Shown here in pieces: positions 1 to 64,000 of a stretch of DNA of 64,000 nucleotides. The notes below the pieces were generated by a model. It did not search any database. It had not been told where the DNA came from and saw only the letters and a list, made by a program, of their open reading frames with translations. Both the position numbers and the translations under genes were made by a program. The first letter of the stretch is position 1. The number at the start of each line of letters is the position of its first letter. The stretch comes from a bacterium (GTDB lineage Bacteria > Armatimonadota > Fimbriimonadia > Fimbriimonadales > Fimbriimonadaceae), in the NCBI GenBank assembly GCA_027485645.1, contig JAIXQR010000003.1, positions 496,001 to 560,000 of the forward strand, given 5' to 3'.

Positions 1-474
1 ATCGTCATTGAGAAAGCGGCCAAGCTGGACGAAATCGCTTCGAACGGCGTGATGTTGAACGCGGAAGTCAGCGCGTCTTTGTTGGGCTCCATTTTTTACG
101 GCGAGAACCCTTTGCACGACGGCGCGGTGATCATTCGGGGCGACCGCGTGGTTGCCGCGGCATGCCGCTTGCCACTTAGCGATTCGACGCACTTGGACAC
201 TCACGTTCACATGCGGCATCGCGCGGCGGTCGGAATCAGCGAAGCCACCGACGTTGTTGTTGTGGTGGTTTCAGAAGAGCGCGGGACCATCAGCGTTGCC
301 CAGGAAGGTGCCCTCATTCGACTAGGCAGCACCAACGAACTTCGGGAAGTTTTAAACCGTGAGTTGCGGCAAATGCCGGCTTCGACGCCGCACGTGCGGA
401 AAGGTCGCCGCGCGGCAAAGGCGGACCGAGAAGAACTCGAATCCAGCAAATCGCAGGATGAGGTGAAGGTTTGA
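1..474 (+). CDS. cdaA: Diadenylate cyclase CdaA, C-terminal part (cut by window edge)
   Basis: This is the C-terminal part of a DisA_N-domain diadenylate cyclase, which joins two ATP into c-di-AMP. The frame is open from base 1, so the N-terminal membrane helices and the real start lie outside the window. The motif HDGAVII (DGA metal and substrate site) and, about 30 residues later, RHRAAVGISE (RHR motif) are intact, so the enzyme should be active. The tail is basic and polar (GRRAAKADREELESS). It overlaps the next gene, a YbbR protein, by 4 nt, which is the usual cdaA-cdaR arrangement; in Firmicutes the partner modulates the membrane cyclase. The family call is firm. Confidence 0.93.
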   Translation: MVIEKAAKLDEIASNGVMLNAEVSASLLGSIFYGENPLHDGAVIIRGDRVVAAACRLPLSDSTHLDTHVHMRHRAAVGISEATDVVVVVVSEERGTISVAQEGALIRLGSTNELREVLNRELRQMPASTPHVRKGRRAAKADREELESSKSQDEVKV

Positions 475-1502
475 GATTGATCAACTGGCCGGTTCTCATC
501 GCCTCGATTGCGGTTTCGTTCACGCTTTGGTTCGTAGTTTCAGCCCAAAACCGAAGCATCAACTACGTTCAGTTGGAAGTTCAGATTGATGGACTCGACC
601 AAGACTTGGTGTACGTCAAAGACAAACCCCGGAGCATCAGCGTGATGGTGCGCGGCAATCCGGCAAGCATTCGGGGCTTGGTCGATGACAATGCCCGCGC
701 CGTGGTCCAGCTGGACCAAGCGAAGATGGGCGTTTCGAGCTACTCGGTTCGAGTAGTTCCCGACCGATTGCGCCAACTCCTGGTTGACCAAAACCCAACC
801 GTCTCCATCGAGCTTGAGCCCATAGAAACTCGAGAAGTCACCGTGTCGGTCGAGACCAGCGGCAAGCTGTCCGACAATCGGTACGTTCTGGAAGACATCC
901 TTTCGAGCCCGAGCAAGGTTGAAGTCCGCGGGCCAAAGTCGCAGATTAAAGACGCGACCCGCGCGATGGCGGTGATCGATCTGTCGTCCGTTGAACCCAA
1001 CCGGGCGATTCCGTACAACGTTAACGTGCAGATTCAAAATGCTGTGGGGGCGAACATCGAGTACGCCCTGGCAACGCCGAGCGTTGTCTCGATCACGCCG
1101 ACGTTTGCACCGGCGCCAATCGAATTTCCGGCTTTCGTGTCGCTCGACTTGAAGAGCGTCAAGGCCGCAGAAGGGTTTGAGATTGTTGGGTACACGACGC
1201 AGCCAGAGCAGGTCACGGTTTACGGAACAAGCCTCAATGTCGCCCGCGTCGGCACCGTTCGGACGGCGCCAATCTTGGCCTCGCAGCTTCGAGAAACTCA
1301 AACGATTGAGGTTCCATTGGTCACGCCGCGCGGCGTCAGCGTGCGCCCGCGTTCGGTTCGAGTGACGATCGAGGTTCGACCGAAAGCAGCCTTTGGCGTT
1401 CCCCCGGTACAACCTTCTGGAAGCGATGACGGAAATCCGGCCAATACGGGAACACGAAGCGGAACCGTTCCTGAGGCTCCTGTGCGAAACGTTCCAAATT
1501 GA
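471..1502 (+). CDS. cdaR: YbbR-domain protein, CdaR-like regulator of CdaA
   Basis: This is a 343-aa protein with one N-terminal membrane helix (about residues 6-24, WPVLIASIAVSFTLWFVVSA) followed by three or four tandem YbbR beta domains, recognisable from repeats such as SISVMVRGNPASIRGL, SKVEVRGPKSQIKDATRA and QVTVYGTSLNVARVGTV. YbbR/CdaR proteins bind CdaA outside the membrane and tune c-di-AMP synthesis. The start is a TTG inside a TTGA overlap with the cdaA stop, implying translational coupling. The C-terminus is Pro/Gly/Thr rich and probably unstructured. The next gene starts inside its 3' end. Confidence 0.88.
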   Translation: MRLINWPVLIASIAVSFTLWFVVSAQNRSINYVQLEVQIDGLDQDLVYVKDKPRSISVMVRGNPASIRGLVDDNARAVVQLDQAKMGVSSYSVRVVPDRLRQLLVDQNPTVSIELEPIETREVTVSVETSGKLSDNRYVLEDILSSPSKVEVRGPKSQIKDATRAMAVIDLSSVEPNRAIPYNVNVQIQNAVGANIEYALATPSVVSITPTFAPAPIEFPAFVSLDLKSVKAAEGFEIVGYTTQPEQVTVYGTSLNVARVGTVRTAPILASQLRETQTIEVPLVTPRGVSVRPRSVRVTIEVRPKAAFGVPPVQPSGSDDGNPANTGTRSGTVPEAPVRNVPN

Positions 1503-2199
1503 TTTCAACCGCGCGTACGACGCGTTCTTCGGCGAGCCCTTGTTTGACCTTCGCCGAAAGTGGGCGATGTTCGAGGGACCACAAATTGTCTCCGCCCTCC
1601 AAACCGTTCCTTTAGCTTTTGGCTGGGGCAACGCGATTGGGATCGCGGGCGTTTGTACCGTTCCGTCTCGCCGCCGAGAAGGGCTTGCAGGGAGATTGCT
1701 GGAACGCGTTCTCCGCGAGAGCGAGCGAAACGGGGAAGGACCGGCGCTTCTTTTTGCCCGAGAGCTGGCGCTTTATGAACGAATGGGCTTTGTGCCTCTG
1801 GACCGCGTGATTCGCGCGCCCCTGCCCAAAACCGCTTGGACCGAGAACCGGCCGGTGATGGCTTTTGAAGACATCCGCGCTAAGTACGATGCATGGTCCA
1901 ACGAACATCCAGATCGCCTTCGGCGCAGCGATGCCCGCTGGCGTTACTGGAACTGGCACTACCGCGTTTGTGAAGTCTTTGGCAACGGATATATCTGCGC
2001 CGAGCCCAACGGCCTGCGGGAGGGAATTTGGACCCCGGGCGATGAACCGCTGCCGTTCTCCGAGGGAACAGAGTGGTTCGGCACAACGCTCATGGCCGAC
2101 CAGCTTGGGTTCGTCTTTGAGAAAGCGACGGTGGAGCTATATCTGATGGGGCACAACGTACCTGGCGTGCCGCAGATGTTCTTGACCGATCAGTTCTGA
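1426..2199 (+). CDS. GNAT-family N-acetyltransferase (Eis-like N-terminal fold)
   Basis: This 257-aa protein has a GNAT acetyl-CoA site: GIAGVCTVPSRRREGLAGRL matches motif A (V-P-x-x-R-x-x-G-x-G/A), and ALYERMGFVPL is the usual motif B ending. The C-terminal part (SDARWRYWNWHYR and on) resembles the longer Eis/DUF4081-like acetyltransferases more than short GNATs. I chose ATG 1426 because it begins a natural GNAT N-terminus (MTEIRPIREHEAEPFLRLL) and has GGAAG just upstream. An upstream in-frame ATG at 1393 only adds sequence out of frame with the YbbR gene. With this start it overlaps the YbbR gene by 77 nt. The substrate is unknown. Confidence 0.8.
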   Translation: MTEIRPIREHEAEPFLRLLCETFQIDFNRAYDAFFGEPLFDLRRKWAMFEGPQIVSALQTVPLAFGWGNAIGIAGVCTVPSRRREGLAGRLLERVLRESERNGEGPALLFARELALYERMGFVPLDRVIRAPLPKTAWTENRPVMAFEDIRAKYDAWSNEHPDRLRRSDARWRYWNWHYRVCEVFGNGYICAEPNGLREGIWTPGDEPLPFSEGTEWFGTTLMADQLGFVFEKATVELYLMGHNVPGVPQMFLTDQF

Positions 2200-2717
2200 T
2201 CGCTCGTGATGGCGGCCAGAACTTCGTTGAGCCAATTTATTCGACTCTCCGTTTCTCGCACCGCGCCGAGCATGGCGAGTTCGCTGAACCGGTCACCGGC
2301 CTGGGCATATCCGTTCATATCCTTGACGCAGCTATCCAGAGTGAGGGTGAGCCGGGCGATGGCGTCGTTGCAGAACGCAATCTGTTCGTCGCGTGAGAGC
2401 AGCTTCAGAAAATAGGTGCGAGATCGGAGAGAATCGAGCGTCGTCGCGGCGGCGGAATCGGAAAGCGGCGGCAGAACCCAGCCTCGCAAGGCGGCCAGTC
2501 CCTCTTCGGTGACGCTGTACTTTTTGTTCTCGCACGTCAGCAGACCTGCATCCGTGAGCCTTCGCAACAGCGGGTAAATCGAGCCTGCGCCGGATCGGTA
2601 CGCGGAAGTTTGTGAGCTGGAGAAAGCCGTCACCACCGCATGCGCCAGGCAAGGTCCGCGCTTGTAGATGATTCCTAGCGCGGTGAGTTCGAGGGTCGAC
2701 AAGGCGCGATCGAGCAC
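2190..2717 (-). CDS. PadR-family transcriptional regulator
   Basis: This is a 175-aa protein with a PadR winged helix at residues 5-75 (LSTLELTALGIIYKRGP, SGAGSIYPLLRRLTDAGLL, YSVTEEGLAALRGW) and a C-terminal alpha-helical dimerisation region. PadR proteins are usually repressors that respond to small molecules or stress. It is divergent from the HExxH gene, and a 17-nt perfect palindrome lies between them, so control of that gene and of itself is likely. Its 3' end overlaps the convergent acetyltransferase by 10 nt. Confidence 0.87.
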   Translation of the reverse strand: MLDRALSTLELTALGIIYKRGPCLAHAVVTAFSSSQTSAYRSGAGSIYPLLRRLTDAGLLTCENKKYSVTEEGLAALRGWVLPPLSDSAAATTLDSLRSRTYFLKLLSRDEQIAFCNDAIARLTLTLDSCVKDMNGYAQAGDRFSELAMLGAVRETESRINWLNEVLAAITSDQN

Positions 2718-2757
2718 CCTTGCATTTTGCCTGGAACTTTCTCATCGATTGAATGGT

Positions 2758-2774
2758 ATTTACGATTCGTAAAT
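2758..2774. promoter_or_regulatory. Perfect 17-nt palindrome, probable PadR operator
   Basis: The sequence ATTTACGATTCGTAAAT has 8-nt arms around a single central T. It lies 40 nt upstream of the PadR start on one side and runs into the first two bases of the ATG of the divergent gene. PadR dimers bind such inverted repeats. A site on the start codon would block a leaderless or short-leader transcript. Binding is inferred from position. Confidence 0.55.
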
Positions 2775-4329
2775 GACCAGCCTTGCTGCCATCTCCGCCC
2801 TGCTTGTAACGCAGTCGACTGCTTCGCTCGAAATTGATCCGTTGCTGCTGGTTCAAGCCGCCGAGGTTTGGAGTGTTATTGGTCGCGAGGCAAACTCGGT
2901 TTGGCCCGGATGGGATGCGCGCAAAACGCCCATTCTCATCTACTTTCCAGATAAGCAAGAAGTACTGATCAACCACCCCAAACCGCCGGAAGGGTTTCTG
3001 CCCTACACCGGGCCGCTGCGATCACCGATCGGAAAGATCTTCGTTCGGAACGGGAAGACGACTTTTAGCTTGGACGGACAAAACACCACAACCAACATCG
3101 GTGGAATTCGAACGCTGGTGGTGGCGGATACGCTGAGCACTCGTCGTCAGACGGTTGAGAGCATCGCCAGCCGCGTCGTCTCGGAACCAGCAACCGCGCC
3201 GAAATTGATCGCAGACAACCTCGTCGGCAATCCGATTGACTCGATGACGGTTTTCGCGCACGAGGCGTTTCACGTTTACCAAGAGCGGATCGCTCCGAAG
3301 AAAGCGGCTAACGAGGGGGCACTTCAGCGTTACCCGAGCCTGTCGGTCGCGAACAACGTTTGGCTGAGTGTCGAGGCGGATGAACTTGCAGACGCGCTGG
3401 CCGCCGAATCACCAGCCAAGGCGAGGGCAAGCGGAATCCGATGGCTGGCGGCTCGGCAAGCGAGAAGGGCTGTTCTCGCCAAGGAGCAGAGTGACTACGA
3501 AGACGCCGTAGAGTTTAGCGAGGGAACGGCAAAGTACGTCGAGTACCGGCTGCTCGAGCAATTGGCGAAGCGTAAGCCGTCGCGGGAGATGTGGCTCATT
3601 CAAGGATTCCGGGGATACGGCGCGCAGGCCGATCTGACGCGAGCCGGTCTTGTTCGCAAAATGCGCGGGTTCATGAACGGCTCACTGGGAGTGAATGGCG
3701 ATTTGTATGGTGCCTCTCCGGTTCGGTTTCGGCTCTACTACTCCGGAATGGCCATCGGCGCGCTGCTCGATCGATTGGGTGCGCAATGGCATTCGAAGCT
3801 GCTGACCTCGACCGAGTCGCTCACGACGCTCACCCAACAGGCACTGCGTGCTTCGGATCGTGAACTCGCCGAAGCCCGAAGCGCGATCGAGGCATCGGCC
3901 CGCTATGCCACGCTTGTTCAAGAAAAGGAGAAGCTTCAGGCAGACGGTCAAAAGCACATCGCGGCAGAACTTCGCCGGTTCACCGACGCGCCAGGCGAGC
4001 TCATTCTCGATTACTCCGCACTACCGGCGGTTACTCCAGGCCTGACCTACACGCCCTTCGGCGTTCTGTGCATTGACGAGAATCGGACCATTTATCGACT
4101 CATCCCGATGCAAGGAACGATCGGTGAGCTGAAATTCCGCGAGGATTCTGCTCGGCCGGTTCTTCTGGATACGTTGAACCGCCGAATCCACCTGCAGTTG
4201 ACCGGCAAGGCGGAACTGGCATTGGGCGCCATTCTGGAGAAGGAGTTGCGCTTGCCCGGAGTAACGCTTTCTGACGTCCGTGGTGAAGTCTCAATCGAAG
4301 GTAAGCGCGTGATCCTGAGGCTGAAGTAA
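2773..4329 (+). CDS. HExxH-containing putative secreted metallopeptidase, possibly controlled by PadR
   Basis: This 518-aa protein is of unknown family. The first 18 residues are hydrophobic (MTSLAAISALLVTQSTAS) and may be a signal peptide. Residues 163-167 read HEAFH within VFAHEAFHVYQER, a typical zincin helix. An acidic stretch downstream (EADELADALAAE) could give a third ligand. The central region has a second helix-rich segment (YEDAVEFSEGTAKYVEYRLLEQL) like that seen in peptidases with a glutamate-zincin layout. The C-terminus is beta-rich. No protease family could be assigned. The start codon sits in the palindrome shared with the PadR gene. Confidence 0.6.
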   Translation: MTSLAAISALLVTQSTASLEIDPLLLVQAAEVWSVIGREANSVWPGWDARKTPILIYFPDKQEVLINHPKPPEGFLPYTGPLRSPIGKIFVRNGKTTFSLDGQNTTTNIGGIRTLVVADTLSTRRQTVESIASRVVSEPATAPKLIADNLVGNPIDSMTVFAHEAFHVYQERIAPKKAANEGALQRYPSLSVANNVWLSVEADELADALAAESPAKARASGIRWLAARQARRAVLAKEQSDYEDAVEFSEGTAKYVEYRLLEQLAKRKPSREMWLIQGFRGYGAQADLTRAGLVRKMRGFMNGSLGVNGDLYGASPVRFRLYYSGMAIGALLDRLGAQWHSKLLTSTESLTTLTQQALRASDRELAEARSAIEASARYATLVQEKEKLQADGQKHIAAELRRFTDAPGELILDYSALPAVTPGLTYTPFGVLCIDENRTIYRLIPMQGTIGELKFREDSARPVLLDTLNRRIHLQLTGKAELALGAILEKELRLPGVTLSDVRGEVSIEGKRVILRLK

Positions 4330-4366
4330 CCGCTCGGGCCGTTGATGCGATACGATTTCAAACGCG

Positions 4367-5176
4367 ATGGGACTCGTTGACGATCAGCTAGAACACTTCG
4401 AATCCGCGGGTGTGCCCGTTATGCCGGACGGAGCGGTAACTCGGAGTACGAGTGCCAACGGCGCGCTGTTGGTCAGTGACGATTGGGGCGACGGGCCGGC
4501 GGTCGTTTTGCTTCATGGTGGGCTCGGGCACGGCAGGAATTGGGGCTATCAGGTCCCGGTGTTGCTCGAAGCTGGCTATCGCGTGATTACGATCGACACG
4601 CGAGGTCATGGCCGGAGCACGATGGACGACCGGCCGCTGACGTATCACCTGCTCGCGCTCGACGTTCTCGCGGTCCTTGATGAGTTGGAGGTGGAGCAAG
4701 CCTCATTCGTGGGTTGGAGCGACGGCGCTTGTACGGCCATGGTGCTGGCGCAGATGCGGCCAGAGCGCGTGCTTGGCGTTTTCTTCTTCGCTTGCAACAT
4801 GGATCCGAGCGGCACGATGGAGCTCACCGAGTTTGGGCTGGCCTTACAGCGCTGCTTTGCGCGCCACCAGGCCGACTTTGCCGCCCTTTCGCCGAATCCA
4901 GCCGGATGGGAGGCGCTGAATGAAGCCACCGGTCTGATGCAAAAAACCGAGCCGAACTTCAGCGTTGCCGAGTTGAACGCCATTTCCCTGCCGGTTGCGC
5001 TGGTTTTGGGAGAGAACGACGAGTTCATCAAGCGGGAGCACATGGAGTACCTCGCGCGGGAGATTCCGCGAAGCGAACTCACGATCGTTCCGGACGTAAG
5101 CCACTTCGCACCATGGCAGCGGCCGGAACTGTTCAACCGAACCCTACTTGCCTTCCTTGCCCGAGTTCAGATCTGA
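4367..5176 (+). CDS. Alpha/beta-hydrolase
   Basis: This 269-aa alpha/beta-hydrolase has all expected elements: oxyanion HGGLGHGRNW near residue 50, nucleophile elbow GWSDGA (Ser) near residue 120, acid in LGENDEF near 225, and His in VSHFAPWQRP near 247. The sequence is close to the 3-oxoadipate enol-lactonase/esterase type, but the substrate cannot be told from sequence. A TACGAT box lies 10 nt before ATG with no SD, so a very short leader is likely. It converges with the next gene, stop to stop, 2 nt apart. Confidence 0.82.
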   Translation: MGLVDDQLEHFESAGVPVMPDGAVTRSTSANGALLVSDDWGDGPAVVLLHGGLGHGRNWGYQVPVLLEAGYRVITIDTRGHGRSTMDDRPLTYHLLALDVLAVLDELEVEQASFVGWSDGACTAMVLAQMRPERVLGVFFFACNMDPSGTMELTEFGLALQRCFARHQADFAALSPNPAGWEALNEATGLMQKTEPNFSVAELNAISLPVALVLGENDEFIKREHMEYLAREIPRSELTIVPDVSHFAPWQRPELFNRTLLAFLARVQI

Positions 5177-5178
5177 AG

Positions 5179-6276
5179 CTATTTCATGTCCGGGAATTTG
5201 AGAACGAGCGCATCGGCGAGTTTCATGCTTTGGCGCTGGTAGCGCAGGCGATAGGTCCCGATCCCGCTGAGCCTTAAGGTCAGGTCACGGTGCGCGATGA
5301 TCTCGTTTGGCAAGAATTTGGGCCAAGGGAAGCGGACTTCGCCTTTTGCCGGAGCGGCGTCTTTGATCTTTCGACCATCGGGAGTCGGGAAGCTGACCAA
5401 CGCGGCTTCAGGATCGTTTAGGCTCACGGCGACGCTGTACTGAGTCGGGTCGGCAAAGATTCCGCCGTGCGTTGGACGAGACTTTCGAACGTTGCCAGTG
5501 AGATCCATCTTGAACTGATCTGGCGCGTAGGCGTTGCTGGCTTGGTGCCGAATCTCGGCCTTGAGCTGAATCTCTTCGCCGTCCAACACGATGTTCGGCG
5601 GAAGCGTGAACTCAACCTGGATTCGGCTGTTGGTCGCGTTTACGTACTGAATAGAACCAAGCTTCCAGTTGACGGTTGGGGATGCGGCAGGCAAGGTTCC
5701 GGATGGTTCTGGGTTGCTGGAGGTTGCGGTCCAGACATTCACCATGTCCGTCATCAGCCGCGCGCGGCGAAAAATCTGGAAGGTCTTGTTCTTGTAAATG
5801 CTTTCGCTGCTCACACCGTTCACGGTGCGTTTGCGGTTCCGCAAGTCGCTGATGGTCCAACCGGTGCGGAGGAGAGGTTCGCCAAACGCTGGATCCATGA
5901 CGTTTGCGATCTGGCTCACATCTCGCGGCATTCCTGAGCTTCCGAACATTTGAATCAGGTGATCGATGTGGCCCTGAGCATCCGTGACGTATCCGGAGTG
6001 ATCTTCTGGCTGACCCTCGCTGGCGTTTCCGATAATGATCACGTCGCCGGCCTCCAGAGCAGGCGTTTCGCCGGGGCGGGCAAGCAGGGCCAGCGAGTAG
6101 CCGAGCGCGGTCAGGCGGCTCTTCAGACCGATCGGGTCCATGTTGTTGAAGTCCTTTCCTTTACCGGTCGCGAACTGACTCGCTCGATACAAGGTGTAGT
6201 CGTGGCACCAGGTGATCGCCGAGCTGATATTGGCAACCGCAAACAATCCGGCCACGAGCAACGATTTGTATCTCAT
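5179..6276 (-). CDS. Secreted protein with possible NlpC/P60-like N-terminal domain
   Basis: This 365-aa protein begins with a signal peptide (MRYKSLLVAGLFAVANISSA, residues 1-20). The mature N-terminus has WCHDYTLYRAS, and then EAGDVIII and HSGYVTDAQGHIDHLI, the Cys...GD...H order of NlpC/P60 or CHAP cysteine peptidases. The match is weak and I give it as a suggestion only. The C-terminal 170 residues are beta-rich (IQVEFTLPPNIVLDGEEI, YSVAVSLND) and resemble an Ig-like or carbohydrate-binding domain. I chose ATG 6276 over a TTG at 6309 because of the signal peptide and because TACACT lies exactly 6 nt upstream. Confidence 0.6.
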   Translation of the reverse strand: MRYKSLLVAGLFAVANISSAITWCHDYTLYRASQFATGKGKDFNNMDPIGLKSRLTALGYSLALLARPGETPALEAGDVIIIGNASEGQPEDHSGYVTDAQGHIDHLIQMFGSSGMPRDVSQIANVMDPAFGEPLLRTGWTISDLRNRKRTVNGVSSESIYKNKTFQIFRRARLMTDMVNVWTATSSNPEPSGTLPAASPTVNWKLGSIQYVNATNSRIQVEFTLPPNIVLDGEEIQLKAEIRHQASNAYAPDQFKMDLTGNVRKSRPTHGGIFADPTQYSVAVSLNDPEAALVSFPTPDGRKIKDAAPAKGEVRFPWPKFLPNEIIAHRDLTLRLSGIGTYRLRYQRQSMKLADALVLKFPDMK

Positions 6277-6282
6277 AGGCTC

Positions 6283-6288
6283 AGTGTA
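6283..6288 (-). promoter_or_regulatory. -10 box of a leaderless promoter
   Basis: On the minus strand TACACT stands exactly 6 nt before ATG 6276. That spacing places the transcription start on the A of the start codon. No Shine-Dalgarno sequence is present. Confidence 0.45.
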
Positions 6289-6370
6289 AATCCCTTTGGC
6301 CCCGCGCAAGGAGGTGAGCGAGCCGGATGCCGCGATTTGCCGCAGAATTGCTAGGAATTTAGGAAGGGAC

Positions 6371-6376
6371 TACACT
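6371..6376 (+). promoter_or_regulatory. -10 box of a leaderless promoter for tspO
   Basis: TACACT stands exactly 6 nt before the tspO ATG at 6383, the same box and spacing as in the divergent gene. The predicted transcription start is the start codon itself. Confidence 0.45.
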
Positions 6377-6382
6377 CAGGTT

Positions 6383-6856
6383 ATGTTTGGCACCCCGGTC
6401 ATCCGTTTCCTTTTGTGCCAGACGCTCGTGTTCTCGGCGAGCTTCTTAGGTGCGCAAGGCTCTATCCGCGGACTCGGGCCGTGGTACGAGCAGATCAACA
6501 AGCCAAGTTGGAATCCGCCTAACCTGGTGTTCGCACCGGTTTGGACGGTCTTGTTCTTTTTGATGGGGCTGTCGCTGTTTTGGATCGTCCAGTCAGATAG
6601 CGACAAGAAGGTCGGTGCGTACGTTGCCTTTGGCGTTCAGTTGGTGCTGAACGTCGCATGGTCTTGGCTGTTCTTCGCGGGCCGTCAGCTTGGTCCGGCG
6701 TTCGCGGAGATTTTGATGATGTGGGTCGCAATCTTGGCGACAATTCTCCTGTTCGCCCGAATCCAAGCCCGGGCGGGCTGGATTCTGGTGCCCTACTTGG
6801 CGTGGGTGACTTTTGCGAGCGTGCTGAACTTCGTGATCTGGCGGCTGAATGCTTAG
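6383..6856 (+). CDS. tspO: TspO/MBR family tryptophan-rich sensory protein
   Basis: This 157-aa protein has the five membrane helices of TspO. Hallmarks are GPWYEQINKPSWNPPN after helix 1, FAPVWTVLFFLMG, NVAWSWLFF, and the last helix ending FVIWRLN. TspO proteins bind porphyrins and other hydrophobic ligands in the membrane and act in stress or photo-oxidative signalling. The start at 6383 gives the family's usual length; an upstream in-frame start at 6296 would add 29 residues without homology and overlap the neighbouring promoter. Confidence 0.92.
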   Translation: MFGTPVIRFLLCQTLVFSASFLGAQGSIRGLGPWYEQINKPSWNPPNLVFAPVWTVLFFLMGLSLFWIVQSDSDKKVGAYVAFGVQLVLNVAWSWLFFAGRQLGPAFAEILMMWVAILATILLFARIQARAGWILVPYLAWVTFASVLNFVIWRLNA

Positions 6857-6972
6857 TGCTTGTCTGATGCAGTTTCAACGCCGAATGAGTGCCGCGTTCC
6901 TCGGTGCCTAAGCGACGCCATTAGATTTCCGCGGCATTTGGGAGTATTCGAGACCCCCGTTTCAATTGCGTT

Positions 6973-9636
6973 TCAAGTGCGCTTGAGCGAGGCTCGTGCG
7001 GTGAGGCGGAGTTCGTAAGAGGTCACTTTCCGCTCGCTGACCACGGTATTGGGGGGCAGGGGGATGCCGTGCCTGGCCCATGCTCGGCGAGCCCAAAGGT
7101 CAATAAATCGGTACTCGGCGTTGCCGGCGAAGAACCGGGCGTCGGTTTCGTTCCCGAGCAGCCAAAGGCTGACGGTCAGCGAGTCGAGCCAAACTCGAGG
7201 CGGAGGGCTCGCGCTCATCATTTCCTCAAGTCGAGCCAGACATTCCGGTCTCGCGCCTCGCCGAGCCGCGAGATAGGCCTGTTTTCCGACGGTTTGTTGC
7301 CAGCGGACCTTCTCATCGAACTCGGAGTAAATGTCCTTTGCCATGATGCAAGCGGCGACCGCGGCATCCAAGTTCCCCCTCTCTATCTCAAGGTCGGCTA
7401 AGCAGCCGTAGGCCATCGCCCGATGAACTTGGACATCACGCGAAGGGCTGTGAACGGTCAGCGCTTCGTCGATCACGGATTGTCCCTCCTCGAATTGCTG
7501 GTTTTGGATCAGTACTTCTGCAATGTTCATCAGCTTCAGAAGTCGCCTTCTCGGAAGCTCTTCTGTGTACTGCATCGAGGTCCGGAGCCATTCTTCTGCC
7601 TGCGCAAACTGATCTCCGTGAAGGGCGGTGATGCCGATATTGGAGTAAGTAACACCGATCGCGCCTTCATCGCAGACCTCAAGCGCTTTCCAAAACGATT
7701 CGGTCGCGCGCTGATAATCACCGGCATAAAAGTAGGCACCACCGCCGGTGTTGAATATCTCTGGCAATGCGTGAACAGTTGGAAGTGAGCCAAGAATTCG
7801 CTCAAGCAACGGCAAATCTTCCGAGAGAGTGCCGTTCGCAAGTGAGGTTTGGTAAAGACAAACCCACATTTGGGCAGCGCCGGTGAACTCTCCCGTTCGA
7901 AGTGCGTTTTCAATGGCGGCTCTAACCTCTACGGCGTGGGTGTGAACCGGCTCGACGAGGGCGTAGTATTGCGGATTGAAGGTCCGCATATCCGGTGAAG
8001 TGAAGTAGTCAAAGATCGCTTGCTCAGCTCGCAAGCGATGCTCGGGAGTGATGCGGTGAGCGAGGTGCCGCTGAACGGGAGGGAGAATTTCCAGCGCGGT
8101 TGAATCTTCGCGCTTAAAAACCCAGCCCCCGGTCATCAACTCGTCGATGGCAGCCCCCGAAATCCCCAAGGCACCGGCGGTTTCACGGGTGAATCCATTT
8201 GGGAAGCAGCACAATGCGACGAGATTGCTCTCCACCACCGGCCCGGCGACGCTTAGGCTCCAGTTCACGCAGGCGGCGAAATTCTGGTGCCTCTGCTCCG
8301 GATTCCCTAAAACTCCGCTTGCATCGGTTTGGTTAGCCGCCAGGGCTGCAACCGCGCTCGATAGAGGCTCCTTCCGCAACTGCGCGGCAAAAAGTTGGAT
8401 GGCCAGCGGAACTCCACCTAGCAGGCGCACCGCTTCCGCAAGTTCGTGCACCGGAATTTCATCTAGGTCGAGGTCTGCCTGTCTCGCGAGCAGTTGGGCG
8501 GATTCGGATTTTCGGACGTCAGCCGAGTTTTTGGTTCGCCAACGTAACGGCGAGAGGTTCAACGTTTCGCGTTCCCAGCCGAGGATGCGTCTCTGCGAGG
8601 TCGCAAGTATCCGCAGGCTAGAACCATCAACGAGGAGCGTGCTCAGCCATGACTCAGCCTCGGGATTCAAGTCTTCAACGTTATCGAGCAGGAGCACGGT
8701 CGGCGGAAGTTCTCGAGCATCGAACCCGTCGGCAGTTAGTCCAGGTGAGACGGTGGCGAGGGCGGAAACTACTTTGATCCGAAGGTCGCTCTGCTCCACA
8801 ACGCCAAGGCAACGGGCGATCGCGACGTCGAGGTCACTCGCAGAAGCAAGGCGTAAGGCTTCCTGCGCGAGCCGGGTTTTGCCGATTCCGCCGGAGCCAA
8901 CGAGAAGCAGCCGCTTCGGTTCTTGCTCACCAAATAGCTCGTTCGCGATTTGGGCTAACTCAAGAGAGCGCCCGACGAACGAAGGTTTGCGCTGCCAGCG
9001 AGTGCCGGTCGAGCGCATTTCTTCCGGAAGGGCTTCGCCAAAGAGCGATCCGGCTAGCAGCGCGAGACTGCGAGCCACGGCGACTTTTCCTTCGCGGATT
9101 AGGGTGCGCCAAAGGGTGACGTACCATTCGGGCTGTTGGGGGTCGGCGGCGATGAGGGCGAAAATTTCGGTGCTTGCCAAGCCATCGGATTGGGTCGCGG
9201 CCCGGCCCATGGTTTGAATCGTGGATTCAAACTTGCGCAGCTCGTGGCTCTGCCGTAGCTCATCTACCCAGGCATCGTCGTAGCCGAGCAGAATCAGCTG
9301 CGAGTCCGCGTCGGTCTGCACGTTTGCATCGCAGTAGATCTTTCGTAGGCGAACTGATTGCGCGTCAGAGTCGAGCTGTTCCCCAACGCTCGTCCGGATG
9401 GAGTGAAGGGCGAGGCGCAGTTTGTTTCGGCTGGTTGAAGGGTCGTCTTCTGGCCAAAACAGATCGGCCAGGTACTGGCGTGAGAACGACTTTTCCTCGT
9501 GAACGGCTAGCCAGGCGAGGAGTCCTTCAGTCTTTCGGGTGCGGAGGCGATAAACGGACTTATCGCCAATCTGGAGATGGAACTTGCCGAGCACGGACAG
9601 GCTGATTTCTGATCCGCTCGTCACCTTGTCCAACAA
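6973..9636 (-). CDS. Large BTAD / NB-ARC ATPase / TPR transcriptional regulator
   Basis: This is an 887-aa AfsR/SARP-like regulator. Residues 8-95 are a winged-helix domain of OmpR type (LSVLGKFHLQIG, LAWLAVHEEKSFSRQYLADLFW, NKLRLALHSIRTSVG). A BTAD helical domain follows. The NB-ARC ATPase has a P-loop GSGGIGKTRLAQ near residue 245 and Walker B TVLLLDNVEDL. The last about 300 residues are TPR repeats (TYSNIGITALHGDQFAQAEEWL and similar). Such proteins are ATP-driven one-component activators, held off until a ligand binds the TPR or NB-ARC part. The start is TTG. No obvious target gene is adjacent, and it converges on tspO. Confidence 0.85.
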   Translation of the reverse strand: MLDKVTSGSEISLSVLGKFHLQIGDKSVYRLRTRKTEGLLAWLAVHEEKSFSRQYLADLFWPEDDPSTSRNKLRLALHSIRTSVGEQLDSDAQSVRLRKIYCDANVQTDADSQLILLGYDDAWVDELRQSHELRKFESTIQTMGRAATQSDGLASTEIFALIAADPQQPEWYVTLWRTLIREGKVAVARSLALLAGSLFGEALPEEMRSTGTRWQRKPSFVGRSLELAQIANELFGEQEPKRLLLVGSGGIGKTRLAQEALRLASASDLDVAIARCLGVVEQSDLRIKVVSALATVSPGLTADGFDARELPPTVLLLDNVEDLNPEAESWLSTLLVDGSSLRILATSQRRILGWERETLNLSPLRWRTKNSADVRKSESAQLLARQADLDLDEIPVHELAEAVRLLGGVPLAIQLFAAQLRKEPLSSAVAALAANQTDASGVLGNPEQRHQNFAACVNWSLSVAGPVVESNLVALCCFPNGFTRETAGALGISGAAIDELMTGGWVFKREDSTALEILPPVQRHLAHRITPEHRLRAEQAIFDYFTSPDMRTFNPQYYALVEPVHTHAVEVRAAIENALRTGEFTGAAQMWVCLYQTSLANGTLSEDLPLLERILGSLPTVHALPEIFNTGGGAYFYAGDYQRATESFWKALEVCDEGAIGVTYSNIGITALHGDQFAQAEEWLRTSMQYTEELPRRRLLKLMNIAEVLIQNQQFEEGQSVIDEALTVHSPSRDVQVHRAMAYGCLADLEIERGNLDAAVAACIMAKDIYSEFDEKVRWQQTVGKQAYLAARRGARPECLARLEEMMSASPPPRVWLDSLTVSLWLLGNETDARFFAGNAEYRFIDLWARRAWARHGIPLPPNTVVSERKVTSYELRLTARASLKRT

Positions 9637-9769
9637 TGCATTATTCCCCGACCGCAGCCGCTTGGGCTTGCGCCACCCATGCCGTACTGTTACGCGTTCA
9701 ATGGGCCGGGAATTTCAAAGCTCCCGGTCCCGGCGATGGTGATCGGCCGGAACCGGGGCGTGTTTCAGG

Positions 9770-10150
9770 TTAGGCCGCTGGGGTTGGCTTGTCTTCTTCG
9801 GTTTCTTCAGACTCTTCCTCGGACTCCTCGTCTTCGGATTCTTCTTCGTCCTCATCTTCTTCTTCAATCTCGAAGATGTCGTCGAATTCTTCTTCGTCCT
9901 CTTCCCATTCTTCATCGTCGAGGCTGACGAGGGCGGTGCCGATGACTTGGGTGTCCGCATCGAAGAACAAGGAGTCGCCGCTGCGAGTGAGGTGCTGGAG
10001 GACTTCGAAGCTGTCGTCGTCGATGTCCTTCACTCGGTGAATGGCGGTGTCGTCGCTCTCGTCGTCAACTTGGCAAACGAAGAAGGCCTCGCCCTTTCCG
10101 CCTTTTAGGTCCCACTCAATTTGGTACTGAAGCACGCGTTGTTTTGCCAT
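9770..10150 (-). CDS. Small protein with strongly acidic tail
   Basis: This 126-aa protein has a folded-looking N-terminal half (MAKQRVLQYQIEWDL, AFFVCQVDDESDDTAIHRVK) and a C-terminal tail, from about residue 78, made almost only of Asp, Glu and Ser. The tail produces the striking tct/ttc repeats on the plus strand at 9790-9920. No family was recognised. The N-terminal half could be a small beta domain. The tail could bind basic proteins or nucleic-acid-binding partners. It is divergent from the first uvrA gene. Between its 3' end and the regulator gene lies a hairpin (9703-9730) without a T tract. Confidence 0.65.
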   Translation of the reverse strand: MAKQRVLQYQIEWDLKGGKGEAFFVCQVDDESDDTAIHRVKDIDDDSFEVLQHLTRSGDSLFFDADTQVIGTALVSLDDEEWEEDEEEFDDIFEIEEEDEDEEESEDEESEEESEETEEDKPTPAA

Positions 10151-10281
10151 GGCGATATCATTTCACCCGCAAGCGCGGGCGTCTGGTGCGATTCGGCGAA
10201 AGTTCCGTCAGAATCTTTATCTGCCCACCGCGTCTCGATGTTCGACCGCTGGTTATGGTAGAACGGTGTCTACAGGTTTTT

Positions 10282-12288
10282 ATGAGCGGAAAGCGCGTCC
10301 TAAATGATCGAATCGTGGTGGTGGGTGCCCGAGAGAACAATCTCAAGAACATCACGGTGGAGATCCCCCGCGACCAGTTGGTGGTGATCACCGGGCTTTC
10401 TGGCAGTGGCAAATCGTCGCTTGCGTTCGACACCATTTACGCCGAGGGACAGCGCCGGTACGTCGAGTCGCTCAGTGCCTATGCCCGGCAGTTCTTGGGG
10501 CAAATGGACAAGCCGGATGTGGACCACATTGACGGCCTTTCTCCCGCCGTTTCGATCGACCAGAAGACGGCAAGTAAGAACCCACGATCTACCGTCGGTA
10601 CGGTCACGGAGATTTATGACTATCTCCGAATTCTCTTTGCCAGGGTTGGGACGCCGTTCTGTCTGAACGGCCACGGGCCGATTCAGCGACAGAGCACAGA
10701 CCAGATTGTCGACGTCGCCCGCCAACTGCCCGAAGGCACGCGATTGCAGATCCTCTCGCCGGTCATTCGCGGTCGAAAGGGTGAGTACAAGAAGGAACTG
10801 GTCGACATCGCCAAAGCGGGCTATGTCCGCGTTCGGGTGGACGGTCAGATGTTCGAAGTCACCGACGACATTCCGATGGATCGGTACAAGCAACACACCA
10901 TCGAAGTGGTTGTCGACCGATTGGTGGTGAAGGAAGGGATTGAGCGCCGAATGGCGGACTCGATTGAAGCAGCGCTGAAGATGGGCAAGGGACTGCTTCA
11001 GCTACTTGTTGGTTTTCCGGACGGTGCGGAGATCCCGACCGCGATTACTTCTCTCGCTGCGCAGCAGGCAGACGGTCAGCTTGCACCGGATCAGAAGGAG
11101 TTCGATCTACTCTTTTCCGAGTCGTACTCCTGTCCCATTTGCGGTTTCTCGATCCCAGAGCTCGAGCCGCGCATGTTCTCGTTCAACTCGCCATACGGCG
11201 CTTGTCCGGACTGTACGGGGCTTGGTACCAAGACCGAATTTGACCCCCAGCTGATCGCTCCCGACACGACGAAGGAACTGAGGAACGGTGCGATTGTGCC
11301 GTTTGTGTACAAGTCGGGCGAAGTCAAAGATTGGTGGCCGGAGATGCTGGACGCGGTCGGGAAGACGGTTGGATTCGATGCCAGCTTGCCGATCGGGCAA
11401 ATTCCGGAAGACAAGCTGCACGCGGTTTGGCACGGCCTGCCCGATCCGATTACCGTCGTGATGAAGTACGGCAAGTCGGAACGGACGTTTAAATCCGAGT
11501 GGCGGGGCGTTTTGGCCTCGCTTCGAAAGCGGTACGACGAGACCGAGAGCGAGTGGGTGAAGCAGGACTTGGAGCAGTACATGAGCACCAAACCGTGCCC
11601 GACCTGCAACGGCCGCCGACTTAAGCCCGACTCGCTGGCGGTGAAAATCGCTGATCTCGACATGTCCGACGTGACGCGGATGTCGATTGAAGACGGTTTG
11701 GCGTTCTTCTCGTCCTTGCCAGAAAAACTGAGTGTTCGCCAAATGACGATCGCCGAACGTGCAGTAAAGGAGGTCGCTGAGCGGCTGCGGTTCCTCGAAA
11801 ACGTTGGCCTCGGCTACCTGACGCTGGATCGAAATGCACGAACCCTTTCCGGCGGAGAAGCGCAACGAATTCGGCTTGCGACCCAAATCGGTTCGGGCCT
11901 GATGGGCGTGCTGTACATCCTCGATGAACCGAGCATCGGGCTACACCAGCGCGATAACAGCAAGCTCATCGAAACGCTCACGCGCCTCCGTGATCTCGGA
12001 AACACCGTGTTGGTGGTTGAGCATGACGAGGAAACCATGCTGGCGGCGGACTGGCTACTGGAACTTGGACCGGCGGCGGGTGAGCACGGCGGCGAAGTGA
12101 CGGCGCAGGGCACGGTGGCGGAGTTCTTGAAGTCCGATGCGGTTACGGCGCTGTACTTGCGAGGGGAGCGAAAGATAGAGATTCCAGAGACTCGGCGGCA
12201 GCCTCGCGCCGCCAATCCATTGGCGGCCCCGATTGAGGTTGTTGAGGCGAAACCCCGTAAAAAGTCCCGCGCGGCGAAGGCTTCGTAG
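10282..12288 (+). CDS. uvrA: UvrA N-terminal half (first ABC ATPase module) as a separate gene
   Basis: This 668-aa protein is the first half of excinuclease UvrA, which finds DNA lesions and loads UvrB. Walker [10 protein letters not shown] is at residues 38-46. The insertion module with zinc ligands CPIC (284-287) and CPDC (308-311) follows, then CPTCNGRRL, the ABC signature LSGGEAQR (522-529) and Walker [12 protein letters not shown]. After the usual [17 protein letters not shown] segment it does not continue into the second module but ends in a basic tail ([12 protein letters not shown]). The second module is a separate gene 0.5 kb downstream. I chose ATG 10282 because homology begins at [12 protein letters not shown]; an ATG at 10255 is possible. 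Confidence 0.9.
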
Positions 12289-12311
12289 TTGCACGGACGG
12301 AGCAATCGGCA

Positions 12312-12317
12312 TAGTAT
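12312..12317 (+). promoter_or_regulatory. Possible -10 box between the UvrA halves
   Basis: TAGTAT stands 7 nt before ATG 12325, which fits a leaderless promoter and would make the membrane gene a transcription unit separate from the upstream uvrA half. Confidence 0.3.
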
Positions 12318-12324
12318 TTGACCG

Positions 12325-12756
12325 ATGAAAACGTTCGGCTCGGTCCTGCTTGGTTACATCACGCTTTTCGTGCTCGTTTTCGTAAGCTACACCTGCCTGT
12401 ATTCGGTGCTCGGCGAAGAGGGGGCGTTCATGCCGAAGTCATACGCGGTTTCGACGCCTTGGTTAACGGTTAGCCTCGGATTGTCATTTTTAGCGGCACT
12501 GATCGCGGGAATCTTAACGAACAAGATTGGCGGGGACGACGCTTCAATCTGGCTGATCGTTGTCATCGTTCTCCTCGGAATCGCGCTGTCCGTAATGAAC
12601 CTTGGGGCGCCGCCGGCGGGAGAGCGGGGGGCTTCGGTTCCGCCGATGGAAGCTATGGCGAAGGCCGTAACCCCGAACTGGGCTCAGTTTGTAAACGCGA
12701 TCCTGAGCGCGGTCGGTGCCGCCGTTGGCTGGAAACTGGCAAAGCCGAAAGGTTAG
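12325..12756 (+). CDS. Small membrane protein inserted between the two uvrA halves
   Basis: This 143-aa protein has three clear hydrophobic helices (residues 7-27, 47-68 and 75-92) and a weaker C-terminal one (FVNAILSAVGAAVGWKLA). The third and fourth helices are joined by a Gly/Pro-rich loop (GAPPAGERGASVPPMEAM). I recognise no family. It is in the same direction as both uvrA genes, 36 nt after the first and 57 nt before the second, so the three could be co-transcribed. Nothing in its sequence suggests a repair function. Confidence 0.75.
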   Translation: MKTFGSVLLGYITLFVLVFVSYTCLYSVLGEEGAFMPKSYAVSTPWLTVSLGLSFLAALIAGILTNKIGGDDASIWLIVVIVLLGIALSVMNLGAPPAGERGASVPPMEAMAKAVTPNWAQFVNAILSAVGAAVGWKLAKPKG

Positions 12757-12813
12757 TTCCATCGCCCATTCAGCAGCAACATTTCGGCCGCAAATCTGGT
12801 AGACATACGTATC

Positions 12814-13824
<1,011 letters not shown>

Positions 13825-13825
13825 C

Positions 13826-14344
13826 TCACCACTTCCATCGGTAGTGGCCGGTGATCTGCCATTCGTTGAGGCAGTTTTCCTCTCTCGCTCCAGCGCCGAT
13901 GTTGTGGACCACCCAGGAGTCTTTGGTCACGATCCCGATGTGGTCGCGGCCGCTCGGGAGTCGCCAACTCACGATGTCGCCCGCTTGGAAAGGCTTGTTG
14001 CGAAGTTCGAACCCTCGGCGACGGAAGTAGGTTTGTAGGTTCGGAACGCGGCGGTGGTCGATGTTTCGATCTGGCTTTTTCAGACCCCACTTTGCCGGAA
14101 AGGCGCGAAAGTTTCGCGACATGTCCTCGTGCACAAGAACTTGCAGATCAATGCCACCTTTCCGAAAAGCGCGGACGATGACATCGGTGCACACCCCGGT
14201 AGAGATCGGTACGTCGCCGCCGGGGTATTTCAGCTTCACGTAGTCCGGTCGGTAACTTGTGGTCACGCCAATTTGCGACTGGGCAGCCGTGGCAAACTGG
14301 GCGTTCGAGAAGCCGATCAGGACGAAGCAGGTCGCAAGAACCAT
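13826..14344 (-). CDS. DUF1287 family secreted protein
   Basis: This 172-aa exported protein has a signal peptide (MVLATCFVLIGFSNAQFATA). Conserved DUF1287 motifs are YPGGDVPISTGVCTDVIVRA, LVHEDMSRNF, WGLKKPDRNIDHRRVPNL, AGDIVSWRLPSGRDHIGIV and WVVHNIGAG. The Cys, His and final His-Asn arrangement recalls papain-like NlpC/P60 and CHAP folds, so an envelope peptidase or amidase role is reasonable, though the family is uncharacterised to my knowledge. It converges with the second uvrA gene, 1 nt apart. Confidence 0.85.
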   Translation of the reverse strand: MVLATCFVLIGFSNAQFATAAQSQIGVTTSYRPDYVKLKYPGGDVPISTGVCTDVIVRAFRKGGIDLQVLVHEDMSRNFRAFPAKWGLKKPDRNIDHRRVPNLQTYFRRRGFELRNKPFQAGDIVSWRLPSGRDHIGIVTKDSWVVHNIGAGAREENCLNEWQITGHYRWKW

Positions 14345-14383
14345 ACAGATTCAACGCCGGAAGCAGTGCCGAAGCACCGCCGT

Positions 14384-14767
14384 TTACGAGTGGCCGATTG
14401 ACAATTCGAGCCCGCGCATCACGAGGGCACCGGTTGCCGGGTTGGTTGCAATCGGGGTGTCGGTGATGTTGCAGATCCGCTGGAGGGTGTGGATGTCTGG
14501 ATCGTGTGGGTGGACATCCATCTGTTCGACAAAGAAGAACACCGCGTCAACTTGGCCGGAGAGGACGAGGTTTGCGATCTGGACGTCGCCTCCGAGCGGG
14601 CCGCTCTTGAGGCCGGTGACGTTCAATCCGGTTTTCGCAATCACTAGCCGGGCGGTGGTTCCGGTACCGACGAGGTTCCAATTGGCCAAGGCGCGCTGAA
14701 ATCGGACGGCGAACTGCACCATCTCGTCTTTCTTGCCATCGTGAGCGATGAGGGCAAGCGACTTCAT
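14384..14767 (-). CDS. mgsA: Methylglyoxal synthase
   Basis: This 127-aa enzyme converts dihydroxyacetone phosphate to methylglyoxal and phosphate. It shows LALIAHDGKKDEM, VGTGTTARLV (phosphate site), LKSGPLGGDVQIA (catalytic Asp), MDVHPHDPDIHTLQRICNI and NPATGALV, the complete MgsA pattern at the usual length of the core domain. Its ATG overlaps the pxpC stop as ATGA, so it is the last gene of the oxoprolinase operon and probably translated from the same mRNA. That link is unusual. Methylglyoxal synthase bypasses glycolysis when phosphate is scarce. Confidence 0.95.
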   Translation of the reverse strand: MKSLALIAHDGKKDEMVQFAVRFQRALANWNLVGTGTTARLVIAKTGLNVTGLKSGPLGGDVQIANLVLSGQVDAVFFFVEQMDVHPHDPDIHTLQRICNITDTPIATNPATGALVMRGLELSIGHS

Positions 14768-15585
14768 GGTTGAAAGTCTCCGGTGAGCGCAATTTCCAGT
14801 TCCGAAATGAATTTGTCCATTTGTTGGCCTGATTCAATATTGGCAATTCGGGCCGTTTCTAGTTGAATCATTTCAAGTCGCACGGTTTGGCCGGTTCGCA
14901 GGTGTGCGAGCTTCGGCAAATCGGCTTGGCAAACGACGTACGGTTTTGGGTAGCCGCCGATCGTGGGACCGTCTGGTCCGAGGATGATGGGAGTGCCGTT
15001 TGGAGTCACCTGAATGGCACCGAAGACGGCCGGTTCACTAGGCAATTCCAAGTGGTGAGCCCAGCTTTCGATGGGTTGGCACCGAATGCCGACACGGTCT
15101 TGGACCTGTGAAACAGTGAGCGATTCGAGAGGCCAATCGCCTGCGCCGAATTGCGGTCCAGGGATGACTCGGATGGCGCGGCACTCAACCGACCCAGGCA
15201 CACGGGATAAGCGCGTTGCCCGGAGCAGAAGGGGTGTAAACGCGACGTAGGTTCGGAGTCCCGTAGTTCCAGCGGTAATCCGGATTGAACTCCCTGAGGT
15301 GACGGGGAACCGTCCGTTTGTCGCGCAATCGGGAAGGTCGCTTTGGACGCTGACCGGCGCGCCAACAATGGCGACGGTTCCAGGCACCGTGAACTCCAGT
15401 TCAACCGAGCCGTTGGCGAGTTCGAGGGCTTCGAAGTCCGCTATGTGCCCTTGATGAAGCAGGGTTTCAAGTATCCGAAACGACTCCGTATCGAACGGAC
15501 CGGATGGCGGAATTCCTAGGTGTCGCAGACCTGGCTGTGGGCGCTTCACGACGGTTACAGAACCGAAACTTTGCCGGATCCTCAA
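14764..15585 (-). CDS. pxpC: 5-oxoprolinase subunit PxpC (biotin-dependent carboxyltransferase family)
   Basis: This 273-aa protein is a KipA/PxpC subunit: GSVTVVKRPQPGLRHLGIPPSGPFDTESF at the N-terminus, then RVIPGPQFG and VTPNGTPIILGPDGPTIGGYP. With PxpA and PxpB it makes the ATP-dependent 5-oxoprolinase that opens pyroglutamate to glutamate. The start is a TTG in a TTGA overlap with the pxpA stop; the open frame continues upstream but only into sequence out of frame with pxpA. It is slightly shorter than typical PxpC (about 300 aa). Confidence 0.88.
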   Translation of the reverse strand: MRIRQSFGSVTVVKRPQPGLRHLGIPPSGPFDTESFRILETLLHQGHIADFEALELANGSVELEFTVPGTVAIVGAPVSVQSDLPDCATNGRFPVTSGSSIRITAGTTGLRTYVAFTPLLLRATRLSRVPGSVECRAIRVIPGPQFGAGDWPLESLTVSQVQDRVGIRCQPIESWAHHLELPSEPAVFGAIQVTPNGTPIILGPDGPTIGGYPKPYVVCQADLPKLAHLRTGQTVRLEMIQLETARIANIESGQQMDKFISELEIALTGDFQP

Positions 15586-16322
15586 CGAGCGGAAACCTCG
15601 AACCCGGCGTCGGAGAGCGCGGCGTAGACGGTCTCGGCGATTTCCACGCAGTTTTCGGTGTCGCCGTGTAGGCAAATGCTATCGACCTGGGTAGCCAGCA
15701 TGCGGACTTGGGTACGGATGGTGCGGAGGTCTTGCAAGATTGCCCCGGGTTGATTGCGAGGCATTAACGTGCCGTCAGATCGGTAGCCGCGATCGGCAAA
15801 TCCTTCGAGGAAGCAGCCTTGCCCGCTCCGGGCAGCGACAATCACATGGGCAGTACCGGGCAATCCGAGGAGCGGAAGTCTGTGAAGCCGAAGGAGCATC
15901 CCGAGGGAATGAACGCCAGGGAAGGCGTTGAGATAGATGCCGGTTTCCTCGTGCTTGGGCGGGTGCTCCCACCCGGCGGGCATTTTCACTGCGGTGTCGT
16001 TATAGAACGCGCCGTGCGGTTTCAGATAGGCCGGTGGGGCGAAATCGACCCACCGGCGAACTTGGATGAAGATGCTCTCGAGATAGCTTCGAGCATTTTC
16101 GAGGGTGATGGGAGTTCGTCCCATCGAGGTCGGGTCTGGGTAACCCGGATGCAGTCCCCACCGCTTGCCGTAATCCAGCGCGAGTTGGATAGTTTCTTGC
16201 GTGATCTCCGGGCTTCCGGCGTGGACGCCGCAACAAATGTTGAGGCTTGAGGCGAACTTCATGAGCGCACGATCGTGCGGAAAACCCTCCGCCACATCGA
16301 CGTTGAGATCAATTCGCTTCAA
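15582..16322 (-). CDS. pxpA: 5-oxoprolinase subunit PxpA (LamB/YcsF family)
   Basis: This 246-aa protein is a complete PxpA: IDLNVDVAEGFPHDRALMKF, SLNICCGVHAGSPEITQETI, WGLHPGYPDPTSMGR, AYLKPHGAFYNDT, EGFADRGYRSDGTLMPRNQPGA and ICLHGDTENCVEIA. PxpA binds 5-oxoproline in the oxoprolinase complex. The start is TTG in a TTGA overlap with pxpB, chosen because homology begins at KRIDLNVD; the frame upstream is open but lies inside pxpB. The usual ALGTPLVPRRR-type detail varies slightly (SDGTLMPRNQPGA). Confidence 0.92.
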   Translation of the reverse strand: MKRIDLNVDVAEGFPHDRALMKFASSLNICCGVHAGSPEITQETIQLALDYGKRWGLHPGYPDPTSMGRTPITLENARSYLESIFIQVRRWVDFAPPAYLKPHGAFYNDTAVKMPAGWEHPPKHEETGIYLNAFPGVHSLGMLLRLHRLPLLGLPGTAHVIVAARSGQGCFLEGFADRGYRSDGTLMPRNQPGAILQDLRTIRTQVRMLATQVDSICLHGDTENCVEIAETVYAALSDAGFEVSAR

Positions 16323-16978
16323 GGCTCTGCCACCTCGCTCAATACTTGGGGACGCGCACCGATCTGGTTTTGGAACTCTTCCTCCGAACATGGCACGAAA
16401 CGGACGAGGTCTCCGGGCTGGATGATCAGTTGGTGGTCGGTGGTGACCGAGAGGTCGTGCGGGGTTCGCCCGATGAGTTGCCAGCCGCCGGGTGAGGGGA
16501 TGGGATAGATCGCAGTTTGGTGGCCGGTGATGGCGATGCTTCCGGGGGGAACGTGGGTTCGCGGCTGCGCGTGACGCGGCAATCCCGCGATTCGGTCTGG
16601 CAGCGGGCCAAGGTACGCAAAGCCTGGGCGAAAACCGACGGCATGACAAGGGTAAGCCAGACCGTGATGCAGTTCGGCGAGTTCCGCCGGGGATAGGCCG
16701 AGGGTTTCGGCGGCGGTCGCCAAATCTGGCCCATCGTAAATAGCGAGAATTTGTACGGTGCGACTCGAGAACGCGGCGGCTTGTGCAGCCTCAAGGATTC
16801 GGTCCAAATCCAAGTCGGCAGGAACATCGAAGAGCCCGACGGTTTCGTAGCTTGCCACGGCGTCGGGGATGCCAAGGCGACGGGCCGCCTCGGCGAATTT
16901 CCACGGCGCAATGGGGAGATCTCGCACGAGGATGCTGGATTCATTCAGGGCTTCGGTCCGCATCGTCCCTTCTAGCAT
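16319..16978 (-). CDS. pxpB: 5-oxoprolinase subunit PxpB (KipI-like)
   Basis: This protein of up to 219 aa carries the PxpB/KipI core VGFRPGFAYLGPLPDRIAGLPR, RTHVPPGSIAITGHQTAIYP and GGWQLIGRTP. In the oxoprolinase it forms the ATP-dependent part with PxpC. It is the first gene of pxpB-pxpA-pxpC-mgsA. ATG 16978 and ATG 16963 are both possible starts (MLEGTM...); neither has a clear SD. The divergent dut gene starts 28 nt away, so the promoters overlap. Confidence 0.9.
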   Translation of the reverse strand: MLEGTMRTEALNESSILVRDLPIAPWKFAEAARRLGIPDAVASYETVGLFDVPADLDLDRILEAAQAAAFSSRTVQILAIYDGPDLATAAETLGLSPAELAELHHGLAYPCHAVGFRPGFAYLGPLPDRIAGLPRHAQPRTHVPPGSIAITGHQTAIYPIPSPGGWQLIGRTPHDLSVTTDHQLIIQPGDLVRFVPCSEEEFQNQIGARPQVLSEVAEP

Positions 16979-17006
16979 ACGATCTAGGCCCTATACTTCT
17001 GTGAAG

Positions 17007-17456
17007 ATGCAGCCGCGAGAGATTGAGGAAGTGCCGGTTCCGGTCGTTTGCCAGGAGGGAGCCAAGTTGCCGCAGTATCAAACTCCGCTGGCGGCGGGGG
17101 TGGATTTGTGCACCACCGAGACCTTTTCACTTGCGCCGATGGAGCGCCGCCTCGTGCCCACGGGACTTTCAATCGCGGTGCCAGAAGGTTACGAAGCCCA
17201 AGTGCGGCCTCGAAGTGGCTTGGCACTCAAGCACGGCATCAGCATGGTGAATACGCCAGGAACGATTGACGCGGATTATCGAGGCGAATTGAAAGTTCTG
17301 TTGATCAATTTTGGTGAATCTGTCGTCACACTTTTGGAAGGGGACCGAATTGGGCAATTAGTGCTCAGTCCCGTTTCGCGAATTGTGTGGACGGAGGTTT
17401 CAGAACTGCCATCCACCGAGCGCGGTGCGGGCGGTTTTGGTAGCACGGGGACTTAG
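17007..17456 (+). CDS. dut: dUTP diphosphatase
   Basis: This 149-aa trimeric dUTPase hydrolyses dUTP to dUMP, keeping uracil out of DNA. All five motifs are present: AAGVDL (1), RPRSGLALKHGI (2), NTPGTIDADYRGEL (3), GDRIGQLVL (4) and ERGAGGFGSTG (5, arginine finger region). ATG 17007 is preferred; GTG 17001 is also in frame. TATACT at 16992-16997 lies 9 nt upstream of the ATG, so the leader is at most a few bases. The next gene begins 3 nt after its stop. Confidence 0.95.
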   Translation: MQPREIEEVPVPVVCQEGAKLPQYQTPLAAGVDLCTTETFSLAPMERRLVPTGLSIAVPEGYEAQVRPRSGLALKHGISMVNTPGTIDADYRGELKVLLINFGESVVTLLEGDRIGQLVLSPVSRIVWTEVSELPSTERGAGGFGSTGT

Positions 17457-17459
17457 GGC

Positions 17460-18431
17460 ATGGGGACTAATTACGACACGGACGAATCGCCGGATAAAGA
17501 TCGTTTGTATCCGGAACTGGCAAAGGCGAACTTGCTTCGAATTCGAGGCGATTACAAGGGGGCCATTGATCAGTGTTTGTCGATTCTCAAGCGATATCCC
17601 GAGGACCACGACGCTCACGTTCTGATTGCCGACATTTATGCCGAGCAGGGCGACTTGTCGCAGGCGGCGCAGTGGTATGAGCTCGCGATTGACATTAGCC
17701 CGAACGCCGGAACTGACCGGGCAAAGCTCGTTCAACTTCAGCAGCGCATTAAGGACCGGGAAGCCGCATCGGCGGCTCAGCAACTCGGATTGCCGCCGGA
17801 GAAGCAGCCGCTTGGGCTTTACATCGGCGTCATGGGCGCGATTGCTCTGGTTGTGGCGATTGGGTCGTACATGCTCGGTCAGCAGGCCATGAAGCCGCCA
17901 GCGGGCAAGAAGTTAGTGCCCATCTCGGCTCCGCTTCAGGCTGATAACTCAACCACGGGCGGAACGGCAACTCCGATGACGATCACTTCCGCGTCTACGA
18001 TTGAAGAAGATCGACTGGTGCAGCAGGCGCTTGCGACCATTTTGCCAAACGGCACGATCTTGATGAACGCGATGCAAGACCCACGAAACAAAGGGCTTGT
18101 GTTGACGGTAAGCGTTCGGCCCGAAGACAACGAGCGAGGAATCGCGGCGGAGCTTGGACGCGCCGCCCTGGTCCAGTATCCCAGCGCGCCGGGCGTGATC
18201 ATGCGGCTCGTGAAATACGGTCGTCTGGCGCACGTTGCCACGGTCTCCCGAGACCGTCTGGCATCGTTGGATACGCCCGAATTCCAGAACGGATCGGCGA
18301 CCTCGGAAGCGGTCGCAAATGCGATTCTGACGGAAGAGTGGTCGGCGGCGGCTTCCGTGAATACGCCGGCTCCAGTGGCACCTGCGAATACCCCGGATGA
18401 CGCCGCTACTCCGACGCCCGGACAGTCATAA
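17460..18431 (+). CDS. TPR protein with a single membrane helix
   Basis: This 323-aa protein has two TPR units at residues 15-85 (AKANLLRIRGDYKGAIDQCL, HVLIADIYAEQGDLSQAAQW), then a single membrane helix at about 121-142 (LGLYIGVMGAIALVVAIGSYML). A 180-residue outer domain follows, ending in a Pro/Ala/Thr-rich tail. The outer domain has no recognised family. The topology puts the TPRs in the cytoplasm. It probably shares a transcript with dut. Confidence 0.75.
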   Translation: MGTNYDTDESPDKDRLYPELAKANLLRIRGDYKGAIDQCLSILKRYPEDHDAHVLIADIYAEQGDLSQAAQWYELAIDISPNAGTDRAKLVQLQQRIKDREAASAAQQLGLPPEKQPLGLYIGVMGAIALVVAIGSYMLGQQAMKPPAGKKLVPISAPLQADNSTTGGTATPMTITSASTIEEDRLVQQALATILPNGTILMNAMQDPRNKGLVLTVSVRPEDNERGIAAELGRAALVQYPSAPGVIMRLVKYGRLAHVATVSRDRLASLDTPEFQNGSATSEAVANAILTEEWSAAASVNTPAPVAPANTPDDAATPTPGQS

Positions 18432-18434
18432 TTT
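18429..18434 (+). promoter_or_regulatory. Possible -10 box of a leaderless promoter
   Basis: TAATTT stands 5 nt before ATG 18440 and overlaps the stop codon of the TPR gene. No SD is visible. The weak consensus keeps this tentative. Confidence 0.3.
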
Positions 18435-18439
18435 AGACG

Positions 18440-19168
18440 ATGCGCCTTACCATCCAGCTTTACACCGTTCGTGACGCCCTGGCCGCCGACCTCGCCGGAA
18501 CTCTTGCCAAGATCAAAGCAATCGGTTTGGAGTATGTCGAACTCGCTGGCGATTACGGCAAGTCGGGCGAGGAGTGGAAAACGATGCTCGATGAGCTTGG
18601 CCTTAAGGCGAGCGGTGCGCACATCGGCGTTGATCAGTTCGAAAACAACTACGACGCGACGGTAGCTTTTGCCAAGGCACTTGGACTTTCGCTCGTGATC
18701 GTTCCTTGGATTGGGAGGGACCGATACGAGAACGGATGGGCGGCCTTTGGTGCACAGCTCGAAGTGATCGCTCAGAAGCTGGCAACGGAAGGAATCAAAC
18801 TGGCATATCACAACCACGATTTCGAGTACGCCGATGGCGATGGATTCTCGGAGCTGTACGCGGCCGCGCCGAGTTTGAACGCCGAAGTGGACGCCGCTTG
18901 GGTGAAGATCGGCGGACACGATCCGGTCGAAGTGATTCGCGGTCTCGGCGCACGCGCCATTGCGGTTCACGGAAAGGACTTCGATCCTTCCGCGACGCCA
19001 CGCTGGGTGCCAGCCGGTACGGGCGTGATGCCGATGGAAGAGGTTGTGAAGACTGCGCAGGCTGGCGGAACCCAGTTCTTGGCCATCGAACTGGACGAAT
19101 CTCCAGCCGATCCGCTTGACGCAGTCGCGGCGAGCTTTGCGTATTACAAAGGCCTCGGCCTGAGCTAA
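18440..19168 (+). CDS. Sugar phosphate isomerase/epimerase (xylose isomerase-like TIM barrel)
   Basis: This 242-aa protein has the AP_endonuc_2 barrel fold: LTIQLYTVRDALAADL, GLEYVELAG, GLKASGAHIGVD, LAYHNHDFEY (metal His/Asp), NAEVDAAWVKIGGHDPVEVI and HGKDFDP, FLAIELDES. These enzymes use a divalent metal and act on sugars or inositol derivatives; the substrate here is unknown. A second family member lies at 39452, with the same LYTVRD-type opening. Confidence 0.87.
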   Translation: MRLTIQLYTVRDALAADLAGTLAKIKAIGLEYVELAGDYGKSGEEWKTMLDELGLKASGAHIGVDQFENNYDATVAFAKALGLSLVIVPWIGRDRYENGWAAFGAQLEVIAQKLATEGIKLAYHNHDFEYADGDGFSELYAAAPSLNAEVDAAWVKIGGHDPVEVIRGLGARAIAVHGKDFDPSATPRWVPAGTGVMPMEEVVKTAQAGGTQFLAIELDESPADPLDAVAASFAYYKGLGLS

Positions 19169-19177
19169 AGGAACCTG

Positions 19178-19378
19178 ATGGGCGGCCACACGGTGCGGCG
19201 GTTATCCATTGCCGTCCTCGTTGTGGTCGCATTATTCCTTCTTTTCCAAGTTGGAGGACCGAATTCGGTCCGCGAGGGTTGGATTCCGTTGGCCCTAGTT
19301 GCCTCGGTTCCAGTGACTTTTGCCCTGATTGCGCTCTGCTTCCTGCGTACGGGCCACCTGCTCCCGCGCAGCGAATGA
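19178..19378 (+). CDS. Small two-helix membrane protein
   Basis: This 66-aa protein has two hydrophobic helices (residues 8-25, LSIAVLVVVALFLLFQVG, and 38-56, LVASVPVTFALIALCFL). No family was recognised. It overlaps the next gene by ATGA, so the two are coupled. A longer upstream start is not available. Confidence 0.55.
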   Translation: MGGHTVRRLSIAVLVVVALFLLFQVGGPNSVREGWIPLALVASVPVTFALIALCFLRTGHLLPRSE

Positions 19379-19617
19379 TCCAAGTTGGTGCGACTTTCTA
19401 TGTTGGCGATCCGCTGACCGTGGCTCGGGGCCTCCACAAGAAACAGATGCGGCAAGAAACCTTTGATCTTCTGGAGCAGGCGCTGCAAGAAGAGCCGGGC
19501 CGGGTCGACCTGATCAAAGAACACCTTGACCTTTGCACGTTTCTTCCTCATCCTGCTAGGGCGGCTGAGCTTAAACGCCGGCTGGCCGAAATTGAAGCAA
19601 AGCTGCCACCCCGATAA
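19375..19617 (+). CDS. Small helical protein, TPR-like
   Basis: This 80-aa protein has helix pairs (ARGLHKKQMRQETFDLLEQALQEEP and DLIKEHLDLCTFLPHPARAAELKRRLAEIEAKL) resembling one or two degenerate TPR units. The start ATG overlaps the upstream stop (ATGA). An in-frame start at 19279 is open but would overlap the two-helix gene by 100 nt. The function is unknown. It may be the soluble partner of the small membrane protein. Confidence 0.6.
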   Translation: MIQVGATFYVGDPLTVARGLHKKQMRQETFDLLEQALQEEPGRVDLIKEHLDLCTFLPHPARAAELKRRLAEIEAKLPPR

Positions 19618-19668
19618 GACCCGACAGGTACACTCCCTATTCGGAGATGTGCGGTTTAGCCGCATCAA

Positions 19669-21219
19669 ATGATGGCGAAGAATCAGGCTCGTCCCGATGA
19701 ACCAACTAACGGTCCGGCAGCGTTAGCAGCGGAGCCAGCGGCTTCGATTATCCAAGAAATCTCCAAAATTCCCACTCCGGAAGAGTCGACGCAACCCATG
19801 GCAAACGAACAATTTGATGCTGATCTAATCGTTATCGGTTCCGGACCCGGTGGATACCACGCCGCAATTCGCGCCGCGCAACTTGGCGCGAACGTCATTT
19901 GCGTTGAGCGCGAGTATCTCGGCGGAACCTGTCTGAACTGGGGATGCATCCCTAGCAAGGCGATGATCGCAGCAGCCGAGCGACTGCACCACGTCAAGCA
20001 CGCGGCTGACTTTGGGGTTTTGGTCAATGGCGATGTCACGGTCAACTTCGAGAAGTTGATGGCGCACAAGGAGAAGGTTGTCCTCACCGAGCGCGGCGGC
20101 ATCGGCATGTTGTTCAAGAAGAACAAGATTCGCCACGTTGAAGGGTTTGCAAGCTTCACCGACGCCCACACCATTTCGGTGGACAAGGACGGAGTTAAGA
20201 CTTCGCTCCGAGCCAAGAACTTCATCATCGCAACCGGTGCAACCGCAATTCGGCCAAACATTCCGGGCCTTGGTGATGCTGGTCGCGATCAGGGAATTTG
20301 GACCTCGGACGACGCGGTTACCGCGCCATTCATTCCAAAGCGACTTCTGATCCTCGGTGGCGGTGCCATCGGCTGCGAATTCTCCTACGTCTTCAACAGC
20401 CTCGGAACCCAGGTTACGGTCGTCGAAATGATGCCAAACCTGATCCCGCTCATGGATACGGACCTTGGGGTGGAACTGGGCAAGCTGCTCGGACGCCAGG
20501 GCGTCAAGATGAAGGTCGGATCCGCGCTTGAGAAGGTAGAGCGCGTCGGCGATGCTTGGAAGTGCACGGTTAAGAAAGGCGCCGACGTCGAAGAAATCGA
20601 AGTCGACGTGGTCCTCCTTGGCGTTGGCCGAAAGGCAGCAATCGACGGACTTAACCTCGAAAGCATCGGCGTGAAGCTTCACCGAAAGGGAATTGAAGTT
20701 GCGGATGACTCGATGGTCACGAGCGTGCCTCACATCTACGCGATTGGCGACGTTACCGGACGAATTCAGCTGGCTCACACCGCCATGCACGAAGGCACGA
20801 TCGCTGCGCAGAACATCGTTCGCGGTGAGAGCAAGAAGGCCAAGTACAAGGCCGTTCCAAACGCGGTCTACACCAACCCAGAAGTGGCCAGCGTCGGCCT
20901 CACCGAAGGCGAAGCCAAAGAGAAAGGGTACGACGTCGTCGTTGGCCGAAGCAAATTCATGATCTTCGGAAAGGCGATGGCGATCAAGGAAACCGACGGT
21001 TTCGTCAAGGTCGTTGCCGAGAAGAAGTACGGCGAGATCCTTGGCGTACACATGATCGGCGCGCACACGACGGACATGATTCAGGAATTGGTGGTTGCCC
21101 TCAATCACGAAGCAACGCTTGAATCGATGGCCGAGTGCATCCATGCGCACCCAACCATGAGCGAAGCAATCTTCGAGGCGATTGAGGACGCTCAGGGTCA
21201 CGCGATCCACAAGATGTAA
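19669..21219 (+). CDS. lpdA: Dihydrolipoyl dehydrogenase
   Basis: This E3 flavoprotein reoxidises dihydrolipoamide in pyruvate or 2-oxoacid dehydrogenase and glycine cleavage complexes. It has FAD motif GSGPGGYHAAIRAAQLG, redox disulfide GGTCLNWGCIPSKA, NAD motif GGGAIGCEFSYVFNSLG, AIGDVTGRIQLAHTA and the dimer-interface HAHPTMSEA with catalytic His. With ATG 19669 it is 516 aa, with an N-terminal Ala/Pro/Glu-rich stretch of 43 residues. ATG 19798 (MANEQFDADLIVIG, GGAAGAG 12 nt upstream) gives 473 aa, the usual length, and may be the true start. Confidence 0.93.
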   Translation: MMAKNQARPDEPTNGPAALAAEPAASIIQEISKIPTPEESTQPMANEQFDADLIVIGSGPGGYHAAIRAAQLGANVICVEREYLGGTCLNWGCIPSKAMIAAAERLHHVKHAADFGVLVNGDVTVNFEKLMAHKEKVVLTERGGIGMLFKKNKIRHVEGFASFTDAHTISVDKDGVKTSLRAKNFIIATGATAIRPNIPGLGDAGRDQGIWTSDDAVTAPFIPKRLLILGGGAIGCEFSYVFNSLGTQVTVVEMMPNLIPLMDTDLGVELGKLLGRQGVKMKVGSALEKVERVGDAWKCTVKKGADVEEIEVDVVLLGVGRKAAIDGLNLESIGVKLHRKGIEVADDSMVTSVPHIYAIGDVTGRIQLAHTAMHEGTIAAQNIVRGESKKAKYKAVPNAVYTNPEVASVGLTEGEAKEKGYDVVVGRSKFMIFGKAMAIKETDGFVKVVAEKKYGEILGVHMIGAHTTDMIQELVVALNHEATLESMAECIHAHPTMSEAIFEAIEDAQGHAIHKM

Positions 21220-21260
21220 CCAAACCGGTTACGAAACCTGGTAATTTCTACGGCATCGAG

Positions 21261-22313
21261 ATGATTCGCAAATGGGTTGAGCATCTCGATGCGTATTTCA
21301 GTCCAAAAAGTCCTAATGTCAATCTAGGCTGGGCATTTTTATTCGCCCTGGTGATTGGTGGGGTGGACTATTTTCTCCCCGGAGAGCTTTACGTTCTGTA
21401 CCTGTTCCCGGTCGCATTCGCGAGTTGGTACGGAGGCGCGAGTTACGGTTTGGTCGTCGCCATCTATGCGGCAACGGCAATCCTGGTTTCTGACTCTTTT
21501 CTTGAACGTCGCTTCGTTGACCCATTACCGCCGGTCATTACGTTCGTTGTCCGGCTAGTCTCGTACGCCTTGATGGCGCTACTGGTTGGTCAGCTGAAGG
21601 AAGCGCAGCGGCTACAGCAGCAGCTCACCGAGTTCATTGTTCATGACATTCGGTCTCCTCTGACCTCCTCGATCTCCGGTCTCGAAACGTTGCAGCAGAT
21701 TTCGGACGGGATGGATGACATTCAGAAGGAGATGGTTGAACTCGCGTTGGTGGGTAGCCAGCGAGCGCTCGGGCTCGTGAACGGGATTCTCGATGTTTCC
21801 AAGCTCCAGAACGGCAAGATGGAACCGGACTGGCAACTGGTGCGAGTGGAAGATGTGGTGGCGGGTGCGGTGGACGATGTCGCACTCTGGGCGCAGACCA
21901 ATGACGTTGCGCTGAAGGTCGAGGTCCGCGCCGGCGAATGGGTGCTCGATCCGACGTTAATTCGCCGAGTGATGGTGAACCTACTCAGCAACGCTCTCAA
22001 GTTCTCCAAGCCTCAGTCGCAGATCGTGATTGTCGCCGAGAGCCAGAACAACGTTTTGCGCATCAGCATTGCCGACCAAGGGCCGGGAATTCCGCCGGAA
22101 TTTCGCCAGTCGATTTTTGAGCCGTTTAGTCAGGTGAAAGGCACCAAGGGCGGTACCGGGCTTGGCCTTACTTTCTGCCGACTCGCGGTCAACTCACATG
22201 GCGGCCACATTTGGCTCGAAAGCACGGTGGGCAAAGGCACCACGATGATCTTTACCTTGCCTCAGCAGGTACTGCCAACGGCGCCGAACAGTAAACTGGA
22301 ACCCAAAGCATGA
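21261..22313 (+). CDS. Membrane sensor histidine kinase
   Basis: This 350-aa kinase has an N-terminal membrane region of four helices (residues 18-110, DUF4118/MASE-like, with little outside the membrane). The phosphoacceptor box is FIVHDIRSPLTSS with His128. The HATPase domain has N box NLLSNALKFSK, G1 DQGPGIPPEFR, F box FEPFSQV and G2 GTGLGLTFCRLAVNSHGG. No response regulator gene is adjacent, so it is an orphan. It shares ATGA with queF downstream. Confidence 0.88.
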   Translation: MIRKWVEHLDAYFSPKSPNVNLGWAFLFALVIGGVDYFLPGELYVLYLFPVAFASWYGGASYGLVVAIYAATAILVSDSFLERRFVDPLPPVITFVVRLVSYALMALLVGQLKEAQRLQQQLTEFIVHDIRSPLTSSISGLETLQQISDGMDDIQKEMVELALVGSQRALGLVNGILDVSKLQNGKMEPDWQLVRVEDVVAGAVDDVALWAQTNDVALKVEVRAGEWVLDPTLIRRVMVNLLSNALKFSKPQSQIVIVAESQNNVLRISIADQGPGIPPEFRQSIFEPFSQVKGTKGGTGLGLTFCRLAVNSHGGHIWLESTVGKGTTMIFTLPQQVLPTAPNSKLEPKA

Positions 22314-22651
22314 GCATTTTAGAGACCTTCCCGAACCCGGCGGTTGGCCGCGACTACACGATCAAGCACGTCTGCCCCGAGTTCACCAGCGTTTGCCCCA
22401 AGACCGGCCAGCCCGACTTCGCGACCATTGAACTGGAATACATCCCGAACGAGCTCTGCGTCGAGCTGAAGTCGCTGAAGCTGTACTACTACTCTTTCCG
22501 AAACGAAGGGATCTATTACGAGGCCGTAACGAATCGACTGCTGAACGAGATTTCCGAATCGTGTTCGCCACGCTGGATGCGCATCACCGGCCACTTCAAC
22601 GTCCGCGGTGGCATTAGCAGCGTCATCACGGTCGAAACTGGTTCTCGCTGA
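22310..22651 (+). CDS. queF: NADPH-dependent preQ0 reductase QueF
   Basis: This 113-aa protein is a unimodular QueF that reduces 7-cyano-7-deazaguanine (preQ0) to preQ1 for queuosine tRNA modification. Diagnostic motifs are SVCPKTGQPDFATI (the catalytic Cys that forms a thioimide) and ELKSLKLYYYSFRNEGIYYEA (QueF motif with Glu), plus MRITGHFNVRGG. It overlaps the histidine kinase by 4 nt, an odd partnership probably due to compact packing rather than shared function. Confidence 0.95.
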   Translation: MSILETFPNPAVGRDYTIKHVCPEFTSVCPKTGQPDFATIELEYIPNELCVELKSLKLYYYSFRNEGIYYEAVTNRLLNEISESCSPRWMRITGHFNVRGGISSVITVETGSR

Positions 22652-22688
22652 TCCGCGCTCGCTTGGAGTGGATATCTGAGAGGTCGAA

Positions 22689-22714
22689 AAATTCCAGTCC
22701 GATGACTGGAATTT
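22689..22714. repeat. Perfect inverted repeat, 11-nt arms
   Basis: AAATTCCAGTC and GACTGGAATTT flank a 4-nt CGAT. It lies 38 nt after the queF stop and 96 nt before the next start. It could be a transcription stop for queF, but no T tract follows, or an operator for the downstream gene. Confidence 0.5.
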
Positions 22715-22809
22715 GCTTGTACTATTTCTGCAACGGTTCAGAGTAACGCGATTGCTGTAGGGAAACCTTACGATTTGCTTGCATAAGAGCCAGCTCGAAT
22801 TGAGTTCAG

Positions 22810-23397
22810 ATGGTTACTCTCAGTAAATCCTTTGGAATCGCCTCTGGAATGGCCGTGTTGATTGCTGGTTTTGGGGTCGGACGCGCCATGGCGGGCCCTG
22901 CGAGACCAGCCGAAGCAGTCAAAGCACAAGGCCGAGCGGAGGTGCGCGAACCTCGACCAGAGCATGTTGAAGCAGGGGTGAATCACCTTCGTTCAATCTA
23001 TGCCCGTCTGAAGGCGAAAGACTTTTCGGAATCCGCGATCCGTGCGCTGTCCAAGAGTGACCGGCGAATGCCATTTTCCGATCTTGCGGAGAATGTCACG
23101 TTCCACAAGTCGACGAACCTCGGGTTCCCGAAGTATGCAGAGAGGCCGGAGGTTCTTGCGGTGACGGAGGTGTACCACTACTACAATCGCACGGAGAAGG
23201 CACCAGGCGTGAATCGGTTCCAGCCTCGTGGCTATCATCTCGTCCTCTTCCGCGACGGAGAAATAGGCAAGTTCACCGAGTGCGAGTTACGATTCCCTGC
23301 GGAACCCGATAAAGACGGGGTCTATCACGTTCTCTATCCGAAATCGAAAGGTTACGATAAAGGCGCGCAAACGCCGGAATGTGAGTTTTCTGAGTAG
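22810..23397 (+). CDS. Secreted protein of unknown function
   Basis: This 195-aa protein starts with a signal-peptide-like segment (MVTLSKSFGIASGMAVLIAGFGVGRAMA, cleavage near residue 28). The mature part begins with a charged Glu/Arg/Pro stretch, then a globular region (AVTEVYHYYNRTEKAPGVNRF, YHLVLFRDGEIGKFTECELRFP). No family was recognised. The upstream gap holds the inverted repeat at 22689-22714. Confidence 0.6.
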   Translation: MVTLSKSFGIASGMAVLIAGFGVGRAMAGPARPAEAVKAQGRAEVREPRPEHVEAGVNHLRSIYARLKAKDFSESAIRALSKSDRRMPFSDLAENVTFHKSTNLGFPKYAERPEVLAVTEVYHYYNRTEKAPGVNRFQPRGYHLVLFRDGEIGKFTECELRFPAEPDKDGVYHVLYPKSKGYDKGAQTPECEFSE

Positions 23398-23444
23398 CCG
23401 AAGCCGGAATAATCCATTTGGATGGCTGAAAGCATCGCGACCTT

Positions 23445-24626
23445 CTAGAACGCGGTGCTTTCAACTGATTTCAGAACAATCGAATTCATTTCTGTTTGCT
23501 GCAGGAGCATCGACTCAAGTAAAGAAGCTTGAACAGCCGCACGGTGCAAGTTGAAGTCCGCCGGCTGGTCCTGCAACACGTAGTAGGTGTCGCCCCGCAA
23601 GTAGTCGGTGAAGAACCTTAAGCACTGCTCCCAGGCCAGGCTTAGCGGCGCGATGCTGAGGGCTTGGACCTCGGCATCGGTCAGCTCGTCGGCAAGCGAG
23701 AGGAATCCGTTTACGGCAGCCTCGAAGGTTGGCAGGTGGAAACTGACTTGGTCCGCATTCTCAGCGTGCTCACCGGCAAGGTTTGCTACCGAGCGCATGC
23801 TGTCACCAAAGTCGACGAGCCAGGTGTGCGGCATGACGGTATCTAGATCGATCAAGGCACAAATTTCGGCGGAGGAAGCATCGAATAAGAAGTTGTCGAG
23901 CTTGGTGTCGCCATGGATGACGGTTCGATCGAGGTCGCCCGAAGCTAGACCTGCGCTCAGATACCGACCTTCGGCAAGGTGGGCTTGCAGGAGATTCGAG
24001 ATTCGCTGCGCGACGGGATGATCGCGCCGTGTTTCGAACTCAGCATCGCTAAGACTGCGCTCGAAATGACGTCCCGTTGACTGCCGCAATTCTGGACTTT
24101 CGGGAAGGTAAGCCGTTACGTCCCCGGACCAAATCGCCTGGTGCTGTCGCCAGTATTGTTCGGCATCGCGGTAGCCAGGCAGACTGGGTTCGATTTCCTC
24201 GGCCACGAGCATCGAGCCAATGGCTCGCGAGATCGCCAGACCTCGGCCAAGTTCGAAGCTGGCATTGGCGGGAGCGCCGTCCAGCTTTCTAAACCCGCGC
24301 ACGTTTGGGAGCAGGCGACAAGCGCGCCACCAGCCGCTATCGGATTCCAGCCATGGGTTGTCGCTCATGGTTTCGGCGAGTTCAAGTTCGCGCCAACCGA
24401 GTTCGGGATTCACCAGAGCGAATGCATTCGAAGCATCGAGCCATTGAACGTAGCCAGTCATAACGCGGTCGGGGAATCGAAAGACTTCCGGGTTAATTCT
24501 TTGCAGCAGCCAGTCGCCTTCAGCTACGACCCGGTATGCGTCGGAGTTGATGTTGCCTTTATCTTCGAATGGCTCAATCCGTTCGATGTCTCCGAGATCA
24601 AATTGGGCGGCAATTTCGTTAATCAT
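23445..24626 (-). CDS. Aminoglycoside-phosphotransferase-fold kinase, N-acetylhexosamine-kinase (NahK)-like
   Basis: This 393-aa kinase has the APH fold. The catalytic loop VIHGDTKLDNFLFD and metal site LIDLDTVMPHTWLVDFGDS match the N-acetylhexosamine 1-kinase/NrdK group more than antibiotic-resistance enzymes. The N-terminal lobe has NSDAYRVV and a LLQRINPEVF strand with Arg in place of the usual Lys. The likely reaction is ATP-dependent phosphorylation of a free sugar. ATG 24626 was chosen because the frame continues with basic sequence only. A GH20 hexosaminidase is present at 47.9 kb and could supply N-acetylhexosamine. Confidence 0.82.
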   Translation of the reverse strand: MINEIAAQFDLGDIERIEPFEDKGNINSDAYRVVAEGDWLLQRINPEVFRFPDRVMTGYVQWLDASNAFALVNPELGWRELELAETMSDNPWLESDSGWWRACRLLPNVRGFRKLDGAPANASFELGRGLAISRAIGSMLVAEEIEPSLPGYRDAEQYWRQHQAIWSGDVTAYLPESPELRQSTGRHFERSLSDAEFETRRDHPVAQRISNLLQAHLAEGRYLSAGLASGDLDRTVIHGDTKLDNFLFDASSAEICALIDLDTVMPHTWLVDFGDSMRSVANLAGEHAENADQVSFHLPTFEAAVNGFLSLADELTDAEVQALSIAPLSLAWEQCLRFFTDYLRGDTYYVLQDQPADFNLHRAAVQASLLESMLLQQTEMNSIVLKSVESTAF

Positions 24627-24815
24627 GGTCGGCTTCTGGTCGCTCAAGGCGGTTCGGGAGCGCCTCCGCAAAGGATGACCAAGCTACCCAAACTTGGTGC
24701 CCTTAAATGGGTAACTGCCTCAGCAAAACTGCGGAGTTTTTCGCATAAAACGAAGAGTAGGGTGCACTTAACTTATCGCCCTGCTGGCTTTCACTATACT
24801 TTCGGGGTAGCTACC

Positions 24816-25253
24816 ATGTCCATTGTCGTTCAGGATTCAACTTCACTACAGCCCGTGGAAGAAATTATTCAGGGGGAAGTGTCCAAGGCGAGGGAGGCTT
24901 ATAAGCCAATCTCGCGACGAATGATTGCGCTTGCCTTGGCAGAAAAGCGCAAGATGCAGTTCAAAGAAGCGATGGATTTGGTCGACGAATACTGCGACGA
25001 ACATGAGCCGGCGATTCCTGGCTACATCTCATCTGAATTCGGAATCTATTATCTAAAAGTCGTAGCAGTGGCAAATGTCGGCATTGGCATCTTCTTGTGC
25101 TACCTCGGAGTCCAAGCGTTCAAGAATCCACGAGCACCGGGCTTGCCGTCCTACGCGTGGTTCGTTCTCGGAACGTTGTTCGTGGGCTTTGCGGCTTTGT
25201 GCTGGGTCAAGTCGGTTGAGCGCGCCCTTGGCGGGCCGAAAGACGCCGCCTAA
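24816..25253 (+). CDS. Two-helix membrane protein of unknown function
   Basis: This 145-aa protein has a cytoplasmic N-terminal half of charged helices (EVSKAREAYKPISRRMIALAL, EKRKMQFKEAMDLVDEYCDEHE), then two membrane helices (residues 81-99 and 110-130). TATACT lies 15 nt before the start region. An open frame extends to 24141, but that part lies antisense to the kinase gene, so ATG 24816 is the start. No family was recognised. Confidence 0.65.
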   Translation: MSIVVQDSTSLQPVEEIIQGEVSKAREAYKPISRRMIALALAEKRKMQFKEAMDLVDEYCDEHEPAIPGYISSEFGIYYLKVVAVANVGIGIFLCYLGVQAFKNPRAPGLPSYAWFVLGTLFVGFAALCWVKSVERALGGPKDAA

Positions 25254-25254
25254 A

Positions 25255-25761
25255 TCAACACGGTTCGGCTTTCTTTTGGGTAATAAATGCCGCCTGTTCT
25301 TCGGGTGACAAGATCACTACATTCACCTTGGCCTTCTCGATGAAGGCTTCAAACGGAAGCGGGTCGATCTGACCCGATTTTATGAACTCGTCGTACATCG
25401 CTTCCAGAACTGCGACTTCGCTCGGCGCACCGTCGAAGGCGTCGACCCAGAGTCCGGGACGGTCCTCCGAAGTGCGGTAGGCGACGGCGGCAACGTGGGC
25501 TGGGAAAGGCGGTGCGAGTTCATCCTCGATGCTTCCGTCAACGGCCCAAGCCCCGTTCCAAGCGGCGAGGCCCTGTCTTTCAAGTTGGACCTTCGCTTCC
25601 TCAGTCGTTTCACGGCACACGGCCACCACGACGGTAGCGCTATCGGCGGAGGCGGACGTAACCAGGCTGCCGCCGGGATGAGCCGAAATGTAGGCGTCGG
25701 CAATGCCCAAAACCCGTTTCACCGTCGGCGCAAATTCGATAAATGGAACCCGAAGCGTCAC
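25255..25761 (-). CDS. Conserved-looking soluble protein of unknown function
   Basis: This 168-aa protein without signal peptide or membrane helix has an alternating alpha/beta pattern (GGSLVTSASADSATVVVAVCRE, TEEAKVQLERQGLAAWNGAW, VNVVILSPEEQAAFI). I recognise no family. It converges with the two-helix membrane gene, 1 nt apart, and is divergent from acsA. Confidence 0.55.
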   Translation of the reverse strand: MTLRVPFIEFAPTVKRVLGIADAYISAHPGGSLVTSASADSATVVVAVCRETTEEAKVQLERQGLAAWNGAWAVDGSIEDELAPPFPAHVAAVAYRTSEDRPGLWVDAFDGAPSEVAVLEAMYDEFIKSGQIDPLPFEAFIEKAKVNVVILSPEEQAAFITQKKAEPC

Positions 25762-25831
25762 TTGCCTATTCTATCGCGCTAAAATCCGTTGGCCGCTCGG
25801 AAAGCTCTGAGCCCGGCCAGGAAAGACGTAG

Positions 25832-27796
25832 ATGTCGCAACCGATCGAAAACCTCCTTCACGAAAACCGGAATTTTCCTCCCTCTGCGGAATTTGTCGCG
25901 CAGGCAAATGCTTCAGATCCGGCCATCTACGCCAAGGCAAACGCAGATTACGAAGCCTGGTGGGCCGAGTGGGCCAAGGAACTTCATTGGTTTGCGCCGT
26001 TTGAAACGGTTTGTGAGTTCGAAGCGCCAAACGCGAAGTGGTTTTTGGGCGGAAAGCTGAACGCGGCTTACAACTGCATCGATCGGCACGCGGAGGTGAA
26101 CGTGGACAAGGTCGCCATCATTTGGGAAGGCGAACCCGGCGACGTCCGGCACATCACGTACGGCGAGCTGAAAGATGAAGTCAGCCGCTTGGCGAACGCG
26201 CTTAAGCAGCTGGGAGTTCAAAAGGGGGACCGCGTTTGCATCTACTTACCGATGGTTCCTGAGCTTCCGATGGCGATGTTGGCCTGCGCCCGAATCGGGG
26301 CTGCCCACACGGTTGTGTTTGGCGGATTTAGCGCGGACTCTTTGCAGGAGCGAACCAACGATGCGGAAGCGAAAGCGATCATCACCGCGGATGGTGGCTG
26401 GCGTCGTGGAAAGGTGGTGCCGCTGCTCCAAATCACCGAAGAGGCCATAGCGAAAGGTTGCCCGACGGTCGAGAGCGTCATTGTTTTGAATCGAGCCGGA
26501 GACCATCCGATTCCTTCCGACGCTCTCTATCACGCCTGGAGCGAGCTGGTGGCTTCGCAGTCCACGGAGTGCGCCTGCGAACCGATGGACAGCGAAGACA
26601 TGCTGTTCATTCTCTACACGAGCGGGTCAACCGGAAAGCCAAAGGGCATCGTTCACACGACCGGCGGCTACCTCACGCAAACCTACGCCACGACAAAGCT
26701 GACTTTCGACCTGAAGCCAGATGACATTTTCTTCTGCACGGCGGACTGCGGCTGGGTCACCGGACACAGTTACATAACGTATGGACCGCTTGCCAATGGC
26801 GGCACGGTTTTGATGTACGAAGGCGCTCCGGACACGCCGAACAAGGATCGATTCTGGCGGCTCATCGAGCGGCACAAGGCCACGATTTTGTACACCGCAC
26901 CGACCGCGATTCGCACCTTCATGAAGTGGGGAGAGCAGTTCCCGGCGGATTGCGATCTCAGCTCGCTTCGGCTTCTCGGTAGCGTTGGCGAGCCCATCAA
27001 CCCGGAAGCGTGGGTTTGGTACCACGAGCACATCGGACACGGTAACTGCCCGATCGTGGACACCTGGTGGCAAACCGAGACCGGCGCGCACATGGTCACG
27101 CCGTTGCCGGGAATCACGGCGAACAAGCCTGGTTCTGCCACTCACCCGTTCCCGGGGATTGCGATTTCCATCTTGGACGAGCAAGGCGAAGGCCCGGTCG
27201 TCACCGGCCCAGGATCGGAAACGACCGCATCCGGGTTTTTGGTGATCGATCGACCTTGGCCGAGCATGACCCGCGGAATCTACAACGACCCGGATCGGTT
27301 CCAGGCCACCTACTGGAGCAAGTTCCCCGGCAAGTACTTTGCGGGAGATGGAGTGGCAGTTGATGACGATGGCTTTCTTTGGCTTCTAGGACGCGTTGAC
27401 GACATCATGCTGGTCGCCGGGCACAACATCAGCACGATGGAGGTTGAGAGCGCGCTGGTGGACCACCACGCGGTCGCCGAGGCGGCGGTTATCGGCCGCA
27501 CCCACGACCTGAAGGGCCAAGCGATTGCGGCATTTGTAATTCTCAAATCCGAAGTAACAGAGACCCCCGCGCTCATCGAAGAGATTCGACGCCATGTTGC
27601 CGAAAAGATCGGACCGATTGCTCGCCCCGATGACATGTACCTCTGCGGTGAGCTCCCGAAGACCCGAAGCGGAAAGATCATGCGGCGATTGCTGCGGGAT
27701 ATTGCTGAGGGCCGAGCGCTTGGCGATACGACAACCCTCGCCGATCCATCGGTTGTGGCTACCTTGAAGCTGCAGTACGAGGAAAAAGAGGGTTGA
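25832..27796 (+). CDS. acsA: Acetyl-CoA synthetase
   Basis: This 654-aa enzyme activates acetate to acetyl-CoA through acetyl-AMP. It has the AMP-binding loop YTSGSTGKPKGIVHTTGGY, the PTAIRTF region, VDTWWQTETGAH, YFAGDGVAVDDDGF, LGRVDDIM and the C-terminal PKTRSGKIMRR whose Lys is the regulatory acetylation site in this family. The length is typical. Its stop overlaps argB by one base (TGATG). No acuABC-type acetylation genes are nearby. Confidence 0.96.
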   Translation: MSQPIENLLHENRNFPPSAEFVAQANASDPAIYAKANADYEAWWAEWAKELHWFAPFETVCEFEAPNAKWFLGGKLNAAYNCIDRHAEVNVDKVAIIWEGEPGDVRHITYGELKDEVSRLANALKQLGVQKGDRVCIYLPMVPELPMAMLACARIGAAHTVVFGGFSADSLQERTNDAEAKAIITADGGWRRGKVVPLLQITEEAIAKGCPTVESVIVLNRAGDHPIPSDALYHAWSELVASQSTECACEPMDSEDMLFILYTSGSTGKPKGIVHTTGGYLTQTYATTKLTFDLKPDDIFFCTADCGWVTGHSYITYGPLANGGTVLMYEGAPDTPNKDRFWRLIERHKATILYTAPTAIRTFMKWGEQFPADCDLSSLRLLGSVGEPINPEAWVWYHEHIGHGNCPIVDTWWQTETGAHMVTPLPGITANKPGSATHPFPGIAISILDEQGEGPVVTGPGSETTASGFLVIDRPWPSMTRGIYNDPDRFQATYWSKFPGKYFAGDGVAVDDDGFLWLLGRVDDIMLVAGHNISTMEVESALVDHHAVAEAAVIGRTHDLKGQAIAAFVILKSEVTETPALIEEIRRHVAEKIGPIARPDDMYLCGELPKTRSGKIMRRLLRDIAEGRALGDTTTLADPSVVATLKLQYEEKEG

Positions 27797-28641
27797 TGTC
27801 CCCAACTGATGTTGCGCAGGTTCTGAACCAAGCACTGCCTTACATCCAGAAGTTTCGCGGGCAAACCTTCGTCGTTAAATACGGCGGAAGCGCAATGCGC
27901 GAACCGGATCGAATGGCCAACGTCGTTCGAAACGTGCTCCTTCTTCACGTTGTCGGCATCCGGATTGTCTTGGTGCACGGCGGCGGGCCAGAGATCGACT
28001 CTTTGGTCGGTCGGCTTGGGCTTGAAAAGCGAACTTTGGACGGCTTGCGCGTAACGGACGACGCCACGATGGAGGCCGTCGAGATGGCGCTTCTGCGGGC
28101 CAATCAGGGGCTCGTAGCGGAGATTCTCCGCCAAGGCGGAAGCGCAGTCGGACTCTCCGGTCGCGATGGTGGCTTGATGCGTGGCGAGCCGATCAGCGAG
28201 GCGCTGGGCAGAGCGGGTCGAGTGACCTCGATCAACACCGCTCCGCTGACCTACGCCCAGGATTCCGGCGTGATTCCGGTCGTTTGCACGATTGCCGGCG
28301 ACTCAGAGTTTCAGCCGCTGAACATCAATGCCGACATGGCGGCCGCGGCGGTGGCAAAGGCGATGTCCGCACGCAAGCTGATTTTGATGACGGACACCAA
28401 CGGGGTTTTGTCGAATGCGGAAGACGGCCAGTCCACGATTTCTGAACTCTCATGTGCCGACGCCGAAACCCTGATTTCGAACGGGAAGGCTACTCGCGGC
28501 ATGATTCCAAAGTTGGAATCAGCGGTTGACGCTCTGCGGGGTGGCGTCAACGCGGTTCACCTCATCAACGGTTCGTCACCGCACTCGTTGTTGATCGAGA
28601 TCTTTACCGACTCTGGTATCGGCACGATGATGCGACCATAA
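27796..28641 (+). CDS. argB: Acetylglutamate kinase
   Basis: This 281-aa amino acid kinase phosphorylates N-acetylglutamate in arginine synthesis. It shows VVKYGGSAMRE, VLVHGGGPEID (substrate site), GLSGRDGGLM, INADMAAAAVAKAMSARKLILMTDTNGVL and MIPKLESAVDALRGGVNAVHLING. The start ATG overlaps the acsA stop. Other arg genes are not in the window, so this is an isolated arg gene coupled to acsA. Confidence 0.95.
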   Translation: MSPTDVAQVLNQALPYIQKFRGQTFVVKYGGSAMREPDRMANVVRNVLLLHVVGIRIVLVHGGGPEIDSLVGRLGLEKRTLDGLRVTDDATMEAVEMALLRANQGLVAEILRQGGSAVGLSGRDGGLMRGEPISEALGRAGRVTSINTAPLTYAQDSGVIPVVCTIAGDSEFQPLNINADMAAAAVAKAMSARKLILMTDTNGVLSNAEDGQSTISELSCADAETLISNGKATRGMIPKLESAVDALRGGVNAVHLINGSSPHSLLIEIFTDSGIGTMMRP

Positions 28642-29759
28642 TGAGCGCGATGGGGACAGAACCAGCAACCGTGACTCAGCCGGCCGCGCCAAAAAAGTCG
28701 AGCCGCAACGCGTCGATTGAGGGCTTGCGCGGATTTGCCGCACTGCTGGTTGTGATCTCACACGTCAACGGCATCGCGGTCGACCGTGGCTTCGCTCCGG
28801 GCTGGCAAAAGTGGGTGGATACGGTTCTGCTGAACCACCTCGGCACGTTCGGCGTTTGCGCGTTCTTCTGCATTTCTGGCTTCCTCATCCTGCAAAGCCT
28901 GTTGAAGAGCAAGAGCCTCGGCGAATTTGCGATCAATCGAGTCAAGCGCATTTATCCGCTGTTCATCGCCATGCAACTTGTGGCGTTTCCGATTGCGTTG
29001 GTGCTTGAAAGCGATTTGATGCCGTACCGAAAGCAGCCGACGGCGTTGATCGGGCATTTCTTCTCAAACTTGTTCTTCATTCCGGGCGTTTTCGAGGGGC
29101 CGCTGGCGCAGAAGAATGCCTGGACCTTGAGCTACGAAGCGGTGTTCTATGTCACCAGCGCGCTCATCTTCTTGGGACTCGGGTTGTCCAAGAATGGCGC
29201 GGTGCGGGTTATAGCGACGGTAGTTGGTATTGCCGCGGCGGTGGCGCTCCTGATCCTGCGTCCCTATTTCTGGTTTTTCGCGGTTGGAACGCTCACCTAC
29301 TGGATGTTTAGCATGGTGAAGACCGCGCCAAGCTGGCTCAAGATTGCCCCGCTGGGGCTCGTGGGGATGGTTGCTGCGTACCTACTTCTGCCGGCCGCAG
29401 GGCGAACCGGGTTTACGGTCAGCGATGCGCCGCTATGGGTCGCTTGTTTGCCGCTCTCGTTCATTTTCTTCGCAACCTTGGTTTACGAGGAAGGTTGGCT
29501 GTCTTCGTTCCTGCAGCAGGGCTGGCTCCAGCATCTCGGCGCGATCAGTTACAGCTTGTACTTGGTGCATCCCTTCGTGTTGCACCCGCTTCGAATGGTG
29601 ATCGGAAAGTTGCCGGCATCGATTGGGCCTTATGCATTCATCGTGCTGGGACTCGGGTTATCCATCTGGGTGGCGGGCCTGACCTTCAAATGGATCGAAG
29701 TTGAGCTCACCCGAAAACTCTTCCCTCGAAAGCCGGCGCCGCCGACTTCGACTACTTGA
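28641..29759 (+). CDS. Membrane acyltransferase, acyltransferase-3 family
   Basis: This 372-aa protein has about ten membrane helices of the OafA/YrhL type. Family signs are SIEGLRGFAALLVVISHV (catalytic His in R-x10-H), FCISGFLIL and RVKRIYPLF, then WTLSYEAVFYV and ISYSLYLVHPF. Such proteins O-acylate cell-surface polysaccharides. Its ATG overlaps the argB stop by one base. The acceptor is unknown. The 3' end overlaps the convergent metallophosphatase by 8 nt. Confidence 0.88.
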   Translation: MSAMGTEPATVTQPAAPKKSSRNASIEGLRGFAALLVVISHVNGIAVDRGFAPGWQKWVDTVLLNHLGTFGVCAFFCISGFLILQSLLKSKSLGEFAINRVKRIYPLFIAMQLVAFPIALVLESDLMPYRKQPTALIGHFFSNLFFIPGVFEGPLAQKNAWTLSYEAVFYVTSALIFLGLGLSKNGAVRVIATVVGIAAAVALLILRPYFWFFAVGTLTYWMFSMVKTAPSWLKIAPLGLVGMVAAYLLLPAAGRTGFTVSDAPLWVACLPLSFIFFATLVYEEGWLSSFLQQGWLQHLGAISYSLYLVHPFVLHPLRMVIGKLPASIGPYAFIVLGLGLSIWVAGLTFKWIEVELTRKLFPRKPAPPTSTT

Positions 29760-30459
29760 GCGGCACAAGGCCACCGGTTAGGATGCCGTCGTTCCACTCG
29801 TAGACGCCGGCAAACTTTGCGTGGGAGCCGCCTTGGCACACGAACGTTGAACCAACCTGGACCGGTGCTTGCACGACGGTGTGTGAATGACCGCCGAGAA
29901 TCACGTCGAGCCGAGGGCATTTTGCGGCGAGTTCCAGATCTTGCCGGTGCCCGATGTGCGTGAGCGCCACGAGGAGATCGACCTGGGGACGTAGTTCTTC
30001 GGCAAGCTCAAGAATGGTCTCCGTTGGCGGTTCCCAGGTTAGGGTTACGGCCGACTGGGAGGACATTTTGGGCGTGACCATCGCGATCATCGCCGAGACC
30101 ACGCCGATACGATAGCCTTCACGGTCCAACACGAGGGAGCGCGGGAGCAGGTAGTCGGCGCCCTTTCGCCGCAGGTTGCCGCACAGGACAGGATGCTTTG
30201 CCCCGGACAGCTTCATTCTCACGGCGAACTCGTAGAGATGACACTCACGATTTCCGGTAACGCTGGCGTCGCAATGGAGGTCAGCGAGATGGTTCCAAAC
30301 GGGTTCGGGGCGGAAAACGAACGCCAGGTTCCCGGCCTTGATGCAGTCTCCCGAGTCGAAGTACAAGTCCGCGTCTTGCCGAAGCTGCATCATTTTGGCG
30401 AGCGGCTGACCCACGAGGGTGCCATGAAAATCGTTGGTGTGGAGAATTTTCAGCGGCAT
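29752..30459 (-). CDS. Calcineurin-like metallophosphatase, 5'-nucleotidase type
   Basis: This 235-aa protein is short for a 5'-nucleotidase and holds only the catalytic domain. Motifs are LHTNDFHG, FDSGDCIKAG, VTGNRECH (usual GNHE), ALTHIGHRQDLELA and LDVILGGHSHT. In the third motif GNHE reads GNRE, so His is replaced by Arg. The C-terminal substrate-binding domain of UshA-like enzymes is absent, and there is no signal peptide. It may act on a cytoplasmic phosphoester. Confidence 0.8.
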   Translation of the reverse strand: MPLKILHTNDFHGTLVGQPLAKMMQLRQDADLYFDSGDCIKAGNLAFVFRPEPVWNHLADLHCDASVTGNRECHLYEFAVRMKLSGAKHPVLCGNLRRKGADYLLPRSLVLDREGYRIGVVSAMIAMVTPKMSSQSAVTLTWEPPTETILELAEELRPQVDLLVALTHIGHRQDLELAAKCPRLDVILGGHSHTVVQAPVQVGSTFVCQGGSHAKFAGVYEWNDGILTGGLVPLK

Positions 30460-30568
30460 TTGTTAGCGTGTCCTGGTCAGGGGTTCGTTAATTTGGAAGC
30501 AAAATCGCGTAGAGTTAAGGGTAGCCGATCCGTTCTGCAGAGGATTTGGACGGTCGAAAGGGAAATTA

Positions 30569-30856
30569 ATGAAGAAATTTGCGTTCGTATCCGTTCTCGC
30601 GCTGGCCGCCGTCAGCGTTTCGTTTGGTCAGGCAAAGCCAGCACCAAAGGCCCCAACGTCGGTGAAGTGCGCGGTCATGACTGCGGAATCCGTCAACATC
30701 GCTAAGGCGACCAAGGAAAAGATGTTCGCGGACTATAAGGGACGCCGCTACTTCTTCTGCTGCGGCGGATGCCCAGGCGCTTTCAAGGCCGATCCAGCCA
30801 AGTTTGCGAAGGGACCAAGCATCCCAACTCCAAAGGCTCCTAAGAAGAAGGCCTGA
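30569..30856 (+). CDS. Secreted YHS/TRASH-like metal-binding protein
   Basis: This 95-aa exported protein (signal MKKFAFVSVLALAAVSVSFG) has KCAVMTAESVNI, then DYKGRRYFFCCGGCPGAFKADPAKFAK. This matches the YHS/TRASH pattern (CPVMG... Y-x-FCC-x-x-C-x-x-x-F-x-x-D-P-x-x-F) known from heavy-metal proteins. The C-terminus is Lys/Pro-rich (PKAPKKKA). GGGAAA 5 nt before ATG serves as SD. A perfect terminator follows directly. Confidence 0.78.
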   Translation: MKKFAFVSVLALAAVSVSFGQAKPAPKAPTSVKCAVMTAESVNIAKATKEKMFADYKGRRYFFCCGGCPGAFKADPAKFAKGPSIPTPKAPKKKA

Positions 30857-30864
30857 GAAGAAAT

Positions 30865-30903
30865 AAAAAAGCCCGCCCGAACAATGTTCGGGCGGGCTTT
30901 TTT
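30865..30903. terminator. Bidirectional rho-independent terminator
   Basis: GCCCGCCCGAACA (30871-30883) pairs perfectly with TGTTCGGGCGGGC (30885-30897), with A tracts before and T tracts after. It serves the YHS gene on the plus strand and secG on the minus strand, which end on either side. It is the strongest terminator in the window. Confidence 0.95.
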
Positions 30904-30912
30904 ATTTTGTGA

Positions 30913-31155
30913 TTACTTCTTGGGAAGGAATCGGCTCGTGAAGTCGATGGCCAACATTAGGACCATGAAGGTTGCGCCGAGGTACAGGGTCCAGTTTGAG
31001 ACCTGGTCGTCAAAGCTGGCTTTGCCTTTATAGCTGGTGCGGATACTGCCACCGCCAGACATTGCGTCTCCCTTGCCGGTCAAGATGACGAGCACGCTAA
31101 AAACGAGGGCGACAAGGATGCCCAGCCAGAGTAAAACTTGGTACGTAACCGACAC
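30913..31155 (-). CDS. secG: Preprotein translocase subunit SecG
   Basis: This 80-aa SecG has two membrane helices (VLLWLGILVALVFSVLVIL and TLYLGATFMVLMLAIDFTS) separated by a short Gly/Ser loop with GKGDAMSGGGS, the family signature. It joins SecYE in export. GTG 31155 gives the usual length; an in-frame start at 31206 adds 17 residues overlapping the CBS-DUF1385 gene. It lies 16 nt after that gene's stop, so they may share a transcript. Confidence 0.85.
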   Translation of the reverse strand: MSVTYQVLLWLGILVALVFSVLVILTGKGDAMSGGGSIRTSYKGKASFDDQVSNWTLYLGATFMVLMLAIDFTSRFLPKK

Positions 31156-31171
31156 GAGGTCTAAAGGATAC

Positions 31172-32272
31172 CTACAGTCGAACGTCGATCTTGAAGATGT
31201 AGGCAATTCCGGTGAGGATTCCGGCCCCCAACAAGCTTCCAGAAATCACCTGGAGGATGCCCATGTTCCATAGCCGCATGATTGGCGGAGCCTGTAATCT
31301 CCGAACCATGGAGTAGTTTTTCAACAGGTCGTTGGCGCTGTTGATGGCTTTTACGATCTGCGCGTCGCTGGGCGGACGGGTCGTGATGAACTTCTGCATG
31401 AAGCTGCCGACGGTCTTCCAAAGGAGCAATGTTGCGATGACGGCCGCCAGTAAACGGACTTCAGAACTCGGTACCCACGGGGTGCGAAAAATCGAAAGGA
31501 ACAGCATCATTCCTGCGGCAAGGTTGGTTCCGCACCGGGGATGAACGCGTGGCATGCGCTTGACGACATCGACCGAAAGGGTTTCTCCACGTTCCAGCGT
31601 GTGAACCACTTGGTGTTCGGCACCATGAATCCCAGCAAGCGGCGATAGGCGCAGGCCAGCCAGAAACAGGGCCAGCGCCAGAAACTCGGCGGCTGGATTC
31701 TGCATCCAGACTGGAATGACTTTCACGAGCCAATCTTCGGTGATCCATGCCCCCAGGTAGTTCCCGGTGGCGAGGAGGGCAAACATGGAAAATCCGGTGG
31801 CGACTAGGGCCCATTTGTTTGGACCGCCGCTCGCCGTGCCGGTGGTTAGATAGACACCGAATGGCGTCGCCATTCCGCCGACGAGGGGCAACACCGGGCG
31901 CGGAAGCGGCCGGGGATAGAGGTCCGCGTAGGACATCGCGCCAAGCAGTGCATTTGTGTCGTCGACAACCCAGAGCCGCTCAACGTTCTCGGTTTCCATG
32001 AGCCGTAGGGCATCGGCGGCGCTTTGGTAGGCACGAATTGTGACGGCGGGAGATGGGACCGTGGGACCGGTGAGATCGAGCCCATCGGCAAGCGCGTTCC
32101 CCAAGGCTTTTGCGGTCACAAGGCCAACAAGGGTTTCTCCGTCCGTCACGGGCACCGCGCCATCGAGCGCGTCGCGCATGAGGGTTGCCGCGCGTTCCCA
32201 TGAATCTTCTGGTTGCAGGGTTCTTACCGGCCGTGCAAACAGACTCACGGGAACATCAAGACGGATACTCAC
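31172..32272 (-). CDS. CBS-domain fused to DUF1385 membrane protein
   Basis: This 366-aa protein has two CBS motifs at its N-terminus (residues 8-125: FARPVRTLQPEDSWERAATLM, GAVPVTDGETLVGLVTAKAL and AYQSAADALRLMETENVERLWVVDD), which usually bind adenosyl nucleotides. The remainder is DUF1385: LVGGMATPFGVYL, GIHGAEHQVVHTLERGETLS (DUF1385 GAEHK-like) and RVHPRCGTNL, with several membrane helices. GTG 32272 is preferred because a TTG at 32350 would leave 4 nt to pfkA. It may link nucleotide state to a membrane function near secG. Confidence 0.85.
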   Translation of the reverse strand: MSIRLDVPVSLFARPVRTLQPEDSWERAATLMRDALDGAVPVTDGETLVGLVTAKALGNALADGLDLTGPTVPSPAVTIRAYQSAADALRLMETENVERLWVVDDTNALLGAMSYADLYPRPLPRPVLPLVGGMATPFGVYLTTGTASGGPNKWALVATGFSMFALLATGNYLGAWITEDWLVKVIPVWMQNPAAEFLALALFLAGLRLSPLAGIHGAEHQVVHTLERGETLSVDVVKRMPRVHPRCGTNLAAGMMLFLSIFRTPWVPSSEVRLLAAVIATLLLWKTVGSFMQKFITTRPPSDAQIVKAINSANDLLKNYSMVRRLQAPPIMRLWNMGILQVISGSLLGAGILTGIAYIFKIDVRL

Positions 32273-32354
32273 AATCTGCAAGGTTACGCCATGGCGGCCG
32301 GTCGCCGTCGAGATGGTCGCCTGAAGGCGTAACGAGACATACTCTCCCAAGACG

Positions 32355-33317
32355 ATGAAGCGAATTGCCGTGATTACCAGCGGTGGCGACGCGCCAGGGA
32401 TGAATGCCGCTCTTCGGGCGGTGGTGCGGGCGGCAATTGGCCGTGGCTCCGAGGTTGTGGGCTTTGGCCACGGCTACGAAGGCATTATCAACAACGAAGC
32501 GGTGGAAATGAATTCACAGGCGGTCGGCGGCATCATCGACCGCGGTGGCACGATCCTGCGAACCGCGCGAAGCTCGACGTTTAGAACCATCGAGGGTCGC
32601 CAGAAAGCCCTGGAAGTTTTGAATGCGAATGGAGCGGAAGGGTTGGTCGTCATCGGTGGCGACGGCTCGTTGACCGGTGCGCTTAAGCTTCACGAAGAAT
32701 TCCAGTTCCCAGTCATGGGTGTTCCAGGCTCGATTGATAACGACATCGCCGGAACAGACTTTTCGATTGGCTTTGACACTGCGGTCAATACGGCGGTTCA
32801 GGCGATTGACCGCGTGCGAGACACGGCGTACTCTCACGAGCGCGTTTTTGTGATTGAAGTCATGGGCCGGCGGAACGGCTTCATTGCGCTTGAGGCGGGC
32901 CTGAGCGGTGGCGCGGAGGCGGTTCTCATTCCTGAAGTGCCTTATTCGCTACTGGACATTTGCCGTTACCTCCGCTCGGCCGCTTCGAAAGGAAAGCGAA
33001 GCTCGATTCTCGTGGTCGCCGAAGGCGCGGCAAAGGCCAGCGAAGTAAGCGACTTCATCGGCAAGAACACCGGATTTGAGACTCGGCATGTTGTACTGGG
33101 ACACATGCAACGCGGCGGATCGCCAACGGCCTTTGACCGCGTTCTTGCCCTGCGACTTGGAGCGATGGCAACGAACCGCTTGCTTTCTGGCTTCCGAGGC
33201 GAGATGGTTGGCGTTGATGGCCGAAACCTTGTGTCACATCCGCTTTCTTACGTCTTGAGCACGGATCGGCAGATTGACCCGGAGAGACTGCTGTTGACCG
33301 AAGTCATGGCTCAGTGA
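32355..33317 (+). CDS. pfkA: 6-phosphofructokinase
   Basis: This 320-aa ATP-dependent PFK phosphorylates fructose 6-phosphate. It has ITSGGDAPGMNAALR, GGDGS (ATP-type Gly after GGD), PGSIDNDIAGTD with catalytic Asp, MGRRNGFIALEAGL and GHMQRGGSPTAFDR. The length is typical of bacterial PfkA. TACTCT lies 9 nt before ATG without SD. It is divergent from CBS-DUF1385, whose nucleotide-binding domain may sense the same energy state. Confidence 0.96.
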   Translation: MKRIAVITSGGDAPGMNAALRAVVRAAIGRGSEVVGFGHGYEGIINNEAVEMNSQAVGGIIDRGGTILRTARSSTFRTIEGRQKALEVLNANGAEGLVVIGGDGSLTGALKLHEEFQFPVMGVPGSIDNDIAGTDFSIGFDTAVNTAVQAIDRVRDTAYSHERVFVIEVMGRRNGFIALEAGLSGGAEAVLIPEVPYSLLDICRYLRSAASKGKRSSILVVAEGAAKASEVSDFIGKNTGFETRHVVLGHMQRGGSPTAFDRVLALRLGAMATNRLLSGFRGEMVGVDGRNLVSHPLSYVLSTDRQIDPERLLLTEVMAQ

Positions 33318-34583
33318 TCAGAGCTTTGTGATGTTCGAACTTGTGACCGCCGAAGCTTGAGGCGGTGTGTCGGAGTACGTCATTCGGTAGGACGCGGTGC
33401 TTCCGTACATTCCGGAAATGCCGTCTTTGGACCAAGGGGCCAGGTATCCCGTGGCGACGCGCTCGTTGAGCCTTGGGACGATGTAGAAGAAGTAAGGGTG
33501 ATAGCCCTCTTTGTCGACACCATCGGAGAAGGTTGGGTCTTGCGGCAGCCAACCGGTACCTGGAACGAAAATCTCGACCCAGGCGTGGTTCTGAGGACGG
33601 CTGTTTCGCAGGTCGACGCCAAGCACGACGCGGGATGGAATCCCGATTGAGCTGATGGCGCGCGCGTAGAGGCTGCTGAAGCCAAAGCAAGTTGCTTTCT
33701 TGGCTTTGCAGACTTCCACAAACGTTGGCGGTTCAGGAATTTGGTAGGAGAAGTCTTTGACGAGGCCGCGGAACAGCGTCTGGGCGGCTTTCATCGGCGT
33801 CATCGACTGCCGGAAGTTTGCGGGTAGGTGCCGATCCACAAACTCTTTGGTGACGGCAATGTCGGCCGCTTCTCCGGGGACGACGTTGTACTGTTTAGCT
33901 TCTGGCGGGAGCGCGGAGTAGTTGGTCCAAGCGACGGCTTCAAGCTTCTTCGGGTTCAGCCGGATGTTGTAAGCCACGACGATTTGGTTGCGGACAACGT
34001 CGTACTCTCCCGGACCGGCGCTGTCTTTCACGAGTCCGTCCGAATCCTTCGTGCTTGGCACCTCTGGCTCTTGGTGCGAAAATCGGTCTTGAATCGGCAT
34101 AGCGATTTCCAACCGCTTCGCGACGCCCTGCCGAATGGTGACTTTGAACTTGTTTTCGAGGCGGTATTTGATCGGATCGATCCGCTCAAACTTGTCGGGC
34201 AGTAAAGCTTCAATGACGCCGGTGTTTGGTTTGCCACTCTCAACCGGCGCGCCGACGGGAACCGCTCTCACGGCGTATTCAAGCCCGTAGTCGACATTTG
34301 TTCCGGGCGACCACATGACAGTCCAGATTTTTCCGGGTGTTGCTACAAACGATGGACTCTGCTGGATTCTCGTGGCTCCGGCAACTTGGTAGACAATCTG
34401 AAACGGTTCACCAGAACCACCATTGCAACGGACGGTTGTCTGGAGGAAGAACGGACCCTCGCCGAAGCCGAACTTCTTCTCTTCGCCGGTGGACGTGGTT
34501 ACCTTAACTTGAGTCACGACAAGATCAGCCGCGATTTTCGGCGGCTTTGTGAGATGGAGCAATCCTAATAACGATAGGCTCAT
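33318..34583 (-). CDS. Transglutaminase-like secreted protein
   Basis: This 421-aa protein begins with a hydrophobic stretch (MSLSLLGLLHLTKPP) that may be a weak signal. The C-terminal half is a transglutaminase-like domain: Cys299 in KKATCFGFSSLYARAISSIGIPSR, His in NHAWVEIFVPGTGWLPQDPTFS and the following Asp, the complete Cys-His-Asp triad. The N-terminal half is beta-rich with an Ig-like segment. Such proteins are usually proteases or deamidases. It abuts pfkA stop-to-stop. Confidence 0.84.
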   Translation of the reverse strand: MSLSLLGLLHLTKPPKIAADLVVTQVKVTTSTGEEKKFGFGEGPFFLQTTVRCNGGSGEPFQIVYQVAGATRIQQSPSFVATPGKIWTVMWSPGTNVDYGLEYAVRAVPVGAPVESGKPNTGVIEALLPDKFERIDPIKYRLENKFKVTIRQGVAKRLEIAMPIQDRFSHQEPEVPSTKDSDGLVKDSAGPGEYDVVRNQIVVAYNIRLNPKKLEAVAWTNYSALPPEAKQYNVVPGEAADIAVTKEFVDRHLPANFRQSMTPMKAAQTLFRGLVKDFSYQIPEPPTFVEVCKAKKATCFGFSSLYARAISSIGIPSRVVLGVDLRNSRPQNHAWVEIFVPGTGWLPQDPTFSDGVDKEGYHPYFFYIVPRLNERVATGYLAPWSKDGISGMYGSTASYRMTYSDTPPQASAVTSSNITKL

Positions 34584-34621
34584 CTTGTCTGCAAACTATT
34601 TTGACAAAAAGTTACGTTCAA

Positions 34622-35314
34622 TCAATTTTCCGCTTGAAGTTTGAGGATTTCATCCTTCGCCCGCTTTGCGTAATCCGTGTCCGGATTCAACTGTATCAGC
34701 TTTTTGAACGTTTCAACGGCTTTTTTCGTGTCCCCCAAATTCTTGTAGGCAATTCCAAGCTCTCCGTAAGCTTCGCCTCGAACATGGGTTGAGACTTTTG
34801 GCATACGGGTTGGCCCGATGAACTTAATGAAAGTGTTGCAGTCGTCCCGAAGGGTCTCCCAAACGCGGCGAGGCAGTTTGTCGGCTGGCCAGTATTGGCC
34901 CTGGATGTACAGCGTGGCGGCGCGCATCATATAGATGTTGGGGTCCTTGGGCTTCAGCTTGACGGCTGAGTCCAGCGTCTTTCTCGAGGTCTCCAAGAGG
35001 GCCTCCGCTTCGGCTTGTTTGCCTTGAACGCGCAAGAGTCCAGCCTTTACGGTTTGCCCATTGCCTAGCCAAACGAGGGCACGGGCGTCGTTCGGGTTCT
35101 TTTCCAGCATGCCCTTGATCTCGGCGTACGCGGTTTCGAAGGTTTTGAAATCACCGCGAAAGACGGCAAAAAACTTGCGTCGGTAGGTGACGATGAACGG
35201 ATCTTCTTGGTAGGTTCTTGGCACCGACTGGTTGTCTGCCGGCTTCGGATAAACGAACTGTGCGTGCGCTTGGGGGAGAAACAGCAGGACTGAGGCAAAA
35301 GCGAAGGCGCGCAT
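34622..35314 (-). CDS. Secreted TPR protein
   Basis: This 230-aa protein has a signal peptide (MRAFAFASVLLFLPQAHA, cleavage before QFVYPK) and TPR-like helices: YAEIKGMLEKNPNDARALVWLG, KTLDSAVKLKPKDPNIYMMRA and GEAYGELGIAYKNLGDTKKAVE. Export suggests a periplasmic scaffold role. I chose ATG 35314 over 35347 for its signal peptide. It lies directly upstream of the transglutaminase, 38 nt apart, and may be co-transcribed. Confidence 0.78.
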   Translation of the reverse strand: MRAFAFASVLLFLPQAHAQFVYPKPADNQSVPRTYQEDPFIVTYRRKFFAVFRGDFKTFETAYAEIKGMLEKNPNDARALVWLGNGQTVKAGLLRVQGKQAEAEALLETSRKTLDSAVKLKPKDPNIYMMRAATLYIQGQYWPADKLPRRVWETLRDDCNTFIKFIGPTRMPKVSTHVRGEAYGELGIAYKNLGDTKKAVETFKKLIQLNPDTDYAKRAKDEILKLQAEN

Positions 35315-35446
35315 GTCACTAGGTTTTACGTCAAAGTGCGAGCACAAATCCCTCTATAGGACCGCGAGTTGGTGAGTTATCGTTCATCCCGTGCCAAAAT
35401 GAGCGTGATTCGTTTGGCATCGGCCAGCGACATCGAGGGGCATTCA

Positions 35447-36013
35447 TTGGCAATTGACACCAGCGATTTTAGAAACGGTCTTTCCTTCGTGATGGACAAC
35501 GAGTTTTGGACGATTATCGAATTCCAGCACGTCAAGCCGGGAAAGGGTGGAGCATTTGTCCGAACTCGACTGCGAAAGATCAAGTCCGGCCAGGTCATCG
35601 AAAAGACCTTCCGGTCCGGCGAAAAGGTTGAGCCTGCGTTCATCGAAAAGGTGGAAATGCAGTACCTGTACAAGCAGGGCGACGACGCGATCGTGATGGA
35701 CCTCGACACCTACGAGCAGATTCCGATTCCGATGACCACCCTTGGCGATCAGGCGAAGTACCTGAAAGAAGAGTCGAAGATCATCGCGTCGGTCAGCGGA
35801 TCCGAAACCCTCGGATACGAACTTCCGAACTTTATGGAGCTCGAAGTGACCGAAACCGACCCAGGATTCAAGGGCGACACCGTCAGCGGAAGCAACAAGC
35901 CTGCGACGTTGGAAACCGGTGCAGTAGTTCAAGTACCGTTTCACATCAATATTGGTGATGTGATTAAGGTCGATACTCGTACCGATTCGTATCTTGAACG
36001 CGTCAAGAAATAA
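35447..36013 (+). CDS. efp: Elongation factor P
   Basis: This 188-aa EF-P stimulates peptide-bond formation at proline runs. It has AIDTSDFRNGL, the KPGKGGAF loop with Lys33 in the position that is modified in other bacteria, the central OB fold, and the ending PFHINIGDVIKVDTRTDSYLERV. The start is TTG 35447: GAGGGG lies 6 nt upstream, and this gives the usual EF-P length. The open frame upstream to 35369 has no homology. EpmA/EpmB or other modification genes were not seen. Confidence 0.93.
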   Translation: MAIDTSDFRNGLSFVMDNEFWTIIEFQHVKPGKGGAFVRTRLRKIKSGQVIEKTFRSGEKVEPAFIEKVEMQYLYKQGDDAIVMDLDTYEQIPIPMTTLGDQAKYLKEESKIIASVSGSETLGYELPNFMELEVTETDPGFKGDTVSGSNKPATLETGAVVQVPFHINIGDVIKVDTRTDSYLERVKK

Positions 36014-36018
36014 GACCT

Positions 36019-37074
36019 ATGGCCGCCGGCAGAGACCTCAACGAAACGCTTCAAGATTTTCTGTCGGCGTGTGCCCGATTCCTTCTGTATGCGGGCACCG
36101 TTGCCGCCATCGGGGCAGCCGGCCTCTTAATCTTCACGATCTTTAAGATGGCTGACCCAGGGGCCGCGTCGCAAACGGCAGACGCGCTCCGGAACGTAGG
36201 CATCTTCCAGAACGTTTTGCTGGTCGGCGTGCTCGCAGGAGCCGTTGGCGCTAGCTACATGTTCTGGGGCGAAGACCTCCTCAGCGGCGGTTTGCTCATC
36301 CTTGCGGCGGTACTGTACTTTGCACCGCTCTACATTCCGATGATGGTCAGTAACTCTGACCAAAACGATGCGGGACGGAAATGTTACGAGGCTTTGCAAT
36401 CTGCCGGAACTTGGCTTGGCGTTATCGCCGTGATTGTGGTTGTCGCCGACGTCACTAGCCGCGTTCGGAACCGATCGAAAGAAGGCATCAAGGCTGACCT
36501 TCTGAAGTACGGGAAGGGCGTCAAGCAAGAGCAGGACCGAGAAAATGTCTTCCTCGGGAAGTGCTGGCAGCTTCCGTTTTGCCGAAAGTTTGTTCGAGAG
36601 CGCTGCCCGATTTACCATTCAAAGCGAACGTGCTGGAAGGAGCAGGTTGGCTGTATGTGCGAAGAGCAGGTCATTAAGGGCGCGATGGAGAACCGCCCGA
36701 TTCCGAAGGATGCTCTGCTTGCCGCAGAGATGATTCCTCGCAATCACAAGCTCACACCGGCGCAGAAGAAGGAACGCTGCAACGTGTGCGTGATCTACAA
36801 CGAGCACCAGCGGCACAAGTATCGAGCGTTGCTACCGGGTGTTTTGGCAGGCTTCATCGCCTTCTATGCCCTCTTCCGCGGACCCTTGTTGGGCGGAATG
36901 ACGACCCTTGTTGGGCAGATCAACAAGGTCATGTACGGATTCACTTACGGCGCGAGCGGTCAGCAGAAGATCCCAGTTCTATTTACGGAAATGTTACTGG
37001 TTGTCTTTTTCTTGGTCGCCCTGAGTTATGCATTGAAGATGATTGAATACGCGGTCTTCAAGCTGAAGATTTAA
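36019..37074 (+). CDS. Membrane protein with two-CW-like cysteine domain
   Basis: This 351-aa protein has about three N-terminal membrane helices (residues 17-42, 60-79, 86-107) and another near 137-150. Next comes a cysteine-rich cytoplasmic domain: CWQLPFCRKFVRERCPIY, then KRTCWKEQVGCMC and CNVC. This resembles the two-CW domain found next to HAMP/chemoreceptor segments (C-W-x-x-x-x-C...CP-x-Y...C-W). Two further helices follow. It could bind iron-sulfur or zinc. It sits 5 nt after efp and overlaps rtcA by one base. Confidence 0.7.
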   Translation: MAAGRDLNETLQDFLSACARFLLYAGTVAAIGAAGLLIFTIFKMADPGAASQTADALRNVGIFQNVLLVGVLAGAVGASYMFWGEDLLSGGLLILAAVLYFAPLYIPMMVSNSDQNDAGRKCYEALQSAGTWLGVIAVIVVVADVTSRVRNRSKEGIKADLLKYGKGVKQEQDRENVFLGKCWQLPFCRKFVRERCPIYHSKRTCWKEQVGCMCEEQVIKGAMENRPIPKDALLAAEMIPRNHKLTPAQKKERCNVCVIYNEHQRHKYRALLPGVLAGFIAFYALFRGPLLGGMTTLVGQINKVMYGFTYGASGQQKIPVLFTEMLLVVFFLVALSYALKMIEYAVFKLKI

Positions 37075-38129
37075 TGAACCTGAGTCCGTTTTTGCGGATC
37101 GACGGTTCTTTTGGCGAAGGTGGCGGGGCGCTTGTTCGGACGGCGCTAACCGTTTCGGCGATGATTCAGCAGCCGGTTGAGATCATCAACGTCCGCGCCG
37201 GGACACGGTTCCCCGGCCTAGATGTCGAAGACGTCGTTCTGCTGCGAGCCCTCGCAAGGGCGACCGGCACCGAGACGAGTGCTTGCAACGTTGGAGATCA
37301 CTCGCTCACCTTTCACCCGAACCACCGTGCGAAAGGAATTTCTGGAAAGGTCGGCGGCGAGCGAAACGCCCACGGACGAACCGCAAATGGCCCGATCACG
37401 CTTACTGCGCTACTTCCCGCGTTGGCTCGAAGCGGGATGTACTCGTCGATTCTTATGGAAGGGGAGACGTTTGGTACGAATGCGCTGGGCTTTGATGCCT
37501 TTGCCGAAGGAACACTGGGCGTTTTGCGGGAGATGGGAATTTATGCGTTCCCGGAACATCAGCAGGTTGGATTCGGCCGGGATTCGGCGGGCGAGATTGC
37601 GATTGACATCGAGCCTTCGGTGGTGAACGGACTCGATTGGCCAGATCGAGGCAAGCTCATTGCGGTTCGAGGACGCGTTTCTACCGCTAAGGTGCCGGAA
37701 TCGATCGGGGCGCGGGCGCTCTCGCACCTGGAGAAGTTGTCCAAGGCCGCAAATGTGCCGGTTGAGGCAGAAGCGGTGGAATTGGAAGGCGCCGCATCCG
37801 GCGTTCATGTGACGCTTTGGGCGGTTTATGAGCGCGGCTTGGCGACGGGAACTTCGATGGGCGTGAAGGGGCTTCGGGTTGAGGCGCTGGTGCAAGATGC
37901 CTTCGATCAGCTCGCCGAATGGATGTCGGCCAACGCCACTTTGGATGCCTATTTGGCGGATCAGATTCTGGTCCCGGCGGCGTTTGCTGATTCGGGAAGC
38001 GTGTTTCGAGTTTCGGAGCTCACGTCTCGGTTTATGACGGCGGTTTGGGTGATTAAGCAGTTTGTTCCGGCCCGCATTACGGTGCGCGGCTCGGAAGGCG
38101 GCCCTGGGCTCGTGACCATCGAGCGGTAG
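37074..38129 (+). CDS. rtcA: RNA 3'-terminal phosphate cyclase-like protein (catalytic His replaced by Tyr)
   Basis: This 351-aa protein is an RtcA/Rcl1 homologue: LRIDGSFGEGGGALVRTALTVS, INVRAGTRFPGLDVEDV, HRAKGISGKVGGERNAHGRT and LALRGG-type C-terminal segments. RtcA makes RNA 2',3'-cyclic phosphate ends after transferring AMP to a His in HLADQ. Here the motif reads YLADQILVP with Tyr293 in that position (codon tat), so the normal nucleophile is missing. It may be an Rcl1-like, non-cyclase protein or use another residue. No rtcB or rtcR gene is adjacent. Confidence 0.85.
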   Translation: MNLSPFLRIDGSFGEGGGALVRTALTVSAMIQQPVEIINVRAGTRFPGLDVEDVVLLRALARATGTETSACNVGDHSLTFHPNHRAKGISGKVGGERNAHGRTANGPITLTALLPALARSGMYSSILMEGETFGTNALGFDAFAEGTLGVLREMGIYAFPEHQQVGFGRDSAGEIAIDIEPSVVNGLDWPDRGKLIAVRGRVSTAKVPESIGARALSHLEKLSKAANVPVEAEAVELEGAASGVHVTLWAVYERGLATGTSMGVKGLRVEALVQDAFDQLAEWMSANATLDAYLADQILVPAAFADSGSVFRVSELTSRFMTAVWVIKQFVPARITVRGSEGGPGLVTIER

Positions 38130-38132
38130 GGA

Positions 38133-38768
38133 GTGGTTTCCTTCGGGTACTTTCCGTCGGTGCGCGTTGCCCTCCTTCTTGCGTTCGGAGCTTTGGCTGC
38201 CCTTGCTTCGGCTGATCGAGTGATCACGGTTCCGACCGGTCGGAAGATTCCGTTTAAGTCGTTCCGCGCCGAGCTTTGGTTTGAGCCGACCAAGAACGGA
38301 ACAACGGAGTACTACTTCGGCACGGGCCTGTCAGACCTTTTTGAGATTGAGGTTCGGAGTCAGCGACTGCCCGGGAGAGACGTTCAGAACGCGGTGGACC
38401 TGAGCTACAACCTTATCGGTCCGATTCCTGACCTCACTCCGGGAATTAGCATTGGGGTGCAAGATGTGGCCGATGCGACGGCGGACGGCCGTCGGCCATA
38501 TGCCGCATTGACGTTACGCCAAACCCTGACCGCGCTGGACGGGGACGCCAACAGTGACGTGACGATTGGCTTTTTTGCCGGTGACCGAGGCGGTCCGTTT
38601 TTGGGCGTTTCGCTTCCGATTACAACTCGGATTCGACTTTTGGGCGAGCACAATCGGTTCCGCGCGTCGGGCGGCATTGAGTACGTGCCGCAGAAAGGAG
38701 TGGCCCTGCGCTACTTTGCGCGGGGCTCACAGCCTTTTGTGAGCGTTTCACTCACTCGGCGCTTCTGA
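38133..38768 (+). CDS. Probable outer-membrane beta-barrel-like protein, YjbH-like C-terminal segment
   Basis: This 211-aa protein has a signal peptide (MRVALLLAFGALAALASA if GTG 38160 is used) and beta-strands (RAELWFEPTKNG, DLFEIEVRSQRLPG, VTIGFFAGDRGGP, GVALRYFARGSQPFVSVSLTRRF). It ends in Phe, as Gram-negative barrels do for BAM recognition. Spacing fits a YjbH/YfaP-like barrel, but the family is not certain. GTG 38133 is also a possible start. The 3' end overlaps the convergent plsC by 21 nt. Confidence 0.6.
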   Translation: MVSFGYFPSVRVALLLAFGALAALASADRVITVPTGRKIPFKSFRAELWFEPTKNGTTEYYFGTGLSDLFEIEVRSQRLPGRDVQNAVDLSYNLIGPIPDLTPGISIGVQDVADATADGRRPYAALTLRQTLTALDGDANSDVTIGFFAGDRGGPFLGVSLPITTRIRLLGEHNRFRASGGIEYVPQKGVALRYFARGSQPFVSVSLTRRF

Positions 38769-39422
38769 GCCGGATTCGGGTGGCTTGATGGTCCAACCGT
38801 TTGCGGCGGCGAGGGCGATGATTTCTCGCTGAAGTCGCTCGTTGAACTTGTCGTCGCTACCTTCTTCTGACCAAAGGAACGGCTTTCCGTAGACAAGGGT
38901 GGTTTTGGCTCGCTTGCCTTTTCCTTCTCGCGGCATGATGGTTTCGGTGCCGTGGACGGCGATCGGGACAACCGGGGCTCCACTGCGGCGGGCGAAGAGG
39001 GCGGCGCCGCTGTTGAACTTGCCGAGAGTCACGCCGTCACCGCGGGTGCCTTCGGGGAATAGGAGAAGCGGGTGGCCGTCTTCGAGCCGCTTAAGCCCGG
39101 TGCGGATGGCTTCTCGGTCGCTGGCGCCTCGGTGGACCGGGAAGGCAGCAACGCCATCCATGATTTTGCCGAAGAACTTGTTCTTCCACAGTTCTGCCTT
39201 GGCCATGGATGCCATGCGACGCTTCAGCCCGATGCTGATGGCGGGTGGGTCGAGGTAGGAGACGTGGTTTGGGGACAGGATGATGCCGCCGGTGGTTGGC
39301 AGGTTCTCGGCACCAACGATTCTTAGGCCGCCTTTCAATCGCAAGTAGAACTCGGTGAGCTTGCGGATGACGGCGTAGGTTAACGGATGGCCAATTCTCA
39401 CGGAGCTTGATGATACTTCCAT
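38748..39422 (-). CDS. plsC: 1-acyl-sn-glycerol-3-phosphate acyltransferase
   Basis: This 224-aa acyltransferase converts lysophosphatidate to phosphatidate. It has GIILSPNHVSYLDPP (motif NHxxxxD), AFPVHRGASDREA, LLFPEGTRG (glycerol site) and VPIAVHGTE. The length and single N-terminal helix are typical. The start codon lies 29 nt from that of the divergent sugar isomerase gene, so both mRNAs likely have little or no leader. Confidence 0.92.
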   Translation of the reverse strand: MEVSSSSVRIGHPLTYAVIRKLTEFYLRLKGGLRIVGAENLPTTGGIILSPNHVSYLDPPAISIGLKRRMASMAKAELWKNKFFGKIMDGVAAFPVHRGASDREAIRTGLKRLEDGHPLLLFPEGTRGDGVTLGKFNSGAALFARRSGAPVVPIAVHGTETIMPREGKGKRAKTTLVYGKPFLWSEEGSDDKFNERLQREIIALAAANGWTIKPPESGSEAPSE

Positions 39423-39451
39423 ACGTTCCGTTTGCCGGGTAAACCTGCGGA

Positions 39452-40237
39452 ATGGCCAATCAGCTTGCCGCTCAGATGTACACCCTTCGGGACTTTGTGA
39501 AGACGGGGGAGGGGTTGGATGCGGCCTTGCAGACTTTGCACGGCATCGGATATGCCGGAGTTCAGCTTTCGGCGGTTGGGTGCATGGAAGGTGAGAACCC
39601 GGAGGTCTCGGCGGCGGCGGCTCGGCAGATGCTGGACAGCCACGGGTTGGTTTGCGCGGCTACTCACCGATCTTGGGATCGGTTGTTGCACCACACCGAT
39701 GAGGAGATCGAGTTCCACCAGACTTTGGGCTGCACATATACGGCCATTAGTGGGCTTTGGGGGACTAATGACGACCCAGCGAAGTACCACGAGTTTGTGG
39801 GGGCTTCGAAGGCGATGGCGGAGAAGCTAATGGCGGCGGGGATTCGGTTTGGGTTCCACAACCATGCCCACGAGTTCATTTTGGACCGGCATACCGGCAA
39901 GACCAACTACGACATCATCATCGACGCTCCGCACATGATGCTGGAGATTGACACTTACTGGATTCAGCATGCGGGGATTGATCCGGCGAAGTTTATGCTT
40001 CGGTTCCCGGGTCGCTTGCAGGTGATCCATGTTAAGGATAAGGAAGTCGTTTCCGGAGATGGGCCGGTGATGGCCCCGGTGGGTGAGGGGAACCTGGATT
40101 GGGACGCGATTATTGAGGCCGGCCGGGCCGGTAGGGTTGAGTGGTGGACGGTGGAGCAAGATTATTGTCGCCGCGATCCGTTTGACTGCTTGGCTTCGAG
40201 TTTTGAGTTCCTCGCCGCGCGCGGTTTAGCGGGCTGA
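39452..40237 (+). CDS. Sugar phosphate isomerase/epimerase
   Basis: This 261-aa AP_endonuc_2-type TIM barrel begins AAQMYTLRDFVKTGEGLDAAL and has YAGVQLSAVG, FGFHNHAHEF (metal His), LEIDTYWIQHAGIDPAKFM, VIHVKDKEVV and VEQDYCRRD. It shares the opening pattern and layout with the gene at 18440. The substrate is unknown; relatives act in inositol and sugar-acid pathways. It overlaps cutC by one base. Confidence 0.85.
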   Translation: MANQLAAQMYTLRDFVKTGEGLDAALQTLHGIGYAGVQLSAVGCMEGENPEVSAAAARQMLDSHGLVCAATHRSWDRLLHHTDEEIEFHQTLGCTYTAISGLWGTNDDPAKYHEFVGASKAMAEKLMAAGIRFGFHNHAHEFILDRHTGKTNYDIIIDAPHMMLEIDTYWIQHAGIDPAKFMLRFPGRLQVIHVKDKEVVSGDGPVMAPVGEGNLDWDAIIEAGRAGRVEWWTVEQDYCRRDPFDCLASSFEFLAARGLAG

Positions 40238-40974
40238 TGGTCGTTGAGATTGTTTGTTGCCGGGTGGCCGACGTGGTGGCGGCGCGGCAGGCGGGGGCCC
40301 ATCGAGTTGAGCTTTGCTCGGCGATTGAGCTCGGCGGGTTGACCCCTTCTTATGGTTTGACTGTCGATGCCCTTGAGGTTGGGTTGCCGATTTTGGCGAT
40401 GATCCGTCCCCGAGGGGCGGGATTCCTTTATGACAACTCCGACTTTCAGGTGATGAAGGCGGATGTTTTGGCTCTGTCCGCCTTGCCGGTCGCCGGGTTT
40501 GTGACCGGGATTTCGTTGGCCGATGGTCGGCTTGATTTGGCTCGGATGGCGGAGCTTCGTTCCCTGGCTCCGGATTTTGACTGGGTTTGTCACCGAGCTT
40601 TTGATGCGGTGCCCGATCCGTTTGCGGCGTTGGACCAATTGGTGGAGCTGGGCTTTACGCGGGTTTTGACCAGCGGTCAGCGGCCTCGGGCTACGGAGGC
40701 TGTTTCGCTGGTTCGGGATTTGGTTGCCTATGCGGGTGACCGGATTGAAGTTTTGCCGGCGGGCGGGCTGCGGCCGCATAACGTTGCCTCGTTTGTCGCC
40801 TCGACCGGGGTTTCTCAGGTTCATTTGGCACCGTTCGAGTGGGTGACCGATGCCTCCACGGTCCGCGCCCGGGAGGCGGGGATTGGGTACGGGATCCCGG
40901 AGGTTCCGCGAGAGGACGCCTTCCGAGAGATCGACGGCGACGCGGTGCGGGCGGTTGTGACGGCCTTTTTTTGA
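40237..40974 (+). CDS. cutC: CutC family protein
   Basis: This 245-aa CutC protein has the TIM-barrel motifs CRVADVVAARQAGAHRVELCSAIELGGLTPSYG, MIRPRGAGFLYDNSDFQVMKADV, CHRAFDAVPDP, RVLTSGQRPRATEAV and LPAGGLRPHNVA. Its role in copper homeostasis is disputed in other bacteria. The start ATG is shared with the upstream stop as TGATG. Downstream a T-rich run at 40979-40996 could end transcription, but no good stem precedes it. Confidence 0.93.
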   Translation: MVVEIVCCRVADVVAARQAGAHRVELCSAIELGGLTPSYGLTVDALEVGLPILAMIRPRGAGFLYDNSDFQVMKADVLALSALPVAGFVTGISLADGRLDLARMAELRSLAPDFDWVCHRAFDAVPDPFAALDQLVELGFTRVLTSGQRPRATEAVSLVRDLVAYAGDRIEVLPAGGLRPHNVASFVASTGVSQVHLAPFEWVTDASTVRAREAGIGYGIPEVPREDAFREIDGDAVRAVVTAFF

Positions 40975-41127
40975 GCGCGTTTTTTTATTATTTAATGCTC
41001 CCGCCTTAGGCGCGAAACATAAATTTCTGATTTCGGGTCCATTTTCGGGCATCTGTACCCTTAAGTTTCTCGGGCGGGGAAAAGTAAACCTAGTGATTTT
41101 CGGGGCTTGATCAAGCAACAAAAGCTA

Positions 41128-41156
41128 TTGACGTCAAAAAGCTATTTGCTTACAAT
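41128..41156 (+). promoter_or_regulatory. Sigma70-type promoter for the amidase gene
   Basis: TTGACG (41128-41133) and TACAAT (41151-41156) are separated by exactly 17 nt. It is the best -35/-10 match in the window. The predicted start of transcription is near 41163, only about 8 nt before ATG 41171. The upstream gap 40975-41127 holds nothing else I can identify. Confidence 0.7.
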
Positions 41157-41170
41157 GAGTCTCGTCGCTC

Positions 41171-41725
41171 ATGAAAAAGCTTTGCATTGATCCGGGTCAT
41201 GGTTTGGGGAACGTTCGCGGGAATGTGTACGATCCCGGCGCGATTTCGGCGGGGGTGTCGGAGGCGGATATCGTGCTTCAATACGCCTTGGCGATTCGCT
41301 GGTTGGCCAAGGAGCGGGGCCACGACGTCTTCCTCACTCGCGACGATGCAAACGACATTACGCCGGTCGGGAATCGAAACGAGCTCGCCCAAGGCGCGGG
41401 TTGCCAGGTCTTCATCAGCCTTCACTGCAACTCGGGCGTCGTCGCGGCGAACGGAACGGAGACCTACTTCCGCGATGCGGAAGACAAGGCGCTGGCGCAG
41501 AAGATCAACACGGCAGTCGTAAACGCGCTGCAGTTTCGCGATCGAGGGGTGAAGTCCGAGCGAGAGTCGCAACACTCGCGCCTAGCGGTGCTGGACTTCC
41601 GCGGTCCGGCTTGCCTGTTGGAGCTTGGGTTCATTTCGAACCAAGCGAATCGGGAGAAGCTACTGCTGAGATCGTCGCGGCTGGCGGTCGGGAACGCGAT
41701 TTTGGATGTGGTTGAGCGGCTGTAG
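41171..41725 (+). CDS. N-acetylmuramoyl-L-alanine amidase (amidase_3)
   Basis: This 184-aa zinc amidase cuts the amide between N-acetylmuramic acid and L-Ala in peptidoglycan. It has LCIDPGHG (first zinc His), SEADIVLQYALAIRWLAKERGHDVFLTRD (Glu ligand), ISLHCNSGV (second His), TETYF and CLLELGFISNQANRE. There is no signal peptide or binding domain, so it may be cytoplasmic or carried by another route. It stands alone behind a good promoter. Confidence 0.9.
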   Translation: MKKLCIDPGHGLGNVRGNVYDPGAISAGVSEADIVLQYALAIRWLAKERGHDVFLTRDDANDITPVGNRNELAQGAGCQVFISLHCNSGVVAANGTETYFRDAEDKALAQKINTAVVNALQFRDRGVKSERESQHSRLAVLDFRGPACLLELGFISNQANREKLLLRSSRLAVGNAILDVVERL

Positions 41726-41895
41726 GTAGTGGGAAAGGTGCATCAGGATGCTCAATCGCGATAAGTCCAAGTGAGCAGTTCTGATTTGGTTGAATGCGGT
41801 GAACCAGATCACAAGACCGCTACCCCGCCAGCAGGAAACTGACCGATTGTTGGTCAAAAAGTTTGTTGAGTAGTGGGAATTCTAGAACCCTCAAC

Positions 41896-42117
41896 TCAGC
41901 TATGCAAGGTGATGCGCTCGAAGGACGCGACGTCCTGGCGGCCTTTGAAGGCAAGTTCCCTGCGGGCTTCCATGAGGTCTTCCATCGCCTCAAGAACATT
42001 TTGTCGAGCTTCCTCTCGGGTCTTCCCTTGTGAGAATGCGCCTGGGACCTCTGGGATTGTCGCAACCCAGAAGTTGTCTTCGCCCATTTCGAGCATGATG
42101 GTCAGTTCGACGCCCAT
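41896..42117 (-). CDS. HicB-like antitoxin-type protein (no HicA seen)
   Basis: This 73-aa protein has a HicB fold: ELTIMLEMGEDNFWVATIPEVPGAFSQGKTREEARQNVLEAMEDLMEARRE. It lacks the C-terminal helix-turn-helix of many HicB proteins. A HicA partner is absent: 41726-41895 has no HicA-like frame, nor does the side upstream of its start. It is thus an orphan or a remnant at the edge of the A/T-rich island. A stretch at 41726-41895 otherwise holds nothing recognisable. Confidence 0.75.
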   Translation of the reverse strand: MGVELTIMLEMGEDNFWVATIPEVPGAFSQGKTREEARQNVLEAMEDLMEARRELAFKGRQDVASFERITLHS

Positions 42118-42446
42118 GCAGTTAGGATATGCCAGCCAAGGGGAATATGCTGGATTGGAGAATGCGCATACGAGTGAGACGATCGTAAATTGGCTAGGTC
42201 AACTCACTGATTCCCTGCGCGAACTTCCTTCATCACCTTGGTGACCTGATCTTCCGTGTTGCTTTCTCCGCGTCGAATGGGCATCTCCGAAAGTTGGGAC
42301 AGAAAAACTAACTATCAACGGCCGTCATTTGACGGGGAACAAGTCAAACGCTCCTACGGAATAGGCGACGAGATGCAGAAGAAGCTAGAACAAGTCAAAT
42401 ACGATCGAAGGTACGATGTGAGGGTACTAGAACGAAGGAACTAAAG
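42118..42446. other. 329-base gap upstream of the chaperone operon
   Basis: The gap holds the hicB-side and chaperone-side promoters, but I see no convincing -35/-10 pair. Two short reading frames (+ 42256-42444, GTG start, ending 2 nt before the operon; - 42204-42284, 26 codons, MPIRRGESNTEDQVTKVMKE) are of uncertain value. The region is visibly more A/T-rich than the surroundings. Confidence 0.4.
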
Positions 42447-44351
42447 GTGGCCACCGCTCCAGTTGTTAAACCTAGAAGGCATCGCTTCCTCAGTGACAAT
42501 CCTTTTCGTGCAGTGTCGGCTGGCTCGGCAGAGTCCTTCACCATCCTTCGAAGAAAGGCAGATGGCGTTGCCAAAGCTGCCAAAGTAGGTCTAGTGCCAG
42601 ACGTTCCGATGTCTGAGATCCTAGGGACGATCGATCTTGTCGAGCTTCCACAGATGATCCGCGGATTGGCCACCGATTCGGTGCGCAGAACTTGCTACCG
42701 CATCATGTGGCCGATGTCGCAAGAGACTATTGCCTTCGTGACAGAAGGCGGCACGCTTCTAAATGGTCAAATTCCAGACGAGGAGCATGCGCAACTTCTT
42801 TTCTTGTCTTCTTGGCTTGCGTATCTTGAGAGCGGCAGCCATCTCGATGCGGCCGCCGCGTTCGATCTGTGGGAGGAACTCTACAGGAATGAAACCATGG
42901 ACGAGCGGCTCATTAGTCTCCTTGTTGAAGAGGATGGCACTGAATGGGAGGCAGCACATGACTTCGTTCTCAATGCTCAGCGGACGGTAGCACTGACAAT
43001 CCTCTGCCAAGTGTCATCCGACGCAGCATCTGCGTGGGATGCAGGGCAGACGTCCCAAGGAGTTCAACTCATTGATGCGGTGCTTAAGTCCCCTATCGAG
43101 GACGAACTTGAGGAGTTGGCGCTCGAGCCCATTACTGGATATGCTCACCGATTGAAGGAACGCGTTGAAGTCGCGATTAAGGATATGTCGGCGTGGCATC
43201 GCGGGGGCCCTACAGAACCACCTCGCGAAGTGATCCAGCTAGAACTAATCGCGAATGCCCTGCAAGGTCGACTGCCATCAGCGAGGGACTTGCAAGATGC
43301 GGCAGACGACTGGAAAACGGCATTAGTTTGGCAAATGAGACAAGAAGCACTGCGGCTGAATCGCGAGGATGATAATGCTGGAGCTCAGCAGGTGATTCGG
43401 GCCGCATTGAACTTGACAGTTACTGCTACACAAAAAGCAAAGCTTATAGAGGACCTTGGGCACCTGGAGAAACTCATTTCCGAGGAAAAGTCTGCTGCGG
43501 CATATTCGGAGATAAATGAAGTTACTAGCGTCCCAACGCTTGGAACGCTCAATGGTTTTGGACTGAGTCTGTACGGCAAAAAGCTATTTAGTGCCGACAA
43601 AAAATTATATTTTAAGATTCTTTATTTTACTATGGCTTTTATTCCTGTTCTCCCAATTGCTCGCTACCTTGTAAGTGACGCACCCGGAGGTGCCTGGCAT
43701 TTTCATGGAAAAACTCCTTGGACGCAAGGAATGAAGATTCATTGCGTTTTTGCCTGCACCCTTTTACTTGCGGTGTTTCTCTACTTTGCAAACATAGGTT
43801 CTGGTATCGGCGGCGACGTGAGTTCCTCAAAAGATAGCGCAAGCACGGTGGTGTGGTCAGAGCCTGATCAAAATTCTTCCGGGACTCCTAGTGCACCTGC
43901 AGAGAACGAAGCGAAAAATGAGGTTGACAGTACCGCTGGTCAGTTGGATTCAGCAATAGATTCCGAAAATCAAGCAGGTGATGTGTTTGACGGCAGTACT
44001 GGGCGATCGGAACGAGACGCTCCAGAGAGCAAGAGTGAGGAATTAGAACGAAAGCTAGAGGCGCTAAAAATCGAGATAGCAAGCATCAAGTCAGACATTG
44101 CAGTGGAGAGGGCGGCCCTGGACAAAGATAAGGTTATGCTTGATGCCTTGGAAGCGGAAATTGAAGCGAGCGATCCTAGCCCATACAGTCAGGATGAAAT
44201 AGACGTGCATAACGCGAAGGTGCGCCGCCATGAGCGTCTCCGGGTGGAATTCAATTCAAGTGTGCGAAGCTATAACCAAAAAGTAGAGTTGGAGAAGAAG
44301 AAGGTGCAGAAACATAACGAGATTGTTGATGACCTGAACTCAAGGAGATAG
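42447..44351 (+). CDS. Membrane-anchored helical partner of an Hsp70 system
   Basis: This 634-aa protein begins with a short DnaJ-neighbour-like opening (RRHRFLSDNPFRAVSAGSAES) that resembles Hsp70-partner proteins starting NPFRxLGL. A long alpha-helical region to about residue 350 follows. Then comes a conserved-looking membrane module: TLNGFGLSLYG, FIPVLPIARYLVSD and HFHGKTPW around helices at about 388-412 and 430-452. A Ser/Glu-rich linker and a coiled coil (530-634) end it. No J-domain HPD motif was seen. The start is GTG with AAGGAA upstream. It is the first gene of a three-gene operon (4 nt to the GrpE-like gene). The function is inferred from context. Confidence 0.6.
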   Translation: MATAPVVKPRRHRFLSDNPFRAVSAGSAESFTILRRKADGVAKAAKVGLVPDVPMSEILGTIDLVELPQMIRGLATDSVRRTCYRIMWPMSQETIAFVTEGGTLLNGQIPDEEHAQLLFLSSWLAYLESGSHLDAAAAFDLWEELYRNETMDERLISLLVEEDGTEWEAAHDFVLNAQRTVALTILCQVSSDAASAWDAGQTSQGVQLIDAVLKSPIEDELEELALEPITGYAHRLKERVEVAIKDMSAWHRGGPTEPPREVIQLELIANALQGRLPSARDLQDAADDWKTALVWQMRQEALRLNREDDNAGAQQVIRAALNLTVTATQKAKLIEDLGHLEKLISEEKSAAAYSEINEVTSVPTLGTLNGFGLSLYGKKLFSADKKLYFKILYFTMAFIPVLPIARYLVSDAPGGAWHFHGKTPWTQGMKIHCVFACTLLLAVFLYFANIGSGIGGDVSSSKDSASTVVWSEPDQNSSGTPSAPAENEAKNEVDSTAGQLDSAIDSENQAGDVFDGSTGRSERDAPESKSEELERKLEALKIEIASIKSDIAVERAALDKDKVMLDALEAEIEASDPSPYSQDEIDVHNAKVRRHERLRVEFNSSVRSYNQKVELEKKKVQKHNEIVDDLNSRR

Positions 44352-44354
44352 ATC

Positions 44355-44759
44355 ATGGGTGGCAAACGATTTAAGAAAGGTTCAACCAAACGGAAGCAAG
44401 CCGAAGTTGGCGGAAAACTCGTAAAAGATCCCGAAGACAGCGGGCCGACGACCGCCCAAGTGGCTGAATTGGCCGTCGATCTTTGGAAGCTTCGGGATCG
44501 TATCCAGACGGAAGCGGCTAGCGAACGTATCATTGCTGCATGTGAGCGTACTGAGGATCGCTTGAAGCGAATGGGTTTTGAAGTTGATGAAATGATCGGG
44601 CGACCGTACAACACAAATTTGAAGGCGAGGGTCGTTGATCATGAGCCCCAGCCAGGACCACTGGTTATAGGACAGTGCATTAGTCCTGCAGTGTTCTTCC
44701 GAGGGCACCTGGTTCGCGAAGCTGAAATAATTACGAAGGGAAGTGAGGAGAAGCAATGA
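44355..44759 (+). CDS. Short GrpE-like protein, probable nucleotide exchange factor
   Basis: This 134-aa protein has a basic N-terminus (GGKRFKKGSTKRKQ), one helix and a C-terminal domain with the GrpE beta-domain pattern: LKRMGFEVDEMIGRPYNT, then a strand pair ending FFRGHLVREAEIITKG. This follows the GrpE order (L-x-x-x-G-x-E-x-x-D-x-x-G-x-P-x-x-x-N and G-x-x-x-x-G-x-x-L-R-x-A-x-V). The long N-terminal coiled coil of GrpE is missing. It overlaps the Hsp70 gene by ATGA, supporting a nucleotide-exchange role for that Hsp70. The similarity is a pattern match by eye. Confidence 0.65.
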   Translation: MGGKRFKKGSTKRKQAEVGGKLVKDPEDSGPTTAQVAELAVDLWKLRDRIQTEAASERIIAACERTEDRLKRMGFEVDEMIGRPYNTNLKARVVDHEPQPGPLVIGQCISPAVFFRGHLVREAEIITKGSEEKQ

Positions 44760-47134
44760 GAAAGACGGTTGAGTGGGGAATTGACCTAGGCACGACTAAC
44801 AGTGCAATCGCACGCATGACGACGAAGGGACCAGAAATCGCGCAGGTTCAGCGACAAAACTACATACCTTCAGCGGTGGCCGTCGATAAGAGGGGAGATG
44901 TTAAGGTTGGAGCAGACGCGTTAAACGTGCATCTGGGTGGCTCAAGATGGTTCAAACGATGGATGGGCACGAAGAATGTGGTCTCCATGGGTGGAGCAGA
45001 TTGGACGGCAGAACAACTTTCCTCAGAGATTCTCAAAGCACTTCGGGCTGCTGCTCGAAGAAGAGCTAACGAAGAGATCGAGGACGTGGTCATCACAGTG
45101 CCCGCAATGTTTACACAGCCTCAATGCGCGGCCACGAGCGAGGCGGCACGAATCGCAGGGCTGAACGCAGTCGCGCTTCTGCAGGAGCCGATCGCAGCGG
45201 CGACCGCGTACCTATCGGAAAACCCGGCGGAGGGTCACTATCTCGTTTATGATCTCGGAGGTGGCACATTTGATGTTTCACTCATACGCCTAGCCGCCGG
45301 CGAGATGAACGTGGTGGAGCATGGTGGCGACAACTATCTCGGAGGTGCGGACTTCGACCGGGCGATTTTTGACTGGGTTCTTGATCAAATCGACCGAAAG
45401 GGCGGTGACGCTCGCATCTTTGACAACGGATGGCAACGCGCACAATTGTTGCTTGCCTGTGAGGACGCGAGGATCCTGGTAAGTGACTCCGAAGTAGCCC
45501 CTATCTATTTGGATGACTTTGATTTACCGATGTCCAAGATTGAGCTAACGCGCGAACGCGCCGAGGACCTGATCGCCAATTTTGTGACTCGCACAATTGA
45601 GATCGCCCAAGATCGTGTGAATTCTGCAGCGGGCTCGGTTAGTGCGATTCTCTTAGTCGGCGGTCCAACTCAAATGCCGTATGTGCGAAGACGCTTGCAG
45701 ACGGAACTCGGAGTTGCGTTGGCATTTGACCGTGATCCGATGACCGTAGTGGCAGCAGGTGCTGCGGTACATGCAGCCACTATTTGGAGAGAGTTAGGAG
45801 TGAGTTCCGCACATTCTAAGCCAGGCTCCGCTTCGCTCGAGTTGTACTACGAGCCTGTAAGTCCGGATGACTCCACGACGGTAGCTGGAAAGATCATTAG
45901 CCCAACTGGATTCGTTGGCGAGATTCGTCTGAAGACTGCCGACCGATCTTGGGAATCTGGCTGGCGAAGACTCATTAACGGCGCTTTTAGCCTCGAGGTG
46001 AACCTTGGCCGGCACGAAGTTACGGAATTTTTAGTCGAGTTACGGGATGCGCAGGGGCGCACAATAGAAACTGATCCAGGAAACTTCACAATACGATCGG
46101 GCATTCGAACGGCCCAACCGATAACGCCATACAACTATGGCGTCGTTCGCCAGGGAGGCAAGCTTGGAGTAGTGGTCAAGGCTGGAGAACCATTACCAGC
46201 AAGCGGGAGCGACGATTTTGCTCTGGCAAAGACCGTTGTTGCCGGTTCGCCAGACGAAGCAACCATCTACTTCGTGGAGGGCAATAGTAATTTTCCTGAC
46301 GAGAACGTTCGGGTCGGTTCGCTTACCATACGAGGCACTGATCTAAGGCGCACGCTGAAAGAGGGAGAGAAAGTCCAGGTTCGGATCAGAATGGATGAGA
46401 GTCGACGCCTCACGGCGAAGGTGCACATACCTCTGATCGATGAAGACTACACAGTCGAATTGCACTCTGTCCAAGATGCTCCAGACCTTGACGACCTGCT
46501 TTCTTCTTTCAAAGAAGCAAGAGAGGCAATACAAGAAGTTGAGAGTCATGCTGACGAAGATGAACAGGAAATGGTTGTGCGCGCTGATAGGCAGCTTGAA
46601 CAACTTGAAGCATCATTAGTTCGTGTTGAGCGTGGAGAACTCGGTGAGGCAGAACGGGTCCAGAAGCAACTCGCCGACGTAAAAGCAACTATTCGTCCTC
46701 TTAAAGACAAGTATGGTTTGCAGGCTAAGCACGACAACGTGGTTGCAAGGATCGTGCAAGCAGAGGCACTTTGTCGTCAGTATCAAGATCAAATGGGGCT
46801 CGCAAAGCTTCGGGATGCACGTAGTGATGCTGAGAAGGCATTGCGGTTGGAGCAAGGCACAGCGCTCGACAGCATCCATGAACGTGTACTGGACACCTTC
46901 TGGGAGCACTACGGCAAGACCCGAGAGTGCTGGGAACATCAGGTGGATCTGTTGAAGCAATTCGCCCCAATTGCCAAGGACTCTCTAACGTATTACGAAC
47001 ACGTCCGTCGTGCGGAGCAAGCTCTAGCCGAAAACGATTACGAAGGTGTCCGTTTAAACGCACTTCGAGCTTGGGATCTACTCCCGGATATGGTTCGAGA
47101 GAACGATCGATTCCACGACGCAGCACTTCGATGA
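44756..47134 (+). CDS. Atypical Hsp70 with extra beta domain and C-terminal coiled coil
   Basis: This 792-aa protein has an Hsp70 ATPase domain: GIDLGTTNS (residues 8-16), VVITVPAMFTQPQ, LLQEPIAAATAY, DLGGGTFDVSLI from D166 and LVGGPTQMPYVRR near 301. From about 360 to 455 there is an extra beta-rich segment (SLELYYEPVSPDDSTTVAGK, IRLKTADRSWESGWRRL) where DnaK has the DLLLLDV-type linker. A substrate-like beta domain (YNYGVVRQGGKLGVVVKAGEPLP, RIRMDESRRLTAKVH) and a long coiled coil (580-790) follow. HscC and related Hsp70s have a plain architecture, so this is a variant. It is the last gene of the operon. Confidence 0.88.
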   Translation: MRKTVEWGIDLGTTNSAIARMTTKGPEIAQVQRQNYIPSAVAVDKRGDVKVGADALNVHLGGSRWFKRWMGTKNVVSMGGADWTAEQLSSEILKALRAAARRRANEEIEDVVITVPAMFTQPQCAATSEAARIAGLNAVALLQEPIAAATAYLSENPAEGHYLVYDLGGGTFDVSLIRLAAGEMNVVEHGGDNYLGGADFDRAIFDWVLDQIDRKGGDARIFDNGWQRAQLLLACEDARILVSDSEVAPIYLDDFDLPMSKIELTRERAEDLIANFVTRTIEIAQDRVNSAAGSVSAILLVGGPTQMPYVRRRLQTELGVALAFDRDPMTVVAAGAAVHAATIWRELGVSSAHSKPGSASLELYYEPVSPDDSTTVAGKIISPTGFVGEIRLKTADRSWESGWRRLINGAFSLEVNLGRHEVTEFLVELRDAQGRTIETDPGNFTIRSGIRTAQPITPYNYGVVRQGGKLGVVVKAGEPLPASGSDDFALAKTVVAGSPDEATIYFVEGNSNFPDENVRVGSLTIRGTDLRRTLKEGEKVQVRIRMDESRRLTAKVHIPLIDEDYTVELHSVQDAPDLDDLLSSFKEAREAIQEVESHADEDEQEMVVRADRQLEQLEASLVRVERGELGEAERVQKQLADVKATIRPLKDKYGLQAKHDNVVARIVQAEALCRQYQDQMGLAKLRDARSDAEKALRLEQGTALDSIHERVLDTFWEHYGKTRECWEHQVDLLKQFAPIAKDSLTYYEHVRRAEQALAENDYEGVRLNALRAWDLLPDMVRENDRFHDAALR

Positions 47135-47219
47135 TAGCGCTTTATTTGTTTCATCTTTAGGAACTAAACATTATGCGCTGTGCACGTACGGATTAAAGCA
47201 GCCATGCCAACCCGGGCGA

Positions 47220-47417
47220 TCAGTCCTTGGACTCGCGAAGCTGGTCGGCAGGAATTCGAACGACCTTGCCATCTTTGAAAAGCACAATCGCGGTGTTTGT
47301 TTGAATGGCGATTTGTCTCGCCATTTCAGCCGCCCGTTTCATGGCGATGAGCGAATTGCGGATGTCCGGGTTCTTTGCCTTCCAGAGTTCTTCTTGAGTC
47401 ATTGGTTTTCGCCCCAT
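47220..47417 (-). CDS. Small protein paired with the zeta-like kinase
   Basis: This 65-aa protein (DIRNSLIAMKRAAEMARQIAIQTNTAIVLFKDGKVVRIPADQLR) has two helices and a beta strand pair. It overlaps the zeta-like gene by 19 nt, so the two are one unit. Its place after the kinase fits an antitoxin or accessory partner, although the order toxin-then-partner is the reverse of epsilon-zeta. No known antitoxin family matches. Confidence 0.6.
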   Translation of the reverse strand: MGRKPMTQEELWKAKNPDIRNSLIAMKRAAEMARQIAIQTNTAIVLFKDGKVVRIPADQLRESKD

Positions 47418-47911
47418 TCCAGCATAACAGGTTCGCCATCTGTATTATCGTACAGGGCCCAATCGCTTACCGCCGGTCGGTAGAGCCTTTGAAAGTTTGT
47501 CCATCCGGACGCGAATCGGCGGCGGATCACTTCCTCGGGAACGTCGTGTCCGCCGTGTCGAACCCGCTCGGCCACTCGCGTAATGGCGGTTTCAACACTC
47601 GGAAGGCGAAGGAAGATCAAGCTCACCCAGTAGCCTTGGGCTTTCCACTGGTCGATGTGCCGCAGGTAACCAACACCCGACAGCGTGGTTTCAAACGCAA
47701 AGCTCTCTCCGTGCTGTACACATTGATCGATTTCGGCGAGCATTAATCGCGCCGCTTTGACCGCTGCGGTTTCCGGGGCGAACGGGGCCAAGCCCGCGGC
47801 GATTAGATCGGCGTTGATGAAGCGGGGCAATCCGGCCTCGGCGGGCAGGAACGATCTCGCGAAAGTCGTCTTGCCCGCACCGTTTGGCCCGGCGATGATG
47901 ATGATCCGCAT
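47399..47911 (-). CDS. Zeta toxin-like P-loop kinase
   Basis: This 170-aa AAA_33-type kinase resembles zeta toxins, which phosphorylate UDP-N-acetylglucosamine and poison cell-wall synthesis. It has IAGPNGAGKTTFARSFLP (Walker A), RFINADLIAAGLAPFAPE (catalytic Asp region), SFAFETTLSG and VAERVRHGGHDVPEEVIRRRF. The start ATG shares a base with the stop of the GH20 hexosaminidase (TGATG), so it is coupled to an enzyme that acts on N-acetylhexosamine glycans. Its substrate may thus be a sugar and not a toxin target. Confidence 0.83.
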   Translation of the reverse strand: MRIIIIAGPNGAGKTTFARSFLPAEAGLPRFINADLIAAGLAPFAPETAAVKAARLMLAEIDQCVQHGESFAFETTLSGVGYLRHIDQWKAQGYWVSLIFLRLPSVETAITRVAERVRHGGHDVPEEVIRRRFASGWTNFQRLYRPAVSDWALYDNTDGEPVMLEWGENQ

Positions 47912-49455
47912 CAGCGGCCAGCGTCAAGCTTCCGGAAGTTCACTCCGGCTTGGGTCAACCGATCTAGGTGGAACGGCAGTCGCGCCTGGAAACCAGCCCA
48001 GTTCCTCTCCGCCTTCGGCGACCACAGAACCTCCGACATCGCGGATGCTCGCGGGAACAGCATGTATTGCGCCTTTCGGGCAGACGGGATGTACTCCGTC
48101 CAAAGGTTGGCCTGGCCGCCTAGGATGTGTTTGGCTTCTTCGGCCGTCAGTGAAGCGGGCACGGGCTCAAATGAGTAGACCTTTTCCAATGGCAGGTAGC
48201 CGCCGATGGCCAATGGCTCGCTGGCGGACGGGGCTTGGTAGTAGTCGAAGTAGGCGAAGTCGGTGGGGGACATGACGACGTCGTGGCCTTCTTTGGCGGC
48301 CTCGATTCCGCCGGCCATTCCGCGCCAGCTCATGACGGCGGCGCCGGGGGCGAGGCCGCCTTCTAGGATTTCATCCCAGCCGATCAGGCGTCGGCCTTTC
48401 TTTTCGAGCCACTTATCCATTTGGCGGATGAACCAGCTTTGCAGTTCATCTTCGTTCTTCAGTCCGCGTTCTTTGATGAGGGCCTGGGCGCGGGGGCTGG
48501 CTTTCCACTGGGTTTTCGGGCACTCGTCGCCGCCGATGTGGATGAACTTGCTGGGGAAGAGGTCGAGGACTTCGGAGAGGACGTCTTGCAAGAAGCTGAC
48601 GGTCTTTTCTTCGGGGTTAAAGACGTTCTCGAAAACGCCCCACTTGGTGCCGACTTCGATTTGGGTTCCGAGGTTGCCGAGTTCGGGATAGGCGGCGATG
48701 GCGGCTTGGGCGTGGCCGGGCATTTCGATTTCGGGCACGACATTGATGTGCCGCTCGGCGGCGTATTTCACAACGTCGCGAACGTCTTGTTGGGTGTAGA
48801 AGCCGCCATGTGGGGTGCCGTCATACTTGCCATCGCTATATCGGCCGAGCATGGTTTCCTTTCGCTTGCTGCCGATTTCGGTGAGCCTCGGATACTTCTT
48901 AATCTCGATTCGCCAGCCCTGGTCGTCGGTGAGGTGCCAGTGGAACGAGTTCAGCTTGTGCATCGCCATGAGGTCGATGAAGCGGTAAATTTCGCCCTTT
49001 TGCATGAAGTGGCGGGCGGTGTCGAGCATGAGTCCGCGCCACTTGAAGCGAGGGGCGTCTTCGATTTCGACAGTGCTGAGTTGAACGTCAGCGGCCTTTG
49101 CGCCGGTGGCGAACTGGGCGGCGGGGAGAAGTTGCTTCAGGGTTTGCGCGCCGTAGTAGTAGCCGGCGGGAGCGCTAGCACGGATGGTGATGCCGTCTAG
49201 GCCGACGGAGAGACGATAGCCCTCGGGGTCCTTGATGGCGACGTCTTTGACGAGGCGGATGGTGCCGGTTGCCGGGCCATCTTGCTTCAGGTTCAGCAGG
49301 TCCGCGATCTTTGCCGCTTCGGCCTTCTGCGATTTGTCGGTGGAGACGACTTTGGTGTTCGCAGAAAACTGGACGACCCCATCGCCCCACTTTACGGAGG
49401 TTGGGAGGGGGAGAAGGGGCGGCATCGTCGGCGCGGCAAGAATCGTGAACAACAT
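47911..49455 (-). CDS. Beta-N-acetylhexosaminidase, GH20
   Basis: This 514-aa enzyme removes terminal N-acetylhexosamine. The GH20b domain is followed by the catalytic barrel: RFKWRGLMLDTARHFM, NSFHWHLTDDQGWRIEIKKYP, EIEMPGHAQAAIAAYPEL, FIHIGGDECPKTQWK (Asp-Glu pair), GWDEILEGGL and GGQANLWTEYI. A short hydrophobic N-terminus (MLFTILAAPTMPPLLP) may be a signal peptide. ATG 49455 was chosen; the frame is open to 49572 but with charged residues only. Confidence 0.94.
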   Translation of the reverse strand: MLFTILAAPTMPPLLPLPTSVKWGDGVVQFSANTKVVSTDKSQKAEAAKIADLLNLKQDGPATGTIRLVKDVAIKDPEGYRLSVGLDGITIRASAPAGYYYGAQTLKQLLPAAQFATGAKAADVQLSTVEIEDAPRFKWRGLMLDTARHFMQKGEIYRFIDLMAMHKLNSFHWHLTDDQGWRIEIKKYPRLTEIGSKRKETMLGRYSDGKYDGTPHGGFYTQQDVRDVVKYAAERHINVVPEIEMPGHAQAAIAAYPELGNLGTQIEVGTKWGVFENVFNPEEKTVSFLQDVLSEVLDLFPSKFIHIGGDECPKTQWKASPRAQALIKERGLKNEDELQSWFIRQMDKWLEKKGRRLIGWDEILEGGLAPGAAVMSWRGMAGGIEAAKEGHDVVMSPTDFAYFDYYQAPSASEPLAIGGYLPLEKVYSFEPVPASLTAEEAKHILGGQANLWTEYIPSARKAQYMLFPRASAMSEVLWSPKAERNWAGFQARLPFHLDRLTQAGVNFRKLDAGR

Positions 49456-49497
49456 TGCGGTTATTCTAGCTTGGTGCGAAAAGGCGCGTCGTTTCCA

Positions 49498-50487
49498 ATG
49501 ATGCAGCAGGTGGGTCTGCTGGCGGTTATTCTGCTTCTCAGCCTCGTTTTGGTGCGGTTTTCGGGCACCCACGTCGACCGAGAAACGGGCCAGACGGTGA
49601 GCAATTTCTTTAACCCCGGCAGCTTGGTGCAGATTTTGACGGAGACCAGCTTCTTCGCAATCATGGCGGTCGGAATGACGCTGGTGATTGTGAGCGGAGG
49701 AATCGACCTCTCGATCGGTTCGGTTTACGCCCTTGCGGGGGTGGGGATGGCACTGACGATGCGGGCGGCGGGTTGGGATTCGCCTTGGGCAGCGCTCGCG
49801 CTTTGTATCGGCTTTGGGCTTCTGGCGGGAGTGCTGAACGGGACGATGGTGGCGACGCTAGGCGTGCACCCGTTCATCGTCACGCTCGGCACGATGTGGG
49901 TATTTCGGGGCGTGGCGTTTGTGGTTTCGAAGGCGGAGAGCGTTTTGGTCCCGGGTCCGGTGACGGATTTTGCAAAGAATCCGCTGTTCCTTGGCAAGGG
50001 ACTCACGCCAGTTCCGGCGATTGTGATGGGGCTGTTTATCCTCGGCGGCGCGCTGTATTTGAACCGGACCACGATGGGTCGGCGGGTGCTGGCGGTTGGC
50101 GGAAACGCCGATGCGGCGCGATATGCCGGCTTGCCGATTCCTTACATTCTTGCCGGGGTGTATGTGATTGCCGGCCTTGGCGCGGGGATTGCGGCGTTTC
50201 TTGGGGCGGCTTACTTTGGGTCGGCGAGTTCGGCGGATGCGAACGGATACGAGTTGTACGTGATTGCGTCAGCGGTGGTGGGCGGAGTTAGCCTGAACGG
50301 CGGTCGTGGCACAGTGACGGGGGCGTTTCTAGGGGCGCTGTTGATCGTGCTGATCCGGACGGGGATTCGATTGCTGAGGCTCGACCAGAACTACGAGTGG
50401 ATCATCATTGGCGCGGCGATCATTATTGCCGTCGTGCTCGACCGGCTTGGGGCGAGGTTGCTGGAAAAGCGGATGGTCAACGGTTGA
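49498..50487 (+). CDS. Ribose-type sugar ABC transporter permease
   Basis: This 329-aa permease of the RbsC/BPD_transp_2 family has 8-10 helices, with AIMAVGMTLVIVSGGIDLSIGSVYAL, GLLAGVLNGTMVATLGVHPFIVTLGTM, GRRVLAVGGNADAARYAGL and AVVGGVSLNGGRGTVTGAFLGALLI. It imports a sugar with the ATPase coded next. No binding protein gene is near. It starts 42 nt from the divergent hexosaminidase. The sugar is unknown; an N-acetylhexosamine is suggested by the neighbour. Confidence 0.9.
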   Translation: MMQQVGLLAVILLLSLVLVRFSGTHVDRETGQTVSNFFNPGSLVQILTETSFFAIMAVGMTLVIVSGGIDLSIGSVYALAGVGMALTMRAAGWDSPWAALALCIGFGLLAGVLNGTMVATLGVHPFIVTLGTMWVFRGVAFVVSKAESVLVPGPVTDFAKNPLFLGKGLTPVPAIVMGLFILGGALYLNRTTMGRRVLAVGGNADAARYAGLPIPYILAGVYVIAGLGAGIAAFLGAAYFGSASSADANGYELYVIASAVVGGVSLNGGRGTVTGAFLGALLIVLIRTGIRLLRLDQNYEWIIIGAAIIIAVVLDRLGARLLEKRMVNG

Positions 50488-51953
50488 AGGTTTCGGCGGT
50501 TGGGCTGAGCAAGCGGTTCCCGGGAGTGCAGGCGCTTTCGGACATTTCGGTCGACTTTTTGCCGGGCGAAATTCACGCGATTTGCGGAGAGAACGGGGCG
50601 GGCAAGTCGACGCTTGGGAAGGTTTTGGCGGGGCTGTATTCGCCCGAGCAAGGCCACGTTGCGCTGGATGACCGCCCGGTTCGGTTTTCGAGTCCGCGCG
50701 AGGCGCAGGCGGCAGGGATTAGCATCGTTCACCAGGAACTGCTGTTTGCCGAGAACCTGACGGTAGCGGACAACTTGCTGTTAGGAGAGATTCCGAACCA
50801 GTTCGGCTGGGTTTCGGATCGGCGAATGCACGAAACGGCCCTTCGGTGGTTGCAGAAGGTCGGTTCCGATATCGACCCGAGCATGGAAGTTTCGAAGCTG
50901 TCAGTAAGCAAGCAGCAGCTCGTGCAGATTGCGGGCGGAATTGGCCGCGGGGCGAAGGTGCTGATTTTCGACGAGCCGACGAGCTCGCTGACGGCGACGG
51001 AGGCGACGGCTTTGTTGGGGCTGATTCGGGAGCTTTCGGCGGCGGGGACTACTTGCCTTTATGTTTCGCACCGGTTGGATGAGATTTTTGCGATTGCGGA
51101 TCGGGTTACGGTGCTGCGAGACGGGGCTTGGGTGGGGACTAAGCCGATTGCGGAGGTCACGCCGAGCTCGCTGGTGCAGATGATGGTCGGGCGAGAGCTT
51201 TTGCCTTCTTCGGAGGGGGATGGCGCTTTTGGCGAGCCGGTGCTGGAGGTTCGTGGGCTGAGCTCGCCGGGGCGGTTTCGCGATATCTCGCTTACGGTTC
51301 GAGCGGGGGAGATTGTCGGGCTTGCGGGCCTGGTCGGCGCGGGGCGGACGGAGGTTTGCGAGTCGATATTTGGGGTGGACCGGCGGGCGACGGGCAGCGT
51401 TTCGGTTGCCGGGAAGTCGCTGGTGCTCGGGTCGCCGCAGCGGTCGATTTCAGCGGGGGTGGCGCTGGTTCCGGAAGATCGAAAACGGCACGGATTGGTG
51501 CTGGGCATGACGATTCGGCACAACGGTTCGATAGCGGTGTTGCCGCGGCTTTCGACGCTTGGGTGGCTTAACCGGACGGCGGAGAGCCGAACTGTGCGGG
51601 AGTTTACGGATCGGCTGCGGGTGAAGGCGCCGAGTATTGAGTCGCTGGTCGGCGGGCTATCGGGCGGGAACCAGCAGAAGGTGGTTTTGGCGAAGTGGCT
51701 GGCGACGGACGCGGCGGTGCTGCTAATCGACGAGCCGACGCGCGGAGTCGATGTGGGGGCGAAGGTGGAGATCCACGGGCTGATTCGGGAAGCGGCGGCC
51801 TCGGGGAAGGCCGTGCTGCTGGTGAGCAGCGACATGCCGGAGCTGCGGGCGCTTTGCGACCGGATGATTGTTCTGCGGGAAGGGGTGCAGGTGGCCGAGT
51901 TAGGCCGGGCGGCTTCGGAGACGGAGATTTTGTCGGCGATGGCGGGGGTTTGA
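50484..51953 (+). CDS. Ribose-type sugar ABC transporter ATP-binding protein (two ATPase domains)
   Basis: This 489-aa RbsA-like protein has two ABC ATPases in one chain: first Walker A GENGAGKST and Walker B VLIFDEPTSSL; second signature VGGLSGGNQQKVVLAKWL and LLIDEPTRGVDVGAK. The second Walker A is degenerate (VGLAGLVGAGRTEV), as in the family. The start is a TTG in TTGA overlapping the permease stop, so both are coupled; the frame upstream is open but lies in the permease. Confidence 0.92.
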   Translation: MKVSAVGLSKRFPGVQALSDISVDFLPGEIHAICGENGAGKSTLGKVLAGLYSPEQGHVALDDRPVRFSSPREAQAAGISIVHQELLFAENLTVADNLLLGEIPNQFGWVSDRRMHETALRWLQKVGSDIDPSMEVSKLSVSKQQLVQIAGGIGRGAKVLIFDEPTSSLTATEATALLGLIRELSAAGTTCLYVSHRLDEIFAIADRVTVLRDGAWVGTKPIAEVTPSSLVQMMVGRELLPSSEGDGAFGEPVLEVRGLSSPGRFRDISLTVRAGEIVGLAGLVGAGRTEVCESIFGVDRRATGSVSVAGKSLVLGSPQRSISAGVALVPEDRKRHGLVLGMTIRHNGSIAVLPRLSTLGWLNRTAESRTVREFTDRLRVKAPSIESLVGGLSGGNQQKVVLAKWLATDAAVLLIDEPTRGVDVGAKVEIHGLIREAAASGKAVLLVSSDMPELRALCDRMIVLREGVQVAELGRAASETEILSAMAGV

Positions 51954-51987
51954 GGTGGGTGGATTCCGCACCCACCTCAAATGACGT

Positions 51988-52728
51988 TCAGCTTTGCTTG
52001 CCGGCCCAGAGGGTGCCGTTGAAGATGATCTGTTTGACGGAATCGTGGAAGTACGTTCCGTAGGTTTCGTGTCCGGGGCGGAAGTAGAAGACTCGGCCGA
52101 TGCCTTCGCCTTGGCCAACGCCGCCGCCAGGGCCGGAGGTGAACTCAGGGTCGATGCCCTTTCCGACGGTCCATACGAGGCCGCAGGGGAAGTACTCGCC
52201 GCCGAGCGGGAAGTAGCTCTGGAAGATCATGGCTTCGGCTGGAGGAACGTCGAACGGCGCGCCGTACATTTCTTCAGCCTCAAGGGTGAAGTTGCTCACG
52301 CCGAGGGCGATGGGGTGCTGCGCGGCGCACACGGTGATTTCTTCCGTGTCGGTGCTTTCTCGCCAGCCGCCCTTCAGGTGGCCGGTTGCTCCGAGGACGG
52401 CGCGGAAAGGCTTGCTGTAGTGGCCACTGTGAAGGCAAACGAAGCCGAGGCCGTGCTCTTGCACGCGGACGCGGATCTTTTCGGCCAGCTCGTCGCTAAC
52501 TTCGCCGTGGCGCGCGTGGCCCCACCAGAGAAGGACGTCGGCAGAGTTCAGGAGCTCGTCGGGAAGGCCCTGATCGGCTTCGTCGAGTCCAACAGCGTGA
52601 ACTTCTAACTGGCCGTCGGTGTCGAGTTCTTTCAGTCCGTCAGCGATTGCGCCGCGGAGGCTAGTTGGATAAAGCTCCTTGGGAGCGTGCGCGGGATATT
52701 CGTCCCAAACGAGAACTTTGAGTGCCAT
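51988..52728 (-). CDS. ThuA-like domain protein
   Basis: This 246-aa protein belongs to the ThuA/trehalose utilisation group with a glutamine-amidotransferase-like fold: LKVLVWDEYPAHAPK, ADVLLWWGHARHGEV, FVCLHSGHYSKPFRAVLG, HLKGGWRESTDTE and VFYFRPGHETYGTYF. The function is unclear in most species; it is common beside sugar-uptake genes. It converges with the ABC ATPase gene, 34 nt apart. There is no signal peptide. Confidence 0.87.
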   Translation of the reverse strand: MALKVLVWDEYPAHAPKELYPTSLRGAIADGLKELDTDGQLEVHAVGLDEADQGLPDELLNSADVLLWWGHARHGEVSDELAEKIRVRVQEHGLGFVCLHSGHYSKPFRAVLGATGHLKGGWRESTDTEEITVCAAQHPIALGVSNFTLEAEEMYGAPFDVPPAEAMIFQSYFPLGGEYFPCGLVWTVGKGIDPEFTSGPGGGVGQGEGIGRVFYFRPGHETYGTYFHDSVKQIIFNGTLWAGKQS

Positions 52729-52769
52729 CGCGTCTATTTTGTCTTATTTGGAGAGGGCAAACGGCTAAA

Positions 52770-53110
52770 AATCCGAGTCGGTCTATAAGCCGGATTCTGT
52801 ATTTGTGCAGCGATTTATCTACGCGACCAACCCGGAGGATCGGCGGGCCGCGTCATCTCCTCCCTATTTGGTCTTGCTTCAGATGGGGTTTGCACGGCCG
52901 CGGAGTTACCTCCAACGCCGGTGAGCTCTTACCTCACCATTTCAACCTTACCTCCCGATCTCTCGGGTTTGGCGGTATGTTTCTGTTGCACTTTCCGTCG
53001 GGTCACCCCGCCCCGGCATGAGCAAGCTCTCGCCGGGCATCTTGCCCTATGAAGTCCGGACTTTCCTCCCCAATCCTGAAGACGGGGCCGCTACCCGACC
53101 AACTCGGATT
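52770..53110 (-). ncRNA. rnpB: RNase P RNA (class A)
   Basis: Read on the minus strand the RNA has the conserved GGAGGAAAGTCCGG near its 5' end, the GACGGAAAGTGCAACAGAAA core, and the 3' segment ending AGACCGACTCGGATT. The P1 helix forms from 5' AATCCGAGTTGGTC and 3' GACCGACTCGGATT, with a single G-U pair. RNase P RNA cleaves pre-tRNA 5' leaders. The ends are set by P1 and may be off by a few bases. A 99-codon plus-strand frame here is spurious. Confidence 0.95.
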
Positions 53111-53179
53111 AATAGTGTGACGCAACGTAACGAATTCGACATGAGTTAACGTATCATCGTGTCTAGGAGGGGATGAAGA

Positions 53180-54958
53180 TTGGCCGTAGAGACACCGCGA
53201 GAGAGCCAAATCAAGGGCGCGACAGCGCTTCTGGATCACCTCCGGACAAACCCGGCCGAGGCAAGCCGTCCTGCCGATGAGTTAGCGGTTCGGTTTGGAC
53301 TTTCCGCGGGGTTTGTCGAGAGCGTTGTGGAGAATGCGTCGGTCAATTCGGCGGCCGTCGATCCCATCCTTCGCAAAAAAGTCTCGTTCGATTTCGCCCG
53401 GCGCGGGCTGGATTGGGCCGGCAGGACGATGCTACGGGCATTTTCCAAACCGATTCTCTTCGTCGCGATCACGAACATTCTCTGCGTGCTCGTGATCATG
53501 GGGACGGATCGACTGATTCCAGATTCGATCAAGCTCGGACAGTACGTTCCGGTGGATGCGCTGGCCATCTTGAGCGAGTTTCTGCTCCTTGTTCTTGCGC
53601 AGTTAGCGTGCTACTTCCACCTTCGAACGCCGAAGGCCGCTCTGCAGGGCTCGGTGGTCGTTTGGGCGATGGGTTCGCTCGGCGTAGCGGCGTCCATCAT
53701 GCTGTCTCAGGGCATCAAGGGCATGGGCGAGCGGGCATTGTACGCGGCGCTGAGCTCGATGGGAATCTTGTTTGTGACCATGGGCTACCTATGCGCCGGG
53801 GTCATTTCTTCGGTGCTCGGCGGTTGGGCGCACGCTCGACGGCAAGAGCGGCGCGAGGCCAGCATGAGCCGACAGGAACTGTTGGAGCGGTACTTCGAGC
53901 TTCAAGAGCGACTGAGTAAGGGCAGCACGCAAAAGCAGGTGGGCAACTGGCTCGAGAAGTCGCCCACGGCGAAGTTCTTCCGCCGGTCTCCGATGGCGAT
54001 AAGCGTGATCGGCACGATCTTGTTGTCGCTCACCGGGGCTTTGGTCATGCGCTCGTTACCAGTGCGTGCGGCTCAGGAAGCTCAGACCTCGGTGCCCGCG
54101 CTCATCGGAATGGTGGTGAGCTTTATCCTGATTTGTGGCAGAGCCATCCTGCACGTCGGTGCTGGATTGTTTGCCCGAAGCATTGGGCACGCGCTTTTGG
54201 TGAGTGCGGCGATGTGTGCCGGTTCGTTTGCGATGAGCTTCTTGCCCATTCGTCAGGCAGTCGACGACCCGTTCAGCTTCTCGCAGATTTCGGGCACGGT
54301 TCTTCAGCTCGTGGTTGGCGGATTGGTTTCTGGCTTTGCTGCGCTGGGTGCGGAGTTGCAGCGGAAGGCTGCGCGTGAGGAATCGCTTGACAATAACGAC
54401 GGCGCGACGCTTTTGGCCGAGATGTTGCGCATCCAGTGGCGATTGGCCGACCGGACGAACAGCACTTGCATTCTCGTGGTCGACGCGGCAAAGAGCAGCC
54501 AAATGAAAGCAAACGCGGACCCGCTGATCGTGGAATACAGCTTCCGCGAGTACCAAGACTGGCTTGGCAAGGTTTGCGCCCAGTTTGAAGGGAAGGTTCA
54601 CTCGACTGCTGGCGACGGAGCGGTTGTGGCATTCCCGAGTTGCGACAAGGCGTTTTTGGCGGCGCGGCGAATTCAGACTGACGTGGCGCGATTCAACGCG
54701 AACGTGAACCGGTTGGAGATGCCGTTCCGGTTGCGAATTGGATTGCACGTGGGACAGGTTGCGGGCGCGGTGGATGACGTGCAGTTCACGGAGGTCATCG
54801 ACATTGCCGCGCACATTGAGTCGGTGGCGACGGTGGGCGGAATCGCGGTTAGCGAACCGGTGACGCTCGGATTGCCGCAGTACGAGTTTCTGCCTCTGGC
54901 CAGAGAAGTGGATGGGCAGCGGGTGTACCTCGCGCTCTCGCCGACGGAGGAAGGGTGA
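53180..54958 (+). CDS. Membrane class III nucleotide cyclase homologue
   Basis: This 592-aa protein has an N-terminal helical domain (residues 1-70), about eight membrane helices to residue 390, and a C-terminal class III cyclase domain: CILVVDAAKSSQMK with metal Asp, STAGDGAVVAFPS and IGLHVGQVAGAV. In the last motif the usual N-x-A-A-R reads Asp541-I-A-A-His545, so both transition-state residues are replaced. It may be inactive, bind nucleotide as a regulator, or have altered activity. AGGAGG 9 nt before TTG 53180 is a clear SD. It overlaps lipB by GTGA. Confidence 0.85.
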   Translation: MAVETPRESQIKGATALLDHLRTNPAEASRPADELAVRFGLSAGFVESVVENASVNSAAVDPILRKKVSFDFARRGLDWAGRTMLRAFSKPILFVAITNILCVLVIMGTDRLIPDSIKLGQYVPVDALAILSEFLLLVLAQLACYFHLRTPKAALQGSVVVWAMGSLGVAASIMLSQGIKGMGERALYAALSSMGILFVTMGYLCAGVISSVLGGWAHARRQERREASMSRQELLERYFELQERLSKGSTQKQVGNWLEKSPTAKFFRRSPMAISVIGTILLSLTGALVMRSLPVRAAQEAQTSVPALIGMVVSFILICGRAILHVGAGLFARSIGHALLVSAAMCAGSFAMSFLPIRQAVDDPFSFSQISGTVLQLVVGGLVSGFAALGAELQRKAAREESLDNNDGATLLAEMLRIQWRLADRTNSTCILVVDAAKSSQMKANADPLIVEYSFREYQDWLGKVCAQFEGKVHSTAGDGAVVAFPSCDKAFLAARRIQTDVARFNANVNRLEMPFRLRIGLHVGQVAGAVDDVQFTEVIDIAAHIESVATVGGIAVSEPVTLGLPQYEFLPLAREVDGQRVYLALSPTEEG

Positions 54959-55590
54959 CGTTTCAGGTTCAAGACCTCGGCACCGTGCCCTACGATCAGG
55001 CTCTTTCGATTCAAGAACAAATTCACACGGAAGTTTTGACCGGCGCGGCTGAGCCCACGTTGCTCCTGCTGGAACACCCGCCGGTACTGACTTTAGGAGC
55101 GAACTTTCACGCGGAGAACCTGCACCACCCGGTGGAAGAGTACGAAAATCGGGGGATTCAGGTCTTTAAGTCCGATCGCGGCGGAGACGTGACTTACCAC
55201 GGTCCCGGCCAGTTGGTGGCCTATCCGATTTTTCCGCTGGACTTTATCGGTCGGGACCTTCACGCTTGGCTTCGGATGCTGGAAGAGGCGGTCATCGCGA
55301 CGGTTTTTGAGCTCGGGGTTGGAGCGCGGAGGTTTCCGCCGAACACTGGAGTTTGGGTGGAGGACCGAAAGATCTGCGCAATGGGGATCAAGGTGAAGCG
55401 GTGGGTTTCGATGCACGGCTTGGCGCTGAATTGTGATGCCGATTTGTCGCCGTTCCTTTGGATCACGCCGTGCGGCATTTCGGATTACGGGGTGACGTCC
55501 CTTACGGCGGAGGTTGGGCGGCGGGTGCCGGTTGCGGAGGTGAAGCCGATCCTCACAGAGGCACTGAGGGGGCTCGTATCGCGCTCCTGA
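54955..55590 (+). CDS. lipB: Lipoyl(octanoyl) transferase
   Basis: This 211-aa LipB moves octanoate from acyl carrier protein to lipoyl domains, the first step of lipoate synthesis. Motifs are EHPPVLTLGANFHAENL, SDRGGDVTYHGPGQLVAYPI, NTGVWVEDRKICAMGIKV (catalytic Lys), MHGLALN and ITPCGISDYGVTSL (catalytic Cys). The start GTG overlaps the cyclase stop as GTGA. lpdA, which uses the product on its partner complexes, is far upstream. Confidence 0.95.
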   Translation: MTFQVQDLGTVPYDQALSIQEQIHTEVLTGAAEPTLLLLEHPPVLTLGANFHAENLHHPVEEYENRGIQVFKSDRGGDVTYHGPGQLVAYPIFPLDFIGRDLHAWLRMLEEAVIATVFELGVGARRFPPNTGVWVEDRKICAMGIKVKRWVSMHGLALNCDADLSPFLWITPCGISDYGVTSLTAEVGRRVPVAEVKPILTEALRGLVSRS

Positions 55591-55604
55591 TTGCGACACC
55601 GGGC

Positions 55605-56177
55605 GTGGCGGGGGCGGACGAGGCGGGGCGAGGTCCGCTGGCGGGGCCGGTTGTGGCGGCGGCGGTTCTGTTGCCCGAAGGTTTTGACCTCCAAGGGATT
55701 CGGGATAGTAAGCAGCTTGACTTAGCGGCGCGGGAGCGGGCGTTTGAGCGGATCGTTTCCGGGGCACGGTTCGAGATTGAGCTTGCCGAGATTGAAGAGA
55801 TCGACCGGCTGAATATTTTGCATGCCAGCTTGGCGGCGATGGCGCGGGCGATTCGACGTCTGGGGGTGGCAAAGGTGCTGATTGATGGCAACCAGACTCC
55901 GCGTGACCTTGGCTGTGAATCGGAGACGGTGGTGAAAGGAGACGGAAAGTATGCCGCCATTGCTGCGGCGAGCATCTTGGCGAAGGTCACACGGGACCGG
56001 TTGATGACCGAGTTCGACGCGGTCTATCCTGGGTACGGCTTCGTGCGGAACTTTGGGTACCCGACGCCCGATCATTTGGAAGCTTTGGAGCGGCTGGGGG
56101 CATGCGAGATTCACCGGCGCAGCTTCGCCCCAGTCCAGCGCGCGTTGGGTACGGAGCCGCAGCCGGCGCTGTTTTAG
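55605..56177 (+). CDS. rnhB: Ribonuclease HII
   Basis: This 190-aa enzyme cuts RNA in RNA/DNA hybrids and at single ribonucleotides. It has AGADEAGRGPLAGPVVAAAV (first Asp and Glu), DSKQL, KVLIDGNQTP (Asp), GDGKYAAIAAASILAKVTRD and YGFVRNFGYPTPDHLEAL. No good ATG start fits: the frame is open into lipB, and GTG 55605 is nearest the homology but trims the usual N-terminus. The true start is uncertain. lipB, rnhB, the next gene and yraN form a close chain. Confidence 0.9.
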   Translation: MAGADEAGRGPLAGPVVAAAVLLPEGFDLQGIRDSKQLDLAARERAFERIVSGARFEIELAEIEEIDRLNILHASLAAMARAIRRLGVAKVLIDGNQTPRDLGCESETVVKGDGKYAAIAAASILAKVTRDRLMTEFDAVYPGYGFVRNFGYPTPDHLEALERLGACEIHRRSFAPVQRALGTEPQPALF

Positions 56178-56186
56178 GAGGAAGCC

Positions 56187-56606
56187 ATGATCAGCACCGA
56201 GCGGCCAGCGGGGGACCTGAAGGCGATCAATCGCGAAATGCTGATTCATCTGCTGATCGCGGGGGGCGTCCTGTTTGTGCTTGGCGCAGCGAGCGTGGCG
56301 TGGCTCTCGCAGGAGAACGAGCGGAAATCGCGGGCGGGGATGGAGCGGCTCCGGCCGCTGTTAGTGGCCGAGCAATACGCCGAGGCGGTTGAGCAGAACC
56401 TGATTTCGCCCCGAGGAGCGTATGACCTGGGCCGGTTGGAGAAGCTGTTGGGGCCGATAGATTCCGTGACCTCGAAGTTATCGAACTGTCACTCGGCGAG
56501 CACGGTGTGTGTTTTCGATCTGCAGGTCTCCCGTCCGCGCGGCAAGCACGGGATGCGGCTGTACTTCCGCGGTCAGCGGTGCACTCACGTCGAGGTGCAA
56601 AAGTGA
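56187..56606 (+). CDS. Small membrane-anchored protein of unknown function
   Basis: This 139-aa protein has one helix (residues 18-41, EMLIHLLIAGGVLFVLGAASVAWL) and a charged region outside with an ELG/RLEKLLG segment and two Cys (NCHSASTVCVF) that could form a disulfide. GGAGGAAGCC before ATG is a strong SD. It overlaps yraN by GTGA. No family was recognised. Confidence 0.65.
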   Translation: MISTERPAGDLKAINREMLIHLLIAGGVLFVLGAASVAWLSQENERKSRAGMERLRPLLVAEQYAEAVEQNLISPRGAYDLGRLEKLLGPIDSVTSKLSNCHSASTVCVFDLQVSRPRGKHGMRLYFRGQRCTHVEVQK

Positions 56607-56947
56607 GTTCGCGGATGGAACTAGGCCGGGCGGCGGAGGACGCGGCGGCGAACTACCTGCTCTCGCTCGGCTACACGCTGGTCACCCGCCGCTGGAAACG
56701 CGCCGGCGGCGAGCTCGACCTGGTGGCGATGGACGGAGAGACGGTGGTTTTTGTCGAGGTCAAAGCGACCTCCGCGCCAGGGTTTGCTCCGGAGGATGCG
56801 GTCTCAGATTCGAAGTTCCGGCACCTGGAGACGGTCGCGTCGAGGTTCGTTTCGGAGCACGGGCTGGAGGAGACGCCGCAGCGGTTTGACTTGATCGCGC
56901 TGGATGGCGACGGGCTTCGGCACTACGAGGATTTTTTGCGGTTCTAG
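56603..56947 (+). CDS. YraN/UPF0102 family protein
   Basis: This 114-aa protein shows the UPF0102 pattern: GRAAEDAAANYLLSLGYTLVTRRWK, GELDLVAMDGETVVFVEVKA (endonuclease-like GExD...VEVK) and RFDLIALD. The fold is that of PD-(D/E)XK nucleases with a complete D...E-x-K set, and the neighbour rnhB is a common genomic partner. The start is GTG in a GTGA overlap. Confidence 0.9.
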   Translation: MSSRMELGRAAEDAAANYLLSLGYTLVTRRWKRAGGELDLVAMDGETVVFVEVKATSAPGFAPEDAVSDSKFRHLETVASRFVSEHGLEETPQRFDLIALDGDGLRHYEDFLRF

Positions 56948-56960
56948 CTACGGTGAAGTT

Positions 56961-57344
56961 ATGTATATGGAAGACTCGAACGAAATGAGGACCGAGAAGC
57001 GGCGATGGTTGCACCGAGATCCAGAAGGACAGTTTCTGAACGGGTTGCAACTCGCACTGATCACTTCAACAGTCTGCTTTTTTGTCTTAGATCGTGTGCC
57101 AAGTGCATACTCGCTGGTCATCGTTTACTTGGCCGCGTTAGCGGTAATGCCGGTTTTGAGGATGCACGTGCTCGGATTTCTCGCAAGCGTTATCCTGCCG
57201 ATTGGATCGGCACGCTACCTCGCTGATTTCGCCCCAAATGTTCGAGTGATGCCCACAATCGCGGTCGCACTCATTTGCGCTGGTCTTTGTACGATTGCGG
57301 TCGGCCCGAGATTGGGCTATCCCCGAAAGGTGCGGCGACAGTAA
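56961..57344 (+). CDS. Membrane protein of unknown function
   Basis: This 127-aa protein has a basic N-terminus and three hydrophobic helices (about 28-45, 48-66 and 98-116, ALITSTVCFFVL, VIVYLAALAVMPVL, TIAVALICAGLCTI). It begins at ATG 56961, 13 nt after yraN; an earlier in-frame ATG at 56904 lies inside yraN. No family was recognised. A 121-nt gap to pyrG downstream holds nothing recognised. Confidence 0.55.
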   Translation: MYMEDSNEMRTEKRRWLHRDPEGQFLNGLQLALITSTVCFFVLDRVPSAYSLVIVYLAALAVMPVLRMHVLGFLASVILPIGSARYLADFAPNVRVMPTIAVALICAGLCTIAVGPRLGYPRKVRRQ

Positions 57345-57465
57345 GTTCTATTGGGGTTTTAAGAGAATACAGAAACTCTCCGCTCTGCTGGGACGCATGC
57401 GGAGCCTCTCGGTCATACGACGGTCGCCCCTGAAACGGACCGACAGTAGCTTGCCTGATAGTGGG

Positions 57466-59157
<1,692 letters not shown>

Positions 59158-59340
59158 TCACCGCTTGACATTAAATCTATCGTGCCAAAAGTCCTGCCGT
59201 CGCTTTGGTTTAACTGGAGTGCGGAGCGAAATGGAACCTAAAATTGCGACCTTATGTTAAGGTTCGCTCATTGCAACAGGAATTTTGCGAACCGGGAATT
59301 CGCGAGTTCGTCAACTTAGTAGGAAGTAGGGGAGGAGCAA

Positions 59341-60246
59341 ATGAGCCTCGTTATCGAAAGAGCAACCGCAGGTTGGATTAATCGGACGGAGTATCCGTTC
59401 AAGAGCCATTTTATCGGTGTCGACGGTGGGAACATGCACTATGTCGACGAGGGTCAGGGTGACCCGATTGTGTTTGTCCACGGCACGCCCACTTGGTCTT
59501 ACGAGTGGCGGCACGTGATTCGAGACCTTAGGTCGGAGTACCGGTGCGTCGCGATGGATGCCATCGGCTTTGGACTTTCGGACAAGCCAGAAAACTGGAG
59601 CTACAGTCCGGTTTGCCATGCCCGGAACCTTAAGGTTCTCATTGACGAACGCGGACTAGAGAACGTAACGCTGGTGCTCCACGGCATGGGCGGACCGATC
59701 GGGATGGAATACGCCTTGAACAATCTGCCCAATGTGCGGCGAATTGTGATCATCAATTCTTGGGCATGGAACCTGAAAGGCGACGCGGCCGCCGAGCGCA
59801 TTTGGAAAATCGCGACCGGCCCGCTGGGGATGATGATTTTCTTCAACATCAACGCGGCGAAGAAGCTGATGAAAACGATGTTCGGCGATAAGTCGAAATT
59901 CACCGAGGCGGTGTCGGCGGCTTACGCGACGCCTTTCGACGAAAAGGAAGCGCGGCACGGATTGCACAAGCAGTTCCGGCAGATTTTGGAAAGTGGTCCG
60001 GTCTTCGATGAGATCTGGTCGCGGCGAGAGGACCTCAAAGGATTGCCGATGCAGTTCATCTGGGGCATGGCCGATCCGGCTTTTGGCGAGAAAGCGCTCA
60101 ACCGGTTCTGGCGAGAATTTCCTTTGGCAGAAGTCACTCGCTTGGCCGGGTGCGGGCATTTTGTGACGGAAGAGCGGCCAGTGGAGACGATCAAGACGTT
60201 GCGAACGTTCTTGTCGGAATCCAGCCGAAGCTCGTATTTGGCCTAA
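59341..60246 (+). CDS. Haloalkane-dehalogenase-like alpha/beta-hydrolase without nucleophile
   Basis: This 301-aa protein is closest to haloalkane dehalogenases: FVHGTPTWSYEWRHVIRDL (oxyanion), DAIGFGLSDKP, NWAWNL-type cap segments and GCGHFVTEERP (His). The nucleophile elbow, normally HDWGGP with Asp, reads HGMGGP with Gly115, so no Asp, Ser or Cys is there. The acid and His are kept. It is probably catalytically inactive or has another role. A strong SD (GGGGAGGAG) precedes the ATG. Its 3' end is part of a direct repeat. Confidence 0.87.
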   Translation: MSLVIERATAGWINRTEYPFKSHFIGVDGGNMHYVDEGQGDPIVFVHGTPTWSYEWRHVIRDLRSEYRCVAMDAIGFGLSDKPENWSYSPVCHARNLKVLIDERGLENVTLVLHGMGGPIGMEYALNNLPNVRRIVIINSWAWNLKGDAAAERIWKIATGPLGMMIFFNINAAKKLMKTMFGDKSKFTEAVSAAYATPFDEKEARHGLHKQFRQILESGPVFDEIWSRREDLKGLPMQFIWGMADPAFGEKALNRFWREFPLAEVTRLAGCGHFVTEERPVETIKTLRTFLSESSRSSYLA

Positions 60247-60269
60247 GCGAACGGCCGTCGGTCGAGAAT
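60221..60269 (+). repeat. Direct repeat, copy 1 (3' end of the hydrolase gene)
   Basis: About 48 nt here is repeated, with few differences, at 61082-61129. The core GCTCGTATTTGGCCTAAGCG is identical in both. Copy 1 covers the last codons and stop of the hydrolase. Confidence 0.75.
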
Positions 60270-60367
60270 TGAGGAGAAGGCGCAGGAACGGTCAGGGATC
60301 GTCGCTCGTTTAATTGGGCGACGGTCCTTGTCTGTGTAGCTTGGACGTCGAATCCTGGAAGCATGTT

Positions 60368-61081
60368 ATGACGATCATCGGCCTTAGTCTGATCATAGTT
60401 TCGCTTGACACCGTAGCTCCGATTCCGAAAATCAAAGCGACGCCAGACTTAAAACTTGAGACTGAAATCACCACCGGGCTACACCGGTACCGCGTGTACT
60501 ACGTTTCGAAGTCGACTAAGTCGGTCTTGGGGTTGGACTACTACGGGGATGGCTCTCGGTACGGAAACATACATTTAGATATGCCAGCTGCACTGGTGAA
60601 GTTTGAGACAAAAATGCCGGACGGGTACCCATTAGGAGAAGAGGCAAGAATCCTGAATGTTCCTGGAACGTATATGATGCAGGCCATTGTCGGAGGGGTC
60701 CAGATTAGACTCGATGTTCAAGGCGTTCGCAAGAAAGTGAATGGGCGGGCTACGTTCGAGAATATAACGACCTTCGATGGTCCATTTTGCATTGCGGCTA
60801 TGCGTCAGTTCTCTGCCAGAGTTGCCGGCAAGCGCGGTAAAGCCAGTGCTTCCTTCACCGCAAGTGGAACTGGCGTCAAATACGAGAAGCTCACATCATT
60901 TACCGGATTGGATGGCAAGTGGCCGAATGCTTCGCGAGTACGAGCAAAAGTGAATGGAAAAGATCTGATTTTTGTTCTCGGCGCAAATGGCGTGAAGAAG
61001 AACGGCGTCTGGCAATCTTTGGGCGACTCGCCGATGGTGATCGGCTCTGATCTGTACGTTCCGAAAGCCGCGCTTCAGTGA
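60368..61081 (+). CDS. Secreted or periplasmic protein between direct repeats
   Basis: This 237-aa protein begins with a hydrophobic segment (MTIIGLSLIIVSLDTVAP) and is beta-rich and Lys-rich afterwards. No family was recognised; the C-terminal segment (GVWQSLGDSPMVIGSDLYVPKAALQ) resembles the copper-amine-oxidase-like N-terminal domain by eye only. The flanking direct repeats suggest it came in by insertion between the hydrolase gene and asnS. Confidence 0.55.
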   Translation: MTIIGLSLIIVSLDTVAPIPKIKATPDLKLETEITTGLHRYRVYYVSKSTKSVLGLDYYGDGSRYGNIHLDMPAALVKFETKMPDGYPLGEEARILNVPGTYMMQAIVGGVQIRLDVQGVRKKVNGRATFENITTFDGPFCIAAMRQFSARVAGKRGKASASFTASGTGVKYEKLTSFTGLDGKWPNASRVRAKVNGKDLIFVLGANGVKKNGVWQSLGDSPMVIGSDLYVPKAALQ

Positions 61082-61129
61082 CCCAGCGAACGCTCGTATT
61101 TGGCCTAAGCGAACGGTCGTCGGTAGAAT
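61082..61129 (+). repeat. Direct repeat, copy 2 (contains asnS -10 box)
   Basis: This copy starts at the stop of the inserted gene and ends with TAGAAT (61124-61129), 6 nt before the asnS GTG. In copy 1 the same place has two extra bases and no good -10, so copy 2 is the one that drives asnS. Confidence 0.75.
61124..61129 (+). promoter_or_regulatory. -10 box of a leaderless promoter for asnS
   Basis: TAGAAT stands exactly 6 nt before GTG 61136, so transcription would begin on the start codon. No SD is present. Confidence 0.45.
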
Positions 61130-61135
61130 CTACGC

Positions 61136-62551
61136 GTGGATTACCGGCGAACGTACGTGCGAGACCTGTTTAACCTTGCTCCTGGAACGGAGACGAGTGC
61201 CTTTGGCTGGGTGAAAACGCGCCGAGATAGTAAAGGAGTGTCGTTCGTTCAGCTCAGCGACGGCTCTTGCTTCCGAGATTTCCAGGTGGTCATCGCCGCC
61301 GGAACGATCAGCGAGGATGCCCTCAAGTTGATCACCACCGGCGCTTGCGTACGCTTTGACGGCGTTGTTGTGGAATCTCCAGCCGCCGGACAGGCGGTTG
61401 AGCTTTCGGCCAGCGGCGTTGAGGTTTTTGGTGGCGCCGATGCGTCGAGCTATCCGTTGCAAAAGAAGGGTGCGACGCTTGAGTACCTTCGCGAGATTGC
61501 CCACCTCCGGGCGCGCGGCAACACCTTTGGCGCAGTCTTCCGCATGCGCGCTCAGGCAGCCCAAGCAATTCACCAATTCTTCGCCAAGCGCGGTTTCCAC
61601 TACATCCAGACCCCGATTATCACGGCGAGCGACGCGGAAGGAGCGGGGGCAATGTTCCAGGTCACGACCTCGCTGGAAGTGAACGCCCCGCTGGAAGCGC
61701 CAGACGGTCAGTTTGCGTACCGCTTGCGCTCGGCGAATCCTGAGCACGACTTCTTTGGTAAGCCTTCGTACCTCACGGTAAGTGGTCAGCTCGAGGCGGA
61801 GACGATTGCTCTAGGCATGACCAACGTTTACACCTTCGGCCCGACCTTCCGGGCGGAGAACTCGTCGACCAGTCGGCACCTCGCCGAGTTTTGGATGGTG
61901 GAGCCAGAGATGGCCTTCTGCGACCTCGAGGGGAACATGAACCTCGCGGAGGAGTTCCTGAAGGAAGTCATCGGGAACTTGCTCGATTTCTGCGGCGACG
62001 ACCTAAGCTTCTTCAACCAGCGCATCGAGCCGCATTTGCTGGAGACCCTGGAGCACGTAGTAACTTCGCCGTTTGAGCGATTGACGTACACCGAAGCTGT
62101 CGAAATGCTGGAGCAGTCGGGCGAGAACTTTGAGTTTCCGGTTGGTTGGGGAACCGACCTGCAGAGCGAGCACGAGCGATGGCTGACCGAAGTAAAGGTC
62201 GGTCGACCGGTGATTCTAACCGACTATCCGAAGGAGATCAAGGCGTTCTACATGCGGCAGAACGAGGACGGAAAGACGGTCCGCGCGATGGACGTGTTGG
62301 CGCCACGAATCGGCGAAATCATCGGTGGCTCGCAGCGCGAGGAACGATTGGATGTTCTGGAAGCGCGGATCAAGGAAAGCGGTCTGCCGCTGGAACCGTA
62401 CTGGTGGTACCTCGACCTCCGACGCTTCGGCTCCGCGCCCCACGCAGGATTTGGTCTAGGCTTCGAGCGGCTGCTGATGTACGTTACGGGAATGAAGAAC
62501 ATCCGGGACGTGATTCCTTATCATCGGACACCGGGCAACGCGGATTTCTGA
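61136..62551 (+). CDS. asnS: Asparaginyl-tRNA synthetase
   Basis: This 471-aa class IIb synthetase charges tRNA(Asn). The N-terminal OB domain has [22 protein letters not shown]; the catalytic domain has [16 protein letters not shown] (motif 1), [29 protein letters not shown] (motif 2) and [34 protein letters not shown] (motif 3). The length fits AsnRS, not AspRS. The start is GTG after a leaderless-type -10 in the direct repeat. Confidence 0.95.
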
Positions 62552-62604
62552 GGGCAGCGACGTAGCGTAGGCGTCCCGCCTGCGTCCGGGTTCCAGCCGT
62601 GCGA

Positions 62605-62625
62605 GCTCACCCGAGACGGGTGAGC
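62605..62625. repeat. Hairpin in an intergenic repeat-like stretch
   Basis: GCTCACCC (62605-62612) and GGGTGAGC (62618-62625) form an 8-nt stem around GAGAC, inside GC-rich sequence with CGTAGGCGTCCCGCCTGCG. No T tract follows. The stretch looks like a dispersed intergenic repeat and not a gene. Confidence 0.5.
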
Positions 62626-62681
62626 TACGGGACGGGCTGGGGAATGGAAAGCTACGGCACGGTACCCTCGCATCGAGACCG

Positions 62682-64000
62682 TTGAAACGATTTCCGCTAT
62701 TTCAGGGCTTTGATCCAAAGATCAAGGCGGACCTTCAGCCGCATCGGCGGACCATTGCTATTGGGTTGGCTTGCGTTCTCGTGACTTCGTTGCTCGATGG
62801 ACTCACGATTCCGCTGATCGAGCGGTCGTTTTCTAGCATTCAGGAGGCGGCGCCGCGGGCTTTGAGCGAGCAGGCGCTGCGAACCAAGCGGCGAGAAGAG
62901 CTGCGCGCGCGGGCGAAGGATCTGGCGGGAATGCTGGACAAGCCGGAAGAAGAAACGCTGACGGTGTTGATGGAGGACGACCTCTTCCAGCGCGATACAA
63001 GTCAGCGCACCTTGCCGGCCCGGCTTGCGGCCCGACTGAAGGTTCCAGAAGATAAGGCGACGGAGGCGGTCAACGCGACGGCCAACAAGATTCAGGGGAA
63101 CGCTGACGCAGTCCAGAGACTCGGGCTGTATTCGTTCCTCGTTATCCTGGTTTTTGCCCTGAAGTATTGGTTCACGCGCGGTCAAGCCTTTTACATGAGC
63201 AAAGCCGGGGCGGCCCTTGCGGCGGATGTTCGAAAGAAGCTGTTTGCAAAGATCCAGCGGCTCCCGGTGAGCTTCTTTACCGACAAGCGGGCGGGGGCGA
63301 TTCAGAGCGTGCTGACCAACGACGTTTCGGTCTACCAAAACTCGGTGAACATCATCCGCGACAGCATCGATGCTCCGATTCGGGCGACGATTGCCTTCTG
63401 CTTTATCCTCTATTACCAGTGGCAGCTGGCGGCGGTGGCGGCGTTGTTCATCCCGATCATGGCGTTCGTGATTCAGAAGAACGGACGAAAGGTCAAAGCC
63501 GCTCAGGGGCGAGCGCAGGATGATTTAGCCGAGGTCGCGGCAATGTCGACGGAAGCGCTCGCGGGACACCGCGTGGTGAAGGCGTTTGCGGCCGAGTCGA
63601 GCGTTTTGGCCAGCTTCAGCTCACTCACGGACCGAAGTCTGGCGAGCCAGCTTCATGCGGCAAGAACGACCGCCGCGCTGCGGCCGCTAGTAGAACTGCT
63701 CGGGGCGGGGGCGTTGGCCGCAGTTTTGTACCTTTGCGGTTGGCTCAGCTACATGGGACTGCTTCAGCTTGGGCAGATTGCGGCGCTCATTTTCGCGCTG
63801 GACCGCATTAATCAGGGTTTCCGGAGCCTCGGGAACGTGGCCAATACGTACAGCCAAGTCACCGCCGCGAGCGATCGAATGCACCGCGAAGTGTTGGATG
63901 TGCCGGAGCCTTCGGACGCCGCTATTCCGCAAAGAACGCTGCCGTCGATTCATGGCCAAATTGCTTTTGAGAAGGTGACGTTCCGCTATCCAGACGGCAC
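62682..64000 (+). CDS. ABC exporter (MsbA-like), N-terminal part, cut by window edge
   Basis: This frame runs from TTG 62682 to the window end (439 codons) and covers the membrane domain and the start of the ATPase: SSVYQNSVNIIRDSIDAPI-type coupling helix, EALAGHRVVKAFAAE, ALIFALDRINQGFRSLGNVANTYSQ and GQIAFEKVTFRYPDG. It is an exporter of lipid-A or drug type. Between helix 1 (26-45) and helix 2 (147-165) lies a charged insert of about 95 residues, longer than the usual loop. The C-terminal half is outside the window. Confidence 0.9.
   Translation, partial: MKRFPLFQGFDPKIKADLQPHRRTIAIGLACVLVTSLLDGLTIPLIERSFSSIQEAAPRALSEQALRTKRREELRARAKDLAGMLDKPEEETLTVLMEDDLFQRDTSQRTLPARLAARLKVPEDKATEAVNATANKIQGNADAVQRLGLYSFLVILVFALKYWFTRGQAFYMSKAGAALAADVRKKLFAKIQRLPVSFFTDKRAGAIQSVLTNDVSVYQNSVNIIRDSIDAPIRATIAFCFILYYQWQLAAVAALFIPIMAFVIQKNGRKVKAAQGRAQDDLAEVAAMSTEALAGHRVVKAFAAESSVLASFSSLTDRSLASQLHAARTTAALRPLVELLGAGALAAVLYLCGWLSYMGLLQLGQIAALIFALDRINQGFRSLGNVANTYSQVTAASDRMHREVLDVPEPSDAAIPQRTLPSIHGQIAFEKVTFRYPDG

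Follow-up and report, generated by a model that had tools for sequence, protein, structure and literature searches.

In the DnaK-DnaJ-GrpE chaperone triad, an Hsp70 ATPase works with a J protein and with a GrpE nucleotide exchange factor; the contact between the HPD motif of the J protein and R167 of the Hsp70, which is the normal trigger (PMC13012618), and the hydrophobic interdomain linker are the core of the accepted mechanism by which J proteins switch Hsp70. Hsp70s have also been placed in predicted conflict or defence systems, namely the GAP1-N2 GTPase systems, combining HSP70, GrpE and a DnaJ- or TPR-fused protein (DnaJ/TPR-FNIII) (Kaur et al. 2020, PMC7159879), and CoCoNuT type III-A, with its Hsp70-McrB fusions (PMC11090510); other accessory bacterial Hsp70s, such as HscC with its J-domain partner, are encoded together with their partners. 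We analysed a related locus in a stretch of 64,000 nucleotides (hereafter, the window) of a member of the Fimbriimonadaceae (Armatimonadota; assembly GCA_027485645.1, contig JAIXQR010000003.1, positions 496,001 to 560,000 of the forward strand). The features of the locus, in window coordinates, are the following:

41788..47203 (no strand), variable segment (HicB-like gene plus the trio), absent from the sister genome G014
41896..42117 (-), HicB-like antitoxin gene, inside the variable segment, with no evidence that it belongs to the trio
42447..44351 (+), gene 1, 634 aa, GTG start: N-terminal J-like domain without HPD (residues ~18-90), alpha-helical region (~110-380), hydrophobic segments 387-405 and 427-445, acidic linker, C-terminal coiled-coil-like segment (~530-634, presumed periplasmic)
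42498..42716 (+), J-like domain within gene 1 (residues 18-90, NPFRAV...RRTCYRIMWP)
44355..44759 (+), gene 2, 134 aa: predicted short GrpE-type nucleotide exchange factor
44756..47134 (+), gene 3, 792 aa: variant Hsp70, with NBD 8-345, beta-rich insert ~350-454, SBD-beta from ~455 and a helical C-terminus
45803..46117 (+), insert between NBD and SBD (residues ~350-454) replacing the canonical linker, with a WESG motif
47220..47911 (-), 65-aa protein plus Zeta_toxin-like protein; shared flank, also present in G014, not part of the system

A previous sequence-only reading had described this locus as a three-gene chaperone operon, lying in an A/T-rich island next to toxin-antitoxin-like genes, and the observation was confirmed. 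The gap between genes 1 and 2 is, however, of 3 nt rather than 4, whereas genes 2 and 3 overlap by ATGA, as described; the SD-like sequences AAGGAG and GAGGAG precede genes 2 and 3, respectively. A sigma-70 promoter scan returned no sites (3.4 expected by chance) and was uninformative. The GC content of the island is 0.52 against 0.57-0.595 in its surroundings, and its GC3 is 0.48-0.52 against 0.68-0.74 in two neighbouring genes. The flanking toxin-antitoxin-like genes are the HicB-like one (E 4e-7) and Zeta_toxin (47399-47911, E 7e-9). The trio is not due to chance: it is intact and conserved in the same order in four further Armatimonadota genomes, at 24-64% protein identity.

The interpretation given in that reading, i.e., a self-contained, membrane-recruited Hsp70 machine perhaps devoted to envelope quality control or defence, was only partly supported. 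The presence of a variant Hsp70 with a dedicated GrpE-like factor and a membrane-anchored partner, and the conservation of the trio, were supported, and defence, proposed there as a possible role, is now strengthened by the genomic context. Two outcomes had been indicated beforehand as able to refute it, that is, the lack of GrpE likeness in the 134-aa protein and the absence of the trio from any other genome, and neither occurred. Conversely, no J-domain HPD had been seen, and this point needs correction, since a J domain is present at the start of gene 1, although degenerate and without HPD; moreover, the large size of the Hsp70 is due to an insert of about 100 aa replacing the interdomain linker, plus a longer C-terminal helical part.

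Single-sequence scans of genes 1 and 2 against Pfam, NCBIfam and PADLOC retrieved nothing; in particular, no Pfam or NCBIfam family matched gene 2 at E<=1, so that it does not reach the GrpE cut-off. Nevertheless, profile-profile comparison (hhalign) aligned it collinearly with GrpE, including the C-terminal beta domain, with E 5.9e-5 (63 columns) for the protein alone and E 6.5e-10 (104 columns) together with its relatives; none of 150 shuffles did so, and unrelated controls gave E 0.12 or worse. A HMMER search of the exchange-factor profile against the PDB retrieved only chance-level hits, the best being an rRNA methyltransferase (E 0.15). Similarly, the N-terminal region of gene 1 is collinear with DnaJ J domains over 61 columns (E 8.5e-7; 0/150 shuffles; unrelated helical controls E 0.01 or worse) and shows the four-helix J-domain sequence pattern, but the HPD motif is missing there and in 16/16 relatives examined. 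The AlphaFold models were of low confidence both for the gene 1 N-terminus (run on two sequences, pLDDT 43, with the predicted helices in the right order) and for gene 2 (run on the single sequence, pLDDT 54, with only short helices at 33-52 and 57-72, whereas GrpE has a long N-terminal dimerising helix); thus, the J-like and GrpE-like assignments rest on sequence profiles, and the hhalign E-values refer to single comparisons. The J-like and exchange-factor models hit only these loci among 3,017 ORFs, including the held-out loci of E. coli (J-like E 1.7e-17) and Haliscomenobacter (exchange factor E 1.6e-9).

Gene 3 is an Hsp70 (Pfam HSP70 E 2.9e-67), whose NBD matches DnaK with E 2.3e-46. The GxDLGT, FKR, D[LIF]GGGT and QEP motifs are intact in 15/15 sequences, and a profile of the C-terminal half hits the DnaK/Hsc70 SBD (E 4.9e-6, from DnaK residue 394, to which A4 position 119 aligns). 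The arginine receiving HPD (R167) is changed, and N170 is Q, in 15/15 sequences, against R and N in 25/25 DnaKs. The VLLLD-type linker is replaced by the beta-rich insert, also in 15/15, with a junction of 128-139 aa (130 aa in the window copy) against 29 aa in DnaK. A strict rule by which the loss of HPD always goes with the loss of R167 is not claimed, since in G011, another congener, an HPP-type J protein lies next to an Hsp70 that keeps R167. A Planctomycetota Hsp70 (locus L036) looked related, but it has a junction of normal length and keeps R and N at the J-protein site, and was therefore excluded.

These Hsp70s form a single clade (99/98) across Armatimonadota, Proteobacteria and Bacteroidota, usually with the same exchange factor and J-like partner; some proteobacterial relatives add an IetA-like AAA ATPase and a peptidoglycan-binding membrane protein. 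The cassette of E. coli HeN100 (locus L161, 13960-20743) comprises the exchange factor, the Hsp70, an AAA protein, a membrane protein and the J-like partner. PADLOC 2023 models gave no convincing hit for genes 1-3, nor for the Hsp70, exchange factor and partner of the relatives, and only the accessory AAA resembles IetA (E 2.9e-26). The scans of viral contigs with genes 1, 2 and 3 retrieved nothing or only a generic Hsp70, phage records probed with the Hsp70 C-terminus of a relative gave no match, and gene 1 had none among the PLSDB plasmids, where distant family members were found through the Hsp70.

The presence of the trio is patchy (2 of 20 genus members). According to blastn of the flanks and PADLOC, G014 harbors a SIR2-HerA defence system at the identical chromosomal site, which is empty in G011, where the flanks are adjacent. 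Relatives lie beside a complete Zorya and BREX-2 in Polaromonas, BREX in Haliscomenobacter, type IIG restriction and GajB in Sinorhizobium, a Gabija-like system in Aminobacter, and RADAR and DptF in E. coli HeN100, as well as on Tn7-like elements. These neighbourhoods are reported without a background rate, the only control locus annotated well enough to be read (HscC in Duffyella) showing no defence genes and two control plasmid loci having no annotation; moreover, three Armatimonadota copies (in G114, G226 and G228) have no known defence neighbour.

On the whole, these data suggest that the operon encodes a self-contained, membrane-anchored Hsp70 machine whose J-protein circuit has been rebuilt and which most likely serves anti-phage defence (a probability of roughly 0.6). 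In this view, gene 1 would sit in the inner membrane, with its coiled coil presumably periplasmic, and would present a cytosolic helical platform whose N-terminal J-like domain holds the Hsp70 without the HPD-R167 contact; ATP hydrolysis would then be triggered through the inserted beta domain, by a client or an envelope signal, and gene 2 would reset the ATPase by releasing ADP. On infection, the machine would bind or remodel phage or envelope proteins at the membrane. What the analysis itself establishes is the domains, the joint loss of HPD and of R167 and the linker, the insert, the conservation, the monophyly and the defence-hotspot context, so that the parts list is well supported, whereas membrane topology, assembly, the trigger, ADP release by gene 2 and the defence role are inferred, the last from context, and the trio includes no recognised killing or nuclease component. 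It is about as likely as not that this is an undescribed family of anti-phage systems, built on an HPD-independent Hsp70 with a beta domain in place of the allosteric linker, a short GrpE-type exchange factor and a membrane- or cell-wall-anchored J-like partner, and spread across at least three phyla including E. coli, in which recognition of abnormal proteins by the chaperone is itself the infection sensor; we found no description of such a system.

A different possibility, less likely but not negligible, is an accessory envelope-stress chaperone handling misfolded or secreted proteins at the inner membrane, which moves between genomes as general fitness cargo and lands in variable sites that also collect defence genes. 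The membrane segments of gene 1, the peptidoglycan-binding partners of relatives, the groEL and M50 protease genes next to the Chthonomonadaceae copy and the three copies without defence neighbours fit this idea, whereas the repeated proximity to several different defence systems on unrelated replicons, the exact site exchange with SIR2-HerA and the patchy distribution speak against it. It is more doubtful that the Hsp70 fold is an ATP switch controlling an associated enzyme (AAA ATPase or Ser/Thr kinase) with no client folding; the loss of the HPD receptor and of the linker, a kinase downstream in G228, a kinase-AAA fusion in Haliscomenobacter and the IetA-like AAA of several relatives would agree with it, but a recognisable SBD and a dedicated exchange factor are retained, and the window copy has no enzyme partner. 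Lastly, the genome has its own DnaK, GrpE and HPD-bearing DnaJ proteins, and the partners might serve this housekeeping DnaK, the variant Hsp70 being an inert or regulatory paralogue; this appears very unlikely, since the exchange factor, the J-like partner and the variant Hsp70 travel together and the catalytic motifs are intact in 15/15 sequences.

This family has lost both elements of the accepted switching mechanism, on both sides, while keeping the ATPase, the exchange factor and a J-like sequence as judged from sequence, and thus represents a natural test of which parts of that mechanism are replaceable. If the context is right, it is also a defence system whose core is a chaperone, which would link protein quality control directly to bacterial immunity, and the E. 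coli copy makes this testable with standard laboratory tools.

As for the described systems, Zorya (ZorAB) shares the idea of an envelope-anchored defence, but it is an analogy only, the cassette having no ZorA/ZorB homologue. The GAP1-N2 conflict systems are built around a GTPase; no GTPase gene was seen by ORF reading in the operons of the window and of loci L035, L037 and L083 (without a GAP1 model), and this Hsp70 architecture is not mentioned in the passages of Kaur et al. that we read. In CoCoNuT type III-A, the Hsp70-like NBD/SBD units are fused to McrB/McrC and described as degenerate in Walker A-like motifs, whereas here the Hsp70 is stand-alone, with intact catalytic motifs and its own exchange factor. 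The HscC and J-domain pairs and other accessory Hsp70 loci (e.g., L165 and L039) also have co-encoded partners, but the accessory Hsp70s tested lie outside this clade, in a tree not including HscC itself, and have junctions of 31-71 aa with no insert of this kind. Compared to the DnaK-DnaJ-GrpE triad, the locus shares an Hsp70 with intact catalytic motifs and an SBD, a GrpE-type exchange factor and a J-like partner, but it lacks HPD, R167 and the canonical linker, carries the insert of about 100 aa between NBD and SBD, has an exchange factor of 114-153 aa in most copies and a partner that is usually membrane-linked, and is mobile and patchy.

The three ORFs of the operon lie where the sequence-only reading had placed them, and hence this observation held. 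Genes 1 and 2 are separated by a 3-nt gap, genes 2 and 3 share an ATGA overlap, and SD-like sequences precede genes 2 and 3. The 3.19-Mb Armatimonadota genome from which the window comes has its own DnaK, GrpE and HPD-bearing DnaJ proteins; thus, the trio is accessory.

The full trio, in the same order, was found in a genome of the same genus (G005), in a Chthonomonadaceae MAG, and in two further genomes of the phylum, G226 and G228; in the latter (locus L084), the partner is split by an apparent frameshift and a kinase gene (2679-4211) lies downstream, after the Hsp70 gene. Genome G052 harbors the Hsp70 at a contig start. Out of 291 genomes of the phylum, these six, counting the window's own, are the strict members, plus one of the second type (G237), and only 2 of 20 genomes of the genus carry the system. 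The window Hsp70 is closer to the Chthonomonadaceae protein (64%) than to that of its congener (58%), which points to horizontal transfer. Moreover, G005 harbors, on contig C106 (L041, 6983-14999), a cluster of three short Hsp70s (496-518 aa), a 497-aa protein with a GrpE-like C-terminus, and a 569-aa kinase-like protein.

Residues 8-345 of the gene 3 product are a DnaK NBD, whereas the C-terminal profile begins to match DnaK only at DnaK residue 394, after 118 profile positions. The NBD-SBD junction is 29 residues long in eight DnaKs, 31-71 in six other accessory Hsp70s, and 128-139 in every family member aligned, and the E. coli sequence reads the same way. The insert, which replaces the linker, is beta-rich by inspection and carries a W-x-[ST]-G motif in 13 of 15 sequences. 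The ATPase motifs are intact in 15/15, while the residue equivalent to E. coli R167 is A, T, M, I, S, E or V and N170 is Q in 15/15; on the contrary, 25/25 DnaKs keep R and N (the E. coli numbering was assigned from the conserved NEP motif). In the DnaK-DnaJ complex, D35 of HPD pairs with R167 and H33 with linker L391 (PMC13012618). A different accessory triad was detected in G011, on contig C4 (L039, 7089-11098); it comprises a membrane GrpE-like protein, a 576-aa Hsp70 that keeps R167, and a J-TPR membrane protein with HPP instead of HPD.

The first ~75 residues of the gene 1 product after the start region (NPFR...G...DPKRR..Y) align collinearly with J domains of related genomes over 61 columns (E 8.5e-7). 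Column shuffles never reached this score (0/150), and unrelated helical alignments gave E 0.01 or worse. HPD is absent from all 16 partner proteins examined. A set of partners from Sinorhizobium, Vibrio and Shewanella has a shorter version of this region, which aligns to the Armatimonadota set (E 4.8e-6) but, on its own, only weakly to DnaJ (E 0.0012); the Pseudomonas partner is only a possible case, since the J-like model did not hit it. Hydropathy gives two membrane-type stretches, and the sequence after the second one is acidic and ends in a coiled-coil-like segment, whose periplasmic location is inferred. In relatives, the corresponding part is either a peptidoglycan-binding region (Aminobacter) or a separate membrane protein with PG_binding_1 (Shewanella, Vibrio). 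A 788-aa protein with the same J-like start, membrane segment and coiled-coil end is encoded in G188, contig C2 (L085, 3145-5511, minus strand), but it lies among glycosyltransferase-like genes with no Hsp70 seen nearby.

Concerning gene 2, Pfam and NCBIfam searches of its product retrieved nothing. The family profile, however, matches canonical GrpE over its beta domain (E 5.9e-5) and, with plasmid relatives added, over 104 columns (E 6.5e-10; 0/150 shuffles). Furthermore, a TM-anchored GrpE-like protein occupies the same slot in Haliscomenobacter, and it is hit by the model without having been used to build it (E 1.6e-9).

To explore the wider family, plasmids were searched with the Hsp70 sequence, which retrieved full-length relatives in Shewanella, Sinorhizobium, Haliscomenobacter, Polaromonas, Vibrio, Pseudomonas, Aeromonas and Aminobacter; a DNA search additionally found E. 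coli HeN100 and a decayed copy in E. coli NH-21. All 15 family Hsp70s in the tree form one clade against DnaK and other accessory Hsp70s (99/98). The five-gene E. coli HeN100 cassette (L161, 13960-20743) reads exchange factor, Hsp70, AAA, membrane protein and J-like partner, and it is next to RADAR RdrB and DptF; in NH-21 (L162, 9566-13237), the Hsp70 and exchange-factor genes are gone beside an IS1. In Haliscomenobacter (L088, 8526-10891), a kinase-AAA fusion and a TerB-annotated protein directly follow the Hsp70.

Besides the trio, the following features were recognized in the window:

41896-42117, minus strand: HicB-like antitoxin gene within the variable segment, with no HicA partner recognized beside it by eye

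47220-47911, minus strand: Zeta_toxin-like protein with an overlapping 65-aa partner gene, present in the sister genome flank too

52770-53106, minus strand: bacterial RNase P class A RNA (Rfam RF00010, 254 bits)

In the sister genome G014, the flanks are 92% identical, and between them lies a SIR2-HerA anti-phage pair (PADLOC E 4.2e-95 and 1.8e-170; L159, that is G014:C6:8500-21200, 3280-6206, minus strand) instead of HicB plus the trio, with further unnamed genes (525, 217 and 169 aa) beside it in the same segment. In G011, the two outer flanking genes are adjacent. As to the relatives, in a sample biased to plasmids and without a background rate to compare with, they lie between Zorya and a helicase/AAA pair plus BREX-2 (Polaromonas), beside BREX (Haliscomenobacter), type IIG R-M and GajB (Sinorhizobium), Gabija-like genes (Aminobacter), RADAR RdrB and DptF (E. 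coli), a restriction gene and TA genes, and on Tn7-like elements; the one readable control locus (HscC) had none.

The sequence-only reading had suggested a self-contained, membrane-recruited Hsp70 machine, perhaps for envelope quality control or defence, and this interpretation was partly supported; the parts list is firm, whereas the working model of how the system operates is inference. The literature searched contained nothing describing this family, although later descriptions could have been missed, since the search covered only open-licence papers and the PADLOC version used dates from 2023. The same searches found Hsp70 in other predicted conflict systems (PMC7159879; PMC11090510), as well as a host DnaJ needed for phage sensing by bNACHT25 (PMC12169576).
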